From positions 1 to 46,036 of the forward strand of contig JAGOVF010000010.1 of the NCBI GenBank assembly GCA_018060885.1: a stretch of DNA of 46,036 nt, in the 5' to 3' direction. The position numbers were made by a program, and so were the translations under genes. Position 1 is the stretch's first letter, and each line of letters begins with the position of its first letter. This document shows positions 1-46,036 of the stretch, piece by piece. The DNA is from Oligoflexales bacterium (GTDB lineage Bacteria; Bdellovibrionota_B; Oligoflexia; Oligoflexales; JAGOVF01). The notes beneath the pieces were generated by a model. That model ran no database searches. It saw only the letters and a list, made by a program, of their open reading frames with translations, and was not told the DNA's origin.

Positions 1-789
1 TAAATAGAAATTCGCCGCTATACCGCCAAAATATAATGACAGAACTAATGGCAAAAGAAGCAGAGAATACAAAAATATAGCCCGACGAGTTTTTTCATCT
101 CCATATACTACGGGATACATAGGAATTCCTGCTGCTTCATAATCTTTTTTATATTTCAAAGCTAAGGCCCAAAAATGTGGTGGCGTCCAAAAGAAAATAA
201 GTGCGAACAAAACCCAAGCTGGCCATTCTAAGGTTCCTGTAACAGCCGCCCAACCAATCAAAGGTCCAACCGCACCTGCTGCGCCGCCAATAACGATGTT
301 TTGTGGCGTGCGTGGTTTTAAAATGAGCGTGTATATCACCACGTAGAAAAAAATCCCGCCTAGAGCGATGCTCGCTGATAGGTTATTTACAAAAATAGCT
401 AATACACCGAAAGAGGCTAGGGCCATGGCACTCGCGAGTATAAAAGCCACAGGCTTTGAAACGCGGCCACTTGCCACTGGACGAAGGCGAGTTCTAGCCA
501 TGAGACGATCCAGATCGCTTTCTACCAAGTGATTAAAAATACTAGCTGAAGCTGCCGCAAAATAAGTGCCTAGTAAAGTCGCTACAACTAATAACGAAGT
601 GATAGTTGCATTTGAAGGTAAAAACAAAGTTGGAATGGTGGTCACAACAACCAACAAAACTATAGTAGGCTTAGTCAATTGATAATACGCCGCCAATTGT
701 TTAAAAAAGCTCAGCGACGCTGATTTTTTCGATGGATTGATATGATCAGCCACTTCGTTTGCGTTTATTGGCTTGCTTTGTGTATTCAC
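1..789 (-). CDS. ctaB: Protoheme IX farnesyltransferase (heme O synthase), 3' part outside window
   Basis: Transfers a farnesyl group to protoheme IX to make heme O, the precursor of heme A for aa3-type oxidase; integral inner-membrane UbiA-superfamily enzyme. The reading frame is open from 789 to the window edge, so the C-terminus is missing. Visible hallmarks are NHLVESDLDRLMARTRLRP (the N-x3-D-x2-D prenyl-diphosphate site with the following R-x-R-P) and the second loop YKKDYEAAGIPM, between hydrophobic helices. The GTG start follows the ctaA stop directly (TGA-GTG, same frame) and has AAGGAAG just upstream, which implies translational coupling to ctaA. No good ATG lies nearby. Assignment is firm; only the end is unknown. 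Confidence 0.95.
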   Translation of the reverse strand, partial: MNTQSKPINANEVADHINPSKKSASLSFFKQLAAYYQLTKPTIVLLVVVTTIPTLFLPSNATITSLLVVATLLGTYFAAASASIFNHLVESDLDRLMARTRLRPVASGRVSKPVAFILASAMALASFGVLAIFVNNLSASIALGGIFFYVVIYTLILKPRTPQNIVIGGAAGAVGPLIGWAAVTGTLEWPAWVLFALIFFWTPPHFWALALKYKKDYEAAGIPMYPVVYGDEKTRRAIFLYSLLLLPLVLSLYFGGIAANFYL

Positions 790-1743
790 TCAACTTCCTT
801 CAATTCTCAGATAAAAATACGACCACACTGCAAATATGTAAATTAGTAGGGCATTGGCCAGGTGTAAGGAAGACAATAGGGGAGGCAAGCGATAGACTAC
901 ATTTGCAACTCCTAACAAAATTTGCAAAGCCATTAGAGTTGGAATTAATTTAATCGACAAACTAACCACTAATGGCAATTTTCGTTTTCTTAATATGAAG
1001 AATAAACCAACCGAAGCTATGAGCAATAAATAAGCTAAAAAGCGATGAAAGACTTGAACCGACACGAGAAAACTAAGATCAGGAATCCATTTTCCCATGC
1101 AAAGTGGAAAATCTGGACAAATTAAACCTGCATTATTGCTACTTACCATGCCACCGAGGGTCATTTGTGCAAAAACAAGTATCGCAAAAACCCCTAAAAC
1201 TGACGTCGCCATTTTCGAATCACGTAAGCTCAATACTTCTTTTTTATTCGCAGAAAAGTCGAGTGCTGTCACATTTTTTATCATGTGCTGTGCTTTAGCT
1301 AGCATCCATAACAAGACTGATAAAAACAAAATCGCATTCACTAAATGCAAAGAAACGACTTTGGCATTTAATAATTTAAGAACAGTTAGACCACCCAATA
1401 TAACTTGAGCCGCTAAGAGTCCAAAGCTCACTATAAACTGCTTAAGAAATACTTTACGTAGCAAAGGACTTGTAAAAACTTGCCACAAGAAATAGACAAA
1501 AGAGACAGTAAGCAGCCCCGCCAGCAATCGATGAAACCATTCGAGAAAAATTTGGTAGTCAAAATAGGGTACGAGCTGTCCATAACACATGGGCCAATCA
1601 GGACAAGCTAGTCCTGAATCTGTTGATCTAACCAAAGAGCCCAAAGCCATTATAAAAAAAGAAAATCCGCAAATAGCAGCAAGCGAAGTGCGAAATCTCT
1701 GCAACTTTTTAAATGATATTGAATTTAAGGACAGCTCTTCCAA
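790..1743 (-). CDS. ctaA: Heme A synthase, COX15/CtaA family
   Basis: Oxidises heme O to heme A in the inner membrane. The 317-residue protein has eight hydrophobic segments in two similar halves. Each half carries a Cys pair in a periplasmic loop (C47 and C53 in CPDWPMC; C209 and C215 in CPDFPLC) and conserved heme-ligand-type histidines (H71, H133, H233, H294). The start is TTG: an in-frame TGA lies 15 bases upstream and the first ATG-coded Met falls inside helix 1, so TTG is the only start giving a complete first helix. It lies immediately upstream of ctaB, as in many operons for cytochrome oxidase assembly. Confidence 0.95.
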   Translation of the reverse strand: MEELSLNSISFKKLQRFRTSLAAICGFSFFIMALGSLVRSTDSGLACPDWPMCYGQLVPYFDYQIFLEWFHRLLAGLLTVSFVYFLWQVFTSPLLRKVFLKQFIVSFGLLAAQVILGGLTVLKLLNAKVVSLHLVNAILFLSVLLWMLAKAQHMIKNVTALDFSANKKEVLSLRDSKMATSVLGVFAILVFAQMTLGGMVSSNNAGLICPDFPLCMGKWIPDLSFLVSVQVFHRFLAYLLLIASVGLFFILRKRKLPLVVSLSIKLIPTLMALQILLGVANVVYRLPPLLSSLHLANALLIYIFAVWSYFYLRIEGS

Positions 1744-1783
1744 GATTTCACCATTTCAGCTTAAAATCTGGAGGCGAGCAGGA

Positions 1784-1806
1784 AAATAAAAAAGCCTTTT
1801 TTATTT
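1784..1806 (-). terminator. A/T-rich hairpin between small membrane gene and ctaA
   Basis: A perfect 10-bp A/T stem (AAATAAAAAA paired with TTTTTTATTT) around a 3-base loop lies just after the stop of the 1815-1982 gene. It could act as a weak terminator or attenuator on the minus strand before ctaA. The lack of G/C in the stem keeps confidence low. Confidence 0.3.
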
Positions 1807-1814
1807 AATCCAAC

Positions 1815-1982
1815 TTACTCAAAAGTATTGGTCCAGCCCAACCAAATCGGTAAGAAGGCGCACAGGAAAAACAGGACAGGAAAACCTATCATAATGGCAA
1901 TCATCGAAAGCCAAGCAATAGATTCATTTTTTTGCTGCTCTGGGGTCGTGCTGATTAAATCAAGATCTTGCGAACCGGCCAT
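1815..1982 (-). CDS. Small membrane protein next to heme A synthesis genes
   Basis: A 55-residue protein, not recognised. It has a polar N-terminus (MAGSQDLDLISTTPEQQ) followed by one long hydrophobic stretch (about residues 22-48) and a short polar tail. The ATG at 1982 is preferred because AGGGAG lies 7 bases upstream; an in-frame upstream start at 2012 would only add an unsupported extension. Lying directly upstream of ctaA and ctaB, it may be an accessory subunit or assembly factor of the terminal oxidase, but that is inference from position only. Confidence 0.6.
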   Translation of the reverse strand: MAGSQDLDLISTTPEQQKNESIAWLSMIAIMIGFPVLFFLCAFLPIWLGWTNTFE

Positions 1983-2350
1983 TATCCAACTCCCTACCAA
2001 AAAACAATTCAATTAAGTAGCATGTTTAAAACGAATTAAAAAGAAATTTTCTAAATTCAACGTCTATGCTATAAGCCATGCAACATTTTGTAAATATTAT
2101 AATAATCCATAGTTAGTGCCTTTATTTTGTGCCCCGATAATGGTGGGTTCTGTCAATTTTACGATTTCACCTGCCTATTTTGTCAACATATGGTCCTAGA
2201 GACTCTATACTTTATGTTGATTTTACAAGGGTAATTTCGATTCATTTGTGGAATATAAATTGCATAGTAACTTCGCAATCTATCGCTAAGAATAAAAATT
2301 TCTAGCCATTGAAGCACATACAGTTAAACCTAATTCTCGGAGAGCTGCAG
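1983..2350. other. Intergenic region between divergent operons
   Basis: No credible ORF in this AT-rich stretch. It must hold the promoters of the minus-strand cta genes and the plus-strand DUF1588/DUF1501 cassette. A weak minus-strand candidate is TTGAAT, 16 bases, TAATTC, centred near 2045. On the plus strand TTGTCA and TATACT occur near 2180-2210 but with about 20 bases between them, too wide for a confident call. Confidence 0.4.
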
Positions 2351-4414
2351 ATGCTAATCAATTTCATGAGTTATATAAGCATAACGGCGATGATGCTATT
2401 ATACATATCCTGCTCAAATGACAAAAGAAACGACAGACAAGCAAGTCCTCCCCCAAATTTGCTGCAGGGAGAAGCGCCAAATAAAATTCTTTCTGATGAA
2501 GACTCAGCCAAACAAAAACAAATTCAAGAACAAGAAGAAAAGAACGATGTCATACTTGCCGATGAACTTTGGCCCAAAATGTCGGATTGGGAAAAAAGAG
2601 CGTGGATTGCAAAAGCAGCCCGCTCGCTTAGATATCAAAAACCTCTGGGTCCGGGGGAGCTTGATCAAGCTTGGTTAAGCAAAAGTCGCATCGAGATCAT
2701 CGATATATTTATGAATGATGCCCGCTTCGCCGACACTGTTTTAGATTTTAATCTCTACTTTTTGGGTTTTAAAAGCACAAGCCTCATAGACAAGTTTTTT
2801 TCAGAGAACCAGTATTCTGACCTCGTCCTTGAAAATAAACCCGCCATTAAAGGCGCACTAGCTCTCGTTAAGAACAAAAATTATTTTGAATTTTTTGTTC
2901 CCGCACAATCAATTTATGTGAATAATTTAGAAAAAGTTTACAATAAAATAACTCTTCCAAATAGCATAGATACTATCAGTTCTGAAATAAGCGACAAAAA
3001 TGAAGCACTAAAACACCGGCAAAAATACATCAACTTAGCACTAAGTGAGCATGACACCATTACCAAATACGTAAAAACCGCCAGTATCGCGTCCAACCAA
3101 GATTTAGATTTGTTATGCAACACAGTTACAGACGCCAATGAAGCTATTTTTGAAAATCTATTTAATGCTGGCCTTCCTTTTAATTTAATATCTTCCTTAG
3201 ATACATTTGGATATACTGATCTTCAGATTGCCTGTTTTATAGATAAAAGTTTGCTAGATCTTAAAAAAGCAACAAAAAGTCTGGAAAAGTCGCGCGATTT
3301 TTTTGCTGCACTTTTAAAAATCATTGCAGAGCCGAGATTCGAACACAAAAAAATAACGCAACTTAGTGACCTAAAAGAAATCAATTTAAGTGACTATGGC
3401 ATTCAGTCGTCATCAAACGCTGAATACTTCGGTGAGCATTTTTGGCGACAACTTCCAAACTCTTCGACTAACCAAAATCGCAAACGAGCAGCGTATATTC
3501 TAAAAACTTATTTCTGTGATGATCTAACGCCTATCAATATCATCCAACCTGATTCACACAGCGAAAATAAGCATGCCAGTGACGCAGGCTGTGCAGCCTG
3601 CCACTATAAGCTCGATCCCATGGCGGGTTTTTTTCGTTTTCGAGGTTTCCAAGGTTTCAATTTTGAAAATGAACCTTCATTTGTTTTTGACGATTTGAGC
3701 GCTCTCAAAGGCACAGAAGTTGCAAAATATCACGATAACTGGCGAGATACATCTAACCCCAACAAATGGAATATTGGCTATATTAGATCGGCGAAAGAAA
3801 GCTCCATCAACACTTATGGCGAAAATCTGGCAGATCTAAATAATATCATTCTGAATGCGCCAGAGGTTCGTCAATGTCTGACCCAAAGAATGGCCGAATA
3901 TTTCCTGGGAAAAAACCAAAGCTTCGATGGAGAATGGCTGAATTATTTAAGTAAAAGCTTTCATATAGCCGCAAAAAGCTCCGACAAAAGTTACAGTTCT
4001 AAGGCATTTAAAAACAATGTCAAAAGACTCCTTCTAAGCCGTGCATTTACTCAAGCAGACCCTGAAGCAGCGCAATGCTATGATCAGGCACCAGGCCAGA
4101 AAAAAAGCTCTTTGCCATGTGAAGTCTCATTCATTATTAAAAACAATTGCGTGAGCTGTCATACAGGCAAAGGAGCTTCGGGTCGCCTTGATCTCTCAAG
4201 CTGGATTAAAGACAGCAGTGGTTCAGAAAATTTTATTCACCTAGATCGCATTGGCAAGGCGATAGACAAAAAACAGACTTTACAGTCGATGCTTAACCGG
4301 CTTTCTACAAACGACGAAAACATCCAAATGCCCTTAAATAAGCATATGGATGCTGTAGAGCGCGCCAATTTATTTAAATGGCTAAATCAAGAACTCGAAA
4401 AAATATCACAATAA
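2351..4414 (+). CDS. Secreted lipoprotein with two CxxCH heme motifs (DUF1588-type)
   Basis: Probable exported c-type cytochrome-like protein. Residues 1-25 form a signal sequence ending in LLYISC, an imperfect lipobox. CAACH lies at about residue 414, followed by KLDPMAGFFRFRGF as in DUF1588 proteins, and CVSCH lies at about residue 600 in a planctomycete-type cytochrome c context (NNCVSCHTGKGASGRLDL). The long middle region is unrecognised. I start it at the ATG at 2351, with GGAGAG upstream, instead of a TTG at 2309 that would put a polar stretch before the signal peptide. It is first of three same-strand genes ending in a DUF1501 protein; DUF1501 genes are often paired with cytochrome-like DUF proteins. 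Confidence 0.75.
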   Translation: MLINFMSYISITAMMLLYISCSNDKRNDRQASPPPNLLQGEAPNKILSDEDSAKQKQIQEQEEKNDVILADELWPKMSDWEKRAWIAKAARSLRYQKPLGPGELDQAWLSKSRIEIIDIFMNDARFADTVLDFNLYFLGFKSTSLIDKFFSENQYSDLVLENKPAIKGALALVKNKNYFEFFVPAQSIYVNNLEKVYNKITLPNSIDTISSEISDKNEALKHRQKYINLALSEHDTITKYVKTASIASNQDLDLLCNTVTDANEAIFENLFNAGLPFNLISSLDTFGYTDLQIACFIDKSLLDLKKATKSLEKSRDFFAALLKIIAEPRFEHKKITQLSDLKEINLSDYGIQSSSNAEYFGEHFWRQLPNSSTNQNRKRAAYILKTYFCDDLTPINIIQPDSHSENKHASDAGCAACHYKLDPMAGFFRFRGFQGFNFENEPSFVFDDLSALKGTEVAKYHDNWRDTSNPNKWNIGYIRSAKESSINTYGENLADLNNIILNAPEVRQCLTQRMAEYFLGKNQSFDGEWLNYLSKSFHIAAKSSDKSYSSKAFKNNVKRLLLSRAFTQADPEAAQCYDQAPGQKKSSLPCEVSFIIKNNCVSCHTGKGASGRLDLSSWIKDSSGSENFIHLDRIGKAIDKKQTLQSMLNRLSTNDENIQMPLNKHMDAVERANLFKWLNQELEKISQ

Positions 4415-4426
4415 AAGGATGCTATC

Positions 4427-5101
4427 ATGATAATTAGAAGACCAATCTTGCAATACTTAACTGTTAGCAGTTTGTTATTTATGCTATTAAGCTGCAATTC
4501 GTCGAATGAGACAGCAAATTACGCCGTGAAATCTGAAGCAAAGCCCATTGGGCAATTTAAGGGCTACACTGCAATTGAGAATCATTTAAACTTAGCTATA
4601 ATGCCAGCTGACATTGAGATGTATAGGAAAATTAGACTTGAAGTCTATTTAGGTGATTCTCTCATGCTTCCCTTGCTTGGGAGCTATTCTGATGACGGAT
4701 CAAATTCTGAATATAGAAATGGCGCACCAACTCCGGTCAATACTCTGCTCTGGCAAAATGCGTTAAGTAAATTAGCAGAAAATCTTGCTCAATCTTGTGA
4801 AGCCGATAAAATTTATGCTCCAGGTGACTCCATTTATTTATCTAGAGACTACAACAAAAATTTTGCTTCAATATTAGCCGAAATTTGTATGTGGCCGCTT
4901 CCGAACGCAAAAAATGAGGATGCTTTACTAAATCTATGGCTAATCATCATGGGCTTCGAAGCTCCCGAGAGCGAGTATAAGGCTTGGCGAGATTTTTATC
5001 TCGATAAAAACTCTCCATTTGCAAATGCGGACGCACAGACCACTAGCACTTCGATGTTTAAAACAATGTTCTTAAATCCTTATTTTTTGTTAGAGCAATA
5101 A
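4427..5101 (+). CDS. Lipoprotein of unknown function in DUF1588/DUF1501 cassette
   Basis: A 224-residue protein with a clear lipoprotein signal (hydrophobic stretch ending LLFMLLSC, Cys at residue 23). The mature part is soluble and acidic, contains three Cys after the lipid-anchored one, and matches no family I recognise. It starts 12 bases after the upstream gene with AAAGGA before the ATG, and the DUF1501 gene follows 29 bases later, so the three are almost certainly co-transcribed. A role as a periplasmic partner of the two neighbours is inferred from position only. Confidence 0.7.
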   Translation: MIIRRPILQYLTVSSLLFMLLSCNSSNETANYAVKSEAKPIGQFKGYTAIENHLNLAIMPADIEMYRKIRLEVYLGDSLMLPLLGSYSDDGSNSEYRNGAPTPVNTLLWQNALSKLAENLAQSCEADKIYAPGDSIYLSRDYNKNFASILAEICMWPLPNAKNEDALLNLWLIIMGFEAPESEYKAWRDFYLDKNSPFANADAQTTSTSMFKTMFLNPYFLLEQ

Positions 5102-5130
5102 TTAAAAAATTTATTTTTTGGAGATTTGAT

Positions 5131-6537
5131 ATGTTTAGATTAAACCGCAGAACTTGCCTAGTTAATGGTGCAGGTCTATTGGGCAGCTCGATTTTGCCTC
5201 GTTCATTACTGGCAACTAACTCTCAGGCAGCAAAGCCTCATTATTTCCTTCACATTGTATTGGATGGCGGATTAGACAGTTCCTATCTTTTCGATGCGCG
5301 TCCCTTAGACTTTACATCAGCAAACAAAATTCAAAACTATACCAATGAAGCCCCTAAAACTTTAGTAGGATCAAATGGCACAAAAACTCTGGCGAGCTCT
5401 GCTTCTGCTCCACTATTAGCTTTGAAAAATGAATTTTCAATCATCAATGGCGTGCATATGGCTCAAGGCTTTGATGGCCACGAACAAAACATGAATATGT
5501 TATTTACTGGCAATCCTTTTGGAGGAGCGTCTTTTATTCCAGAGCTAAATAGTGCGAATAACAAGCTCTATTTGGACTATATTCAAATTAATAATCTATT
5601 TTCTTTAGTCCTTAACAATACCAGTGCAAGTGTGGCATTTTCTCCGTCTTCAATGTATACGCTCGTTCAAAATATAAAAAATAATTTCAAAGCTAGGCAG
5701 GCAAATCAGCTCGATCCTAGTAGCGCTTTTATTCAATCAAGACTCGAACATCTCGCTCGAGGTTCTGGTCAATTTTCGTTGGGCACCCAAAAATTAGCTA
5801 AAAGCTTAGCTGACTCTGGCGGTTTGGCGGGAAAGCTCTCTTCAATAGAATTGAACGAATTTGACGCACAGGCAGATAATTTTGAACAAACTTTAAAAGG
5901 TATCGAACAATATTTCAAAAGCGATGTTTGCAAATCTGCAATCATTGCTTTGGGAGAATTTAATCTGGATACTCATGACGCAGAAGGCGCAAAGGCTCAA
6001 CCAGAAAACTATCTAGCCATCTCTGAAAAACTAGCTTTTGTTTTTAAGTTTCTCAAAGACAGCGCTTACGATGAAAGTCTCGGACTCAGCATGTATGATG
6101 TCACGACAGTTCTGATTAGCTCCGAATTTAGTCGTACTACGCGGCAATTAGGCAAATCGATGGACGCGACAGGAACGGATCACAATCCCTTCTCTAATAT
6201 GATTTTACTCGGCGGCAAGGGCATTAAAAGCGGGCAGGTGATCGGCGCTTCGGATTTAGATGTCTTAGATAAAAACGGCGAATACGCGAAAGTCAGCAAA
6301 ATCCACCAAAATTTAGATCCACAGGTACTTAGCCACATTGGCAAATCCTATGATTTCGAAAGTGGACAGCCAATAGATTCAACGAAAGATACTTTTAACC
6401 CTGATGAGCATATTACAATTAACTCTGTTATCAACACGATCTATCGTTTATTCAATGTAGATACAAAACATTTTCGAACTAATAGCAGAAATGCTGCTGC
6501 TGCTGCAAAAACACTCGATCATTTGATTAAATTATAA
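5131..6537 (+). CDS. DUF1501 family protein, probable Tat substrate
   Basis: A 468-residue member of DUF1501, a family in the alkaline-phosphatase/sulfatase-like fold with unknown reaction. The N-terminus NRRTCLVNGAGLLGSS resembles a twin-arginine signal, with a cleavage region near LLA-TNS. Family features are HIVLDGGLDSSYLFD near residue 45 (metal-site region), SSEFSRTTRQLG and GTDHNPFSNMILLGG near residues 330-360 (second metal region). GGAG lies upstream of the ATG. It is last in the three-gene cassette and probably works in the periplasm or at the cell surface with the heme lipoprotein. Confidence 0.85.
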   Translation: MFRLNRRTCLVNGAGLLGSSILPRSLLATNSQAAKPHYFLHIVLDGGLDSSYLFDARPLDFTSANKIQNYTNEAPKTLVGSNGTKTLASSASAPLLALKNEFSIINGVHMAQGFDGHEQNMNMLFTGNPFGGASFIPELNSANNKLYLDYIQINNLFSLVLNNTSASVAFSPSSMYTLVQNIKNNFKARQANQLDPSSAFIQSRLEHLARGSGQFSLGTQKLAKSLADSGGLAGKLSSIELNEFDAQADNFEQTLKGIEQYFKSDVCKSAIIALGEFNLDTHDAEGAKAQPENYLAISEKLAFVFKFLKDSAYDESLGLSMYDVTTVLISSEFSRTTRQLGKSMDATGTDHNPFSNMILLGGKGIKSGQVIGASDLDVLDKNGEYAKVSKIHQNLDPQVLSHIGKSYDFESGQPIDSTKDTFNPDEHITINSVINTIYRLFNVDTKHFRTNSRNAAAAAKTLDHLIKL

Positions 6538-6550
6538 AAAGCCGAATTTT

Positions 6551-8983
6551 TTAGTGAGCTGATACTGTGCTTTTCACAATATTTCCATAAGTAGGAAGCC
6601 AATCAGCGCCTAACAAGGCCTGATTAGGTGATTTTTGATATAGTGTTTTATAAACGGAAAGATTTCGCCATGTGTTTTTAACATAATTTCTCGTCTCTAA
6701 AAACGGGATCAATTCAACCCAAATTAATGGATCGGCATGGTGTCGAGCTTTCATCCAGCGGTCTACAGCATATTCTCCAGCATTATAACCGGCAAAAACA
6801 GCGGGGTAAAACCCACGGTAGTGCTCGCGCAATTTCTCAAGGTAACGACTGCCTATTGCAATATTAAATTCAGCTTTTTGTAATTGTTGCCGCACATCTG
6901 CTTCGCTAGTTACGCCTAAGCTCCTGCTTAACGAAAGAGCTGTTGCTGGCATAATTTGCATTAAGCCAAGAGCTCCTGCAGGACTAGATGCAGATTCTTC
7001 GAAGCCACTTTCTTGACGTGCAATGCTTAAAAGTAGTTCTGCATCGATACCTGTTTCTTGAGCATTGCGACGAAAAATATCTAAATGTGGTTGTGGAAAG
7101 TAGACATAAGCTTGTTCAGGCCACTTTTTCCAGTACTCATCAAAGGTAGCAGCAAGCTCTGTGTTTAAAGAAATAGACTTCAGCAAGTTGTTCGTCGCAT
7201 TATACAAGCGCGTTAAATAAATATAAGAATGTGGGACACGAGAAAGTGCGTAAGAACTCGTCAATTCTTTTGCAAAATCATTTACAGCCAATCTATCGTA
7301 AGTTTCTAGCCCTAGATTAATCATCAATTCTGCTCGCATTAATAGCTCACCTATCGTTGAGCGCGAGCGTAATTCATTGACGTCAAGTTTGCTTGGGTTT
7401 TGCAGTTGTTCTACCATTGCTTCATGATTAAGTAAATCTCTGTCCCACTTACCTTCTAATTGAGAGTAATTAAGCGCGATGACTGCGTAGTAATTAAGCG
7501 CGTACTTTTCTATTAATTCATTTGCGTAACTTGCTGAATCGCTATAACCCAACTCCTTAGCAGAACGTGCTAACCAAAAAAGCGATCTCGCTTCATAAGA
7601 AGATTCCATCTTACCTTTAAAGCGCTGCGCTGTACTTTTCCATACATCAAAGGCAAGTTTGACTTCATTTTTTAAGTAAAAAGTAAGTCCTTTGTGCCAA
7701 AAAATATCCATCAACGCTGCATCATTTAAGCCCTCAATTCTTTCAGCCACCTCATAATAGGAAAGTGCCGCATCATAGTCGCGAGTTTCAATGGCAATAC
7801 GAAATGCGAGAAGTTGAAAAGCCTCTAAACGTAACAAATTTAGTTTTTCTTTTTCACGATTGCGCGAGCGCAAATTATGTTTCGCAAAAGCGGCTGCATT
7901 TAAATCCAAAGATCTCTGAGTGTATACTTTAGCATTTTCATAGTCTCCCACCATCGCGCGGTAGCGTGCTGCCCATAAAAAATCGTCTATTTTCATAAGA
8001 TCGAGGTCAACACCAGAAAGGCTTAATGCTTCTTCGTTAAATTCTTCGCGTTCCCATAACTTTGCCAAATTTAAATAAGTATCTGCCATCAAACCTCTAT
8101 CACCTTGGGTGCGCGATAGTTGAATAATTTCTTTGCTAGTTTGCAGGGCATATTGTCCATATTTTGGATTTTTTTCCAAAATCGGATAAATCGCGGAAAA
8201 ACTCGCCAAAGACTTAGTTGTTTCACCCATGCATTTTTGTACTAGGGCATTAAAGTAAGATTTAAGTTGAAATCCTAAACTATTTTGCCAGTCCATCCAG
8301 GACTTACCTATCGCATCTTCACTGCGACAATAGTCCTTCGCTGTAGACAAAAGCAATTGATCGTTCTGCGGAATACCCTCGGACTTTGGCGATATTCCGC
8401 TAATTTTTTCTGCAATGGATGGAGCAGCCTCATCGCTTTGGAAACGCGCTTTATAGCGATTGAACAACCATTCTTTAAGTTGTGATTTATTGCGTAGCGG
8501 TTTACTCACCATATAATCATTTGCTTTTCCAGACTCAGTTTTTAACAAAATTAATTCCGCGAACATATCGACTTGCGGAGCTTGATTTGCATTTGCAAGC
8601 ATTTGATCGACCCAACGCTCAAAAGCGTGTTGCGCAAAACTTCTCCGAGCAATCAAAGTCGCTTCTAGCCATTTAGTTTCTGCAACTTCAATAAATCCAT
8701 TAGCTAGTGCCTCTTCAGCAGCAAGCATAATTCGTACATCTTTAATCAATTTTTCATTTTGTGGATCTTTTGAGATAAACGCTTCAAGCTTCTTGATTTT
8801 TTCTGTTGGACTCGTGTTTATTGATTTATTTTCAACGGTTTTTGGCGAATTTGTTTCACTGTCTACATGCGGCAATTCTACTTTTAATGCAACAGGTTGA
8901 ATCGTTGACTCACTTGTGACACATGCGAGAGCGCAGGCAAAGAGAGCAAGGCTTAATTTTTGAGTCAAGCAACTAAATTTCAT
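6551..8983 (-). CDS. Soluble-type lytic transglycosylase, Slt70-like
   Basis: Cleaves the MurNAc-GlcNAc bond of peptidoglycan with formation of 1,6-anhydro ends. The 810-residue protein has an export signal (residues 1-20, ALACVTS, possibly an atypical lipobox), a long alpha-helical superhelical region with TPR-like helices, and a C-terminal SLT domain. In that domain E658 in ARQESGF is the expected catalytic acid, followed by GALGLMQIMPATA, NIAIGSRYL and the FAGYNAGEYAVDRW motif. The start overlaps the stop of the upstream gene by four bases (ATGA), so the two are coupled. General peptidoglycan turnover is the default role. Confidence 0.9.
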   Translation of the reverse strand: MKFSCLTQKLSLALFACALACVTSESTIQPVALKVELPHVDSETNSPKTVENKSINTSPTEKIKKLEAFISKDPQNEKLIKDVRIMLAAEEALANGFIEVAETKWLEATLIARRSFAQHAFERWVDQMLANANQAPQVDMFAELILLKTESGKANDYMVSKPLRNKSQLKEWLFNRYKARFQSDEAAPSIAEKISGISPKSEGIPQNDQLLLSTAKDYCRSEDAIGKSWMDWQNSLGFQLKSYFNALVQKCMGETTKSLASFSAIYPILEKNPKYGQYALQTSKEIIQLSRTQGDRGLMADTYLNLAKLWEREEFNEEALSLSGVDLDLMKIDDFLWAARYRAMVGDYENAKVYTQRSLDLNAAAFAKHNLRSRNREKEKLNLLRLEAFQLLAFRIAIETRDYDAALSYYEVAERIEGLNDAALMDIFWHKGLTFYLKNEVKLAFDVWKSTAQRFKGKMESSYEARSLFWLARSAKELGYSDSASYANELIEKYALNYYAVIALNYSQLEGKWDRDLLNHEAMVEQLQNPSKLDVNELRSRSTIGELLMRAELMINLGLETYDRLAVNDFAKELTSSYALSRVPHSYIYLTRLYNATNNLLKSISLNTELAATFDEYWKKWPEQAYVYFPQPHLDIFRRNAQETGIDAELLLSIARQESGFEESASSPAGALGLMQIMPATALSLSRSLGVTSEADVRQQLQKAEFNIAIGSRYLEKLREHYRGFYPAVFAGYNAGEYAVDRWMKARHHADPLIWVELIPFLETRNYVKNTWRNLSVYKTLYQKSPNQALLGADWLPTYGNIVKSTVSAH

Positions 8984-9960
8984 AAGGCCGCCTTAGCAAG
9001 TTCAAAATATCTCGGATTCCCATCGATCAACAACGCAACGCTGTTCTTTGATGTCTGAAAGCTTTTTGCGTATTTAGCTTTTTCAAAATTGAGCCGATAT
9101 CTTTCAAGCTTTTTTTCTGGTAATTTGTAGGTTTCTAATAAACGATCACTAAATAAATATGCATGAGTATCTTTGTTCAAGTCCATTTTTAAGAGGCGCC
9201 TTTTTCCTTTAACTGGGATCACTTGCATCAATTTACCTGCTAGATCATAGCGAATAAGCGCATAGGGAGTGTGCGCGACGACGGCAGCATCCTGAATCTT
9301 TAAATCATAAATATCGTGCTTTGCGTCTAATATAACTCTAACTAAATTAGATTTTAAATCTAAAGTTGTGATCTGACCCCCTTTTGCGAACCAAAGCACC
9401 TCAGAATCAGTATCAATTTCAACATAATCAAACTTTTGCTGCGCATCTGCCGTAAAGCTCTGCCATTCCCGCGAATTAAATGAGTATTTCAAATGTTTAG
9501 CATCGTGGCCGATGACCCAAAAGTTTTTTTCCGAAACACCTAACAGCTGATGCGCAGATAGATAATCACTTGGCAGCTTAATTGTTTGTACTGATGCAGA
9601 GGACTTTTCAATTAACAAAACTGATTCTGTGCTTAAAATATAGATAACTCTCTCTGTAAAGACTGAAGAAAGAAATTTGGCTTTATTTCCATTTTCTATG
9701 CTAATGCGGCTTAGTTTCTTCAAATGCGGAACCCAACGCCATAAGTTTTTTGCACCTACTAGCCAAATAACTCCGCTTTCCTCAAGATGAAGATTTGATA
9801 AAGGATAGTCTAACTCTAGCTCTTTTTTTTGCTGCGCCCCCATCTCAACTTCTAAGGCAGATAAACCTGAGCTAACATTAGAAGCAAAGATGTATGGGCT
9901 GATAAGACAAGCAACAAGAGCGACGAAAGCGAGTTTTATTCGTTGAGGCGAGGAACTCAT
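8980..9960 (-). CDS. Exported protein of unknown function, coupled to lytic transglycosylase
   Basis: About 326 residues with an N-terminal signal (RIKLAFVALVACLISPYIFA) and a mature part rich in short beta-strand-like segments at regular intervals (IWLVGAKNLWRW, FWVIGHDAKHLKY, VLWFAKGGQITTL, AVVAHTPYALIRYD). This suggests a beta-propeller, but no family is recognised. The ATG at 9960 is chosen because TGGAG precedes it, while an upstream ATG at 9984 has no ribosome site. The four-base overlap with the transglycosylase gene points to a linked role at the cell wall (inference). Confidence 0.65.
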   Translation of the reverse strand: MSSSPQRIKLAFVALVACLISPYIFASNVSSGLSALEVEMGAQQKKELELDYPLSNLHLEESGVIWLVGAKNLWRWVPHLKKLSRISIENGNKAKFLSSVFTERVIYILSTESVLLIEKSSASVQTIKLPSDYLSAHQLLGVSEKNFWVIGHDAKHLKYSFNSREWQSFTADAQQKFDYVEIDTDSEVLWFAKGGQITTLDLKSNLVRVILDAKHDIYDLKIQDAAVVAHTPYALIRYDLAGKLMQVIPVKGKRRLLKMDLNKDTHAYLFSDRLLETYKLPEKKLERYRLNFEKAKYAKSFQTSKNSVALLIDGNPRYFELAKAAL

Positions 9961-10019
9961 TCTGCACAAACTCCAGGTTGTCATTTAAATGGCGCTATCG
10001 TCTATTGTAGCAGCTCACT

Positions 10020-11060
10020 CTAGCTGCCGCAAAGCTCTGATAAAACACCGATCAAAACAAGCTCGCCAGCAATTGACGTGGACTTAAGTTTTATGTCCGC
10101 CTCAAAACAACCGCTGAGGGCCTTCTCAAAAAGCTTTGGAGGTCGCTTCTTAAGATAGGGGAGATATTTTTTAATAACAAAAGGTGGCAGACCGAGTTGA
10201 GGAGCGAGTTTAAATACATCTTGACCCAAAGTCAGCTGCTCTAATATCAGTAAACACTGGCGGCAATGCCTTGCAAGAAGGGCCAATATACCCAAAGGGC
10301 TTTCATTTCTTTTCAATAGCTGCAAAAGCAATAATTCCGCCTCTGCGTCTTTTCCTTGGAGTAGAAGTTCACTTAATTGAAAGGCCTCATCCTCGCGTGT
10401 ACCCGCAATAGTAGCCTGCAAATCAGCCACCGTTAACTCTCTTTGAGCCCGTTGATCCGCATAAATCAAGGAAAGAGTCTTTAGCTCATTGTCAATCAAT
10501 GTAAAATCATGCCCTAAGAGCTTTAAAAAATATTGACGTGCTTCAACAGAGAAGCGGACTTCATGGGCCTTTTCTAGCTCAGGCATCAACAGAGGCAGCT
10601 CATAAGAGCGTGGACTTTTACAAGGAATTAGTGCCGCGCCGAAAGCCGCGAGCGCTTTATGAAGTGGCGCAGGTAACTTTTCTTTTGCATAGGTTAGAAC
10701 CAAGGTCGTTTGCGGCTGGTTTAACTTATTTGCGCTTTTCATAGTAGTGACTATTTTTTCAAAGTTTTTAAAGTTTTCTATGCGCCGCAAAATAGCCAAA
10801 TTTCTTTCGGCAAAAAATGAACGCTGACTCCAATATGAGCTAAGCACATCTGGATTCAAAGTATCTGATTCGACAAAAGAGATTTGGCCGAGTTGCTGTT
10901 TGCGCCATTCTGACTTTATTTTACTAAGGGCCTTCTCTAATAAATAATCACAATCACCATAAATAATAACTAAAGACTGCTCTCCACTTATTAAGCGCAA
11001 AGTTGTGCTAGCTAAGCTATCCATGAACGATTTATAGTCTGCTTTTGCCAGAGGCTGCAA
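10020..11060 (-). CDS. holA: DNA polymerase III delta subunit
   Basis: Clamp-loader subunit that opens the beta clamp. At 346 residues it has the usual HolA length. The N-terminal region LVIIYGDCDYLLEKALSKI matches the family opening, followed by the degenerate AAA+ region with LVLTYAKEKLP and the C-terminal helical collar (LLQGKDAEAELLLLQLLKRNESPLGILALLARHCRQ). The TTG start at 11060 has a GAGG ribosome site about 8 bases upstream; the internal ATG at 11024 has none and would shorten the N-terminus. A short GCAGCT/AGCTGC inverted repeat overlaps the stop. Confidence 0.85.
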   Translation of the reverse strand: MQPLAKADYKSFMDSLASTTLRLISGEQSLVIIYGDCDYLLEKALSKIKSEWRKQQLGQISFVESDTLNPDVLSSYWSQRSFFAERNLAILRRIENFKNFEKIVTTMKSANKLNQPQTTLVLTYAKEKLPAPLHKALAAFGAALIPCKSPRSYELPLLMPELEKAHEVRFSVEARQYFLKLLGHDFTLIDNELKTLSLIYADQRAQRELTVADLQATIAGTREDEAFQLSELLLQGKDAEAELLLLQLLKRNESPLGILALLARHCRQCLLILEQLTLGQDVFKLAPQLGLPPFVIKKYLPYLKKRPPKLFEKALSGCFEADIKLKSTSIAGELVLIGVLSELCGS

Positions 11061-11177
11061 AACGAAACCTCAGAATCAATTGAAATTGCCAAAAACCAAT
11101 GTAGAATGAGCCAAGCTAACTCCCTTAACTAAGGAATTCAAGCATCTAATCAACGTTTTTTTAAAAGGCCCAACTCA

Positions 11178-12527
11178 GTGAAACTCGACCGATCATATTT
11201 TAATTTAAAAAAATTTTATTATAACCATCTATATTTATTGTATTTTTTAATTTTTGCCGCGATGTCTTCTGCCTGTGGAAGCTCAAACAGTACGCGCAGC
11301 TCTCCTGAACCAAGCCGCGTCGGAGCTCCACTTTCCATAGCCAACCCTAATTACTATGACGGCCAAGCGAGTCTCACAGCGCTCGGTGACCGCGCAGTCT
11401 TTATAAGCGGGCGCGAATCCGGACTCTTACGAACTTATAAGGTAGACCTTGCGGCCGATCTAAACACCAGCAGTGAATTTACTCCAAGCCTTCTGCACAA
11501 CCTAGATTTGGGTCAGGAGTATGATGCCGTCATTTCACCAAACGGTCAGCTTGTGCTGTTTGCCAGCATTAATGCTGATGGAGAAACTCTTTATTTGGCC
11601 AATTACTCTGGCCAAGGCGATCCCATTAAAATAACACCTGAAGCCTCAGTCCTTGGTGGATTCAGCTTCTCACCAGATTCAAACCTCATTGCATTCTCGG
11701 CGCAGACCAAAGACCAGGCAGAAATGCTTCTCAATGTATTACAAGTTTCCGAAGCAGGAACTGCTGAAAGCTACAAAATTCTTACGGCCGAGGGTTTTTC
11801 AGAGTTCCAGCCAAATTGGATAAAAAAAAGTAGTGGCTATCAAATCATTAGCCGCGATCTTAATTCAGCTCACTTGAGTCGAAGTTTTTCTTCTTTTGAC
11901 GCTTTAAGCGAAGGTGTAGCGTCAACGTGGGTAGGCAGTGTGGGCTTTTATGGAGACGGTCAGCAAACATCGGTCGGCGAGCAAGTTTTTATTATCAAAC
12001 AACAAGAGGCTGCAAGTGATGAAACTTTGCCCTTACTTAAAGATAATGTCTTTGATGACTCAAGTGCATATAAGATACAAAATGTACTCGTTGAACTTTC
12101 TGCTTCAGGCACAGTTGTTGGTAGTTTAGACGGACAGTTTGGTTCTAAAATCTTTGAAATTCATGGTGCTGAAAATGGAAGTTTCGCTATGGCTGTTAGC
12201 AGTTTGGCCTATCAATGCGCTGCCGCGGCGATAGATTATGGGCGGATATTTAATCTGATTGATCTAGATACCACCTCTTATGATGAGAGATTGTTCATTT
12301 ATTTAGAAGACAAGACCTACAAAGCGTCCTCAAATCCCTGTATTGAAGGCCTAACAGCAAGCAGTGTCGATCACAGTATAGCTCTACAAGCCATCAACGC
12401 AAATGCGACGCGCGCCGATTTCCGTGCTTTATTTATTACTCAAAAACCAGGTAATCCTGAAATTTTGCTTCTTGATCAACAAGGCGATGAGAGTTTTAAC
12501 ATTTTTAATATTAGCAAAAATCCGTAG
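11178..12527 (+). CDS. Lipoprotein with PD40/TolB-like beta-propeller
   Basis: A 449-residue protein with a lipoprotein signal (FLIFAAMSSACGSS, Cys at about 33). Beta-propeller blades of PD40 type are visible as YDAVISPNGQLVLFASI and GGFSFSPDSNLIAFSAQ around residues 114-175, and further blades are likely. The start is GTG with AAGG upstream. Substrate or partner is unknown; TolB-like propellers usually mediate protein contacts in the periplasm. Its 3' end overlaps the convergent ribF by 17 bases, so the two transcripts converge without spacer. Confidence 0.65.
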   Translation: MKLDRSYFNLKKFYYNHLYLLYFLIFAAMSSACGSSNSTRSSPEPSRVGAPLSIANPNYYDGQASLTALGDRAVFISGRESGLLRTYKVDLAADLNTSSEFTPSLLHNLDLGQEYDAVISPNGQLVLFASINADGETLYLANYSGQGDPIKITPEASVLGGFSFSPDSNLIAFSAQTKDQAEMLLNVLQVSEAGTAESYKILTAEGFSEFQPNWIKKSSGYQIISRDLNSAHLSRSFSSFDALSEGVASTWVGSVGFYGDGQQTSVGEQVFIIKQQEAASDETLPLLKDNVFDDSSAYKIQNVLVELSASGTVVGSLDGQFGSKIFEIHGAENGSFAMAVSSLAYQCAAAAIDYGRIFNLIDLDTTSYDERLFIYLEDKTYKASSNPCIEGLTASSVDHSIALQAINANATRADFRALFITQKPGNPEILLLDQQGDESFNIFNISKNP

Positions 12528-13551
12528 CTTTATGATTAGCCAGTGATTGGCGGCAGGCTAGGATATCGTTTGCTATATTTGCTTTTAATTCATCCAAGTC
12601 AGCAAATTTTTTTTCGTCTCGAATGCGCTCAACAAAATAAATGCCCATGGGCCTTGAATCGAGTTCCATAGCCAATTTTCTATCCAGCAAATGCGCTTCT
12701 ATACGCAATTCTGGCAAATTCTGCTGAAGAGTTGGCCGCAGACCTATATTAACGGCTGCAGGTGCTAAGCTCTTATAATCTGGAAAAATTGGCGGAATAA
12801 AAACTTTTTTGCCCGCGCTGAGATTTTCTGGCAAGGCAACATATGCGGAATAGACGCCATTTTTTGGCAACAGCTGAGCTCTTTCGGGTTCGAGGTTAAG
12901 TGTAGGAAAGCCCAGTTGACGGCCAATTTTGTCGCCGGATTTTATGAGACCTTCGACTAGATAAGGTCTGCCCAGCATCTTTGCCACAAGCTGACAATCA
13001 CCTTCATTTAGTAAGGACTGCCTAATCCTGGTACTGCTAATCTGTGGGGACTTTTCTGAGGCATCGATTAACACTGGAAACAAAGGTTGAAAATCTATTG
13101 AAAATTTTTCGCAAGCGCTTTTTAAGTAATCAATATTGCCAAGTCGACCCGCGCCGAATTTAAAGTCTGCGCCAACAACCAACACCTTAATTCCCAGCTG
13201 TTTGACCAAGAGATCTTCAAAAAATTCAACATGACTTAATCTGCTAAAAGCAAAATCAAACTCCTGTAAAATATGAAAATCTACTCCCAACTCTTCAAAG
13301 GCTCGACTTTTTTGCTCTCTTGTAAAAAGAAGTGTTTCAGCCCCGAACTGCCGAAAAAAAGCTTCAGGGCGAGGATCAAATGTTAAAACACCTGCCGAAG
13401 CACCTTTTTGCTTTGCCAAATTGACAAGCTGCTGGATTAAGCTCTGATGCCCACGATGGCAACCATCAAAATTTCCAATTGCCAGAGCTAAGGGCTTTCG
13501 AGCGGAGTGCGAATGCTGAAAGAGGCTAATATTATTGATGATATTAAACAT
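12511..13551 (-). CDS. ribF: Bifunctional riboflavin kinase / FAD synthetase
   Basis: Converts riboflavin to FMN and FMN to FAD. The N-terminal nucleotidyltransferase domain shows ALAIGNFDGCHRGHQSLI and VGADFKFGAGRLGN, and SSTRIRQSLLNEGD precedes the C-terminal flavokinase domain with GDKIGRQLGFPTLNL and NGVYSAYV. Total length (346 residues) is normal. The ATG at 13551 directly follows a TTG and is the natural start. The gene is convergent with, and overlaps, the lipoprotein gene ending at 12527. Confidence 0.93.
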   Translation of the reverse strand: MFNIINNISLFQHSHSARKPLALAIGNFDGCHRGHQSLIQQLVNLAKQKGASAGVLTFDPRPEAFFRQFGAETLLFTREQKSRAFEELGVDFHILQEFDFAFSRLSHVEFFEDLLVKQLGIKVLVVGADFKFGAGRLGNIDYLKSACEKFSIDFQPLFPVLIDASEKSPQISSTRIRQSLLNEGDCQLVAKMLGRPYLVEGLIKSGDKIGRQLGFPTLNLEPERAQLLPKNGVYSAYVALPENLSAGKKVFIPPIFPDYKSLAPAAVNIGLRPTLQQNLPELRIEAHLLDRKLAMELDSRPMGIYFVERIRDEKKFADLDELKANIANDILACRQSLANHKATDFC

Positions 13552-13650
13552 CAAGTTCTTGCTAATAAAACTTATTTGTAATTAAAAAATTGTATGATAC
13601 ACGAAAAAAGCAATGGAAATTCTATCTTTTTTAAAAAAATTAAAGATTTC

Positions 13651-14262
13651 ATGAAACCTATAAAAAACAAGAAAAAGAATATCATTAAAAGTTTAGCGTG
13701 TTTAGCTTTATTTTTTACTTTCAGCTGCTTTGCTCAGTCCGCTAGCAGCCAAAGTCAAAGCGAAATGCAAATGACAAATTCTGCTCACGATAGTGAAAGT
13801 GACGGAGTTTTTTCAAAATTCTTTTATGTGTTTTTGCCTATTGGATCAGGACTGCTATTGCTCGTACTTATTGCGCAAAATTTTTTTTCTAATTCAGAAA
13901 CTAATGCACAGCGGCCTTTGTCAAACCTCTGGCTTAAATTAAGTGTCAAGCTCACATCAGGGAAAGAAGTTAACGCATTTATAAAATCGCTCGGAGAAAA
14001 AACCTTTTCTCTCATAAGCTCTGAGGCATTCAATAGAGGCGAAAATCTCGAAATGCACCTATCCTTGCCAAAATCCCATGGCAAAGAAGCTCTTGTGCTA
14101 TCTGGAAAAGTTGGAAATTGTAAAAAAAGCCGTGATTGCGCAAAAAGCTATGTTGTAGAGCTGACATTAAATTCATCAGAAGAAATTCAACAACTACATG
14201 ATATCCAAAATAACATCTCTCGTAGCGCTCCTTCGAGAATGTTACCATCGCAACTAAACTAG
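13651..14262 (+). CDS. Membrane protein with possible PilZ-like C-terminal domain
   Basis: About 203 residues. A cleavable-looking signal (KSLACLALFFTFSCFAQS) is followed by a low-complexity Ser/Gln stretch, one transmembrane segment (FFYVFLPIGSGLLLLVLIAQNFF) and a cytoplasmic-sized beta-rich domain (WLKLSVKLTSGKEVNAFIKS to ELTLNSSEE). That domain resembles a PilZ barrel in strand pattern but lacks the c-di-GMP RxxxR motif, so the family is uncertain. An in-frame ATG at 13594 would add 19 polar residues before the signal; I prefer 13651. A hairpin repeat follows the stop. Confidence 0.5.
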   Translation: MKPIKNKKKNIIKSLACLALFFTFSCFAQSASSQSQSEMQMTNSAHDSESDGVFSKFFYVFLPIGSGLLLLVLIAQNFFSNSETNAQRPLSNLWLKLSVKLTSGKEVNAFIKSLGEKTFSLISSEAFNRGENLEMHLSLPKSHGKEALVLSGKVGNCKKSRDCAKSYVVELTLNSSEEIQQLHDIQNNISRSAPSRMLPSQLN

Positions 14263-14276
14263 GTTTTGGAGCGATT

Positions 14277-14297
14277 TCCTGAACCGAAGGTGAAGGA
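14277..14297 (+). repeat. TCCTGA...GAAGGA hairpin repeat, copy 1
   Basis: A 21-base imperfect palindrome: TCCT, GA, ACC, loop GAA, GGT, GA, AGGA. The outer TCCT/AGGA and inner ACC/GGT stems pair, separated by an apposed GA/GA pair. It has the same design as the copies after the phosphoglucomutase gene and near ssb, but the inner stem bases differ in a compensating way. It lies 15 bases after the stop at 14262 and about 45 bases before aroE. Confidence 0.6.
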
Positions 14298-14342
14298 TCT
14301 AAGCCGTGACCAAAAGACTTTATTTTATGTGGATCGATTACT

Positions 14343-15185
14343 TTGAATGCTAAATCTAAAAAAATGGGCTTAATAGGCAGAAATATTAGCTACAGCCTAT
14401 CCGCAAAAATTCACAACTACGCTATAGAAAAATTTGGTCTGTCTGAAGATTATAAGCTCATCGAAGTTGAAAACACTACGGAGTTAGCCCAGTGCATTTA
14501 TGAACTCACTGAAAGTGGTGGTTCAGGATTCAACATAACTCAGCCTTACAAAGCAGAAGCTGCAAAACTATTTGGTGAAAACGAACCGATCAATTGTGTC
14601 TATAAGAAAAATGGTCGCTATTTTGGGACTTCCACCGACGGCTTAGGATTCGCAAGAAGTTTATTGCACTTAGGCTCCTCTCCAAATGACTTCGATAAGG
14701 TAATCGTTTTTGGAAATGGCTCTACGGCCCTCAGCATCGCTGTGTTTTTTCTAAATCAAACAAAGACTTCTCAGAGTTTTTTCTTTATTCGTAGAAACGA
14801 AGCGCGTGATCCTATCTTTCAAAATCTATTCGCTAGCCATGGTAAGGTTTGTCAGCTGCTTGACTGGAGCTCAGAAGCTTTTCAGTCTACTCTAGAAAAA
14901 AATCCTCAAGAAAAAACTCTTATAATTCAGGCGAGTTCTTTACGTGATGCAGATGAGTTTTTAATATTCGAAAAAATATTATCAAAAAAATTTAATGTTC
15001 AAGCACTCGTTGATGTCAATTATAATCTAAAAAATCCGGCATTTTATCGTAGCTGTAAGGAATTAAACATCCCTTATCAAGATGGCTTTGCTTTCCTTAT
15101 AGAACAGGCGCTAGCCTGTCAAATGCTGTGGTGGGGGAAAAAATTAGAATTTAATGATGTAAAGTCTCTACTGCTTATTTCATGA
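14343..15185 (+). CDS. aroE: Shikimate dehydrogenase
   Basis: Reduces 3-dehydroshikimate to shikimate with NADPH in aromatic amino acid synthesis. Substrate-site motifs are GRNISYSLSAKIHN (residues 12-25, the SxS site), GFNITQPYK (NxTxPxK with the catalytic Lys) and STDGLGF (catalytic Asp). The Rossmann loop is VFGNGSTALSI, a variant of the usual GAGGAA. The C-terminal helix is DGFAFLIEQALACQMLWWG. The TTG start at 14343 gives a full N-terminus; ATG at 14364 is possible but has no better ribosome site. The end overlaps the convergent helicase gene by 11 bases. Confidence 0.88.
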   Translation: MNAKSKKMGLIGRNISYSLSAKIHNYAIEKFGLSEDYKLIEVENTTELAQCIYELTESGGSGFNITQPYKAEAAKLFGENEPINCVYKKNGRYFGTSTDGLGFARSLLHLGSSPNDFDKVIVFGNGSTALSIAVFFLNQTKTSQSFFFIRRNEARDPIFQNLFASHGKVCQLLDWSSEAFQSTLEKNPQEKTLIIQASSLRDADEFLIFEKILSKKFNVQALVDVNYNLKNPAFYRSCKELNIPYQDGFAFLIEQALACQMLWWGKKLEFNDVKSLLLIS

Positions 15186-17382
15186 GCTGCAGGGCCGACA
15201 CTTTCCGAAATCCAAAATCACGAAAATTAACGACGACTTTAATCTGCCCAAACTCACTTTCAATGCGCTCAATAGAACCAACTCCGTAAGCAGCATGCCG
15301 AACAGTCTTACCGACAGCTAAACTCGCAAGCATTTCTGTTTCTGAATCTGAGTAATCGTAAATTAATTCTTCGGGATCAGAATGCATTCTTGTAGCCGCT
15401 TGTTGAGTGAATTCTTGTTGCCCGTGCAAAGAAAGAAATTGTTTTGGTATTTCGCTTAGAAAACGCGAAGGCGGATTGGACTGCCACTTGTCGAAAACAA
15501 GCCGGCGACGTGCACATAGTATCGACAGCTTTTCTCTTGCACGCGTCATGCCCACATACATGAGCCGACGTTCTTCTTCGATATTTTCCGGTTCTGAACT
15601 ATTGCGATGTGGCAATAAACTCTCTTCGACTCCAACTATGTAAACTCTTGGAAATTCGAGACCCTTTGCCATATGTAAAGTCATCAAAGACACACCTTTT
15701 TCTGCGTCTTTTTCTTCTGAACTTAGACTAACTGTTTGCAACCAATCTGCTAAATTAGCGCCACTGTTATTACGATGATATTGAATTAAGGCAGAGCCGA
15801 GTTCGTTTATGTTTTCAATTTTATCTTGCGCTTGATCAGGAAATTTTTGTTCGACATATTCTAAATATCGCGATTTATCCAATAAAACATTAAGTGTCTT
15901 ATCTAGACTGACCGCAAGCGCTTCGTTACGCAAAGCTTCTATGAACGTAACAAATTCTGTAAATTTTTTAGCCGTGCGTTCTTTGGGCTGATTTGCAATG
16001 TCTTTTATAACTTGATACAGAGGCGATTGTTTACTCTTAGCCAAAGACTCAATCGTTTCAACAGCTTTTTTGCCTATACCGCGGCTAGGTGTATTAATAA
16101 TTCTAAGTAATGCGACTTCATCAAGCGGATTCACCAAAAACCGCAAATAGGCCATGAGGTCTTTTATTTCTAGGCGATCATAAAAACGAACTGCGCCATA
16201 GATGCGATAAGGGATATTTTCTGATCTTAATGCGTCTTCTAAGATTCGCGATTGGCTGTTTGTGCGATAAAAAATTGCTGTGTCTTCATAAGAAAATTGA
16301 CGTGTCTCTGCATCAATGGATTCAACAACCCACATTGCTTCTGTTTGGCCATCGTATTCAATGATGAGATCAATTAATGCGCCCGAAGGGTTATCGGTCC
16401 AGAGCTTTTTCTCGACTCTGGTTTTATTATGACTCACTAAGGCCGAAGCCGCTTGAACGATCGTTGAGGAAGAGCGATAGTTCTGATCTAAAATCACTTT
16501 TTTTGCTGTGGGAAAAAGCTCCTTGAAGTCTAAAATATTAGCCGGATTTGCACCACGCCAGCTGTATATTGATTGATCATCGTCTCCTACTACGAAAAGA
16601 TTCTGACTTCTTTCGATTAAATAAGAAATGAGTTCAAATTGGCTAGGATTAGTATCCTGGTATTCATCTACTAATATATATTTATAGCGATGCTGCAAAT
16701 TAATGCGCACCTGTTCGTTGTTGCGCAAAAGCAAAAGCATATTCATCATAAGATCACCGAAATCCATAGCGTTACAACTCGCAAGATATTCTTGATAGCG
16801 GCGATAGACTTCTCGCGCAAACGGTGGCAATTTTTTAGTATGAGAAAAATTAGCTACCTGGACTTCATTTGGTAAAATTGCTTTCGTTTTAAAATCAGCG
16901 ATAACATATTTATAATCGCTGTAACTTAAATCTTCATCAGGCGGCAATTTAAATTCTTTCATTATTTTTTTAATCGCCGACTTTGAATCGCTTTCATCAT
17001 AGATAGTAAAGTCTGAAGTAAATCCAAGTTCTGTTGCAAATTCTCGCAACCAGCGCGCGCAAGCCGCATGAAAAGTTGCGACAAAAACCTTAGAGGCTGT
17101 TGGTGTTAAGTGCTCTAAACGCTCGCGCATTTCCTTTGCAGCTTTATTTGTAAAAGTAACTGCAAGAATCTCCCAAGGTTTAATGCCATTTTCTATCAAA
17201 TAGGCAATTCGATGGGTAATAATGCGTGTTTTTCCGCTACCTGCGCCCGCGAAAACGACGAGAGGCCCATCGCCATGAACAACAGCAAGTTGCTGTGCCT
17301 CATTAAGATTAGTTAAAAATCGACTAGAACTGATTTGAGGCGGCATATTTTGACTTTTATCTAAGAGATCGCTGAATAACAA
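15175..17382 (-). CDS. UvrD/PcrA-type superfamily 1 DNA helicase
   Basis: ATP-driven 3'-5' DNA helicase for repair and replication restart. The 735 residues carry the SF1 motifs in order: Q-motif LNEAQQLAV, Walker A GAGSGKT (46-52), motif Ia VTFTNKAAKEMRERL, motif II DEYQDTN, motif III GDDDQSIYSWRGA, motif IV LDQNYRS, motif V VSLMTLHMAKGLEF, motif VI EEERRLMYVGMTRA. A short C-terminal Tudor-like tail (VGKTVRHAAYGVGSIERIE) is as in PcrA, favouring PcrA/UvrD over Rep. The TTG start at 17382 has AAAGGA at good spacing; an ATG at 17346 is the alternative. Confidence 0.93.
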   Translation of the reverse strand: MLFSDLLDKSQNMPPQISSSRFLTNLNEAQQLAVVHGDGPLVVFAGAGSGKTRIITHRIAYLIENGIKPWEILAVTFTNKAAKEMRERLEHLTPTASKVFVATFHAACARWLREFATELGFTSDFTIYDESDSKSAIKKIMKEFKLPPDEDLSYSDYKYVIADFKTKAILPNEVQVANFSHTKKLPPFAREVYRRYQEYLASCNAMDFGDLMMNMLLLLRNNEQVRINLQHRYKYILVDEYQDTNPSQFELISYLIERSQNLFVVGDDDQSIYSWRGANPANILDFKELFPTAKKVILDQNYRSSSTIVQAASALVSHNKTRVEKKLWTDNPSGALIDLIIEYDGQTEAMWVVESIDAETRQFSYEDTAIFYRTNSQSRILEDALRSENIPYRIYGAVRFYDRLEIKDLMAYLRFLVNPLDEVALLRIINTPSRGIGKKAVETIESLAKSKQSPLYQVIKDIANQPKERTAKKFTEFVTFIEALRNEALAVSLDKTLNVLLDKSRYLEYVEQKFPDQAQDKIENINELGSALIQYHRNNSGANLADWLQTVSLSSEEKDAEKGVSLMTLHMAKGLEFPRVYIVGVEESLLPHRNSSEPENIEEERRLMYVGMTRAREKLSILCARRRLVFDKWQSNPPSRFLSEIPKQFLSLHGQQEFTQQAATRMHSDPEELIYDYSDSETEMLASLAVGKTVRHAAYGVGSIERIESEFGQIKVVVNFRDFGFRKVSALQLMK

Positions 17383-17408
17383 AAGTTGTCCTTTATAATT
17401 TATCTACT

Positions 17409-19247
17409 CTATTCGACGGTGACTGACTTCGCCAAATTTCTCGGTTGATCTACATCTGTTCCTCGATGCAGAGCACAGCAATATGCGAATATTTGAAGAG
17501 GAATGGTAGAAATTATGGCTTGTAAAACTTCATCAGAGCTGCGAGGACAAGGTATGTAGTTTACAGATAAAGCTTTTAATCTTTGATCGTCGGGAGCTCC
17601 GATTGATATGACTCTACCGTGTCGAGCGACGACTTCTTCGACATTTGAAAGCATTTTGTCATAATAAGAATCTTGGGGTGCAATAACGACTATAGGCAAA
17701 CTACGATCTACTAAAGCAATTGGACCATGTTTAAGCTCACCACCAGCAAAACCCTCGGCATGGATATAAGAAATTTCTTTAAGTTTTAGAGCACCTTCAT
17801 AAGCCAATGGAAAGTTCATTCCTCGACCTAAATATAAAATGCTTTTTGCAGAACTATAGGAATGGGCAAGCTCGTCGATATGATCAAAAGAATCGATCGC
17901 CTGCTCTACTTTCAATGGTAATGCTTTTAAACTGTCAAGAAACAGCCCAAAATCAAACACTTGCAATCGACCTAATTTTTTCGCCATAGCTAGACTAAGT
18001 ATATAAAGATTCAAAATCATTGAAGTGAAAGCCTTTGTCGAAGCTACTCCAATCTCCGGCCCAGCTTCCATATACAGGCGAGCGTCACATTCGCGAGGAA
18101 TAGAAGAGTGTCGAACATTACAAAGAGCGAAAGTTTGCGCAGATTTTTCCTTTGCATACTTAACACAAGCAAGTGTGTCACTTGTTTCACCAGATTGTGA
18201 TACAGGAATGAGGAGTGAATTTGAGTCGAGCATTGGCGCGCGATACCGAAACTCGTGCGCCAACTCTACATTTACTGGCACTTGTAGATGCTTTTCAACA
18301 AAATAACGCGCTACACAAGCCGCATAATGAGCAGTACCACAAGCTACGATGTGCACATTGCGAATCTTTTCTAGATTGATTGTTTCGAAACCTAGGGCAG
18401 GAAAATTAAACGTCGATTGATCAAGATCAATTAAGCGTTTAATTGTGGAAGCAATCATTCCAGGTTGGTCATGGATTTCCTTAAGCATAAAATGCTTAAA
18501 TCCCTTCTTTTCTATCGCCGATTCGCTCCACTCCAGCTGAGTAGCAAATCGTTCAACCGAATTTCCAGAAAAGTCCCAATATTCTACTCGATCTTTTGTC
18601 AAACATGCGACTTCGCCATCACTCAAAAATACTGCTTTACGCGTGTGCTCAGATAATGAGAGCGCATCACTGGCGAAAAAATTCTCATTATCGCCTAAAC
18701 CGATGGCGATAGGGGATCCTTTTTTAACAAGATAAACTCGATCTGCTTCGTGTTTTGAAATAATTGCTAGCGCAAAAGCTCCGACCAAACGTGGCAGAAC
18801 CGCGAAAATCGCTTCTTTTAGATTCTTTTTTTCAGGGCGGTAGACTTGGTCGATAAGATGCAAAATGACTTCGCTGTCCGTATCAGAGAGAAAATGCGCG
18901 CCAGTAGCCAACAACTGCTTTTTTAAGCCGTCATAATTCTCTAAAATACCGTTATGAATTAAAGCTAAACCATTCAAAACGTGGGGATGTGCATTAGCAG
19001 TCGTCGCAGGCCCGTGGGTTGCCCAACGCGTGTGTCCCATGCCAATTTTTGCATCACCGGAAAGCTCCGCAAGTCTGCTTTGCAGTCCAACAAGCTTGCC
19101 TTCTTGTTTTAAGCATTTTAACTCGCCCTTATCTGTAATTACTGCGATCCCCGCAGAATCATAACCACGGTATTCTAATACTGATAAACCTTTATAAATC
19201 ATATCAACACAAGAACGTTGACCAACGTATCCAAAAATTCCACACAT
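17409..19247 (-). CDS. glmS: Glutamine--fructose-6-phosphate aminotransferase (isomerizing)
   Basis: Makes glucosamine-6-phosphate from fructose-6-phosphate and glutamine, the entry step to UDP-GlcNAc. Full length at 612 residues: MCGIFGYVG with the catalytic Cys2, the glutaminase domain with HTRWATHG and NSD-type loop (HNGILENYD, SDTDSEV), then two SIS domains (IVACGTAHYAACVA, PVSQSGETSDTL) and the closing NLAKSVTVE. CAGGAG precedes the ATG. No glmS ribozyme is visible in the 36-base gap to the uridylyltransferase gene upstream; the pair forms an amino-sugar operon. Confidence 0.97.
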   Translation of the reverse strand: MCGIFGYVGQRSCVDMIYKGLSVLEYRGYDSAGIAVITDKGELKCLKQEGKLVGLQSRLAELSGDAKIGMGHTRWATHGPATTANAHPHVLNGLALIHNGILENYDGLKKQLLATGAHFLSDTDSEVILHLIDQVYRPEKKNLKEAIFAVLPRLVGAFALAIISKHEADRVYLVKKGSPIAIGLGDNENFFASDALSLSEHTRKAVFLSDGEVACLTKDRVEYWDFSGNSVERFATQLEWSESAIEKKGFKHFMLKEIHDQPGMIASTIKRLIDLDQSTFNFPALGFETINLEKIRNVHIVACGTAHYAACVARYFVEKHLQVPVNVELAHEFRYRAPMLDSNSLLIPVSQSGETSDTLACVKYAKEKSAQTFALCNVRHSSIPRECDARLYMEAGPEIGVASTKAFTSMILNLYILSLAMAKKLGRLQVFDFGLFLDSLKALPLKVEQAIDSFDHIDELAHSYSSAKSILYLGRGMNFPLAYEGALKLKEISYIHAEGFAGGELKHGPIALVDRSLPIVVIAPQDSYYDKMLSNVEEVVARHGRVISIGAPDDQRLKALSVNYIPCPRSSDEVLQAIISTIPLQIFAYCCALHRGTDVDQPRNLAKSVTVE

Positions 19248-19283
19248 AATTCTACTCCTGAATATTCTTTAAAGTCTGCTTTT

Positions 19284-20138
19284 CTAAATGCTTTCTTGAC
19301 TATTTCTTAACTGACGAGACTTCATCCATTGCTCAACTTGAAGCAACTGCTCCCTATCATTAATTCCCATAAAATCTTGCCAGTTGCTGCTTTTAAAAAT
19401 AGAAACTTTTTTCCCACTTTCAACAGCTAATGCGAAACAGTCTGTTAAATAATACTCACCTTGAGCATTTTTTGGTTTTACTTGTGCCAGCAGATTGAAT
19501 AAAACATCAAGCTTTCCACAAATGACCCCGCTATTACAAAGTTGAATTTTTTTCTGCTCGGCATCTGCGTCTTTTTCCTCGACTATGCCTAAAAATTGGG
19601 CGCTTTTGTCCTGCAAAATCCGGCCATAGCCAAAGGGATTTGGTAGTTCTATTCCAAGAACCGAAAGGTCAGATTTTTTTTCTATTGTATCTGTAACAAA
19701 TTTCTTAAGGACTCCAGATTCAATTGCCGGCGCATCGCCTGTCAGAATTAATGCATATTTTTTTGCAGTCATCTTTTTCCCTACATCATCGTAGGCTCGA
19801 GTCTGACAATATTCGATATTTTTATATTCAGGGAAGAAAACCTTCGCGCAGGCAACCGCATCTGCAGTGCCTTGTTGATTTAGTTGTAAAGCTATTGAAA
19901 AATTTTGCCGCGTATTTTTATTTTTTAAATATTGATTTACTACCGGTGCAATCTGCTCATTAAGAACCAAAACAACATCGTCGATATTTGCCGAAGTCAA
20001 TGCTTGAAGAACATGATAGAGCATCGCCTGTCCATTAACTTCATGCATGACCTTAGGCAGCTCGCTTTTCATACGAGTACCTTTGCCAGCTGCAAGCACA
20101 ATGGCCAGAACAGAATTTTCATCTAAATTTGAATTCAA
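19284..20138 (-). CDS. GlmU-type UDP-GlcNAc pyrophosphorylase domain, without acetyltransferase domain
   Basis: Predicted N-acetylglucosamine-1-phosphate uridylyltransferase. The protein aligns to the first half of GlmU: LAIVLAAGKGTRMKSELPKV, QQGTADAVACA, LTGDAPAI, GYGRIL, EEKDADAEQ, NSGVICG, NAQGEYYLTD and FMGINDR followed by the linker helix, after which it stops. The left-handed beta-helix acetyltransferase of normal GlmU (about 450 residues) is absent, so glucosamine-1-P acetylation must be done elsewhere. I place the start at TTG 20138 because AGGAGA lies 4 bases upstream; ATGs at 20162 and 20165 lack a ribosome site. It lies directly upstream of glmS. Confidence 0.85.
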   Translation of the reverse strand: MNSNLDENSVLAIVLAAGKGTRMKSELPKVMHEVNGQAMLYHVLQALTSANIDDVVLVLNEQIAPVVNQYLKNKNTRQNFSIALQLNQQGTADAVACAKVFFPEYKNIEYCQTRAYDDVGKKMTAKKYALILTGDAPAIESGVLKKFVTDTIEKKSDLSVLGIELPNPFGYGRILQDKSAQFLGIVEEKDADAEQKKIQLCNSGVICGKLDVLFNLLAQVKPKNAQGEYYLTDCFALAVESGKKVSIFKSSNWQDFMGINDREQLLQVEQWMKSRQLRNSQESI

Positions 20139-20325
20139 TTTGTCTCCTAGATAAACACGCATCATCGCATAATTGCAGTCTTTTTGAAAGCGCCGATACT
20201 TTTACAAGTTTGTTAAATTCGCGCGACCTCGAAGATACCCCACCCCCAAAAAAGGGTTGAAATATCGCAGTTTTAGGTCTAGGCTAAGGCTTCTCAAGAG
20301 TCGCTACTTTAAAAGGAAATACATC

Positions 20326-21066
20326 GTGGGTCTTTTTGATAAATTCAAAAGCTACAAAGAAAAGCGCATAAATAGCAAAGTCGAAAAGTACGTAAAATAC
20401 GTTAAAAACCCAAAAGCCATTCGCGAAGATCGCGATGCTGCAATTGACTTTTTTTGCTCTCTAGATGATGCCGCTGTTGCTGCTGAAGCTTTACTTTATC
20501 GCTTTGAATACTCGCTTGAGCACGGCATAAATGACGCCAAAGAAAAAGAAAAGGTTTTGAACGGCCTGGTTAAACACGGAGCAGCCATACTTCCCATCGT
20601 GCAAGCTCATCTGCAAAAAACCAGCCGAATTGCGTGGCCTATCAAGGTGCTAGAAAAAATCGCCGAAGACGAAAAGACCGTTACCGATGTACTTAAAACT
20701 TGCCTAGATTTAAACGATGTTTCATTTGATCAAGCTAAAGTAGATAAGAATTTTGATATTCTTTGTTTTTTAAGAGAATTTAAGCTTCCGGGATTTTTGC
20801 CGTCTTTAAAGCATTTTTTGTCAGATCTGGATGAAAGAGTCCGGTTTGCAGCTCTTGAAGTCATTATTGAACAAGAAGAAAGCGAAGTCCCCGCTATCGT
20901 CGAAAAATTTCTAAGCGATAATAGTTCTGAGAATACGCGCCTCCGCCAAGCCGCCATTGAAGCATTTATAGAAAGAAAATGGCCACTTAAAAACCCACAA
21001 GTTTTTAGCACTGGTTTTGTTATTCCCGGTGTCCGCGTTAACAAACAAGGTCTTTTGGAGAGATAG
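20326..21066 (+). CDS. HEAT-repeat-like protein
   Basis: A 246-residue cytoplasmic protein made of paired helices. HEAT-like units are visible as FLPSLKHFLSDLDERVRFAA (about 170-190) and VPAIVEKFLSDNSSENTRLRQAAIEAFIE, and earlier helices are spaced similarly. It begins MGLFDKFKSYKEKRI from a GTG at 20326 preceded by AAAAGGA; an in-frame ATG at 20257 would add a basic 23-residue extension without a ribosome site. Related proteins of this build occur in proteobacteria without known function; a scaffold role is a guess. Confidence 0.6.
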   Translation: MGLFDKFKSYKEKRINSKVEKYVKYVKNPKAIREDRDAAIDFFCSLDDAAVAAEALLYRFEYSLEHGINDAKEKEKVLNGLVKHGAAILPIVQAHLQKTSRIAWPIKVLEKIAEDEKTVTDVLKTCLDLNDVSFDQAKVDKNFDILCFLREFKLPGFLPSLKHFLSDLDERVRFAALEVIIEQEESEVPAIVEKFLSDNSSENTRLRQAAIEAFIERKWPLKNPQVFSTGFVIPGVRVNKQGLLER

Positions 21067-21113
21067 TTTTTGATTTTAATCTTGTTAGTTTTCTAATATT
21101 CCGAAATAAAAAA

Positions 21114-21767
21114 TTATTTTGCTTTTAATATTTTCGCACAGGCATCTTGGCACACATTGTCCTGCTCACTGTGATTGCCTGTAAAAACAGTATCTGTTGG
21201 ACAACTACACAAATCGTCTGTACCCCATTGTTGCAAACTCACAAACATCCGACTTCCCTGATCACTTGCATTTGCCGTATGTACATATTGTGATGTGGCG
21301 GCATTGCCTAATTTGAATTGACTACTATTAATTGCGCGACAATGCACAAACGAAAAAGGCTCCATGCCAACAGCTACTTCGTTTTGCCCACAAGATTTTT
21401 CCCGGCGCTGTACTGGTGAACTCGCGAAAAAACCCGTCGGCATTGCACAACACATCATCTGCGGTCTGGAGCCGTCGTTTATTACTATGATGGCATGTTC
21501 AGAAGCACAAAAGGGCTGCGAGTCGTAAGATTGCACAAAAGACCCGCCTGCGGCACTACAGGCGCTATAATTAAGCTCGAAAGGGATAAATTCACCATTT
21601 GGATCAATTGGAACCTCAGGCTCTTCGCCTGCATCTCGCGGTCGCGGCTGGGTATAACTTGGAATATTACCTAAAGATTCTTCCTTATTTTTACCAGACT
21701 CTTCTTTATTGGTCTGACAGGAAGTTATATAAATTGTGATCAGAATGTAAATTATAATTACACGCAT
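21114..21767 (-). CDS. Cys-rich lipoprotein of unknown function
   Basis: A 217-residue protein with a short lipoprotein signal (IIIYILITIYITSC, lipobox ITSC), then a charged and Pro-rich linker (about residues 18-60) and a compact Cys-rich domain with a CC pair (MMCCAMP) and a C-terminal group CSCPTDTVF...CQDACAKIL. The even spread of Cys suggests a disulfide-held surface domain. No family recognised. It is separated from the serpin operon by a strong terminator and runs in the same direction. Confidence 0.6.
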   Translation of the reverse strand: MRVIIIYILITIYITSCQTNKEESGKNKEESLGNIPSYTQPRPRDAGEEPEVPIDPNGEFIPFELNYSACSAAGGSFVQSYDSQPFCASEHAIIVINDGSRPQMMCCAMPTGFFASSPVQRREKSCGQNEVAVGMEPFSFVHCRAINSSQFKLGNAATSQYVHTANASDQGSRMFVSLQQWGTDDLCSCPTDTVFTGNHSEQDNVCQDACAKILKAK

Positions 21768-21919
21768 GTAAGTTTCATTCCAAATTCGTTTTTTCTACAA
21801 CGTTTTTGATCGTCGTATTATTGGAATGATTTAATGATGCGGCGATTTATGAAATGAGTTTTATGAAAAAAATCGACTTAAATTCTGTAAATTCAGGGGC
21901 CTTTTGCTGTTTAAAAATG

Positions 21920-21953
21920 TAGCCCCTCAACATCCATAGAAATTGAGGGGCTA
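21920..21953 (-). terminator. Rho-independent terminator after serpin gene
   Basis: A perfect 11-bp stem (TAGCCCCTCAA with TTGAGGGGCTA) around a 12-base loop lies about 27 bases after the serpin stop. Read on the minus strand it is followed by CATTTTTAAA, giving the T-rich tail of an intrinsic terminator. Confidence 0.8.
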
Positions 21954-21980
21954 TTAATTTTACTAACTTTTAAACAAAAA

Positions 21981-23276
21981 CTATTTCACAGATGGATCTA
22001 CTTGTTGACCAACAAAAAGTATTGTTCCACTTGCGATATCACGAATGATATAAACAAAAGGACGATTGGCATTGAACATGAATTCTGGTGAAGGTCCTAC
22101 AGAAGTTGCTTCTAAACCAGTAATCACTGTAACCGCCGCAGCTTCAGTGCCTTTTTGATCTACCTTAATAAATGTATCATGCAGAACCGCCCCGATTGAG
22201 ATATCTTTACGGCCATTCATTGCTGAATAGTCGGCAAATTTCGACATAGCTATATCAAGACCCATTTTTTTCTCTAGTAGTTCTTGCAGCTCAAATTTCA
22301 TTTTTTGTTCAAACAGTGGCATTTGTACAAAACCATATTTATCCGATAGCTGCGCAACCCAAGAATTAAATTCTGGCACATTTAGATTTTTTACCAATTC
22401 ATCTACAGAAGAATTTTCTTGAGGCAACAATACTAACATTGAAAGTTCTGGCTGAAAAGCAGCTGGAGATGCATATGTCATTTCGACCATCTGAACTTCA
22501 TCATTTTCCATGTATTTATAGTTGCTATCATTTGACATAGAATTGACGCTGATAGTCTTGCCAGCTTCAACAGTAAAGTTCATCTTTTGTTCATAGTCAT
22601 ACTTTGGGAAGGGGATACTCCAATCCGCGTTAAAGTAAATCGCATTTGCGAGGGCAAAACGTGTATCTGCATTAATATTATTTTCATTTACAATGTCATT
22701 AATGCGATCATTGGTGTTATCTGCTGCCCATTGATTGATGTCTTTGATAGCGCGCGGACATTCTGTGGCACAGAAATCTCTGAAATCATATTCAAGCACG
22801 CCTGAATTGTAATAGGTAGCTAGATCCTTGGTGTAGCTTTCTAACCAACCAAAATCTTTTTGCGCAAAAAATTGATTCGCAAGTTTGAGATCATAACCTT
22901 GGCTTGCTTTCGTTGCGGTCCAAGTGTTTAGAGCATACTGCATGCGCTGATTTAAATCGCTTTTATTTCCATTTAGGCCAAAAACCGATGCATCTTCAAA
23001 ATAGAAAGTCTTTGCGAGTTGCGACTTGGTATCACTTTCTGATCCATTGTAAAGCATAGCAAAAGCCATTGACATGCTAGCAGGAGAAATAAACACGTTT
23101 TTCCCTGTATAGTCATCTTGTAGAGCTCTGTTTAAATCAAAAGCAAAACGATTGTTACTCTCTGCAAAAAGATTCGTTGCACCTGGATTTCTTGATGTAT
23201 GAGATAGATTTTGCTCAGCAGAACAAGCTCCCAACAATACTAACACACCCGAAAAGACTACATTGGAAATTTTCAT
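21981..23276 (-). CDS. Serpin-family protease inhibitor, lipoprotein
   Basis: Suicide inhibitor of (mostly serine) proteases, predicted to be lipid-anchored. It is 431 residues: signal with lipobox VLLGAC (Cys18), then a complete serpin fold. Family motifs include NVFISPASMSMAFAMLYNGS near 60-80, FALANAIYFNADW (serpin breach region), KVDQKGTEAAAVTVITG (hinge of the reactive loop, about 371-387) and NRPFVYIIRDIASGTILFVGQ at the end. The hinge has Gly-Thr-Glu-Ala-Ala-Ala with small residues, as in inhibitory serpins. Counting from G376 as P15 puts P1 near A390, but the loop is a few residues longer than alpha-1-antitrypsin. AAAGGAG precedes the ATG. Confidence 0.93.
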   Translation of the reverse strand: MKISNVVFSGVLVLLGACSAEQNLSHTSRNPGATNLFAESNNRFAFDLNRALQDDYTGKNVFISPASMSMAFAMLYNGSESDTKSQLAKTFYFEDASVFGLNGNKSDLNQRMQYALNTWTATKASQGYDLKLANQFFAQKDFGWLESYTKDLATYYNSGVLEYDFRDFCATECPRAIKDINQWAADNTNDRINDIVNENNINADTRFALANAIYFNADWSIPFPKYDYEQKMNFTVEAGKTISVNSMSNDSNYKYMENDEVQMVEMTYASPAAFQPELSMLVLLPQENSSVDELVKNLNVPEFNSWVAQLSDKYGFVQMPLFEQKMKFELQELLEKKMGLDIAMSKFADYSAMNGRKDISIGAVLHDTFIKVDQKGTEAAAVTVITGLEATSVGPSPEFMFNANRPFVYIIRDIASGTILFVGQQVDPSVK

Positions 23277-23307
23277 AAAAAGGACTCCTTTAAAAGTTTT
23301 TAAATAA

Positions 23308-23775
23308 TTAATTCACAGGTATTACACAAGCTCTGGCACGGCTATCACACTCTAATGTAGGTGGCATTTCTATTGAACAATCCGAAATCAACCCAAGATA
23401 GTTATTAATAGCTTTTGAATACTCTTCAGTCTTTTTTGCGAGACTTTCGATTTCTCCACCAGTATAAAAATCATTGAATTTAGAGGTCACAACATAGCCA
23501 GATGGTCCACCGCAGGCCTTTGCGCCAACAGCTACTGCAACACAATCAGTATCTACTCTGCAAACAAGAGAAGCTTTGGTCAAACTCTCTAGTGCAGTAT
23601 ATGCAGCACTTCTGTAAGCAGATAGCGCTGTAACTATTGCAGCGGTATCAATTTCGATACCTTCTATCGGCACTTCAGGGATGCTGGGCTCGCCGTTTGG
23701 CGTTTGCGATAGCCCTGCGCCTCCAACTAATAAAGCAGATAAAACACTCGCTGCAAAAATGATTTTCAATTTCAT
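23308..23775 (-). CDS. Small exported Cys-containing protein upstream of serpin
   Basis: A 155-residue protein with a signal peptide (KLKIIFAASVLSALLVGGAGLS), a Pro-rich linker, and a domain with six Cys in the order CRVDTDC, KACGGPSGYVV, SDCSIEMPPTLEC and RACV. This CGGP...SDC...PP...C...C arrangement recurs in small secreted proteins of myxobacteria and related groups, but I know no function. The ATG at 23775 has AAAGGAGTC upstream; a TTG at 23793 lies before that site. The serpin starts 31 bases downstream with a nearly identical ribosome site, so the two are likely co-expressed. Confidence 0.7.
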   Translation of the reverse strand: MKLKIIFAASVLSALLVGGAGLSQTPNGEPSIPEVPIEGIEIDTAAIVTALSAYRSAAYTALESLTKASLVCRVDTDCVAVAVGAKACGGPSGYVVTSKFNDFYTGGEIESLAKKTEEYSKAINNYLGLISDCSIEMPPTLECDSRARACVIPVN

Positions 23776-23837
23776 AAATGACTCCTTTTTCAAGAATAAA
23801 TATTACTTAAGTTAGGCGCACAATATCTCATTGCGCA

Positions 23838-23921
23838 GTACTAGTACCCCACGACCCATCAACTAAACAAGTCTAAATAGTCAGAAAGTACATTAAGTGA
23901 ACTCTTTAGCGTCCACTTAAT
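23838..23921. promoter_or_regulatory. Palindromes upstream of serpin operon
   Basis: GTACTAGTAC at 23838-23847 is a perfect 10-base palindrome, and ATTAAGTG (23892-23899) is repeated inverted as CACTTAAT (23914-23921). Both lie in the leader region of the minus-strand serpin operon and could be operator sites. No clear -35/-10 pair could be fixed next to them, so function is open. Confidence 0.3.
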
Positions 23922-23977
23922 ATTTTAGGTTTTAATCCCCTGAAATAATTGCTGTATTTGGCCCGCTAAATCAGAGT

Positions 23978-23998
23978 GTTCATTTTTATCAAATGAAC
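23978..23998 (-). terminator. Possible terminator after mnmE
   Basis: GTTCATTT and AAATGAAC form a perfect 8-bp stem around a 5-base loop, 21 bases after the mnmE stop. On the minus strand the trailing sequence has only a short T run, so it may be a weak terminator. Confidence 0.45.
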
Positions 23999-24019
23999 GC
24001 AGCATATAAACATGATCGC

Positions 24020-25375
24020 TTACTTACCCATACAAAATTTAGAAAAAATCTCATCCAAGATCTCTTCAACATCGACTTTTCCGATAATACTATTCAGGGC
24101 TTTAATCGACTCAAGCAGTTCAAATGCTAACACCTCTTCATAAGCTTTAGCTGCCACTCCATCATTAAAACGATGAATGCAGTGTTGAGCATTATGTAAT
24201 GCATGAACATGCCGAGTTGCCGTAATAAAAGTGTGATCGACTAAATGCGCCATTTTGCGCTCGAAAAATTCTTTAATCGCATTTTCAAGCTGAGATATTC
24301 CCACATCATTTTTACAAGACAACGATATCCAAGTGGAATCAAGCCAAGTAGGCTGCGGAAGATCAGATTTTGTTGCTACTTTTAAAAAGTTATTCTTTTT
24401 TTCTTCGAGCGAGAGCTCGGATATAAAATCGTTAGGCGCAGCTTCATCAAAGGGGTAAAGCACGATGATCAAATCAGCAGATTTTGCAAACTCTAAGGAA
24501 CGCTCTATACCTTTTTTTTCTATCGCGGCATCTGTATTGCGTATCCCAGCTGTGTCGATTAATTTTATTAACAAACCATTCAACACTATGGAATCTTCGA
24601 TATAGTCTCGCGTTGTTCCAGCCTCTTCAGACACTATCGCTCGCTCATGGCCAAGCAACTTGTTTAATAATGTTGATTTTCCAGCATTTGGCGGGCCTAA
24701 AAGAGCAACTCTCAGTCCAGATGCGGCTATTTTTCCATTTTCGTAACTAGCAAGTAACTGACAGATTTGATCCTCAACACTTTTCACAGTCTCTAAAATC
24801 TCATTTTGAGAAATATGGGCTGAATCTTCTTCTTCTGGAAAGTCTATTTTTGCTTCTAAAAGTGCCATAGCCGAAATGAGCGCTTGGCGTAATTCAATGA
24901 TTTTCGAGCTAAGCTTCCCGCCAAACAATTGATTCGCAGCCAGCCACTGATGCTCTGTTTGCGCCTGGGTCAGCTCCCTAATTCCTTCTGCCTTAGCAAG
25001 ATCCAAACGACCATTTAAAAAAGCTCTTTGGGTAAATTGCCCGGGCTCTGCAGGAGTGAAGCCTGAATCGTACAAGGTAGCCAAAATTTTCTGCACAACA
25101 TAAGGACCACCATGGCAGATGATTTCAGCTGACTCTTCTCCCGTAAAGGAGCGCTTTGCTGGAAAGAGCACCAACATTATTTCATCTAGAATAACTTTTG
25201 ATATTGGATCTCGGAGATTACAAAGATGCAGTTGACGAAATTTGTATGCATCTATTGACCTAGCCAACATAGGTGCTAATAAACGATGTGTACCTGCACC
25301 GCTTAAACGCAGTACCGCAAGCGCAGCGGAACCGGCTGCGCTCGCTAAAGCTGCTATAGGGTATTTATCATTCAC
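24020..25375 (-). CDS. mnmE: tRNA uridine-5-carboxymethylaminomethyl modification GTPase
   Basis: With MnmG it modifies the wobble uridine of certain tRNAs. The 451 residues show the N-terminal folate-binding domain (IAALASAAGSAALAVLRLSG), the helical domain, the inserted G domain with G1 GPPNAGKSTLLN, switch AGTTRDYIED and DTAG, and the C-terminal FCMGK, where the family Cys is kept. The GTG start begins MNDKYPIAAL as in relatives. It is last in the rpmH-rnpA-yidD-yidC-jag series; its usual partner mnmG is not next to it. Confidence 0.95.
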   Translation of the reverse strand: MNDKYPIAALASAAGSAALAVLRLSGAGTHRLLAPMLARSIDAYKFRQLHLCNLRDPISKVILDEIMLVLFPAKRSFTGEESAEIICHGGPYVVQKILATLYDSGFTPAEPGQFTQRAFLNGRLDLAKAEGIRELTQAQTEHQWLAANQLFGGKLSSKIIELRQALISAMALLEAKIDFPEEEDSAHISQNEILETVKSVEDQICQLLASYENGKIAASGLRVALLGPPNAGKSTLLNKLLGHERAIVSEEAGTTRDYIEDSIVLNGLLIKLIDTAGIRNTDAAIEKKGIERSLEFAKSADLIIVLYPFDEAAPNDFISELSLEEKKNNFLKVATKSDLPQPTWLDSTWISLSCKNDVGISQLENAIKEFFERKMAHLVDHTFITATRHVHALHNAQHCIHRFNDGVAAKAYEEVLAFELLESIKALNSIIGKVDVEEILDEIFSKFCMGK

Positions 25376-25395
25376 ATCAGTTCAGGTCATTCAGC

Positions 25396-26187
25396 TTAGG
25401 AATAAGAAGCTGTTTCTTCCTGCCCTTTATTGAAAGGCAGAATCATCAATTTACGATTCTGTCCGGAACCTATCGATTTGGTATAGACGCGATCATCTTG
25501 GTCGAGCGCCATGTGGATAATTTTACGATCATAGGCACTGCGGTAATTTAAAACGATAGGACGCTTTTTGCTGAACACTTTTTCAGACATCTCACTAGCC
25601 ATTTGCGTTAGCTCTTGTTCGCGGGCTTTACGAGTTCCTTCTACATCAACAAATATCCGAAATGGAAGCTCTTGTTTAAGATGACGCGGCTTTTTACGGA
25701 GCAAATGCTCTAGGGCTTCTGCGAGCTTTACGTTCTTATTAAATAATTCAATAAATTCTTTGTCTTTTATATTTAAAACTAAACGATCACCTTCCACAAA
25801 AGCTTCTATTTCTAAAGGTGCGCCAACGATACCTTGGCAAATCGTCTGGCAAAAAACTTTCAATTCTTCTTTTAGTTCCGCTAGAACTGCCGGCTCCAAC
25901 TCTTTTGCCGGTTCTAAATTTTCTGCCGCCTTGCGACGAGTTTCAGCAGGATGAGAATTTCTGGCTGGTCTTCTAGAATTAAAATTACTATCGCGCTTTG
26001 ATTTTGGCCAAGCAAGAATTTCTATTTGTGCGCTTTTTAGAAATGAAAAAAGACCTTTTGGCTGACTTTGACTTAGCACCTTGTAGGTGATTTCGTTTTG
26101 AGGCAATTGCAGAATTCCAGAAGCCTTTACCAAAGCGAGATCAATTGACTTTGCGTTCACCTTCACTTCGTTTTTTTTCGTATCCAT
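25396..26187 (-). CDS. jag: Jag/KhpB RNA-binding protein (SpoIIIJ-associated family)
   Basis: RNA-binding protein regularly encoded after yidC. Three parts are visible: the Jag_N domain (residues 1-55, ending KGLFSFLKSAQIEILAW), a KH domain (about 110-185) and a C-terminal R3H domain (RPIVLNYRSAYDRKIIHMALDQDDRVYTKSIG), in which the R-x3-H spacing is kept in DRKIIH. A charged linker (55-105) joins the first two. GGAG precedes the ATG, and yidC ends only 13 bases upstream, so they are co-transcribed. Confidence 0.9.
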   Translation of the reverse strand: MDTKKNEVKVNAKSIDLALVKASGILQLPQNEITYKVLSQSQPKGLFSFLKSAQIEILAWPKSKRDSNFNSRRPARNSHPAETRRKAAENLEPAKELEPAVLAELKEELKVFCQTICQGIVGAPLEIEAFVEGDRLVLNIKDKEFIELFNKNVKLAEALEHLLRKKPRHLKQELPFRIFVDVEGTRKAREQELTQMASEMSEKVFSKKRPIVLNYRSAYDRKIIHMALDQDDRVYTKSIGSGQNRKLMILPFNKGQEETASYS

Positions 26188-26200
26188 GTTGCTCTCCTTG

Positions 26201-27919
26201 TTATACCGAACTAATCGTAGTAAGTTTTCTGTTAAGCCACTTTGTTTGAAATATTGTCATTACGGCATTTGCCAACATATAAATTACAAGCCCTGACGGC
26301 ATCGTAATCATAAGTACAGCAAAGAAAACCGGAATAAATTGCATGATCTTCTCTTGTGTTTTATCGAGGTTCATACTCGTTGGTGTCACTTTTTGTTGTA
26401 TGTAATAAACAATACCCAAAAGGATCGGCGTTACATAATAGGGGTCTTTTGAAGATAGGTCAGCAATCCACCCAAAAAATGGTGCGTGGCGCAATTCAAT
26501 CGCCGTAGATAGCATACGAAAAAAGGCGAACCATACAGGAATCTGTGGCAATATCGGCAAGCATCCCTTCATCGGATTCACTTTATTGACCGACATAAAC
26601 TTCATCAACTCTTGCTGCTGGCGCCTTGGGTCTTCCTTAAACTTTTCTCGAAGCGCCGTCATCTGAGGCTGCAACTCTTTCATTCGATGCATAGATACAG
26701 TTGCTTGCTTCTGTAAAGGATAGAATAAAATCTTGAGCAAAATCGTGATTAAAATAATCGCAATTCCATAATTTCCAACAATTCCGTTTATCCAAACCAA
26801 TGCAATCAACATCGGCTGCGCGATAAAATCAAAAATTCCAAGATCGAGCGTTGCTTCTAAGTTCTTATCGTGCTTTTTAAGAATGTTCAGAGCTTTAGGG
26901 CCAACATAGGTTTTGAAACTCAAGGTCGCCTTTTCGCCTGGAGCTATCATGCCCTGGCCTTGGGATAGGGTGATATCCATTTTACAAACATTCAAGGCTT
27001 CTTGGTGGCGCATTTGCACCGAGTAACTTAGATTGTCGCTAAAAGGGAGTAAAGCAGCTAAAAAGTAATGATAATCTACTCCGATGATTTGTATTTTTTG
27101 ATTGCTAACGCTGCTCGGTGCAGCATTTTCTTTGCACTCAGTATTAATATCTAAAAAGTTTAGCTCGCTTTCTAGCTTACTTACAAAACGTGTATGCTCA
27201 TAGCTTATTCCAGGAATAAAACCACCGCTGCCTTCTTGGTATTGATAAAGGCTATTTAATCCTATCAAGGCATTTAGATCACTGGGCTCTTTTCCAACAT
27301 TTTCATAGGTAACGTCGATTCGTCCACCATAACCTTGATCTTCAAAGCTAATGTCTTTCGTAATTTTAAATGCGCCTTCAAAGTGCCAAATTTTCAATGA
27401 ATGATCAGAACGCTCAGCATGGTAGAGAACTTGAGCCGCATTGCTAGGAGCTGTGGCTTGACTGCCAGATGTTGCCGAAATATGCACTGGAAAAGGCAAT
27501 AAATCTTTGGTTTTTTTGCTTTGCATATTTTCGCGGTAGTCTTTAAGGACAATTGAATCAATGCTGCTGGTTTTTTGGTTAAAGATATATTTTGCATTAA
27601 GTGTGTCAAAAGTCAGTTCTTTGGCATTTAACCAGTTGATAGTTTCGACTGGTGCGCTATTTACCGCAGAAGAATCTGTGGCTTTAGGCGCAAGTTGTTC
27701 GCCATTGGTGCTGTTTGTTGCAGGCGCTTGCAGCGCTGTGTCTGCTGCGCCAGATTGAGTCGTTTGATTAGCTTCTGGAGCTAGCTCAGCTTTTGGCTTT
27801 TCATTAAGTGACTTATAATAGTCGGGGTATTTATACTGCAAATAATAATTATAGCCAGACATCACAGCGATGGCTGCTACAATTGCCAAAATGGTAGATT
27901 TATTGATTTCGGTATTCAT
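26201..27919 (-). CDS. yidC: Membrane protein insertase YidC
   Basis: Inserts and folds inner-membrane proteins, alone or with SecYEG. About 572 residues from the ATG at 27919: N-terminal membrane anchor (ILAIVAAIAVMSGYNYYL), Ala/Thr/Asn-rich linker, large periplasmic domain (about 90-350), then the conserved five-helix core with the hairpin KQATVSMHRMKELQPQMTALREKFKEDPRRQQQELMKFM and IPVWFAFFRML. The ATG overlaps the yidD stop (ATGA), which fixes the start by coupling; a longer frame back to 28015 would run inside yidD. Confidence 0.95.
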   Translation of the reverse strand: MNTEINKSTILAIVAAIAVMSGYNYYLQYKYPDYYKSLNEKPKAELAPEANQTTQSGAADTALQAPATNSTNGEQLAPKATDSSAVNSAPVETINWLNAKELTFDTLNAKYIFNQKTSSIDSIVLKDYRENMQSKKTKDLLPFPVHISATSGSQATAPSNAAQVLYHAERSDHSLKIWHFEGAFKITKDISFEDQGYGGRIDVTYENVGKEPSDLNALIGLNSLYQYQEGSGGFIPGISYEHTRFVSKLESELNFLDINTECKENAAPSSVSNQKIQIIGVDYHYFLAALLPFSDNLSYSVQMRHQEALNVCKMDITLSQGQGMIAPGEKATLSFKTYVGPKALNILKKHDKNLEATLDLGIFDFIAQPMLIALVWINGIVGNYGIAIILITILLKILFYPLQKQATVSMHRMKELQPQMTALREKFKEDPRRQQQELMKFMSVNKVNPMKGCLPILPQIPVWFAFFRMLSTAIELRHAPFFGWIADLSSKDPYYVTPILLGIVYYIQQKVTPTSMNLDKTQEKIMQFIPVFFAVLMITMPSGLVIYMLANAVMTIFQTKWLNRKLTTISSV

Positions 27920-28134
27920 GGCAGGTCGACGCCCCCCGGATGCCAAGGATGACAATGAGACAAACGTAGTCCTGTTTTTACAGTCGCACGTACTATAGAG
28001 TATTTTTCCAAGCACTCTTTTGCATATTCAGAGCACGAAGGGTAAAATCGACAACGTGCACCCAAGATGGGTGAAAGTGCAGCTTGGTAGATTCGAATGA
28101 TAAATATAAATATTTTTTTTATGATACGTTCCAT
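27916..28134 (-). CDS. yidD: Membrane protein insertion efficiency factor YidD
   Basis: A 72-residue small protein that assists YidC-dependent insertion. It shows the family signature in full: IIRIYQAALSPILGARCRFYPSCSEYAKECLEKY and the tail LRLSHCHPWHPGGVD with the conserved Cys residues. It overlaps the rnpA 3' end by 16 bases and the yidC start by 4, so rnpA, yidD and yidC are read as one coupled unit. Confidence 0.95.
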   Translation of the reverse strand: MERIIKKIFIFIIRIYQAALSPILGARCRFYPSCSEYAKECLEKYSIVRATVKTGLRLSHCHPWHPGGVDLP

Positions 28135-28577
28135 CTTTTTATCAATATGCTAAGTGACTTTTCAAATTGCGAAAACATACTCTCGGTGGATGTCGGTTGC
28201 ACAACCGGACGAGATATTAAAACAAAATCCACACTGGACAACTGAGCGGCATACTTTCGCCAGGTCAGTCGAAACACCTCTCGCATTTGGCGTTTAACTC
28301 GATTACGGACAACAGAATTTCCTGTCTTTTTTGAAACAACTAAGCCAAGGCGCGGATATAAGCCAAGGCGCGGAAATGAGTCAAGCCGTGGCGAGCTCGG
28401 AATACTCTGCGCTGCAGCTTCTGCGAACTCAGATTTTGCAAGCTCTGACGGCGCCTTTCGGCTTTTCTTCGCGAGCAGTACAAATCCTGGCATTACAATT
28501 TTGTCATTTTGGTTAAAAACCGCTTTAAACTGCCCTGGATAGAGAAGCTTATGCTGTTTTTGAAGCGAGTATTCCAA
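28119..28577 (-). CDS. rnpA: Ribonuclease P protein component, with internal expansion
   Basis: Protein subunit of RNase P, which matures tRNA 5' ends. From the TTG at 28577 the protein is 152 residues: SLQKQHKLLYPGQFKAVF opening, the RNR signature NSVVRNRVKRQMREVFR, and FVLISRP near the end. The TTG at 28577 follows GGGGAA at normal spacing; a TTG at 28619 would overlap rpmH. Odd: between strands one and two there is an extra segment of about 30 residues (KKSRKAPSELAKSEFAEAAAQ onwards) ending in three 6-residue tandem repeats that copy the conserved PRLGL start of the next strand. Confidence 0.9.
   Translation of the reverse strand: MEYSLQKQHKLLYPGQFKAVFNQNDKIVMPGFVLLAKKSRKAPSELAKSEFAEAAAQSIPSSPRLDSFPRLGLYPRLGLVVSKKTGNSVVRNRVKRQMREVFRLTWRKYAAQLSSVDFVLISRPVVQPTSTESMFSQFEKSLSILIKRWNVS
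28341..28394 (-). repeat. Three 18-bp tandem repeats inside rnpA
   Basis: Two units (28341-28358 and 28359-28376) differ at one base, and a third (28377-28394) is diverged. They encode SPRLDS, FPRLGL and YPRLGL on the minus strand, in frame, so the repeat extends the protein in 6-residue steps without disrupting it. Confidence 0.8.
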
Positions 28578-28603
28578 AAGTTCCCCACAAATAAAAACTG
28601 GGG

Positions 28604-28753
28604 CTATTTTTGGTAACAAGTCACAGCGATTTGTTTGCGTCCTTTTGCACGTCTTGCAGAAAGCACTTTACGACCTCCAGGAGTCTCCATACGGGCTCTG
28701 AAACCGTGAGTGCGTACACGTCTTTTATTATGTGGTTGGAAGGTTCTTTTCAT
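28604..28753 (-). CDS. rpmH: 50S ribosomal protein L34
   Basis: A 49-residue basic protein beginning [18 protein letters not shown] and containing [18 protein letters not shown], the complete L34 signature. It is slightly longer than usual at the C-terminus (IAVTCYQK). The ATG at 28753 is preceded by GGGGAA. It is followed by rnpA, the standard arrangement. It was found by direct translation of the minus strand. Confidence 0.97.
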
Positions 28754-28959
28754 GATTCTAGTTCCCCTTTGAACGACCCATTAACAGATTGTAACCATTA
28801 AACAATTTGAGCTTTACTGCTAGCGAACAACCGGTAAAAACTTACAACATTCCGCTAACAGGTGGCAAAATCTACCAAAAGCAAAGGTTTATTGCAAGCA
28901 AGCTCACACCTCTAACACATATAATTTATTATATAATTTTAATAGAATTTATTATAATG

Positions 28960-28988
28960 TTGACATTTTTTATAAATTTTAATATTAT
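28960..28988 (+). promoter_or_regulatory. Sigma70-type promoter for the four-repeat secreted protein
   Basis: TTGACA at 28960-28965 and TATTAT at 28983-28988 are separated by exactly 17 bases in a very AT-rich stretch, about 40 bases before the ATG at 29027. It is the clearest promoter in the window. The rest of 28754-29026 holds no ORF and no DnaA-box cluster. Confidence 0.7.
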
Positions 28989-29026
28989 TAATTCATATTT
29001 TAATAGTTACTTAATAAAGACTTTTT

Positions 29027-30298
29027 ATGAAACTTCTACAAAAAACCAAATCAAAGCCTATCCAATTAATATTTGCTGCTCTTCTTTTGTCAGCGATTTT
29101 AGCTCCACGGCATTCCAGTGCACAAACCCTGCGCCTCGCAAATGTCATGGAGTTGTCTGAACAAGTTACTGTTTCCGGAAAAGAGCTGCAAATTTCATAT
29201 TTATTGCAGTGTGGAGAATCTTATTCTGGAACCGTCTTCGCACGCGGAGAAAAAGCTCAGCATTGGTTTGTCGGCGTCCTCATAAATAGCGACAATTTTC
29301 GTTGCACAAGTGCGGCAAAGCTAGCCTTCATAAAACATCCAATTATAATTTCAAAAGACACACTCAAAAAAGAATCAAACTCTCAAAAAATGCTTTTTTC
29401 TCCTATTCAAGAAACAAGCAATAGCCAAAGCTTAACTTGGACTAAGGCAAAGCATGTCAAAGTAAATTCTGAAACCAATAATGCGACACCGCGCTTTATA
29501 AGTTACGACAGTGGCTGCGGTGAGTTTGTGGGCGTGCTCATCAACCACCAAAGAAAGGATCGCCGATTTTATGGCGTCCTGGAGGGATTTAAGAAAAAAA
29601 ATAGCAGTCAATCTTCTTGTGTTAAAAAACGGGCAAAAACCTATCTGCCGCGTGAATTTGTTAGCCACGACTTCTGGCAAGGCGCAAAACTTAGAGCTCC
29701 CGTAAATGACGATGGTCAAAACGAACTTTCCTATAAATTAGTGCCGATTAGTTTAAAAAAAATCCGTTATAAAAATGCATCATCTACAAATAAACAAAGC
29801 ACTATTCAGGTTCCATATTTCCGCACATGTCGGCAAGCTCCTTTGGGCCTCATTGTCCAAGACAAAGGGAACAACAATTTTGCAATTGGGGTAGTTATCG
29901 CTGAAAAAAGTGGCCAAAAATGCCGACAGGGTCGTAAATTTGAATGGCAGACCATTATTAGCTCGATGCAGCTTCCGCAAAAGGCAAAGCTCACCTCAAT
30001 ACGAAATCTGCATAAAAATTCTAGTTTAAATATCCATGCTCCAAACATCGGCCCGCTAGGCAAAGCCGAAGATTTGCGCTTAAAAGTTGTAACAGATTCT
30101 TGTCAAAAACTACTCGGAACTCTGTATAGCGAGCAATCTAAATTTACTTCAATTGGGATTATTACTGAAACTGACACACAGTGTCAGATAAGTTCCACTC
30201 ATAACAATATCAAACTCATCGCTGAACAAAGACTCAGCTATCATCCGCCTTTTATTAAAGATTTTATTCAAAAAGACATTTATCCTTTCCAAATGTAA
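29027..30298 (+). CDS. Secreted protein with four Cys-pair repeats, unknown function
   Basis: A 423-residue protein, signal peptide about residues 1-32 (LIFAALLLSAILAPRHSSAQ). The mature part has exactly eight Cys in four pairs: C62/C93, C164/C198, C268/C299, C359/C386. Each pair brackets the same pattern: Cys, 5-9 residues, Gly plus hydrophobics, a polar turn, then F/I-x-G-V/I-hydrophobic, 6-12 residues, Cys (for example FVGVLINSDNFRC and IGIITETDTQC). So it is four copies of a roughly 100-residue module, each probably closed by one disulfide. No known family is recognised. It has its own strong promoter; alr follows 43 bases downstream. Confidence 0.75.
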   Translation: MKLLQKTKSKPIQLIFAALLLSAILAPRHSSAQTLRLANVMELSEQVTVSGKELQISYLLQCGESYSGTVFARGEKAQHWFVGVLINSDNFRCTSAAKLAFIKHPIIISKDTLKKESNSQKMLFSPIQETSNSQSLTWTKAKHVKVNSETNNATPRFISYDSGCGEFVGVLINHQRKDRRFYGVLEGFKKKNSSQSSCVKKRAKTYLPREFVSHDFWQGAKLRAPVNDDGQNELSYKLVPISLKKIRYKNASSTNKQSTIQVPYFRTCRQAPLGLIVQDKGNNNFAIGVVIAEKSGQKCRQGRKFEWQTIISSMQLPQKAKLTSIRNLHKNSSLNIHAPNIGPLGKAEDLRLKVVTDSCQKLLGTLYSEQSKFTSIGIITETDTQCQISSTHNNIKLIAEQRLSYHPPFIKDFIQKDIYPFQM

Positions 30299-30341
30299 AA
30301 ATAAATATTTTACTTCGATAACCATATTTTCTCTTGGTGCA

Positions 30342-31472
30342 ATGCCCATGCATACTTGGATAGAAATTGATGCTGTTGCTCTTTCACACAATGTCGAATC
30401 TTTTATTCGCTTGGTGGACAAAAAGCGTTTTGCTCCTGTACTCAAATCAAACGCTTATGGACATGGATTAAGCGAAGTTTATAGTATAATACAAGATCAC
30501 CAACTCGAGTGGATCTGTGTCAATTATCTCTCAGAAGCGCAAGTGCTGCGAAAATTAGGTTTCAAGAATAAAATACTTATAGTCGGCCCGACAAAACGAG
30601 AAGAATTTGAAGTTGCTGCCGAGATCAATGCAGCTGTTTTTGTAAATAGCTGGGAGCATTTGTATAGCATAGAGGCTCTTAAAAGAAAGCCAGACCTTCA
30701 TATTAAAATAGATACAGGAATGTCGCGGCAAGGATTTTTAGCTGACGAGTTGCCTACGCTTTTAGATTATTTTAAAAAGAAGAAACTATCACCTTCTGGG
30801 CTTGCTAGTCATTTTTCTAACGTCGAAGATGTTTCGGATTCGGAATTTGCCTCTCTACAATTAACTCGGCTTAAACAAGCACAATCCGCTTTTGAAACTC
30901 AAGGTTTTCACACCCTAAATCACATCGCATCGAGCGCATCAACTCTCATCATGAACGAATCTCGACTAGACCTTTGCCGGGTCGGAATTTCTCTATATGG
31001 ATTATGGCCATCGAAATTAACGCACCTATCACACTATAAATCCTCTTCTGACACTATCGATCTCAAACCGATTCTATCGTGGCAGACTAAAATATCACAA
31101 ATTAAGAAAGTAAAAAAAAATGGCTTTATCGGCTACGGCTGTAGCTATCAAGCCAATCGCGACATGCTGGTCGCTGTTTTGCCGGTCGGTTATAATGAAG
31201 GTTATAGCCGCTTAGCGAGCCAAAATAACGCCGTCGTTTTAATTGACGACAATCGTTGTCCTATCGTCGGGCGAATATGTATGAATATGATGATGGTGGA
31301 TGTTTCGCATGTTGCTAATGCGAAAATTGATATGCAAACAACCTTAATTGGCCAAAACGGCTCACAAAATATAAGTGCGGAAGAATTTTCCTCTTGGCAT
31401 GAGACTATTCACTATGAAGCTCTTACTAGGTTGCATGAAAAAATTCCGCGCATAGTCAGAAATAGAAGATAA
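30342..31472 (+). CDS. alr: Alanine racemase
   Basis: PLP enzyme making D-alanine for peptidoglycan. The 376 residues include the PLP-lysine motif VLKSNAYGHG (K35), KIDTGMSRQGF, SSASTLIM and the second-domain tyrosine motif GYGCSYQANRD (catalytic Tyr region near 265), then GRICMNMMMVDV. Length is normal. Two in-frame ATGs (30342 and 30348) are both possible starts. It follows the four-repeat protein and may share its transcript. Confidence 0.95.
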   Translation: MPMHTWIEIDAVALSHNVESFIRLVDKKRFAPVLKSNAYGHGLSEVYSIIQDHQLEWICVNYLSEAQVLRKLGFKNKILIVGPTKREEFEVAAEINAAVFVNSWEHLYSIEALKRKPDLHIKIDTGMSRQGFLADELPTLLDYFKKKKLSPSGLASHFSNVEDVSDSEFASLQLTRLKQAQSAFETQGFHTLNHIASSASTLIMNESRLDLCRVGISLYGLWPSKLTHLSHYKSSSDTIDLKPILSWQTKISQIKKVKKNGFIGYGCSYQANRDMLVAVLPVGYNEGYSRLASQNNAVVLIDDNRCPIVGRICMNMMMVDVSHVANAKIDMQTTLIGQNGSQNISAEEFSSWHETIHYEALTRLHEKIPRIVRNRR

Positions 31473-31477
31473 AATCT

Positions 31478-31903
31478 ATGCAAGATCAAATCTTAGAAAA
31501 ACAAGCCGACTATATTGACCCTGCGCAGCTTTGCCAAATTGAACTGCAAGTGCCTGATATTCACAAAGCACTAGATTTTTATTGGCGCGCTTTTGGCTGG
31601 AAAAAGTCCCCTAGCGAGCTTTTTCCTTATCACATTTTAGACGTTTCTAGTACTTGCCCTTATGGAATTGCATTAATTGAAAATCCCAACATGACGCTCA
31701 AAGATGCAAATAAGCGGCTAATATTGTTTTTTCGAGTTGAAAATTTGACTCAGTGCAGTGAAAGAATTATTGAGCATGGCGGACGAATAGTCAGAGAAAA
31801 ACAGTTTATCCCAGGTTATGGAACAACTAACGTAGCTGAAGATCCATGCGGCCATCGCTGGGGATTTTTTGAAGCAAAGAAGGCTGAAGTATTTAAACCA
31901 TAA
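31478..31903 (+). CDS. VOC (glyoxalase/bleomycin-resistance) family protein
   Basis: A 141-residue single-domain vicinal-oxygen-chelate protein: QIELQVPDIHKALDFYWRAFGWK opens the first beta-alpha-beta-beta-beta unit, and LILFFRVENLTQCSERIIEHGGRIV and AEDPCGHRWGFFEAK the second. The last motif carries the usual DP-x-G. Substrate unknown; such proteins may be lyases, dioxygenases or binding proteins. It starts five bases after the alr stop, hence likely co-transcribed. Confidence 0.8.
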   Translation: MQDQILEKQADYIDPAQLCQIELQVPDIHKALDFYWRAFGWKKSPSELFPYHILDVSSTCPYGIALIENPNMTLKDANKRLILFFRVENLTQCSERIIEHGGRIVREKQFIPGYGTTNVAEDPCGHRWGFFEAKKAEVFKP

Positions 31904-31915
31904 CAACGTTTGTTC

Positions 31916-32947
31916 TTATTCGTTAAAATTCTGTACGTGTAAGCGCCAATGTCTATTTAAAGAGCTTTGCAAATACATGGCCGCTAGGGGCGGAAATAAA
32001 GCTAAAAAAAACACCAGGTAGACCGTTGTCTTTTCATAGCCATTTTGGCGCTCAAGAATGCGGATTTGGCGCGCTAAACTCATAAAATTAAACACACTCA
32101 ATGGCGGCAAGAGCCCGAATAAAATTTGGTGCCAAGAAAGTTTTCGCCATTGGGCAGATTTATGCCAAGCTACTTCGTTTTGCGCATCGCTATACCAAAG
32201 CAGTATGTTGCAGCCAAGAGTTAGAAAAAACTTAATAATGCTTCCCAATCCGAAGGTTCTTAGAACCCCTAAACGCAATCTACCCCGTAAGGTCAAATAA
32301 CTGGGCGCCACGATCTGTGGGTTTAATTTAATTGGCGCGAAAACCACTTTTTCTTGCGGAGCAACTTCTGCTGATGGCTCATTGTAACTTACATCAAGCT
32401 CTGTATGTGCTTTTGCTGTGTTTTTTGTTCTTACAATAAAATCGCTGGGAAAATCTTCGAGATCTAAGCGAACCTGAGGCAGATCCTCAAATAAAATTGG
32501 CTTTTTATTTACAACTATTTGATTTTTTGTTTTTTCGAAATCCTGTGACGCATTTTGATTCAAATGATTATTGCTTTTATTTTGTTCTGGCAAGGCTGCT
32601 TTTTGCGCTAAATCTGGCTCTACCACAGCACCAAGTCTTACAAGTCTTTCAATACTACTTTCGACACTTGACTTAAATTCGAAAATTGCTTGATGGGTCT
32701 CGACTTCGTATTCTGCGACTTTGCGTTTAATGACCATAGCATCAGGGTCTATTTCTTTTTTTAAATGTATTTGCGACGGCGCAGGAGTTTGTTGTTCGAA
32801 TTCAGTAGATTTTTTAAAAGCTTGTTTGAGTTCGACGGGGCCTTCGATTTTGCCATCTTTAAACGAAAAAAAACCTTGCATACGTAATCGATTAGCAGTT
32901 TTTTCTTGTTGCTCGAGCGCATTATCAGACCGATCTCTGACTTTCAT
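31916..32947 (-). CDS. Membrane protein with long cytoplasmic N-terminus, DUF4234-like C-terminus
   Basis: 343 residues. Residues 1-220 are polar and partly helical (VAEYEVETHQAIFEFKSSVESSIERLVRLG) with no signal, so likely cytoplasmic. Residues 230-343 hold three hydrophobic segments (IIKFFLTLGCNILLWY, HQILFGLLPPLSVFNFM, TTVYLVFFLALFPPLAAMYL). The opening of that part resembles the DUF4234 pattern of a helix with TLG-x-x-x-LW-Y. AAAGGAAC precedes the ATG. Function unknown. It is convergent with the VOC gene (12-base gap) and divergent from the aldehyde-dehydrogenase-like gene. Confidence 0.6.
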   Translation of the reverse strand: MKVRDRSDNALEQQEKTANRLRMQGFFSFKDGKIEGPVELKQAFKKSTEFEQQTPAPSQIHLKKEIDPDAMVIKRKVAEYEVETHQAIFEFKSSVESSIERLVRLGAVVEPDLAQKAALPEQNKSNNHLNQNASQDFEKTKNQIVVNKKPILFEDLPQVRLDLEDFPSDFIVRTKNTAKAHTELDVSYNEPSAEVAPQEKVVFAPIKLNPQIVAPSYLTLRGRLRLGVLRTFGLGSIIKFFLTLGCNILLWYSDAQNEVAWHKSAQWRKLSWHQILFGLLPPLSVFNFMSLARQIRILERQNGYEKTTVYLVFFLALFPPLAAMYLQSSLNRHWRLHVQNFNE

Positions 32948-33075
32948 CTTTGTTCCTTTAAAGCCGAGTATTAACTAAAACTAAGGAGCTATTTAATTGA
33001 ACTTCTATGTGATATTGTATTGTTTTAATTTACCAGTTTTTAGTATTTTAGGTAAAATGTTTTCGGACTCTATGC

Positions 33076-34581
33076 ATGAACTTAAAAACCTTTATCGAAT
33101 CTATCAATGAACGCAAGTTTCCAACGCCATGGCCTGGGCATTTTATTGCACAAAAATGGCAGACTGAAACTAGTGGTACAGCCTTCGTTTCTATAAATCC
33201 AAATAATAACGAAGTATTATCTAAGGTTTTTTACAAAAAGAGCACCTTTGAAACCGCGACTCAATCTGCTCAAATAATTCGGCCGCACTTAGCCAAACAA
33301 AATTTCGAACAAAGAATAGAAAAACTTCGCTCCTTGCACCAAGCTCTTGCCGATTATAAAACAGATTTGGTTCGCTGCCTTAATATTAGCGCAGGCAAAC
33401 CCGCCTGGGAAGCCCAACAAGAAGTCGAGTCGACTTTGACTTACCTCAAACATCTGAGTCAGCACAGTGATGGGTTGCAAAAAGATTTTTTGCAAAGCCT
33501 AAAGTCTCGCCACGGAGGTGGCAGTTATCAGCTTCAGCCAATAGGCACAATTGGTGCTTATTTGTCATTTTCGACTCCCTTTGCTTCTTTTGTACACACC
33601 AGTACTGCTGCGATTTTGTCGGGAAATCCCTTGATATTAGTCATTCCACCTGCCGCGACGCTTTTAGGTATTTTTTTTAGTTTTATACTTGAAAATTTGG
33701 AATTTGAAGAAGGCTCTTTCGCGAACATTTTTACCGATTTCAAAGGCTTCTATGAACTTATCGAAAATAAAAGTATTGCCGCGATATTATACACGGGCTC
33801 ACTCGAGCACTGTAACAATTTAATAAAAGACAGCTCGCGCTGGACTCGTAAAAAACTTCTTATTAAAAGCGGCGGCAAAAATGCCACGATAATTCATTCA
33901 AGCGCGGATTTAGATAAAGCTGTTCAAACAACAATAATAGGCGCATTTCAATCTTGCGGCGAGCTTTGCAGCGCAAGCAGCCGTGTTTTCGTTTATAGAT
34001 CTCATATTCCCGAATTCAAAGAAAAACTACTAGCTGCGCTGGACCAAATGCTCATTGGTCCAAGCGATGCACATTTATATAGCCCTCAAAGCGAGCCTAA
34101 CACACTTGGCCCTCTGCATAGCAAGAAAGCCGTCGAACGATTTTTGCGTTTCCAAACTATGGCTCTGCGAGATGCAGATGAATCTTGGCAAATGGGAAAA
34201 GCATTAGAGCGATTGAGTTCTGGAAACTTCGTCAATCCAGGTGTGCACTATTTTAATAAATTCAGCAATGAAGGCGCGCACCAAAGTAATGTTCTATTCA
34301 GTCCTGATCTTTGTGTGTATCCCTATGATGTATTAGAAGATGTCATTCAATGGACTAATGAATGTCAAAATCCCTTTGTAGTCTCCTTTATTGGTGAAAG
34401 CAGTGCAATAATCGATCGTAGGCATATGTTAAGTGCAAACAATATTCTTATATATTTACCGACAACGCACGTTGAGTTTATTCCGCCACAAATTTCTGCC
34501 GGAGATCATAATCAACATTTTGGCCATGGTTTATCTTTGGCTTTTCAACTTAGCAAAGTCCAGGTACTTACTCATGCCTAG
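33076..34581 (+). CDS. Aldehyde-dehydrogenase-like protein with altered active site
   Basis: 501 residues with the ALDH fold throughout, nearest in layout to succinylglutamate semialdehyde dehydrogenase (AstD). The nucleophile Cys appears kept (C298 in SCGELCSASSRVFV), but by position the oxyanion Asn of the P-x-N-F-P motif is S166 (SFSTP), the general-base Glu of the E-x-G-G motif is K264 (IKSGGKN), the NAD-binding Lys after GN is lost (GNPLILVIPP), and the E-x-F-G-P Glu is V406 (VLFSPDL). LYTGS is retained. Either a pseudoenzyme or an enzyme with other chemistry. No other arginine-catabolism gene is near; a phosphoglucomutase gene follows. Confidence 0.8.
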   Translation: MNLKTFIESINERKFPTPWPGHFIAQKWQTETSGTAFVSINPNNNEVLSKVFYKKSTFETATQSAQIIRPHLAKQNFEQRIEKLRSLHQALADYKTDLVRCLNISAGKPAWEAQQEVESTLTYLKHLSQHSDGLQKDFLQSLKSRHGGGSYQLQPIGTIGAYLSFSTPFASFVHTSTAAILSGNPLILVIPPAATLLGIFFSFILENLEFEEGSFANIFTDFKGFYELIENKSIAAILYTGSLEHCNNLIKDSSRWTRKKLLIKSGGKNATIIHSSADLDKAVQTTIIGAFQSCGELCSASSRVFVYRSHIPEFKEKLLAALDQMLIGPSDAHLYSPQSEPNTLGPLHSKKAVERFLRFQTMALRDADESWQMGKALERLSSGNFVNPGVHYFNKFSNEGAHQSNVLFSPDLCVYPYDVLEDVIQWTNECQNPFVVSFIGESSAIIDRRHMLSANNILIYLPTTHVEFIPPQISAGDHNQHFGHGLSLAFQLSKVQVLTHA

Positions 34582-34633
34582 TTTCTATTAATTAACAAAC
34601 AAGCAAATCTTACCGACTATTAGGAGAGATCCG

Positions 34634-36406
34634 ATGAATTTAGACATCAATACTAAAGCACTCAATTGGGCAAAAAGCTCTGCCATAGATGAAACATCGC
34701 GCCAAGAAATTTCTGAGCTAATCAATCAAAACAACTCAACTGAACTAAATGATCGTTTTTACCGTGATCTAGAATTTGGGACCGGTGGTTTGCGCGGTGT
34801 TTTAGGCGCAGGTAGCAATCGCATGAATATCTATAATATTCGCAAAGCAACTCAAGCTTTAGCCGACTATCTTAATGAGTTTCACAACTCTAAAACTCAG
34901 TTAAAAGTTGCAGTTTCTTTTGATTCTCGTCGTTTTTCATCGGAGTTTGCAAAAGCAGCTGCGGAAGTACTTGCCGGCAATGGAATTCAAGTCTTTATGA
35001 CCAAAGAACTGCGGCCGGTGCCTATGCTTTCATTTATGACGCGTTATTATAAGTGCCACGCTGGCATCTGTATAACAGCGAGCCATAATCCACCTGAATA
35101 CAATGGTTACAAGGTCTATTGGCAAGATGGCGGTCAACTTGTTCCGCCGCATGATCTAAAAATTATCGCAAAATATAATGCTATCAACGATTATGCTGCA
35201 ATTAGGTCTTTAGAATTTAAACTCGGCTTAAAAAGCGAAAAAATTATTGTCGTAGATGAAGAACTCGATAGCGCCTATTTTTCAGAATTAGATAAATTAC
35301 AACACGACAAATCCGCGACAAAAAATCTCCGCGTTGTCTATTCCGCACTTCACGGCGCAGGCCAATTCCCCGTCAGTCGAGCATTAAAAAATTTTGGTTT
35401 TAATGATGTACATTTTGTCGAAGAGCAAAGCGCTCCGAACGGAAACTTTCCAACTGTTAAATCACCAAACCCAGAAGACACTCCTACTATGAAATTGGCC
35501 CTTGAATTGGGCGTAAAAGTAGCAGCAGACGTCATTCTGGCAACGGATCCCGATGTAGATCGTCTCGGCGCTATTGTTAAACATCACCATGATTTTATAG
35601 TTTTAAATGGCAACCAAATTGCGTCTCTACTCACAGATTACATTTTAAAAAAATCATCTGCACTTGATCTTAAAGACGGTCTTGTCATTAAAACAATAGT
35701 TACAAGTGACTTACTGTCTGCCATTGCGAGAAGTTACGGCGTTGAAACCAAAGAAACATTAACTGGGTTTAAATGGATCGCAGAACTAATAGAAAAACTA
35801 GAATCGGGACAAGACAAGCCCTACAAAAAATTTCTGTGCGGCGGAGAAGAAAGCTACGGCTTCCTTACTGGCAGGTTTGTCCGCGACAAAGATGCCGTAT
35901 CTAGTGCTGCGATTTTTTGTGAAATGGCTTCAAGCTACAAAGAACAGGGACTAAGTGTCATTGATGCTCTAGATAATATTTATCAGCAACATGGCGTTTT
36001 TGCAGAGTCCCTACATACGATCACCTTGAAAGGGCAGGATGGTCTCGCAAAAATAAATGCTATTATGCAAAATCTAAGACTTCATCCCCCGCAGAAAATT
36101 TGCGGCTCAGAAATTGCTGCTTTGATCGACTTCCAAGAACAAAAGTTGACTCGATTCAACAATTCAGAAACTTTAAATATTCCAACAGAACTGCCAAGCC
36201 TGCCTAAATCCGATGTATTGCAAATTTTTCTCCTAGATGGCAGTAAAATTAGTATCAGACCATCTGGAACTGAACCAAAACTTAAGTTTTACTTCGCCAC
36301 CTATGAGAAGGTGACAAAAGAACTTTCTGCGGCAGAAGCGAAAGTTCTAACAAAAAAGCGGCTTTCTACTATGCAAGCAAGCTTTGAAGATAAACTCTCA
36401 TCCTGA
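34634..36406 (+). CDS. Phosphoglucomutase / phosphomannomutase, alpha-D-phosphohexomutase family
   Basis: Interconverts hexose 1- and 6-phosphates through a phosphoserine. 590 residues, the long form seen in PgcA-type enzymes. GTGGLRGVLGAG opens the fold, S150 in TASHNPPEYNGYK is the phosphoserine, DPDVDR (about 313) the metal loop, GGEESYGFLTG the sugar loop and RPSGTEPKLKFY the phosphate site. AGGAGAG lies before the ATG. The last codons and stop (TCA TCC TGA) fall within the first, truncated copy of a hairpin repeat. Whether glucose or glucosamine phosphate is the substrate cannot be told here. Confidence 0.92.
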   Translation: MNLDINTKALNWAKSSAIDETSRQEISELINQNNSTELNDRFYRDLEFGTGGLRGVLGAGSNRMNIYNIRKATQALADYLNEFHNSKTQLKVAVSFDSRRFSSEFAKAAAEVLAGNGIQVFMTKELRPVPMLSFMTRYYKCHAGICITASHNPPEYNGYKVYWQDGGQLVPPHDLKIIAKYNAINDYAAIRSLEFKLGLKSEKIIVVDEELDSAYFSELDKLQHDKSATKNLRVVYSALHGAGQFPVSRALKNFGFNDVHFVEEQSAPNGNFPTVKSPNPEDTPTMKLALELGVKVAADVILATDPDVDRLGAIVKHHHDFIVLNGNQIASLLTDYILKKSSALDLKDGLVIKTIVTSDLLSAIARSYGVETKETLTGFKWIAELIEKLESGQDKPYKKFLCGGEESYGFLTGRFVRDKDAVSSAAIFCEMASSYKEQGLSVIDALDNIYQQHGVFAESLHTITLKGQDGLAKINAIMQNLRLHPPQKICGSEIAALIDFQEQKLTRFNNSETLNIPTELPSLPKSDVLQIFLLDGSKISIRPSGTEPKLKFYFATYEKVTKELSAAEAKVLTKKRLSTMQASFEDKLSS

Positions 36407-36472
36407 GCGCTTCGTCATCCTGAGCGAACGCGAAGGACCTCTGCGTCATCCTGAGCGAACGCGAAGGACCTC
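36397..36472 (+). repeat. Tandem TCCTGA...GAAGGA hairpin repeats after phosphoglucomutase
   Basis: Two identical 29-base direct repeats (36413-36441 and 36444-36472), each with the hairpin core TCCT, GA, GC, loop GAAC, GC, GA, AGGA (36418-36437 and 36449-36468). A truncated third copy (TCATCCTGAGCG, from 36399) contains the stop codon of the gene. Similar structured repeats are at 14277 and 45382. Confidence 0.85.
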
Positions 36473-36504
36473 CTCGCACTTAAATATCTTTACAAGCCGA
36501 GGTT

Positions 36505-36537
36505 TGGACTCTCTAGAGTCCAGTTTTTTTTAATTTT
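36505..36537 (+). terminator. Rho-independent terminator
   Basis: TGGACTC, loop TCTA, GAGTCCA, then GTTTTTTTTAATTTT: a perfect 7-bp stem with a strong T tract. It ends the transcript of the phosphoglucomutase gene and isolates it from the secreted-protein genes that follow. Confidence 0.93.
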
Positions 36538-36583
36538 GACCACTTTGCATTTCAAATCGCCGCCCATTATGAAATAAGAACAT

Positions 36584-36606
36584 CCTATCTAACAATGCTA
36601 GATAGG
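36584..36606 (+). promoter_or_regulatory. Hairpin in leader of first 8-Cys gene
   Basis: CCTATCTA and TAGATAGG form a perfect 8-bp stem around ACAATGC, 36 bases before the ATG at 36643. A T run follows 14 bases later, so it may be a leader RNA element, attenuator or operator. No clear promoter pair is seen upstream. Confidence 0.35.
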
Positions 36607-36642
36607 CACTTAACTTATAATTTTTTTTGGGAGGGGATATTA

Positions 36643-37221
36643 ATGAAATTAGGCCAAATTTTTATTTCTTTGAGTATTTCAATGTCCTTGTGCGCCCAGT
36701 TATTAAGCGCCCAAACTGATGAATTCCCTGTTCTTTCCTGTACTGCAGATTTCGGAATTTTAATGAATGACGCAGGTGATTGCTCTACTTATACAAATGG
36801 CTGTCAACGCGCCGACCTAATTGCTACTGGATATAAACAACAGTGCGACATAGTCTATCTAAATGATCCCTATTTCGAAATCGACGACACTAAGACTTAT
36901 TTGCCAGAATATTTACCTACGATCAATAACATAAGAATCACTCGCACAACTCAAAAACTATCATGCGAATTTTGTGAAGTAGAACCACTTGACGTCTTTG
37001 AACTACAGTTTACTCACTCTGCTTGCGGTCGGCGCGTACTTGATCTCGAAATCGATTCAAATGACACTAGAAAAACGGAAAAAAACATTTATGTCATATA
37101 CCGAGATTATGGAGATTGTGATGGCCCACATGTAAATCATAAATATCGCTTTAAGTGGGATGCCTATAATACAATGAATGATATCTACACAGTGATGAAT
37201 CCCACTATTGCGCCTTATTAG
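36643..37221 (+). CDS. Secreted 8-Cys protein, first of tandem paralogues
   Basis: 192 residues from the ATG at 36643 (GGGAGGGG upstream). Signal peptide KLGQIFISLSISMSLCAQLLSAQ. The mature chain has eight Cys that all recur in the next gene. Shared blocks are ILMN-x-x-G-D-C, YTNGCQRADL, GYKQQCDIVYL, FEIDD, TINNIRI, a CEFC motif before VEP, LQFTHSAC, IDSND, KNIY, GDC-x-GP and a C-terminal YTV-M-NP. No known family recognised. It looks like a small disulfide-stabilised extracellular protein. Confidence 0.7.
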   Translation: MKLGQIFISLSISMSLCAQLLSAQTDEFPVLSCTADFGILMNDAGDCSTYTNGCQRADLIATGYKQQCDIVYLNDPYFEIDDTKTYLPEYLPTINNIRITRTTQKLSCEFCEVEPLDVFELQFTHSACGRRVLDLEIDSNDTRKTEKNIYVIYRDYGDCDGPHVNHKYRFKWDAYNTMNDIYTVMNPTIAPY

Positions 37222-37284
37222 TAATATTAAAAAATGCGAAATGCCATAGTGGCACGAGATAAATTGATCTTCTGGAGGAAAGTT

Positions 37285-37860
37285 ATGAAATTGTTTCAAT
37301 CTGCGAGTTTTTCAGCATCCATTTTTTTTATAGCGTTTAGCGCCCAGGCATTTGCCATAGACGAATCTAATATTCGCTATTGTCCAGCTGATGCCGGAAG
37401 TCTTATGAACAGCGATGGAGAATGCAAATTTTACACAAATGGCTGCGAAAGGCTCGATCTCGTTGCTGCAGGTTATAAGGATCAGTGTAACGTGGTCTAT
37501 CTTTCAAATCCTTTTGTTGAAATTGACGACGCACAAGCTCCGCGCGTTGAAAGTTTAGTTACAATTAATAACATAAAAATAAAACGCTCAGTTCAACACG
37601 GCTGCGATGTTTGTGATGTAGAGCCCATAGTAGTCGTCAAACTTCAATTTACTCACGTTTCTTGTGCAGAACACACTTTCGAGCTCACTATTGACTCAAA
37701 TGATGTCCAAAAGGGCGTAAAAAATATTTATATAAAAGACCTATCTCTTTTTGATTGTTTTGGTCCACTCACCGAGCGTAAATATAATTTCCAATGGTCT
37801 GAGTATGAATCTGCTAATCAGGTTAAATTCTATACGGTTGCGAATCCCGTATTGAATTAA
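37285..37860 (+). CDS. Secreted 8-Cys protein, second of tandem paralogues
   Basis: 191 residues from the ATG at 37285 (TGGAGGAAAG upstream), with signal peptide KLFQSASFSASIFFIAFSAQAFA. All eight mature Cys and the blocks listed for the preceding gene are conserved (SLMNSDGEC, YTNGCERLDL, GYKDQCNVVYL, TINNIKI, CDVC, VEP, LQFTHVSC, IDSND, KNIYI), while the segments between are diverged, so this is an old tandem duplication under selection for the Cys frame. It lies 63 bases after its paralogue and is likely co-transcribed. Function unknown. Confidence 0.7.
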   Translation: MKLFQSASFSASIFFIAFSAQAFAIDESNIRYCPADAGSLMNSDGECKFYTNGCERLDLVAAGYKDQCNVVYLSNPFVEIDDAQAPRVESLVTINNIKIKRSVQHGCDVCDVEPIVVVKLQFTHVSCAEHTFELTIDSNDVQKGVKNIYIKDLSLFDCFGPLTERKYNFQWSEYESANQVKFYTVANPVLN

Positions 37861-37872
37861 ATTTTAAACTTT

Positions 37873-37913
37873 TCCTCCCCCATATTGAAATTATATTTTC
37901 TTGAGGGGGGGGA
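37873..37913 (+). terminator. Possible terminator between convergent genes
   Basis: TCCTCCCCC (37873-37881) can pair with the G run GGGGGGGGA (37905-37913), one G-T wobble, across a 23-base A/T loop, followed by CTATAATTTTAA. It lies between the second 8-Cys gene and the convergent flavoprotein gene. The long loop lowers confidence. Confidence 0.4.
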
Positions 37914-37921
37914 CTATAATT

Positions 37922-39154
37922 TTAACGACCTATATTCTCCCCCGCAATCCATCCCGTCGTCCATGCATTTTGAAAATTAAATCCACCCGTGACACCATCG
38001 ATATCGAGAATTTCTCCCGCAAAAAAAAGCCCCGGACATACTTTGCTTTGCATGGTTTTAAAATCGACTTCTTTAAGTTCTATCCCACCTGAAGTCACAA
38101 ATTCAGATTTAAATTCACCTTTGCCTTTAACTTCCAAAGCAATATTCTTCAAGGCCCTGCTAATATCAATACAAGATTGGTTAGACAAATTTCTCCAACA
38201 AATTTTTATATCAATACCAAAGATTTCAAGAAAGCGTTGCCAAAATCTTTTTGAGATTGCTGCAGGAGGTGCTGCTATTAGTAATTTATCTGCATGTGAA
38301 ACACGCATTTTTTTAATTTTTTCTAGTAGGTGTTCTGCTTGTAAATGCGGAGCAAAATCTAAAACTAAATCAGCTTGGTAGTTACTGTCATAAAGATCCC
38401 GCGCTGCAAAAGCCGAGAGTTTCAAAATCGCCGGACCGCTGAGACCCCAATGTGTTATCAGTACCGGGCCAAGTGCATGAAATTTATTTTTTTCGCAACT
38501 TAAATGACAAGCCACTTCGACAAAGGATTGGCCCGCTAGGTCTTTAAGTAACGGGTGTTCTATACAGAAAGTAAATAACGACGGCTTCGGTGTGACTATG
38601 GTATGTCCAAGTTCCCTTGCTAATTCAAAACCCGCTTGCATTCCACCAGTAGCAAGCAAGATGCGATCAAAAATGTAAATATTTTGTCCGCATTCAATTG
38701 CAAACTTTGAATCATCGGCCTTTTTAATTCGGCGAACTATTTCTCCAAGGATAATTTCTACTTTTGCTTTCTTTGCGGAATCTACGAGTGTATCGATAAT
38801 TGTTTGTGAATTATCGCTAAGGGGAAACATGCGACCGTCCGCTTCGGTCTTAAGTTGCACTCCACGTTCTTCAAACCACTTGATGGTATCGCGAGGCTGA
38901 AAATATGAAAAAGGCCCACGCAACTCTCTATATCCACGCGGATAGTTCTGTACGAGCTTTGCAACATCAAAACACGCATGGGTCACATTGCAACGACCAC
39001 CACCGGAGATTTTAACCTTAGTAAGAGGGCGACGAGTGCCTTCAAGCAACTTAATATTTGCATTTGGATTGCAATCTGCAGCGCGAATCGCCGCAAAATA
39101 GCCCGCAGCTCCTGCGCCGATGATTCCTATTTGCATATTATTGCATATAATCAA
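37922..39154 (-). CDS. HI0933-family flavoprotein (NAD(P)/FAD-dependent oxidoreductase)
   Basis: 410 residues. IGIIGAGAAGYFAAIRA is the FAD-binding GxGxxG motif at the N-terminus, followed by KVKISGGGRCNVTH, the hallmark of the HI0933/YhiN group, LLATGGMQAGFELARELGH in the middle, and PGLFFAGEILDIDGVTGGFNFQNAWTTGWIAG near the end. The group includes BaiN-like reductases, but most members have no assigned substrate. A TTG start at 39154 has CAGGAG at good spacing, better than the ATG at 39136. Confidence 0.88.
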   Translation of the reverse strand: MIICNNMQIGIIGAGAAGYFAAIRAADCNPNANIKLLEGTRRPLTKVKISGGGRCNVTHACFDVAKLVQNYPRGYRELRGPFSYFQPRDTIKWFEERGVQLKTEADGRMFPLSDNSQTIIDTLVDSAKKAKVEIILGEIVRRIKKADDSKFAIECGQNIYIFDRILLATGGMQAGFELARELGHTIVTPKPSLFTFCIEHPLLKDLAGQSFVEVACHLSCEKNKFHALGPVLITHWGLSGPAILKLSAFAARDLYDSNYQADLVLDFAPHLQAEHLLEKIKKMRVSHADKLLIAAPPAAISKRFWQRFLEIFGIDIKICWRNLSNQSCIDISRALKNIALEVKGKGEFKSEFVTSGGIELKEVDFKTMQSKVCPGLFFAGEILDIDGVTGGFNFQNAWTTGWIAGENIGR

Positions 39155-39289
39155 ACCGTTAGCTCCTGGCGCATGTTTAACAGTTTACTGTCTTGACCAA
39201 ACAAAAGACCCATAGTATGAGAAGTCTCGTAATAGGCAAATACCTAATCTTTTTTGAGATACGAATTATAATTAAAGGAGCGCTTTAAG

Positions 39290-40108
39290 ATGAGTCAAGT
39301 AAGAAAATTTTTCTCGATTTTAATAATGACAATAGCTAGTCAAACCTCTTTCGCTGATTCCGTTTGTCCGACTGGCTTTAGCGTAACTTTTGACGAACTT
39401 TCTTTTGAAAGCACAGCACTCATCTATGACGAGCCGCTTTTTATCTCAGAAACAAGCGCGGTCGAAGTTGAAGCAGGCGAGCTGAATATTGAAAAAGATT
39501 CACTTGGATATAGCTATTTAAGTACTGTTGCGGTTTGGACAGAATCTTTTAAACTTGATCAAGAATATAAGTCTAAATGTGTTTATGTTCCAAGTTTCGC
39601 AGGTAAAAACTCGATCTCTGCTGAAATTTCATGGAGAACTTCAGAGAATCCTATTTTAAAAGTCACTCAAAAAATTGGCGTCAATAAAACAGAAGAACTC
39701 GTTTTTATAGTAAATCTCGTAAAAGCTGCAAATGCCGGCTGGATTATTCTTTTGACAGAAGAACCAGTGAAAATTTTTTCCAACGAAATTATCGAAGTTA
39801 ATGGCAAGCAGCTTCAACAATGGATTTTCTTGGGTGTAGCAAACAAAGGTTCTTTTTACGCCGAATCTAATAATTTCTGCTGGGATGACAAAGCCAGAAT
39901 GATTGCAAGCGAACAAGCTTATTCCTGGTATTATGATTTTGGTATTTACGATGTTAAGCGTTCCAAAACTTCAGAAATTTACGATGAAGATCAAAATAAC
40001 TTTATGGTCGAATCCACTGTTGAAATTCTACTTGAGACTAACGATGTAGTGGAGATGACTGTAGAAACTTTGATTGACATAGGAAGCTGCGAAGTTGCTA
40101 CAAAATAG
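39290..40108 (+). CDS. Secreted protein of unknown function
   Basis: 272 residues with a signal peptide (residues 1-22, FFSILIMTIASQTSFA) and an acidic, beta-strand-rich mature part with four Cys (VCPTGFS, KSKCVYVP, NNFCWDD, GSCEVATK). No family recognised. AAAGGAG lies upstream of the ATG. It stands alone on the plus strand between the flavoprotein and a degraded ATPase gene, within the run of secreted unknowns in this half of the window. Confidence 0.6.
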   Translation: MSQVRKFFSILIMTIASQTSFADSVCPTGFSVTFDELSFESTALIYDEPLFISETSAVEVEAGELNIEKDSLGYSYLSTVAVWTESFKLDQEYKSKCVYVPSFAGKNSISAEISWRTSENPILKVTQKIGVNKTEELVFIVNLVKAANAGWIILLTEEPVKIFSNEIIEVNGKQLQQWIFLGVANKGSFYAESNNFCWDDKARMIASEQAYSWYYDFGIYDVKRSKTSEIYDEDQNNFMVESTVEILLETNDVVEMTVETLIDIGSCEVATK

Positions 40109-40176
40109 GTTCCTCTTACTATTAAATCTACGGGCGGCTGCTTTCAATTATTTAAAGTCTTCCGCCCACAATCACT

Positions 40177-40650
40177 CTAAAGCAAATCATGATTTCCAAC
40201 GCGCTCTTTGCCTTTGACTTCAATAGTAATTCTATCTTCCAAAATAAAATCGACTTCATCACCAAAAGTTGATCGCCAAAAATTTAGAGAACTTTGGCTT
40301 TGATAATCAACATAGGTTGCAAGTTCATTACATATGTATGATTCAAAAGCTTCACCAAATGCCTTTTATCTGTTTTTTATTTCTCCCGCTGATTGTATTG
40401 CGTTAACTACTCCGCAATCAAAAAAATAGTACTTGCTCTTAGAAATGACCTTTCCTTTTTTTGTTTATTGCCATGGCGTTATCTTCTCTGCAATTAAGGT
40501 ATCTTTCGGGATTGAGTAATAGTCTTGCACCGCAGTGACCGCAACTTCTGCATCAGAAGATATATTTTGATAGTTGATAATTTGATCGTTCGACAAGGCC
40601 GCAAATTCAAAGAATCGACTAAATGCAGTGTTCCTAAATAACTCTGTTTA
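40177..40650 (-). pseudogene. Fragment of AAA_14/DUF4143-type ATPase gene
   Basis: Translating the minus strand gives three pieces of the DUF4143 C-terminal domain in correct order but in broken frames. First comes FRNTAFSRFFEFAALSNDQI with DYYSIPKDTLIAEKITPW, then a stop. Next is KSKYYFFDCGVVNAIQSAGE, then a stop. Last is FGEAFESYICNELATYVDYQ with LNFWRSTFGDEVDFILEDRI and ITIEVKGKERVGNHDLL. The N-terminal ATPase part is missing and stops lie between pieces. Intact relatives are ATPases often found as mobile accessory genes. This explains most of the gene-free stretch 40109-40798. Confidence 0.8.
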
Positions 40651-40722
40651 TTGTAATTATCTGCAAGGGTGGGGAAGTATTAAGACAATAGAGGGAAGAA
40701 GCGTAAATAATAGGGGAGGGTC

Positions 40723-40771
40723 GTCTCAGCTATTTACTTTCGAGTCATACAAGAAAGTAAATAGCTGAGAC
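40723..40771. repeat. Perfect 19-bp inverted repeat
   Basis: GTCTCAGCTATTTACTTTC (40723-40741) and its exact reverse complement (40753-40771) enclose an 11-base loop. It lies 28 bases after the stop of the minus-strand gene at 40799 but has no T tract on either strand, so a simple terminator is doubtful. It lies beside the degraded ATPase fragment. Confidence 0.85.
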
Positions 40772-40798
40772 AAATTACGATTTAATCTAGATAAAGGA

Positions 40799-41449
40799 CT
40801 ATTGAGCAACAACTCCGCAAGCTATATCAGAGCTTTTATCTGTGAATTCACCATATTTGCCTCGTAGGTTGAAACGCAAAGTACATTTCGGCTCTGCCAC
40901 TCCCCATGTAGCCCAATTTTCATTTGGTTCATCACAAACTGCCAAGAAATCTTTATTTGAGTGAATATCTTCATCTGGGTTAACAATAACTGCGTTATTT
41001 TCGCATGCGGACAATGTTTTCAAGCCTTGAGTGTTAGCACTTAGTAAAACATACATGTCGCGCATGTACGCTCCGGTCAAAGTAACTACCAATTCGTTGC
41101 CAATAAAAGCTTCTAATATGTTAGTATACGAAAAAGAGCCATCAACTTGGTCGTGATTCTTCAACTTACATTCAGACGTGCCGTCGTTATTCAAATCTTC
41201 ACAAGTCAAATCTGCAAATTCACATACCATTTCAGAATATGCACCAGGCGCGCACTTTAAACCTGCTTTCGAAAAGCTTTTGTCTTCAAGAGCATTATTA
41301 TCTGCAAAAATTTTCCATTGAGCCCCGATATTATCAACAAAGCGCTTAGCCTGAGCACCTTCCCATAATGGAACCGAACTTTGAGCACTCACCAATGTAC
41401 TAGCAAAAAGCGATGCACCAAAAATAATTGCTTCGAATGATTTTTTCAT
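40799..41449 (-). CDS. Secreted Cys-containing protein of unknown function
   Basis: 216 residues with a signal peptide (KKSFEAIIFGASLFASTLVSAQ) and a mature part with Cys spread over its whole length (LKCAPG, MVCEFADLTCEDLNNDGTSECK, SACENN, AVCDEP, PKCTLRF, IACGVV). The DLNNDGTSEC stretch resembles a calcium-binding loop, but this is only a pattern. CGGAG precedes the ATG. No family recognised. Confidence 0.6.
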   Translation of the reverse strand: MKKSFEAIIFGASLFASTLVSAQSSVPLWEGAQAKRFVDNIGAQWKIFADNNALEDKSFSKAGLKCAPGAYSEMVCEFADLTCEDLNNDGTSECKLKNHDQVDGSFSYTNILEAFIGNELVVTLTGAYMRDMYVLLSANTQGLKTLSACENNAVIVNPDEDIHSNKDFLAVCDEPNENWATWGVAEPKCTLRFNLRGKYGEFTDKSSDIACGVVAQ

Positions 41450-41930
41450 AATTTTCTCCGATTTGAGATGTTAGTAGAATGCTGCGATTTAGAAGCCGCT
41501 TCCTGATATCAAAACGAAAAGTGCTTGGATACATAAAAACGCCCATTTTTAATTTTTTTCAATATTTTAAGGGATGGACTATTGTTGGAACGGCGATCAA
41601 AGCTCCAAGTCCGAAGGATTCGTTTTTATACTTTTTGTACATTTTGTAGAAAAAATCGACAATTTTTTAATTTTGCTTTTCTAAATTTTCGTCGCTTACA
41701 TCCCAAGTATCAAATGCGTAACCTTAACGCTCAGTTTCTACACATGCAATTAATAGTCTATCTTCGACCTTATAAAAATAATCACCACTCAATCTATAGA
41801 TACCTTGTTTCCCTAAATTTTTTTCTGTGCATCTTGCTGTATAATAAAACCGATAAAATCGGAAATGTTGCAACGTTTTTCATAATAAAACACCTTTCTT
41901 AGATAAAAAATGAAACTATTAATTCTTTGC
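41450..41930. other. AT-rich intergenic region without a convincing gene
   Basis: An open frame (41582-41902) exists, but its product is strongly basic and rich in Phe, Tyr and Cys with no start signal or recognisable domain, as expected by chance in T-rich DNA. The left part must hold the promoter of the minus-strand gene ending at 40799. I see no clear repeat or RNA gene here. Confidence 0.4.
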
Positions 41931-43106
41931 TCAAATATCAAAATACAAATGCAAAATCATCAAAGTGTCCATCAGTCTAAGGGTTTCGTTTTTACGCCGC
42001 CACAATTCTAGTTGCAAGCCCGGTAATAGATGCACATTCATACTGACGCTTTTGCGTTGTAAAGCCTCATCTTCATATTTCATCTGCTCGAGATACACAT
42101 TAAACAGCAAACCATGCAGGCCAGCATAGCTTACTTGCAACTCCGAAATCTTAGAGCTCGGATGGACAAAAACCGGCTCGTTTATGCCACCGTTATTTAG
42201 ATATTCAACAGTCTTATTCACTTCTCGCCAATTACGCTCAGCGTAGACTATGAAGTCATTAAAATTTGCTCCCAGCCCAAACGCTTGCATATCGATTTGT
42301 GTTTTTTCTGAGCTTGTTTTCCATAGTGAAGCGTTTAAATGCCAGGCCATCGTCACGCCTCTAAAACCACCGTGAGCGGAGTAGCCTTTTTGTCTGTCTG
42401 CTTCTAGGTCTTCAGGATTACCTTCCATCAGGGTCGCGCGAAAAAATGGCACGTTTGGCGTACCACCAAATTCTAATCCATCTGTCAGTGCAAATTGATC
42501 TAGACCTATACGCTCCCTAATCCAAAGGCTGTGATTTGGCCTTCGCAGGCCATAATTAGGCTGACCACGAAAGGCTTTGAGGTAGAGGTTCATGGGTAAT
42601 TGATCTATCATCACCGCAAACTTTTCGCGAAAGCGCCGCGAATTGTTATCATCCTCAAGTAACTTTTCAGACTTGCTGCGACCGAGCGCTTGTAAGCCAT
42701 AAATGAGGTGCAAATAGTTAACAAAGGGACGCACGCGCAATGTTAGTTCAGCGCCCATAGGAAACTGCTTAGTGCTATTTTCTTCTTGCATACGCATATA
42801 GCGCCCATCAAAATGCAGATCGTAGTAACTTAAGTCTTGCAGCGGATCTTGCACTTGGAAGAGTTGAACTGAACTCAAAACATTGTAGCTATAATACTTT
42901 CCCCATTGATTGCGTGCACCACCTCCTGCTGGATCTATATGACAGCCTTGACAATCAAGGGTGCAGCGGCGCTCAAGCACTGGCCTCTGCCCTCTGCCTG
43001 GATTATGACAGCCAGCACAATTTTCGGCTTCTTTAAGGGCAAGAGTAGGTGTGCCAAAACTCGGCAAGGCGTGTAGAATTAATACTAGAAAATATATGAG
43101 CTGCAC
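41931..43106 (-). CDS. Di-heme c-type cytochrome with outer-membrane barrel-like C-terminus
   Basis: 391 residues, GTG start with AAAAGG upstream. A signal peptide (1-18) is followed by two heme-binding motifs, CAGCH (30-34) and CQGCH (52-56), the second continuing HIDPAGGGARNQWGKYY. The rest (about 95-391) is rich in alternating aromatic/polar strands (LTLRVRPFVNYLHLIYGLQA, FRGVTMAWHLNASLW, ELQVSYAGLHGLLFNVYLEQ) and ends LMILHLYFDI, typical of an outer-membrane beta-barrel. It may carry electrons across or at the outer membrane (inference). It diverges from a tetraheme lipoprotein gene 50 bases away. Confidence 0.75.
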   Translation of the reverse strand: MQLIYFLVLILHALPSFGTPTLALKEAENCAGCHNPGRGQRPVLERRCTLDCQGCHIDPAGGGARNQWGKYYSYNVLSSVQLFQVQDPLQDLSYYDLHFDGRYMRMQEENSTKQFPMGAELTLRVRPFVNYLHLIYGLQALGRSKSEKLLEDDNNSRRFREKFAVMIDQLPMNLYLKAFRGQPNYGLRRPNHSLWIRERIGLDQFALTDGLEFGGTPNVPFFRATLMEGNPEDLEADRQKGYSAHGGFRGVTMAWHLNASLWKTSSEKTQIDMQAFGLGANFNDFIVYAERNWREVNKTVEYLNNGGINEPVFVHPSSKISELQVSYAGLHGLLFNVYLEQMKYEDEALQRKSVSMNVHLLPGLQLELWRRKNETLRLMDTLMILHLYFDI

Positions 43107-43156
43107 TCGTAGCCTTTTATTTGTGTCTTGTTAATTAATTTATCAAAAAGGAAGCC

Positions 43157-43597
43157 GTGACGCCAATGCGCGCAAAACTAACCCTTCTATTGATTTTAAC
43201 TATATGTACTGCCTGCGCTGAAAACGACGAGCCGGCGCAATTACAGAATGTACCTAGCGGGCATACTCTGCTTCTTGCGGGTGTGGCGCACGCTTATGGG
43301 GCAAATAAGGCACCCAGATACTGTAGTCTATGCCACGGTGAGCAACTCGAAGGATCTTCAGTCGCTACTCGCTCTTGCTATTCTTGTCATGGTAAAAAGT
43401 GGTCCGACATTTCGGGAACTAATAGCTTTGCACCGAGTAACCATACGACTATTCATCAGGACTTCCGACATGATCCTGCTTTAAATTCCCCGGAAGCGTC
43501 TTGCAGTGAATGCCATGGTGAAAATTTGCAGGGCAGCGGTGGTACTTCTCCTATTCCCGGGTGTGTAACATGCCATATTGATTTATGGAGTGACTGA
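43157..43597 (+). CDS. Tetraheme c-type cytochrome lipoprotein
   Basis: 146 residues from a GTG with AAAAAGGA upstream. Signal with a Cys at residue 20 (ICTAC, atypical lipobox), then four CxxCH motifs at 56-60 (CSLCH), 74-78 (CYSCH), 116-120 (CSECH) and 136-140 (CVTCH), plus extra His (H36, H45, H96, H100, H105) that could be distal heme ligands. The repeated CHGE-x-L-x-GS phrase shows an internal duplication of a di-heme unit. Predicted to be a small periplasmic or outer-membrane electron carrier. It is divergent from the di-heme barrel gene, suggesting a shared control region. Confidence 0.85.
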   Translation: MTPMRAKLTLLLILTICTACAENDEPAQLQNVPSGHTLLLAGVAHAYGANKAPRYCSLCHGEQLEGSSVATRSCYSCHGKKWSDISGTNSFAPSNHTTIHQDFRHDPALNSPEASCSECHGENLQGSGGTSPIPGCVTCHIDLWSD

Positions 43598-43782
43598 TAG
43601 ATGAAACCACTGCCACTTTTGTGATTTCTTTTGAATCTATCAAAATCACTGCTAGTTGGCTTTTTAAATAAAATAGAGTAACCTATTGTTATATATGAAT
43701 CTTTCGGCGCGGAGTCCGCTATTTCACTGATTGATGCACTTTAAAGTCCGGCAACTTGCGTGGGGACTCACTCGGGGTATAA

Positions 43783-44655
43783 ATGAAAAAATCTGAACAC
43801 AATTTCCGTTTAATTAATATTATTACTCTGTGTTTTTTTGCCGGTTTTTACGGCACTCCTTCACAAGCTAAAAACAGTTTTGAATCTTTGCAAAAAGAAG
43901 AAGTTGTTAAGAAAAAACTTTTTCCGAAGCAAAAAACTTTCGAAATCTCTGCGCCTGATTTTGGTTTAATTCTTAACGAGTCTTACGTCGAAACTTATCT
44001 TATGCATTTTGGTGCGACTTATTTTTTAAGTGAAAACTGGGGCGTCGGCGTAGATGCAGCTTTTGCGATCTCGCAAAAAGATAAAGCAGAGCGTGAATGT
44101 ATCGAAAATTTTTATAACGATCCAGATTATATAGTCGCAGCAGAGTGCGGCCCTTCAAGCGAAGTGACTGATGCGATGGCGGCTAATGCCGGAACTTTTG
44201 CCAATATGGGGCCTGCTTATGTACCTATACGCCAAATCGACTCGATGTTTGCCGTCATGGCAACATGGAGCCCTTTGTACGGCAAACAGCTTTTATTCTA
44301 CCGTGGTACAAGCTATTTTGATTTATTTTTAAACGCTGGGCTTGGGCTAACGAGCTCAACTTTTTATCCAAAATCTACGACGCTTTTAAATGGCAACCCT
44401 GCACGCGGGCCTGTCGAAGCTGCAGCTGACGGAGTGGGCGCGCAACCAGAACAAGTCGATCTCTACGGAAAAAATGGACGGCCCGCAGCTGAAAGCCAGA
44501 GCAATATATCGACCATCTTAGGTGTCGGACAAAAATATCACTTTGCAGAACGCTTTCACATTAAAGTCGAACTCAGAAACTACATCCTACTCGGAACTGA
44601 TTCTGGTTTTGACAGCTTCTTTACGCTTTGGGGCGGTTTTGGGGTTCGTTTTTAA
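43783..44655 (+). CDS. Outer-membrane beta-barrel protein (OMP_myx_plus-like)
   Basis: 290 residues with a signal peptide (INIITLCFFAGFYGTPSQA). The segment KTFEISAPDFGLILNESYVETYLMHFGATYFLSENWGVGVD matches the start of the small outer-membrane barrel family found in myxobacteria and Bdellovibrio relatives. Further strands alternate to the end, which is GGFGVRF with the C-terminal Phe typical for assembly by the BAM machine. GGGG precedes the ATG. Role is structural or unknown. Confidence 0.8.
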   Translation: MKKSEHNFRLINIITLCFFAGFYGTPSQAKNSFESLQKEEVVKKKLFPKQKTFEISAPDFGLILNESYVETYLMHFGATYFLSENWGVGVDAAFAISQKDKAERECIENFYNDPDYIVAAECGPSSEVTDAMAANAGTFANMGPAYVPIRQIDSMFAVMATWSPLYGKQLLFYRGTSYFDLFLNAGLGLTSSTFYPKSTTLLNGNPARGPVEAAADGVGAQPEQVDLYGKNGRPAAESQSNISTILGVGQKYHFAERFHIKVELRNYILLGTDSGFDSFFTLWGGFGVRF

Positions 44656-44713
44656 TTACCGCGATGGAGAGAGGTCTATAGAAGACCCCTACTAAAACCT
44701 ATATTTTGTTCCA

Positions 44714-45064
44714 TTATTTATTCTTGAAGTAATCACCCATACAGTTGAGTTGATTCAAGTTCGTTTTTTCAGTCCAAAAAGATTTATCTGTACAAGACCA
44801 TCTATCTTCCTCTGTTGATCCTTGGTAAAAAACGGTGCAACCATAGGCTTGAATTGTAACAGTACCGTCCAAGATCAAAGGATCATTTTTACTCCAGCCC
44901 ATTGTCCATCTGGGGTTTTCCCATCCATAATCTGCAGCTCTTTTGTCATTTACTAAAGTTCTATCCCAAGTCCAGCTGGTAGCATAACATTTAGCGAAGA
45001 TAGTAGTGCTCACCAGCGTCAAGCTCATGGAAGCGACGATTTTGAAAATGGATGATTTGAACAT
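44714..45064 (-). CDS. Small secreted Trp-rich protein of unknown function
   Basis: 116 residues with a signal peptide (FKIVASMSLTLVSTTIFA) and a mature part rich in Trp (SWTWDR, YGWENPRWTMGWSKND, RWSC, FWTEK) with four Cys, likely two disulfides. AAAGG lies upstream of the ATG. No family recognised. It is convergent with the outer-membrane barrel gene. Confidence 0.6.
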   Translation of the reverse strand: MFKSSIFKIVASMSLTLVSTTIFAKCYATSWTWDRTLVNDKRAADYGWENPRWTMGWSKNDPLILDGTVTIQAYGCTVFYQGSTEEDRWSCTDKSFWTEKTNLNQLNCMGDYFKNK

Positions 45065-45190
45065 TTGTTGAACCTTTCATAAGTTAAATTCATAGCCATG
45101 CCAGCCTGCGTATATCAAATTGATAGAGATGCCGCAACTTTTTTTGGACTCCTAATTAACTTTCATACTCCCGATAAGCCTTAAACGGCT

Positions 45191-45243
45191 TTAAAAGGAG
45201 ATGTCGTCTAAGTCCACTGACGCCATATTTCGATCTAATCGGT
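45191..45243 (-). pseudogene. Second copy of the ssb 3' end
   Basis: On the minus strand this encodes RLDRNMASVDLDDISF and a stop, a near copy of the end of SSB (DLNMASVPDLDDIPF). Two DNA blocks of 16 and 11 bases are identical to the ssb end. Upstream in the same frame a stop follows within a few codons, so it is only a tail, followed by an AAGCC/GGCTT hairpin. Confidence 0.65.
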
Positions 45244-45288
45244 GGAATTATTTAATAAAAACAAATTATTAAAGAAGGCTTTGACGAC

Positions 45289-45462
45289 TTAAAGGACTGT
45301 TCAAAATCAACGAGAACAAGGCAGACCGAAACGAGAAAACCGCAGTGTACCTTTTCGGTACATGAGGATTTTCTTTGAAGATCCTTCGGCTACCCTCAGG
45401 ACTCGGCTTTAGCGCAGATGCACTAAAGCCTGCTTATCGTTGATTTTCAACTGTCCTTTTAA
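45289..45462. mobile_element. MITE-like structured element next to ssb
   Basis: About 23-base imperfect terminal inverted repeats (45291-45313 and 45437-45459, two mismatches), bordered by TTAA on both sides. Inside are three hairpins: TGTACC/GGTACA with an extended imperfect A/T stem (about 45335-45375), the TCCTGA...GAAGGA repeat (45382-45401, minus) and GGCTTTAG/CTAAAGCC (45405-45430). No ORF. Its edge touches the ssb stop codon. With the tail copy at 45191 it fills the stretch 45065-45458. Confidence 0.6.
45382..45401 (-). repeat. TCCTGA...GAAGGA hairpin repeat, inverted copy
   Basis: On the minus strand: TCCT, GA, GG, loop GTAG, CC, GA, AGGA, followed by TCT. It has the same plan as the copies at 14277 and 36418 with a different but self-complementary inner stem. 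Confidence 0.65.
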
Positions 45463-45983
45463 AAAGGGATGTCGTCTAAGTCCGGCACCGACGCCATATT
45501 CAAATCGAAGCTGTCGCGCGCAGGGCTATTGTTCGATGGTGCTGAACCAGATGTCGGAGCCATGTTATCGTAGCCGCTGTTTTGTGCTTGGCCAGAAAAA
45601 GAAGCGCCTGAATTCGCCATTCCTTGTGAATAGTCAGCCTCTTCACCGCGACCGCCACCGATAAATTGAATATTTTGTGCTACGATTTCAGTTATATAGC
45701 GCTTTTGTCCGCTCTGGTCATCCCAGCTGCGGGTTTGAAGACGACCTTCAATAAAAACAGAGCGACCTTTTTTTAAAAACTTCGCGCAATTTTCCGCCAA
45801 GCGATTCCAAACAACGACCCGATGCCAGTCGGTTATGTTCTGCGCTTGTCCGTCCGCGCCTTTGCGGTACTCGGTCGTCGCAATATTTAATGTTAAAACA
45901 GGAACTTGATTTTGTGTATAACGTAACTCGGGATCGTTACCGAGGTTGCCTAGGATGTGTACTTTATTAAACGAGCCGGCCAT
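45459..45983 (-). CDS. ssb: Single-stranded DNA-binding protein
   Basis: Binds and protects ssDNA in replication and repair. 174 residues: OB fold (MAGSFNKVHILGNLGNDPELRYT to IVAQNIQFIGG, residues 1-110), a Gly/Ser/Asn-rich disordered linker, and the acidic tip DLDDIPF that recruits partner proteins. The ATG at 45983 is preferred to 45989 because AAGGAG sits 6 bases before it but directly abuts the other. The stop codon lies at the border of the inverted-repeat element. Confidence 0.96.
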   Translation of the reverse strand: MAGSFNKVHILGNLGNDPELRYTQNQVPVLTLNIATTEYRKGADGQAQNITDWHRVVVWNRLAENCAKFLKKGRSVFIEGRLQTRSWDDQSGQKRYITEIVAQNIQFIGGGRGEEADYSQGMANSGASFSGQAQNSGYDNMAPTSGSAPSNNSPARDSFDLNMASVPDLDDIPF

Positions 45984-46036
45984 TTGCATCTCCTTATTTT
46001 GGTGTCAATGCGGCTGAGTATAGCCAAAAACATCCG

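Follow-up and report, generated by a model that had tools for sequence, protein, structure and literature searches.

A lineage-specific family of predicted exported proteins built of four homologous modules and encoded beside alr in Oligoflexales

We analyzed a 46,036-nucleotide stretch of DNA (here called the window) from an Oligoflexales bacterium, in which a gene for a four-repeat protein lies between the divergently transcribed rnpA and yidC genes and alr, the gene for alanine racemase (Table 1). The open reading frame and the secretion signal given in a preliminary description of this DNA were both confirmed, with 423 codons from the ATG and a plain Sec signal peptide. By sequence inspection, the signal peptide is laid out as KLLQKTKSKP / IQLIFAALLLSAILA / PRHSSA-QT, and an N-terminal hydrophobic stretch is present in all relatives with clear starts. 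The pI values of the mature proteins range from 7.2 to 10.5 across the family and mostly exceed 9. Export of the protein is well supported. Besides, a 343-amino-acid protein is encoded on the minus strand after the alr-glyoxalase pair (31916-32947), for which no Pfam match was found up to an E value of 1.

Table 1. Features at the locus of the four-repeat gene (window coordinates)
Feature	Position	Strand	Remarks
yidC	26201-28015	-	Beyond rnpA
rnpA reading frame	28119..28619	-	Divergent neighbour in family loci; true start possibly further in
Sigma-70-type promoter, TTGACA-17-TATTAT	28960..28988	+	11/12 match; ends 38 bp before start codon
Four-repeat gene	29027..30298	+	ATG start; encodes 423 aa; predicted exported protein; mature pI ~9.7
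Sec signal peptide, predicted	29027..29122	+	Residues 1-32; predicted cleavage after SSA; by sequence inspection
Module 1	29126..29392	+	Residues 34-122; Cys62-Cys93
Module 2	29393..29710	+	Residues 123-228; Cys164-Cys198
Module 3	29711..29992	+	Residues 229-322; Cys268-Cys299; most conserved module
Module 4	29993..30295	+	Residues 323-423; Cys359-Cys386
alr, alanine racemase	30342..31472	+	43 bp downstream of four-repeat gene; probable operon partner
Glyoxalase-like protein	31478..31903	+	Follows alr; likewise in several relatives

The repeat is weak in the window sequence alone, where pairwise shuffles of the modules gave p values of 0.01 to 0.69. With profiles built from 26 family members, the six module pairs gave hhalign profile-profile scores of 41.9, 41.4, 38.0, 40.1, 38.5, and 26.9, against a maximum of 13.6 to 17.1 per pair over 60 column shuffles and scores of 8 to 14 with reversed columns. 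Furthermore, a 79-position profile of a single module picked up each of the four modules of the window gene but matched no other gene in the genome of the window. The closest module in another genome bore the same module number in 87 of 96 cases, indicating that the duplications are older than the spread of the family. Thus, the fourfold repeat of a module of about 100 residues that had been proposed earlier holds for all six pairs, and by these profiles the protein is made up of four homologous modules, unambiguously so at the family level. That even cysteine spacing and a beta-type sequence arose by chance, with no true repeat, would fit the single sequence, in which module pairs barely exceed shuffles, but the family profiles, the module profile search, the cysteine pairing, and two structure predictions agree with one another, and no column shuffle reached the module-pair scores. 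We therefore rejected a chance repeat, the probability of which is negligible. Module 3 carries the motif R-x-C-N-E-A-P-[IVL]-G in the relatives, which reads RTCRQAPLG in the window protein.

The eight cysteines of the mature protein stand exactly at the positions listed in the preliminary description, in four pairs with spacings of 31, 34, 31, and 27. Among the 26 members, the number of cysteines in a mature module is either two or zero; modules with one or three do not occur. Pair 2 is jointly absent in two members (L008 in genome G005 and L091 in G011), and pair 4 is jointly absent in four genomes of genus g15; one locus in this census (L041) is truncated at the end of its contig. Intramodule disulfides predict that both cysteines of a pair are lost together, and such losses support one disulfide per module. 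Together with the two-or-none rule, these losses uphold the earlier proposal of one probable disulfide in each module, for which the sequences provide strong indirect evidence. We also found a VKOR-family protein in the genome of the window (G000:C5:47452-47847, L109; frame of about 424 residues; E value, 1.4e-24) and in four other genomes (G004, G008, G009, and G018), and DsbB was not detectable in the genome of the window. This suggests periplasmic oxidation of the VKOR type in this bacterium.

AlphaFold modeling gave moderate confidence for the window protein, predicted from eleven alignment rows (pLDDT, 67; pTM, 0.48), and higher values for the homologue L047 (pLDDT, 81; pTM, 0.74). Both models show four copies of a beta unit with five to six predicted strands, arranged as a long strand, a strand, the first cysteine, two strands, the second cysteine, and a strand; units one to three of the L047 model close with an extra short strand. 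The predicted structures, which had been suggested as a check for four equal units, thus agree with a repeated unit in both proteins. Foldseek returned no match at an E value of 1e-3 or below against the PDB for either model, or against BFVD for the homologue model, and sequence profiles of the whole protein and of the modules matched no PDB chain up to an E value of 10. The modeled modules, with five main strands each, resemble OB-fold proteins in being tandem five-stranded beta units, and OB-fold names (LEF-3, HIN domains, RPA, RPB8, and ModE) appear low in the Foldseek lists, but these entries are insignificant (no match at an E value of 1e-3 or below, probability no higher than about 0.13, TM about 0.1), and we claim no membership. 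Beta-propellers, with semaphorin, glycoside phosphorylases, and DDB1 as Foldseek leads, share the repeated antiparallel beta meanders, but the scores are likewise insignificant (TM about 0.1), and a module of about 95 residues with five to six strands differs from a propeller blade of about 45 residues with four. These leads, as well as the immunoglobulins, were insignificant and were not used for assignment.

Searches against named families gave a similar picture. Neither whole proteins nor single modules reached the curated cutoffs of Pfam-A or NCBIfam, in which we saw only isolated subthreshold matches, none of them common to the members. The Pfam near-matches GH97_C, RFX, and NFRKB winged helix were dropped, as they concerned single members and were below cutoff or unshared. 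PHROGs and PADLOC profiles gave no significant match, and our literature search found no paper on the four-module family. Thus, the earlier statement that the module could not be matched to a known family holds across Pfam, NCBIfam, PHROGs, PADLOC, the PDB (by sequence and by fold), and BFVD. Tandem disulfide-stapled domains are a familiar build among exported proteins, and the four-module family is new in content, not in kind.

Of the 43 genomes of the same (Oligoflexales-type) order, 29 carry a single-copy relative, and no copy was detected in the other 14. Whole-genome searches accounted for 28 of the 29, and the last, a distant member, was located at the same site in genome G011 (L091:1561-2796; profile E value, 4e-17). 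No copy was found by whole-genome search in the remaining 15 genomes of the class, no relative was found on viral contigs or plasmids, and a contig scan for close relatives with the window protein alone found none. As far as tested, the family is restricted to one order of bacteria. The named relatives, from a contig scan with a closer alignment set, are metagenome-assembled genomes (MAGs) labeled Pseudobacteriovorax, Oligoflexaceae, or unclassified proteobacteria, which suggests that the order is Oligoflexales or a near neighbor. This unnamed orthologous family (loci L002-L013, L026-L041, L044-L053, and L091) resembles the window protein in length range, in gene order, and in having a signal peptide, four modules, and cysteine pairs, but differs in its low identity to that protein (about 15 to 21%, mostly 17 to 21%, compared with about 48% for alr with several of the same genomes) and in the loss of one cysteine pair in some members. 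The window gene itself has the signal peptide, the four modules, a cysteine pair in each, and the rnpA-alr site that mark the family. On an Alr tree labeled for presence, parsimony required four changes with long branches; the gene may have had one origin followed by losses. We consider this a real, undescribed, lineage-specific family of exported proteins without a recognised fold.

The site of the gene is conserved. It is followed by alr on the same strand with a gap of 7 to 115 bp in 22 genomes, and rnpA-yidC lies divergently beside it in nearly all family loci. Other sequence separates it from alr in two genomes (G030 and G041), and in two more (G003 and G011) alr sits on a different contig and yidC still adjoins the gene. 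Among the 14 genomes without the gene, eight have alr directly next to rnpA, which indicates that a fixed site between rnpA and alr either acquired the gene or lost it. Although the preliminary description regarded the site as an unexpected place for an accessory secreted gene, the rnpA-yidC/alr site proved to be its usual home in most carrier genomes. As to the other genes around these loci, the Pseudobacteriovorax MAG G030 has two genes between the four-repeat gene and alr (L002:235-1400), one of which resembles the SanA/YdcF envelope family by eye. In several genomes of the order, whether or not they carry the four-repeat gene, the neighborhood of alr or rnpA also encodes a conserved protein of about 246 to 257 amino acids (L082:2966-3706, L085:3684-4424, L093:2616-3362, and L096:838-1611); it has the shared stretch NPK[AS][IL][RK]EDR..AIE[FY] and looks HEAT-like.

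The promoter ahead of the gene, as described earlier, was borne out, but it is only jointly the clearest in the window: a second site, at 4575, likewise matches at 11 of 12 positions but has a 16-nucleotide spacer. We surveyed the best sigma-70-like match in the 200 bp upstream of 17 family members. In nine, this site has a 17-nucleotide spacer and ends 27 to 49 bp before the start; these nine score 9 to 11 of 12 and are weak compared with shuffles (p values of 0.003 to 0.27). Given the conserved arrangement with alr, the promoter at 28960-28988 is best read as that of an operon, and the gene layout suggests that the four-repeat gene and alr are probably cotranscribed from it.

Conservation across the family bears on function. 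Invariant or nearly invariant positions among the 26 members are almost only cysteine, glycine, alanine, and proline, and no acidic, basic, hydroxyl, or histidine residue is invariant. The lack of an invariant polar residue favors a nonenzymatic binding or scaffold protein of the envelope. We propose that one beta module was quadrupled in the ancient past, that each copy would be stapled by its own disulfide, and that the protein is exported, probably to the periplasm. The strong sigma-70 promoter would drive its gene together with alr, so that an envelope protein would be made alongside the enzyme supplying D-alanine, possibly in connection with wall synthesis, and the basic, multivalent, nonenzymatic product might bind or scaffold a wall or membrane component. 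To the whole of this reading, a quadruplicated, disulfide-stapled periplasmic binding or scaffold protein in a probable alr operon, we give a probability of roughly 0.5. Against it, no copy was detected in 14 of 43 genomes, eight of which have alr directly next to rnpA, so that alr function and wall synthesis in general can do without the gene. The four genomes in which alr lies elsewhere (G003 and G011) or beyond other sequence (G030 and G041) and the moderate model of the window protein also count against it. A more specific proposal, in which a new small beta fold forms a quadruplicated periplasmic scaffold coupled to D-alanine synthesis as an Oligoflexales-specific envelope component, is unlikely to hold in full.

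The main alternative is a secreted effector, inhibitor, or adhesin that acts outside the cell, such as a multiheaded inhibitor of small disulfide domains or a protein binding prey or surfaces, with the adjacency to alr being historical. A signal peptide followed by tandem disulfide-stapled domains would suit such a protein, as would the patchy presence and the very fast divergence, with about 20% identity between genera compared with about 48% for alr. However, the gene is single copy, occupies one chromosomal site only a short distance from alr, was not seen on plasmids or viral contigs, has no PADLOC or PHROGs match, and shows no outer-membrane export signature; hence, we regard this alternative as rather improbable.

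An enzyme of unrecognised kind would be compatible with the length and multidomain build and with the conserved stretch in module 3, but the 26 members offer none of the invariant polar residues considered above, and the window protein deviates at the N and E of that motif (CRQAPLG). This makes an enzyme quite improbable, although the protein may still be an unusual enzyme or inhibitor without invariant polar residues. A shade more doubtful is an envelope factor tied to the yidC-rnpA-rpmH cluster, for example, one that helps insert membrane proteins from the periplasmic side. The divergent rnpA-yidC pair does accompany nearly all family loci, and yidC is present even where alr is elsewhere (G003 and G011), but the pair lies on the opposite strand and so in a separate transcript, yidC itself is universal, and the eight genomes that keep rnpA-alr without the gene indicate that this adjacency is independent of it.

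The four-repeat family overturns nothing established. It adds an unannotated exported family with a clear internal repeat, no recognised fold, and a probable operon with a gene of cell wall precursor supply, and its pairwise loss of cysteines provides a tidy natural case of the evolution of disulfide-stapled repeats. Should cotranscription with alr and a periplasmic location both prove correct, the family would offer a concrete entry to the envelope biology of a little-studied order.
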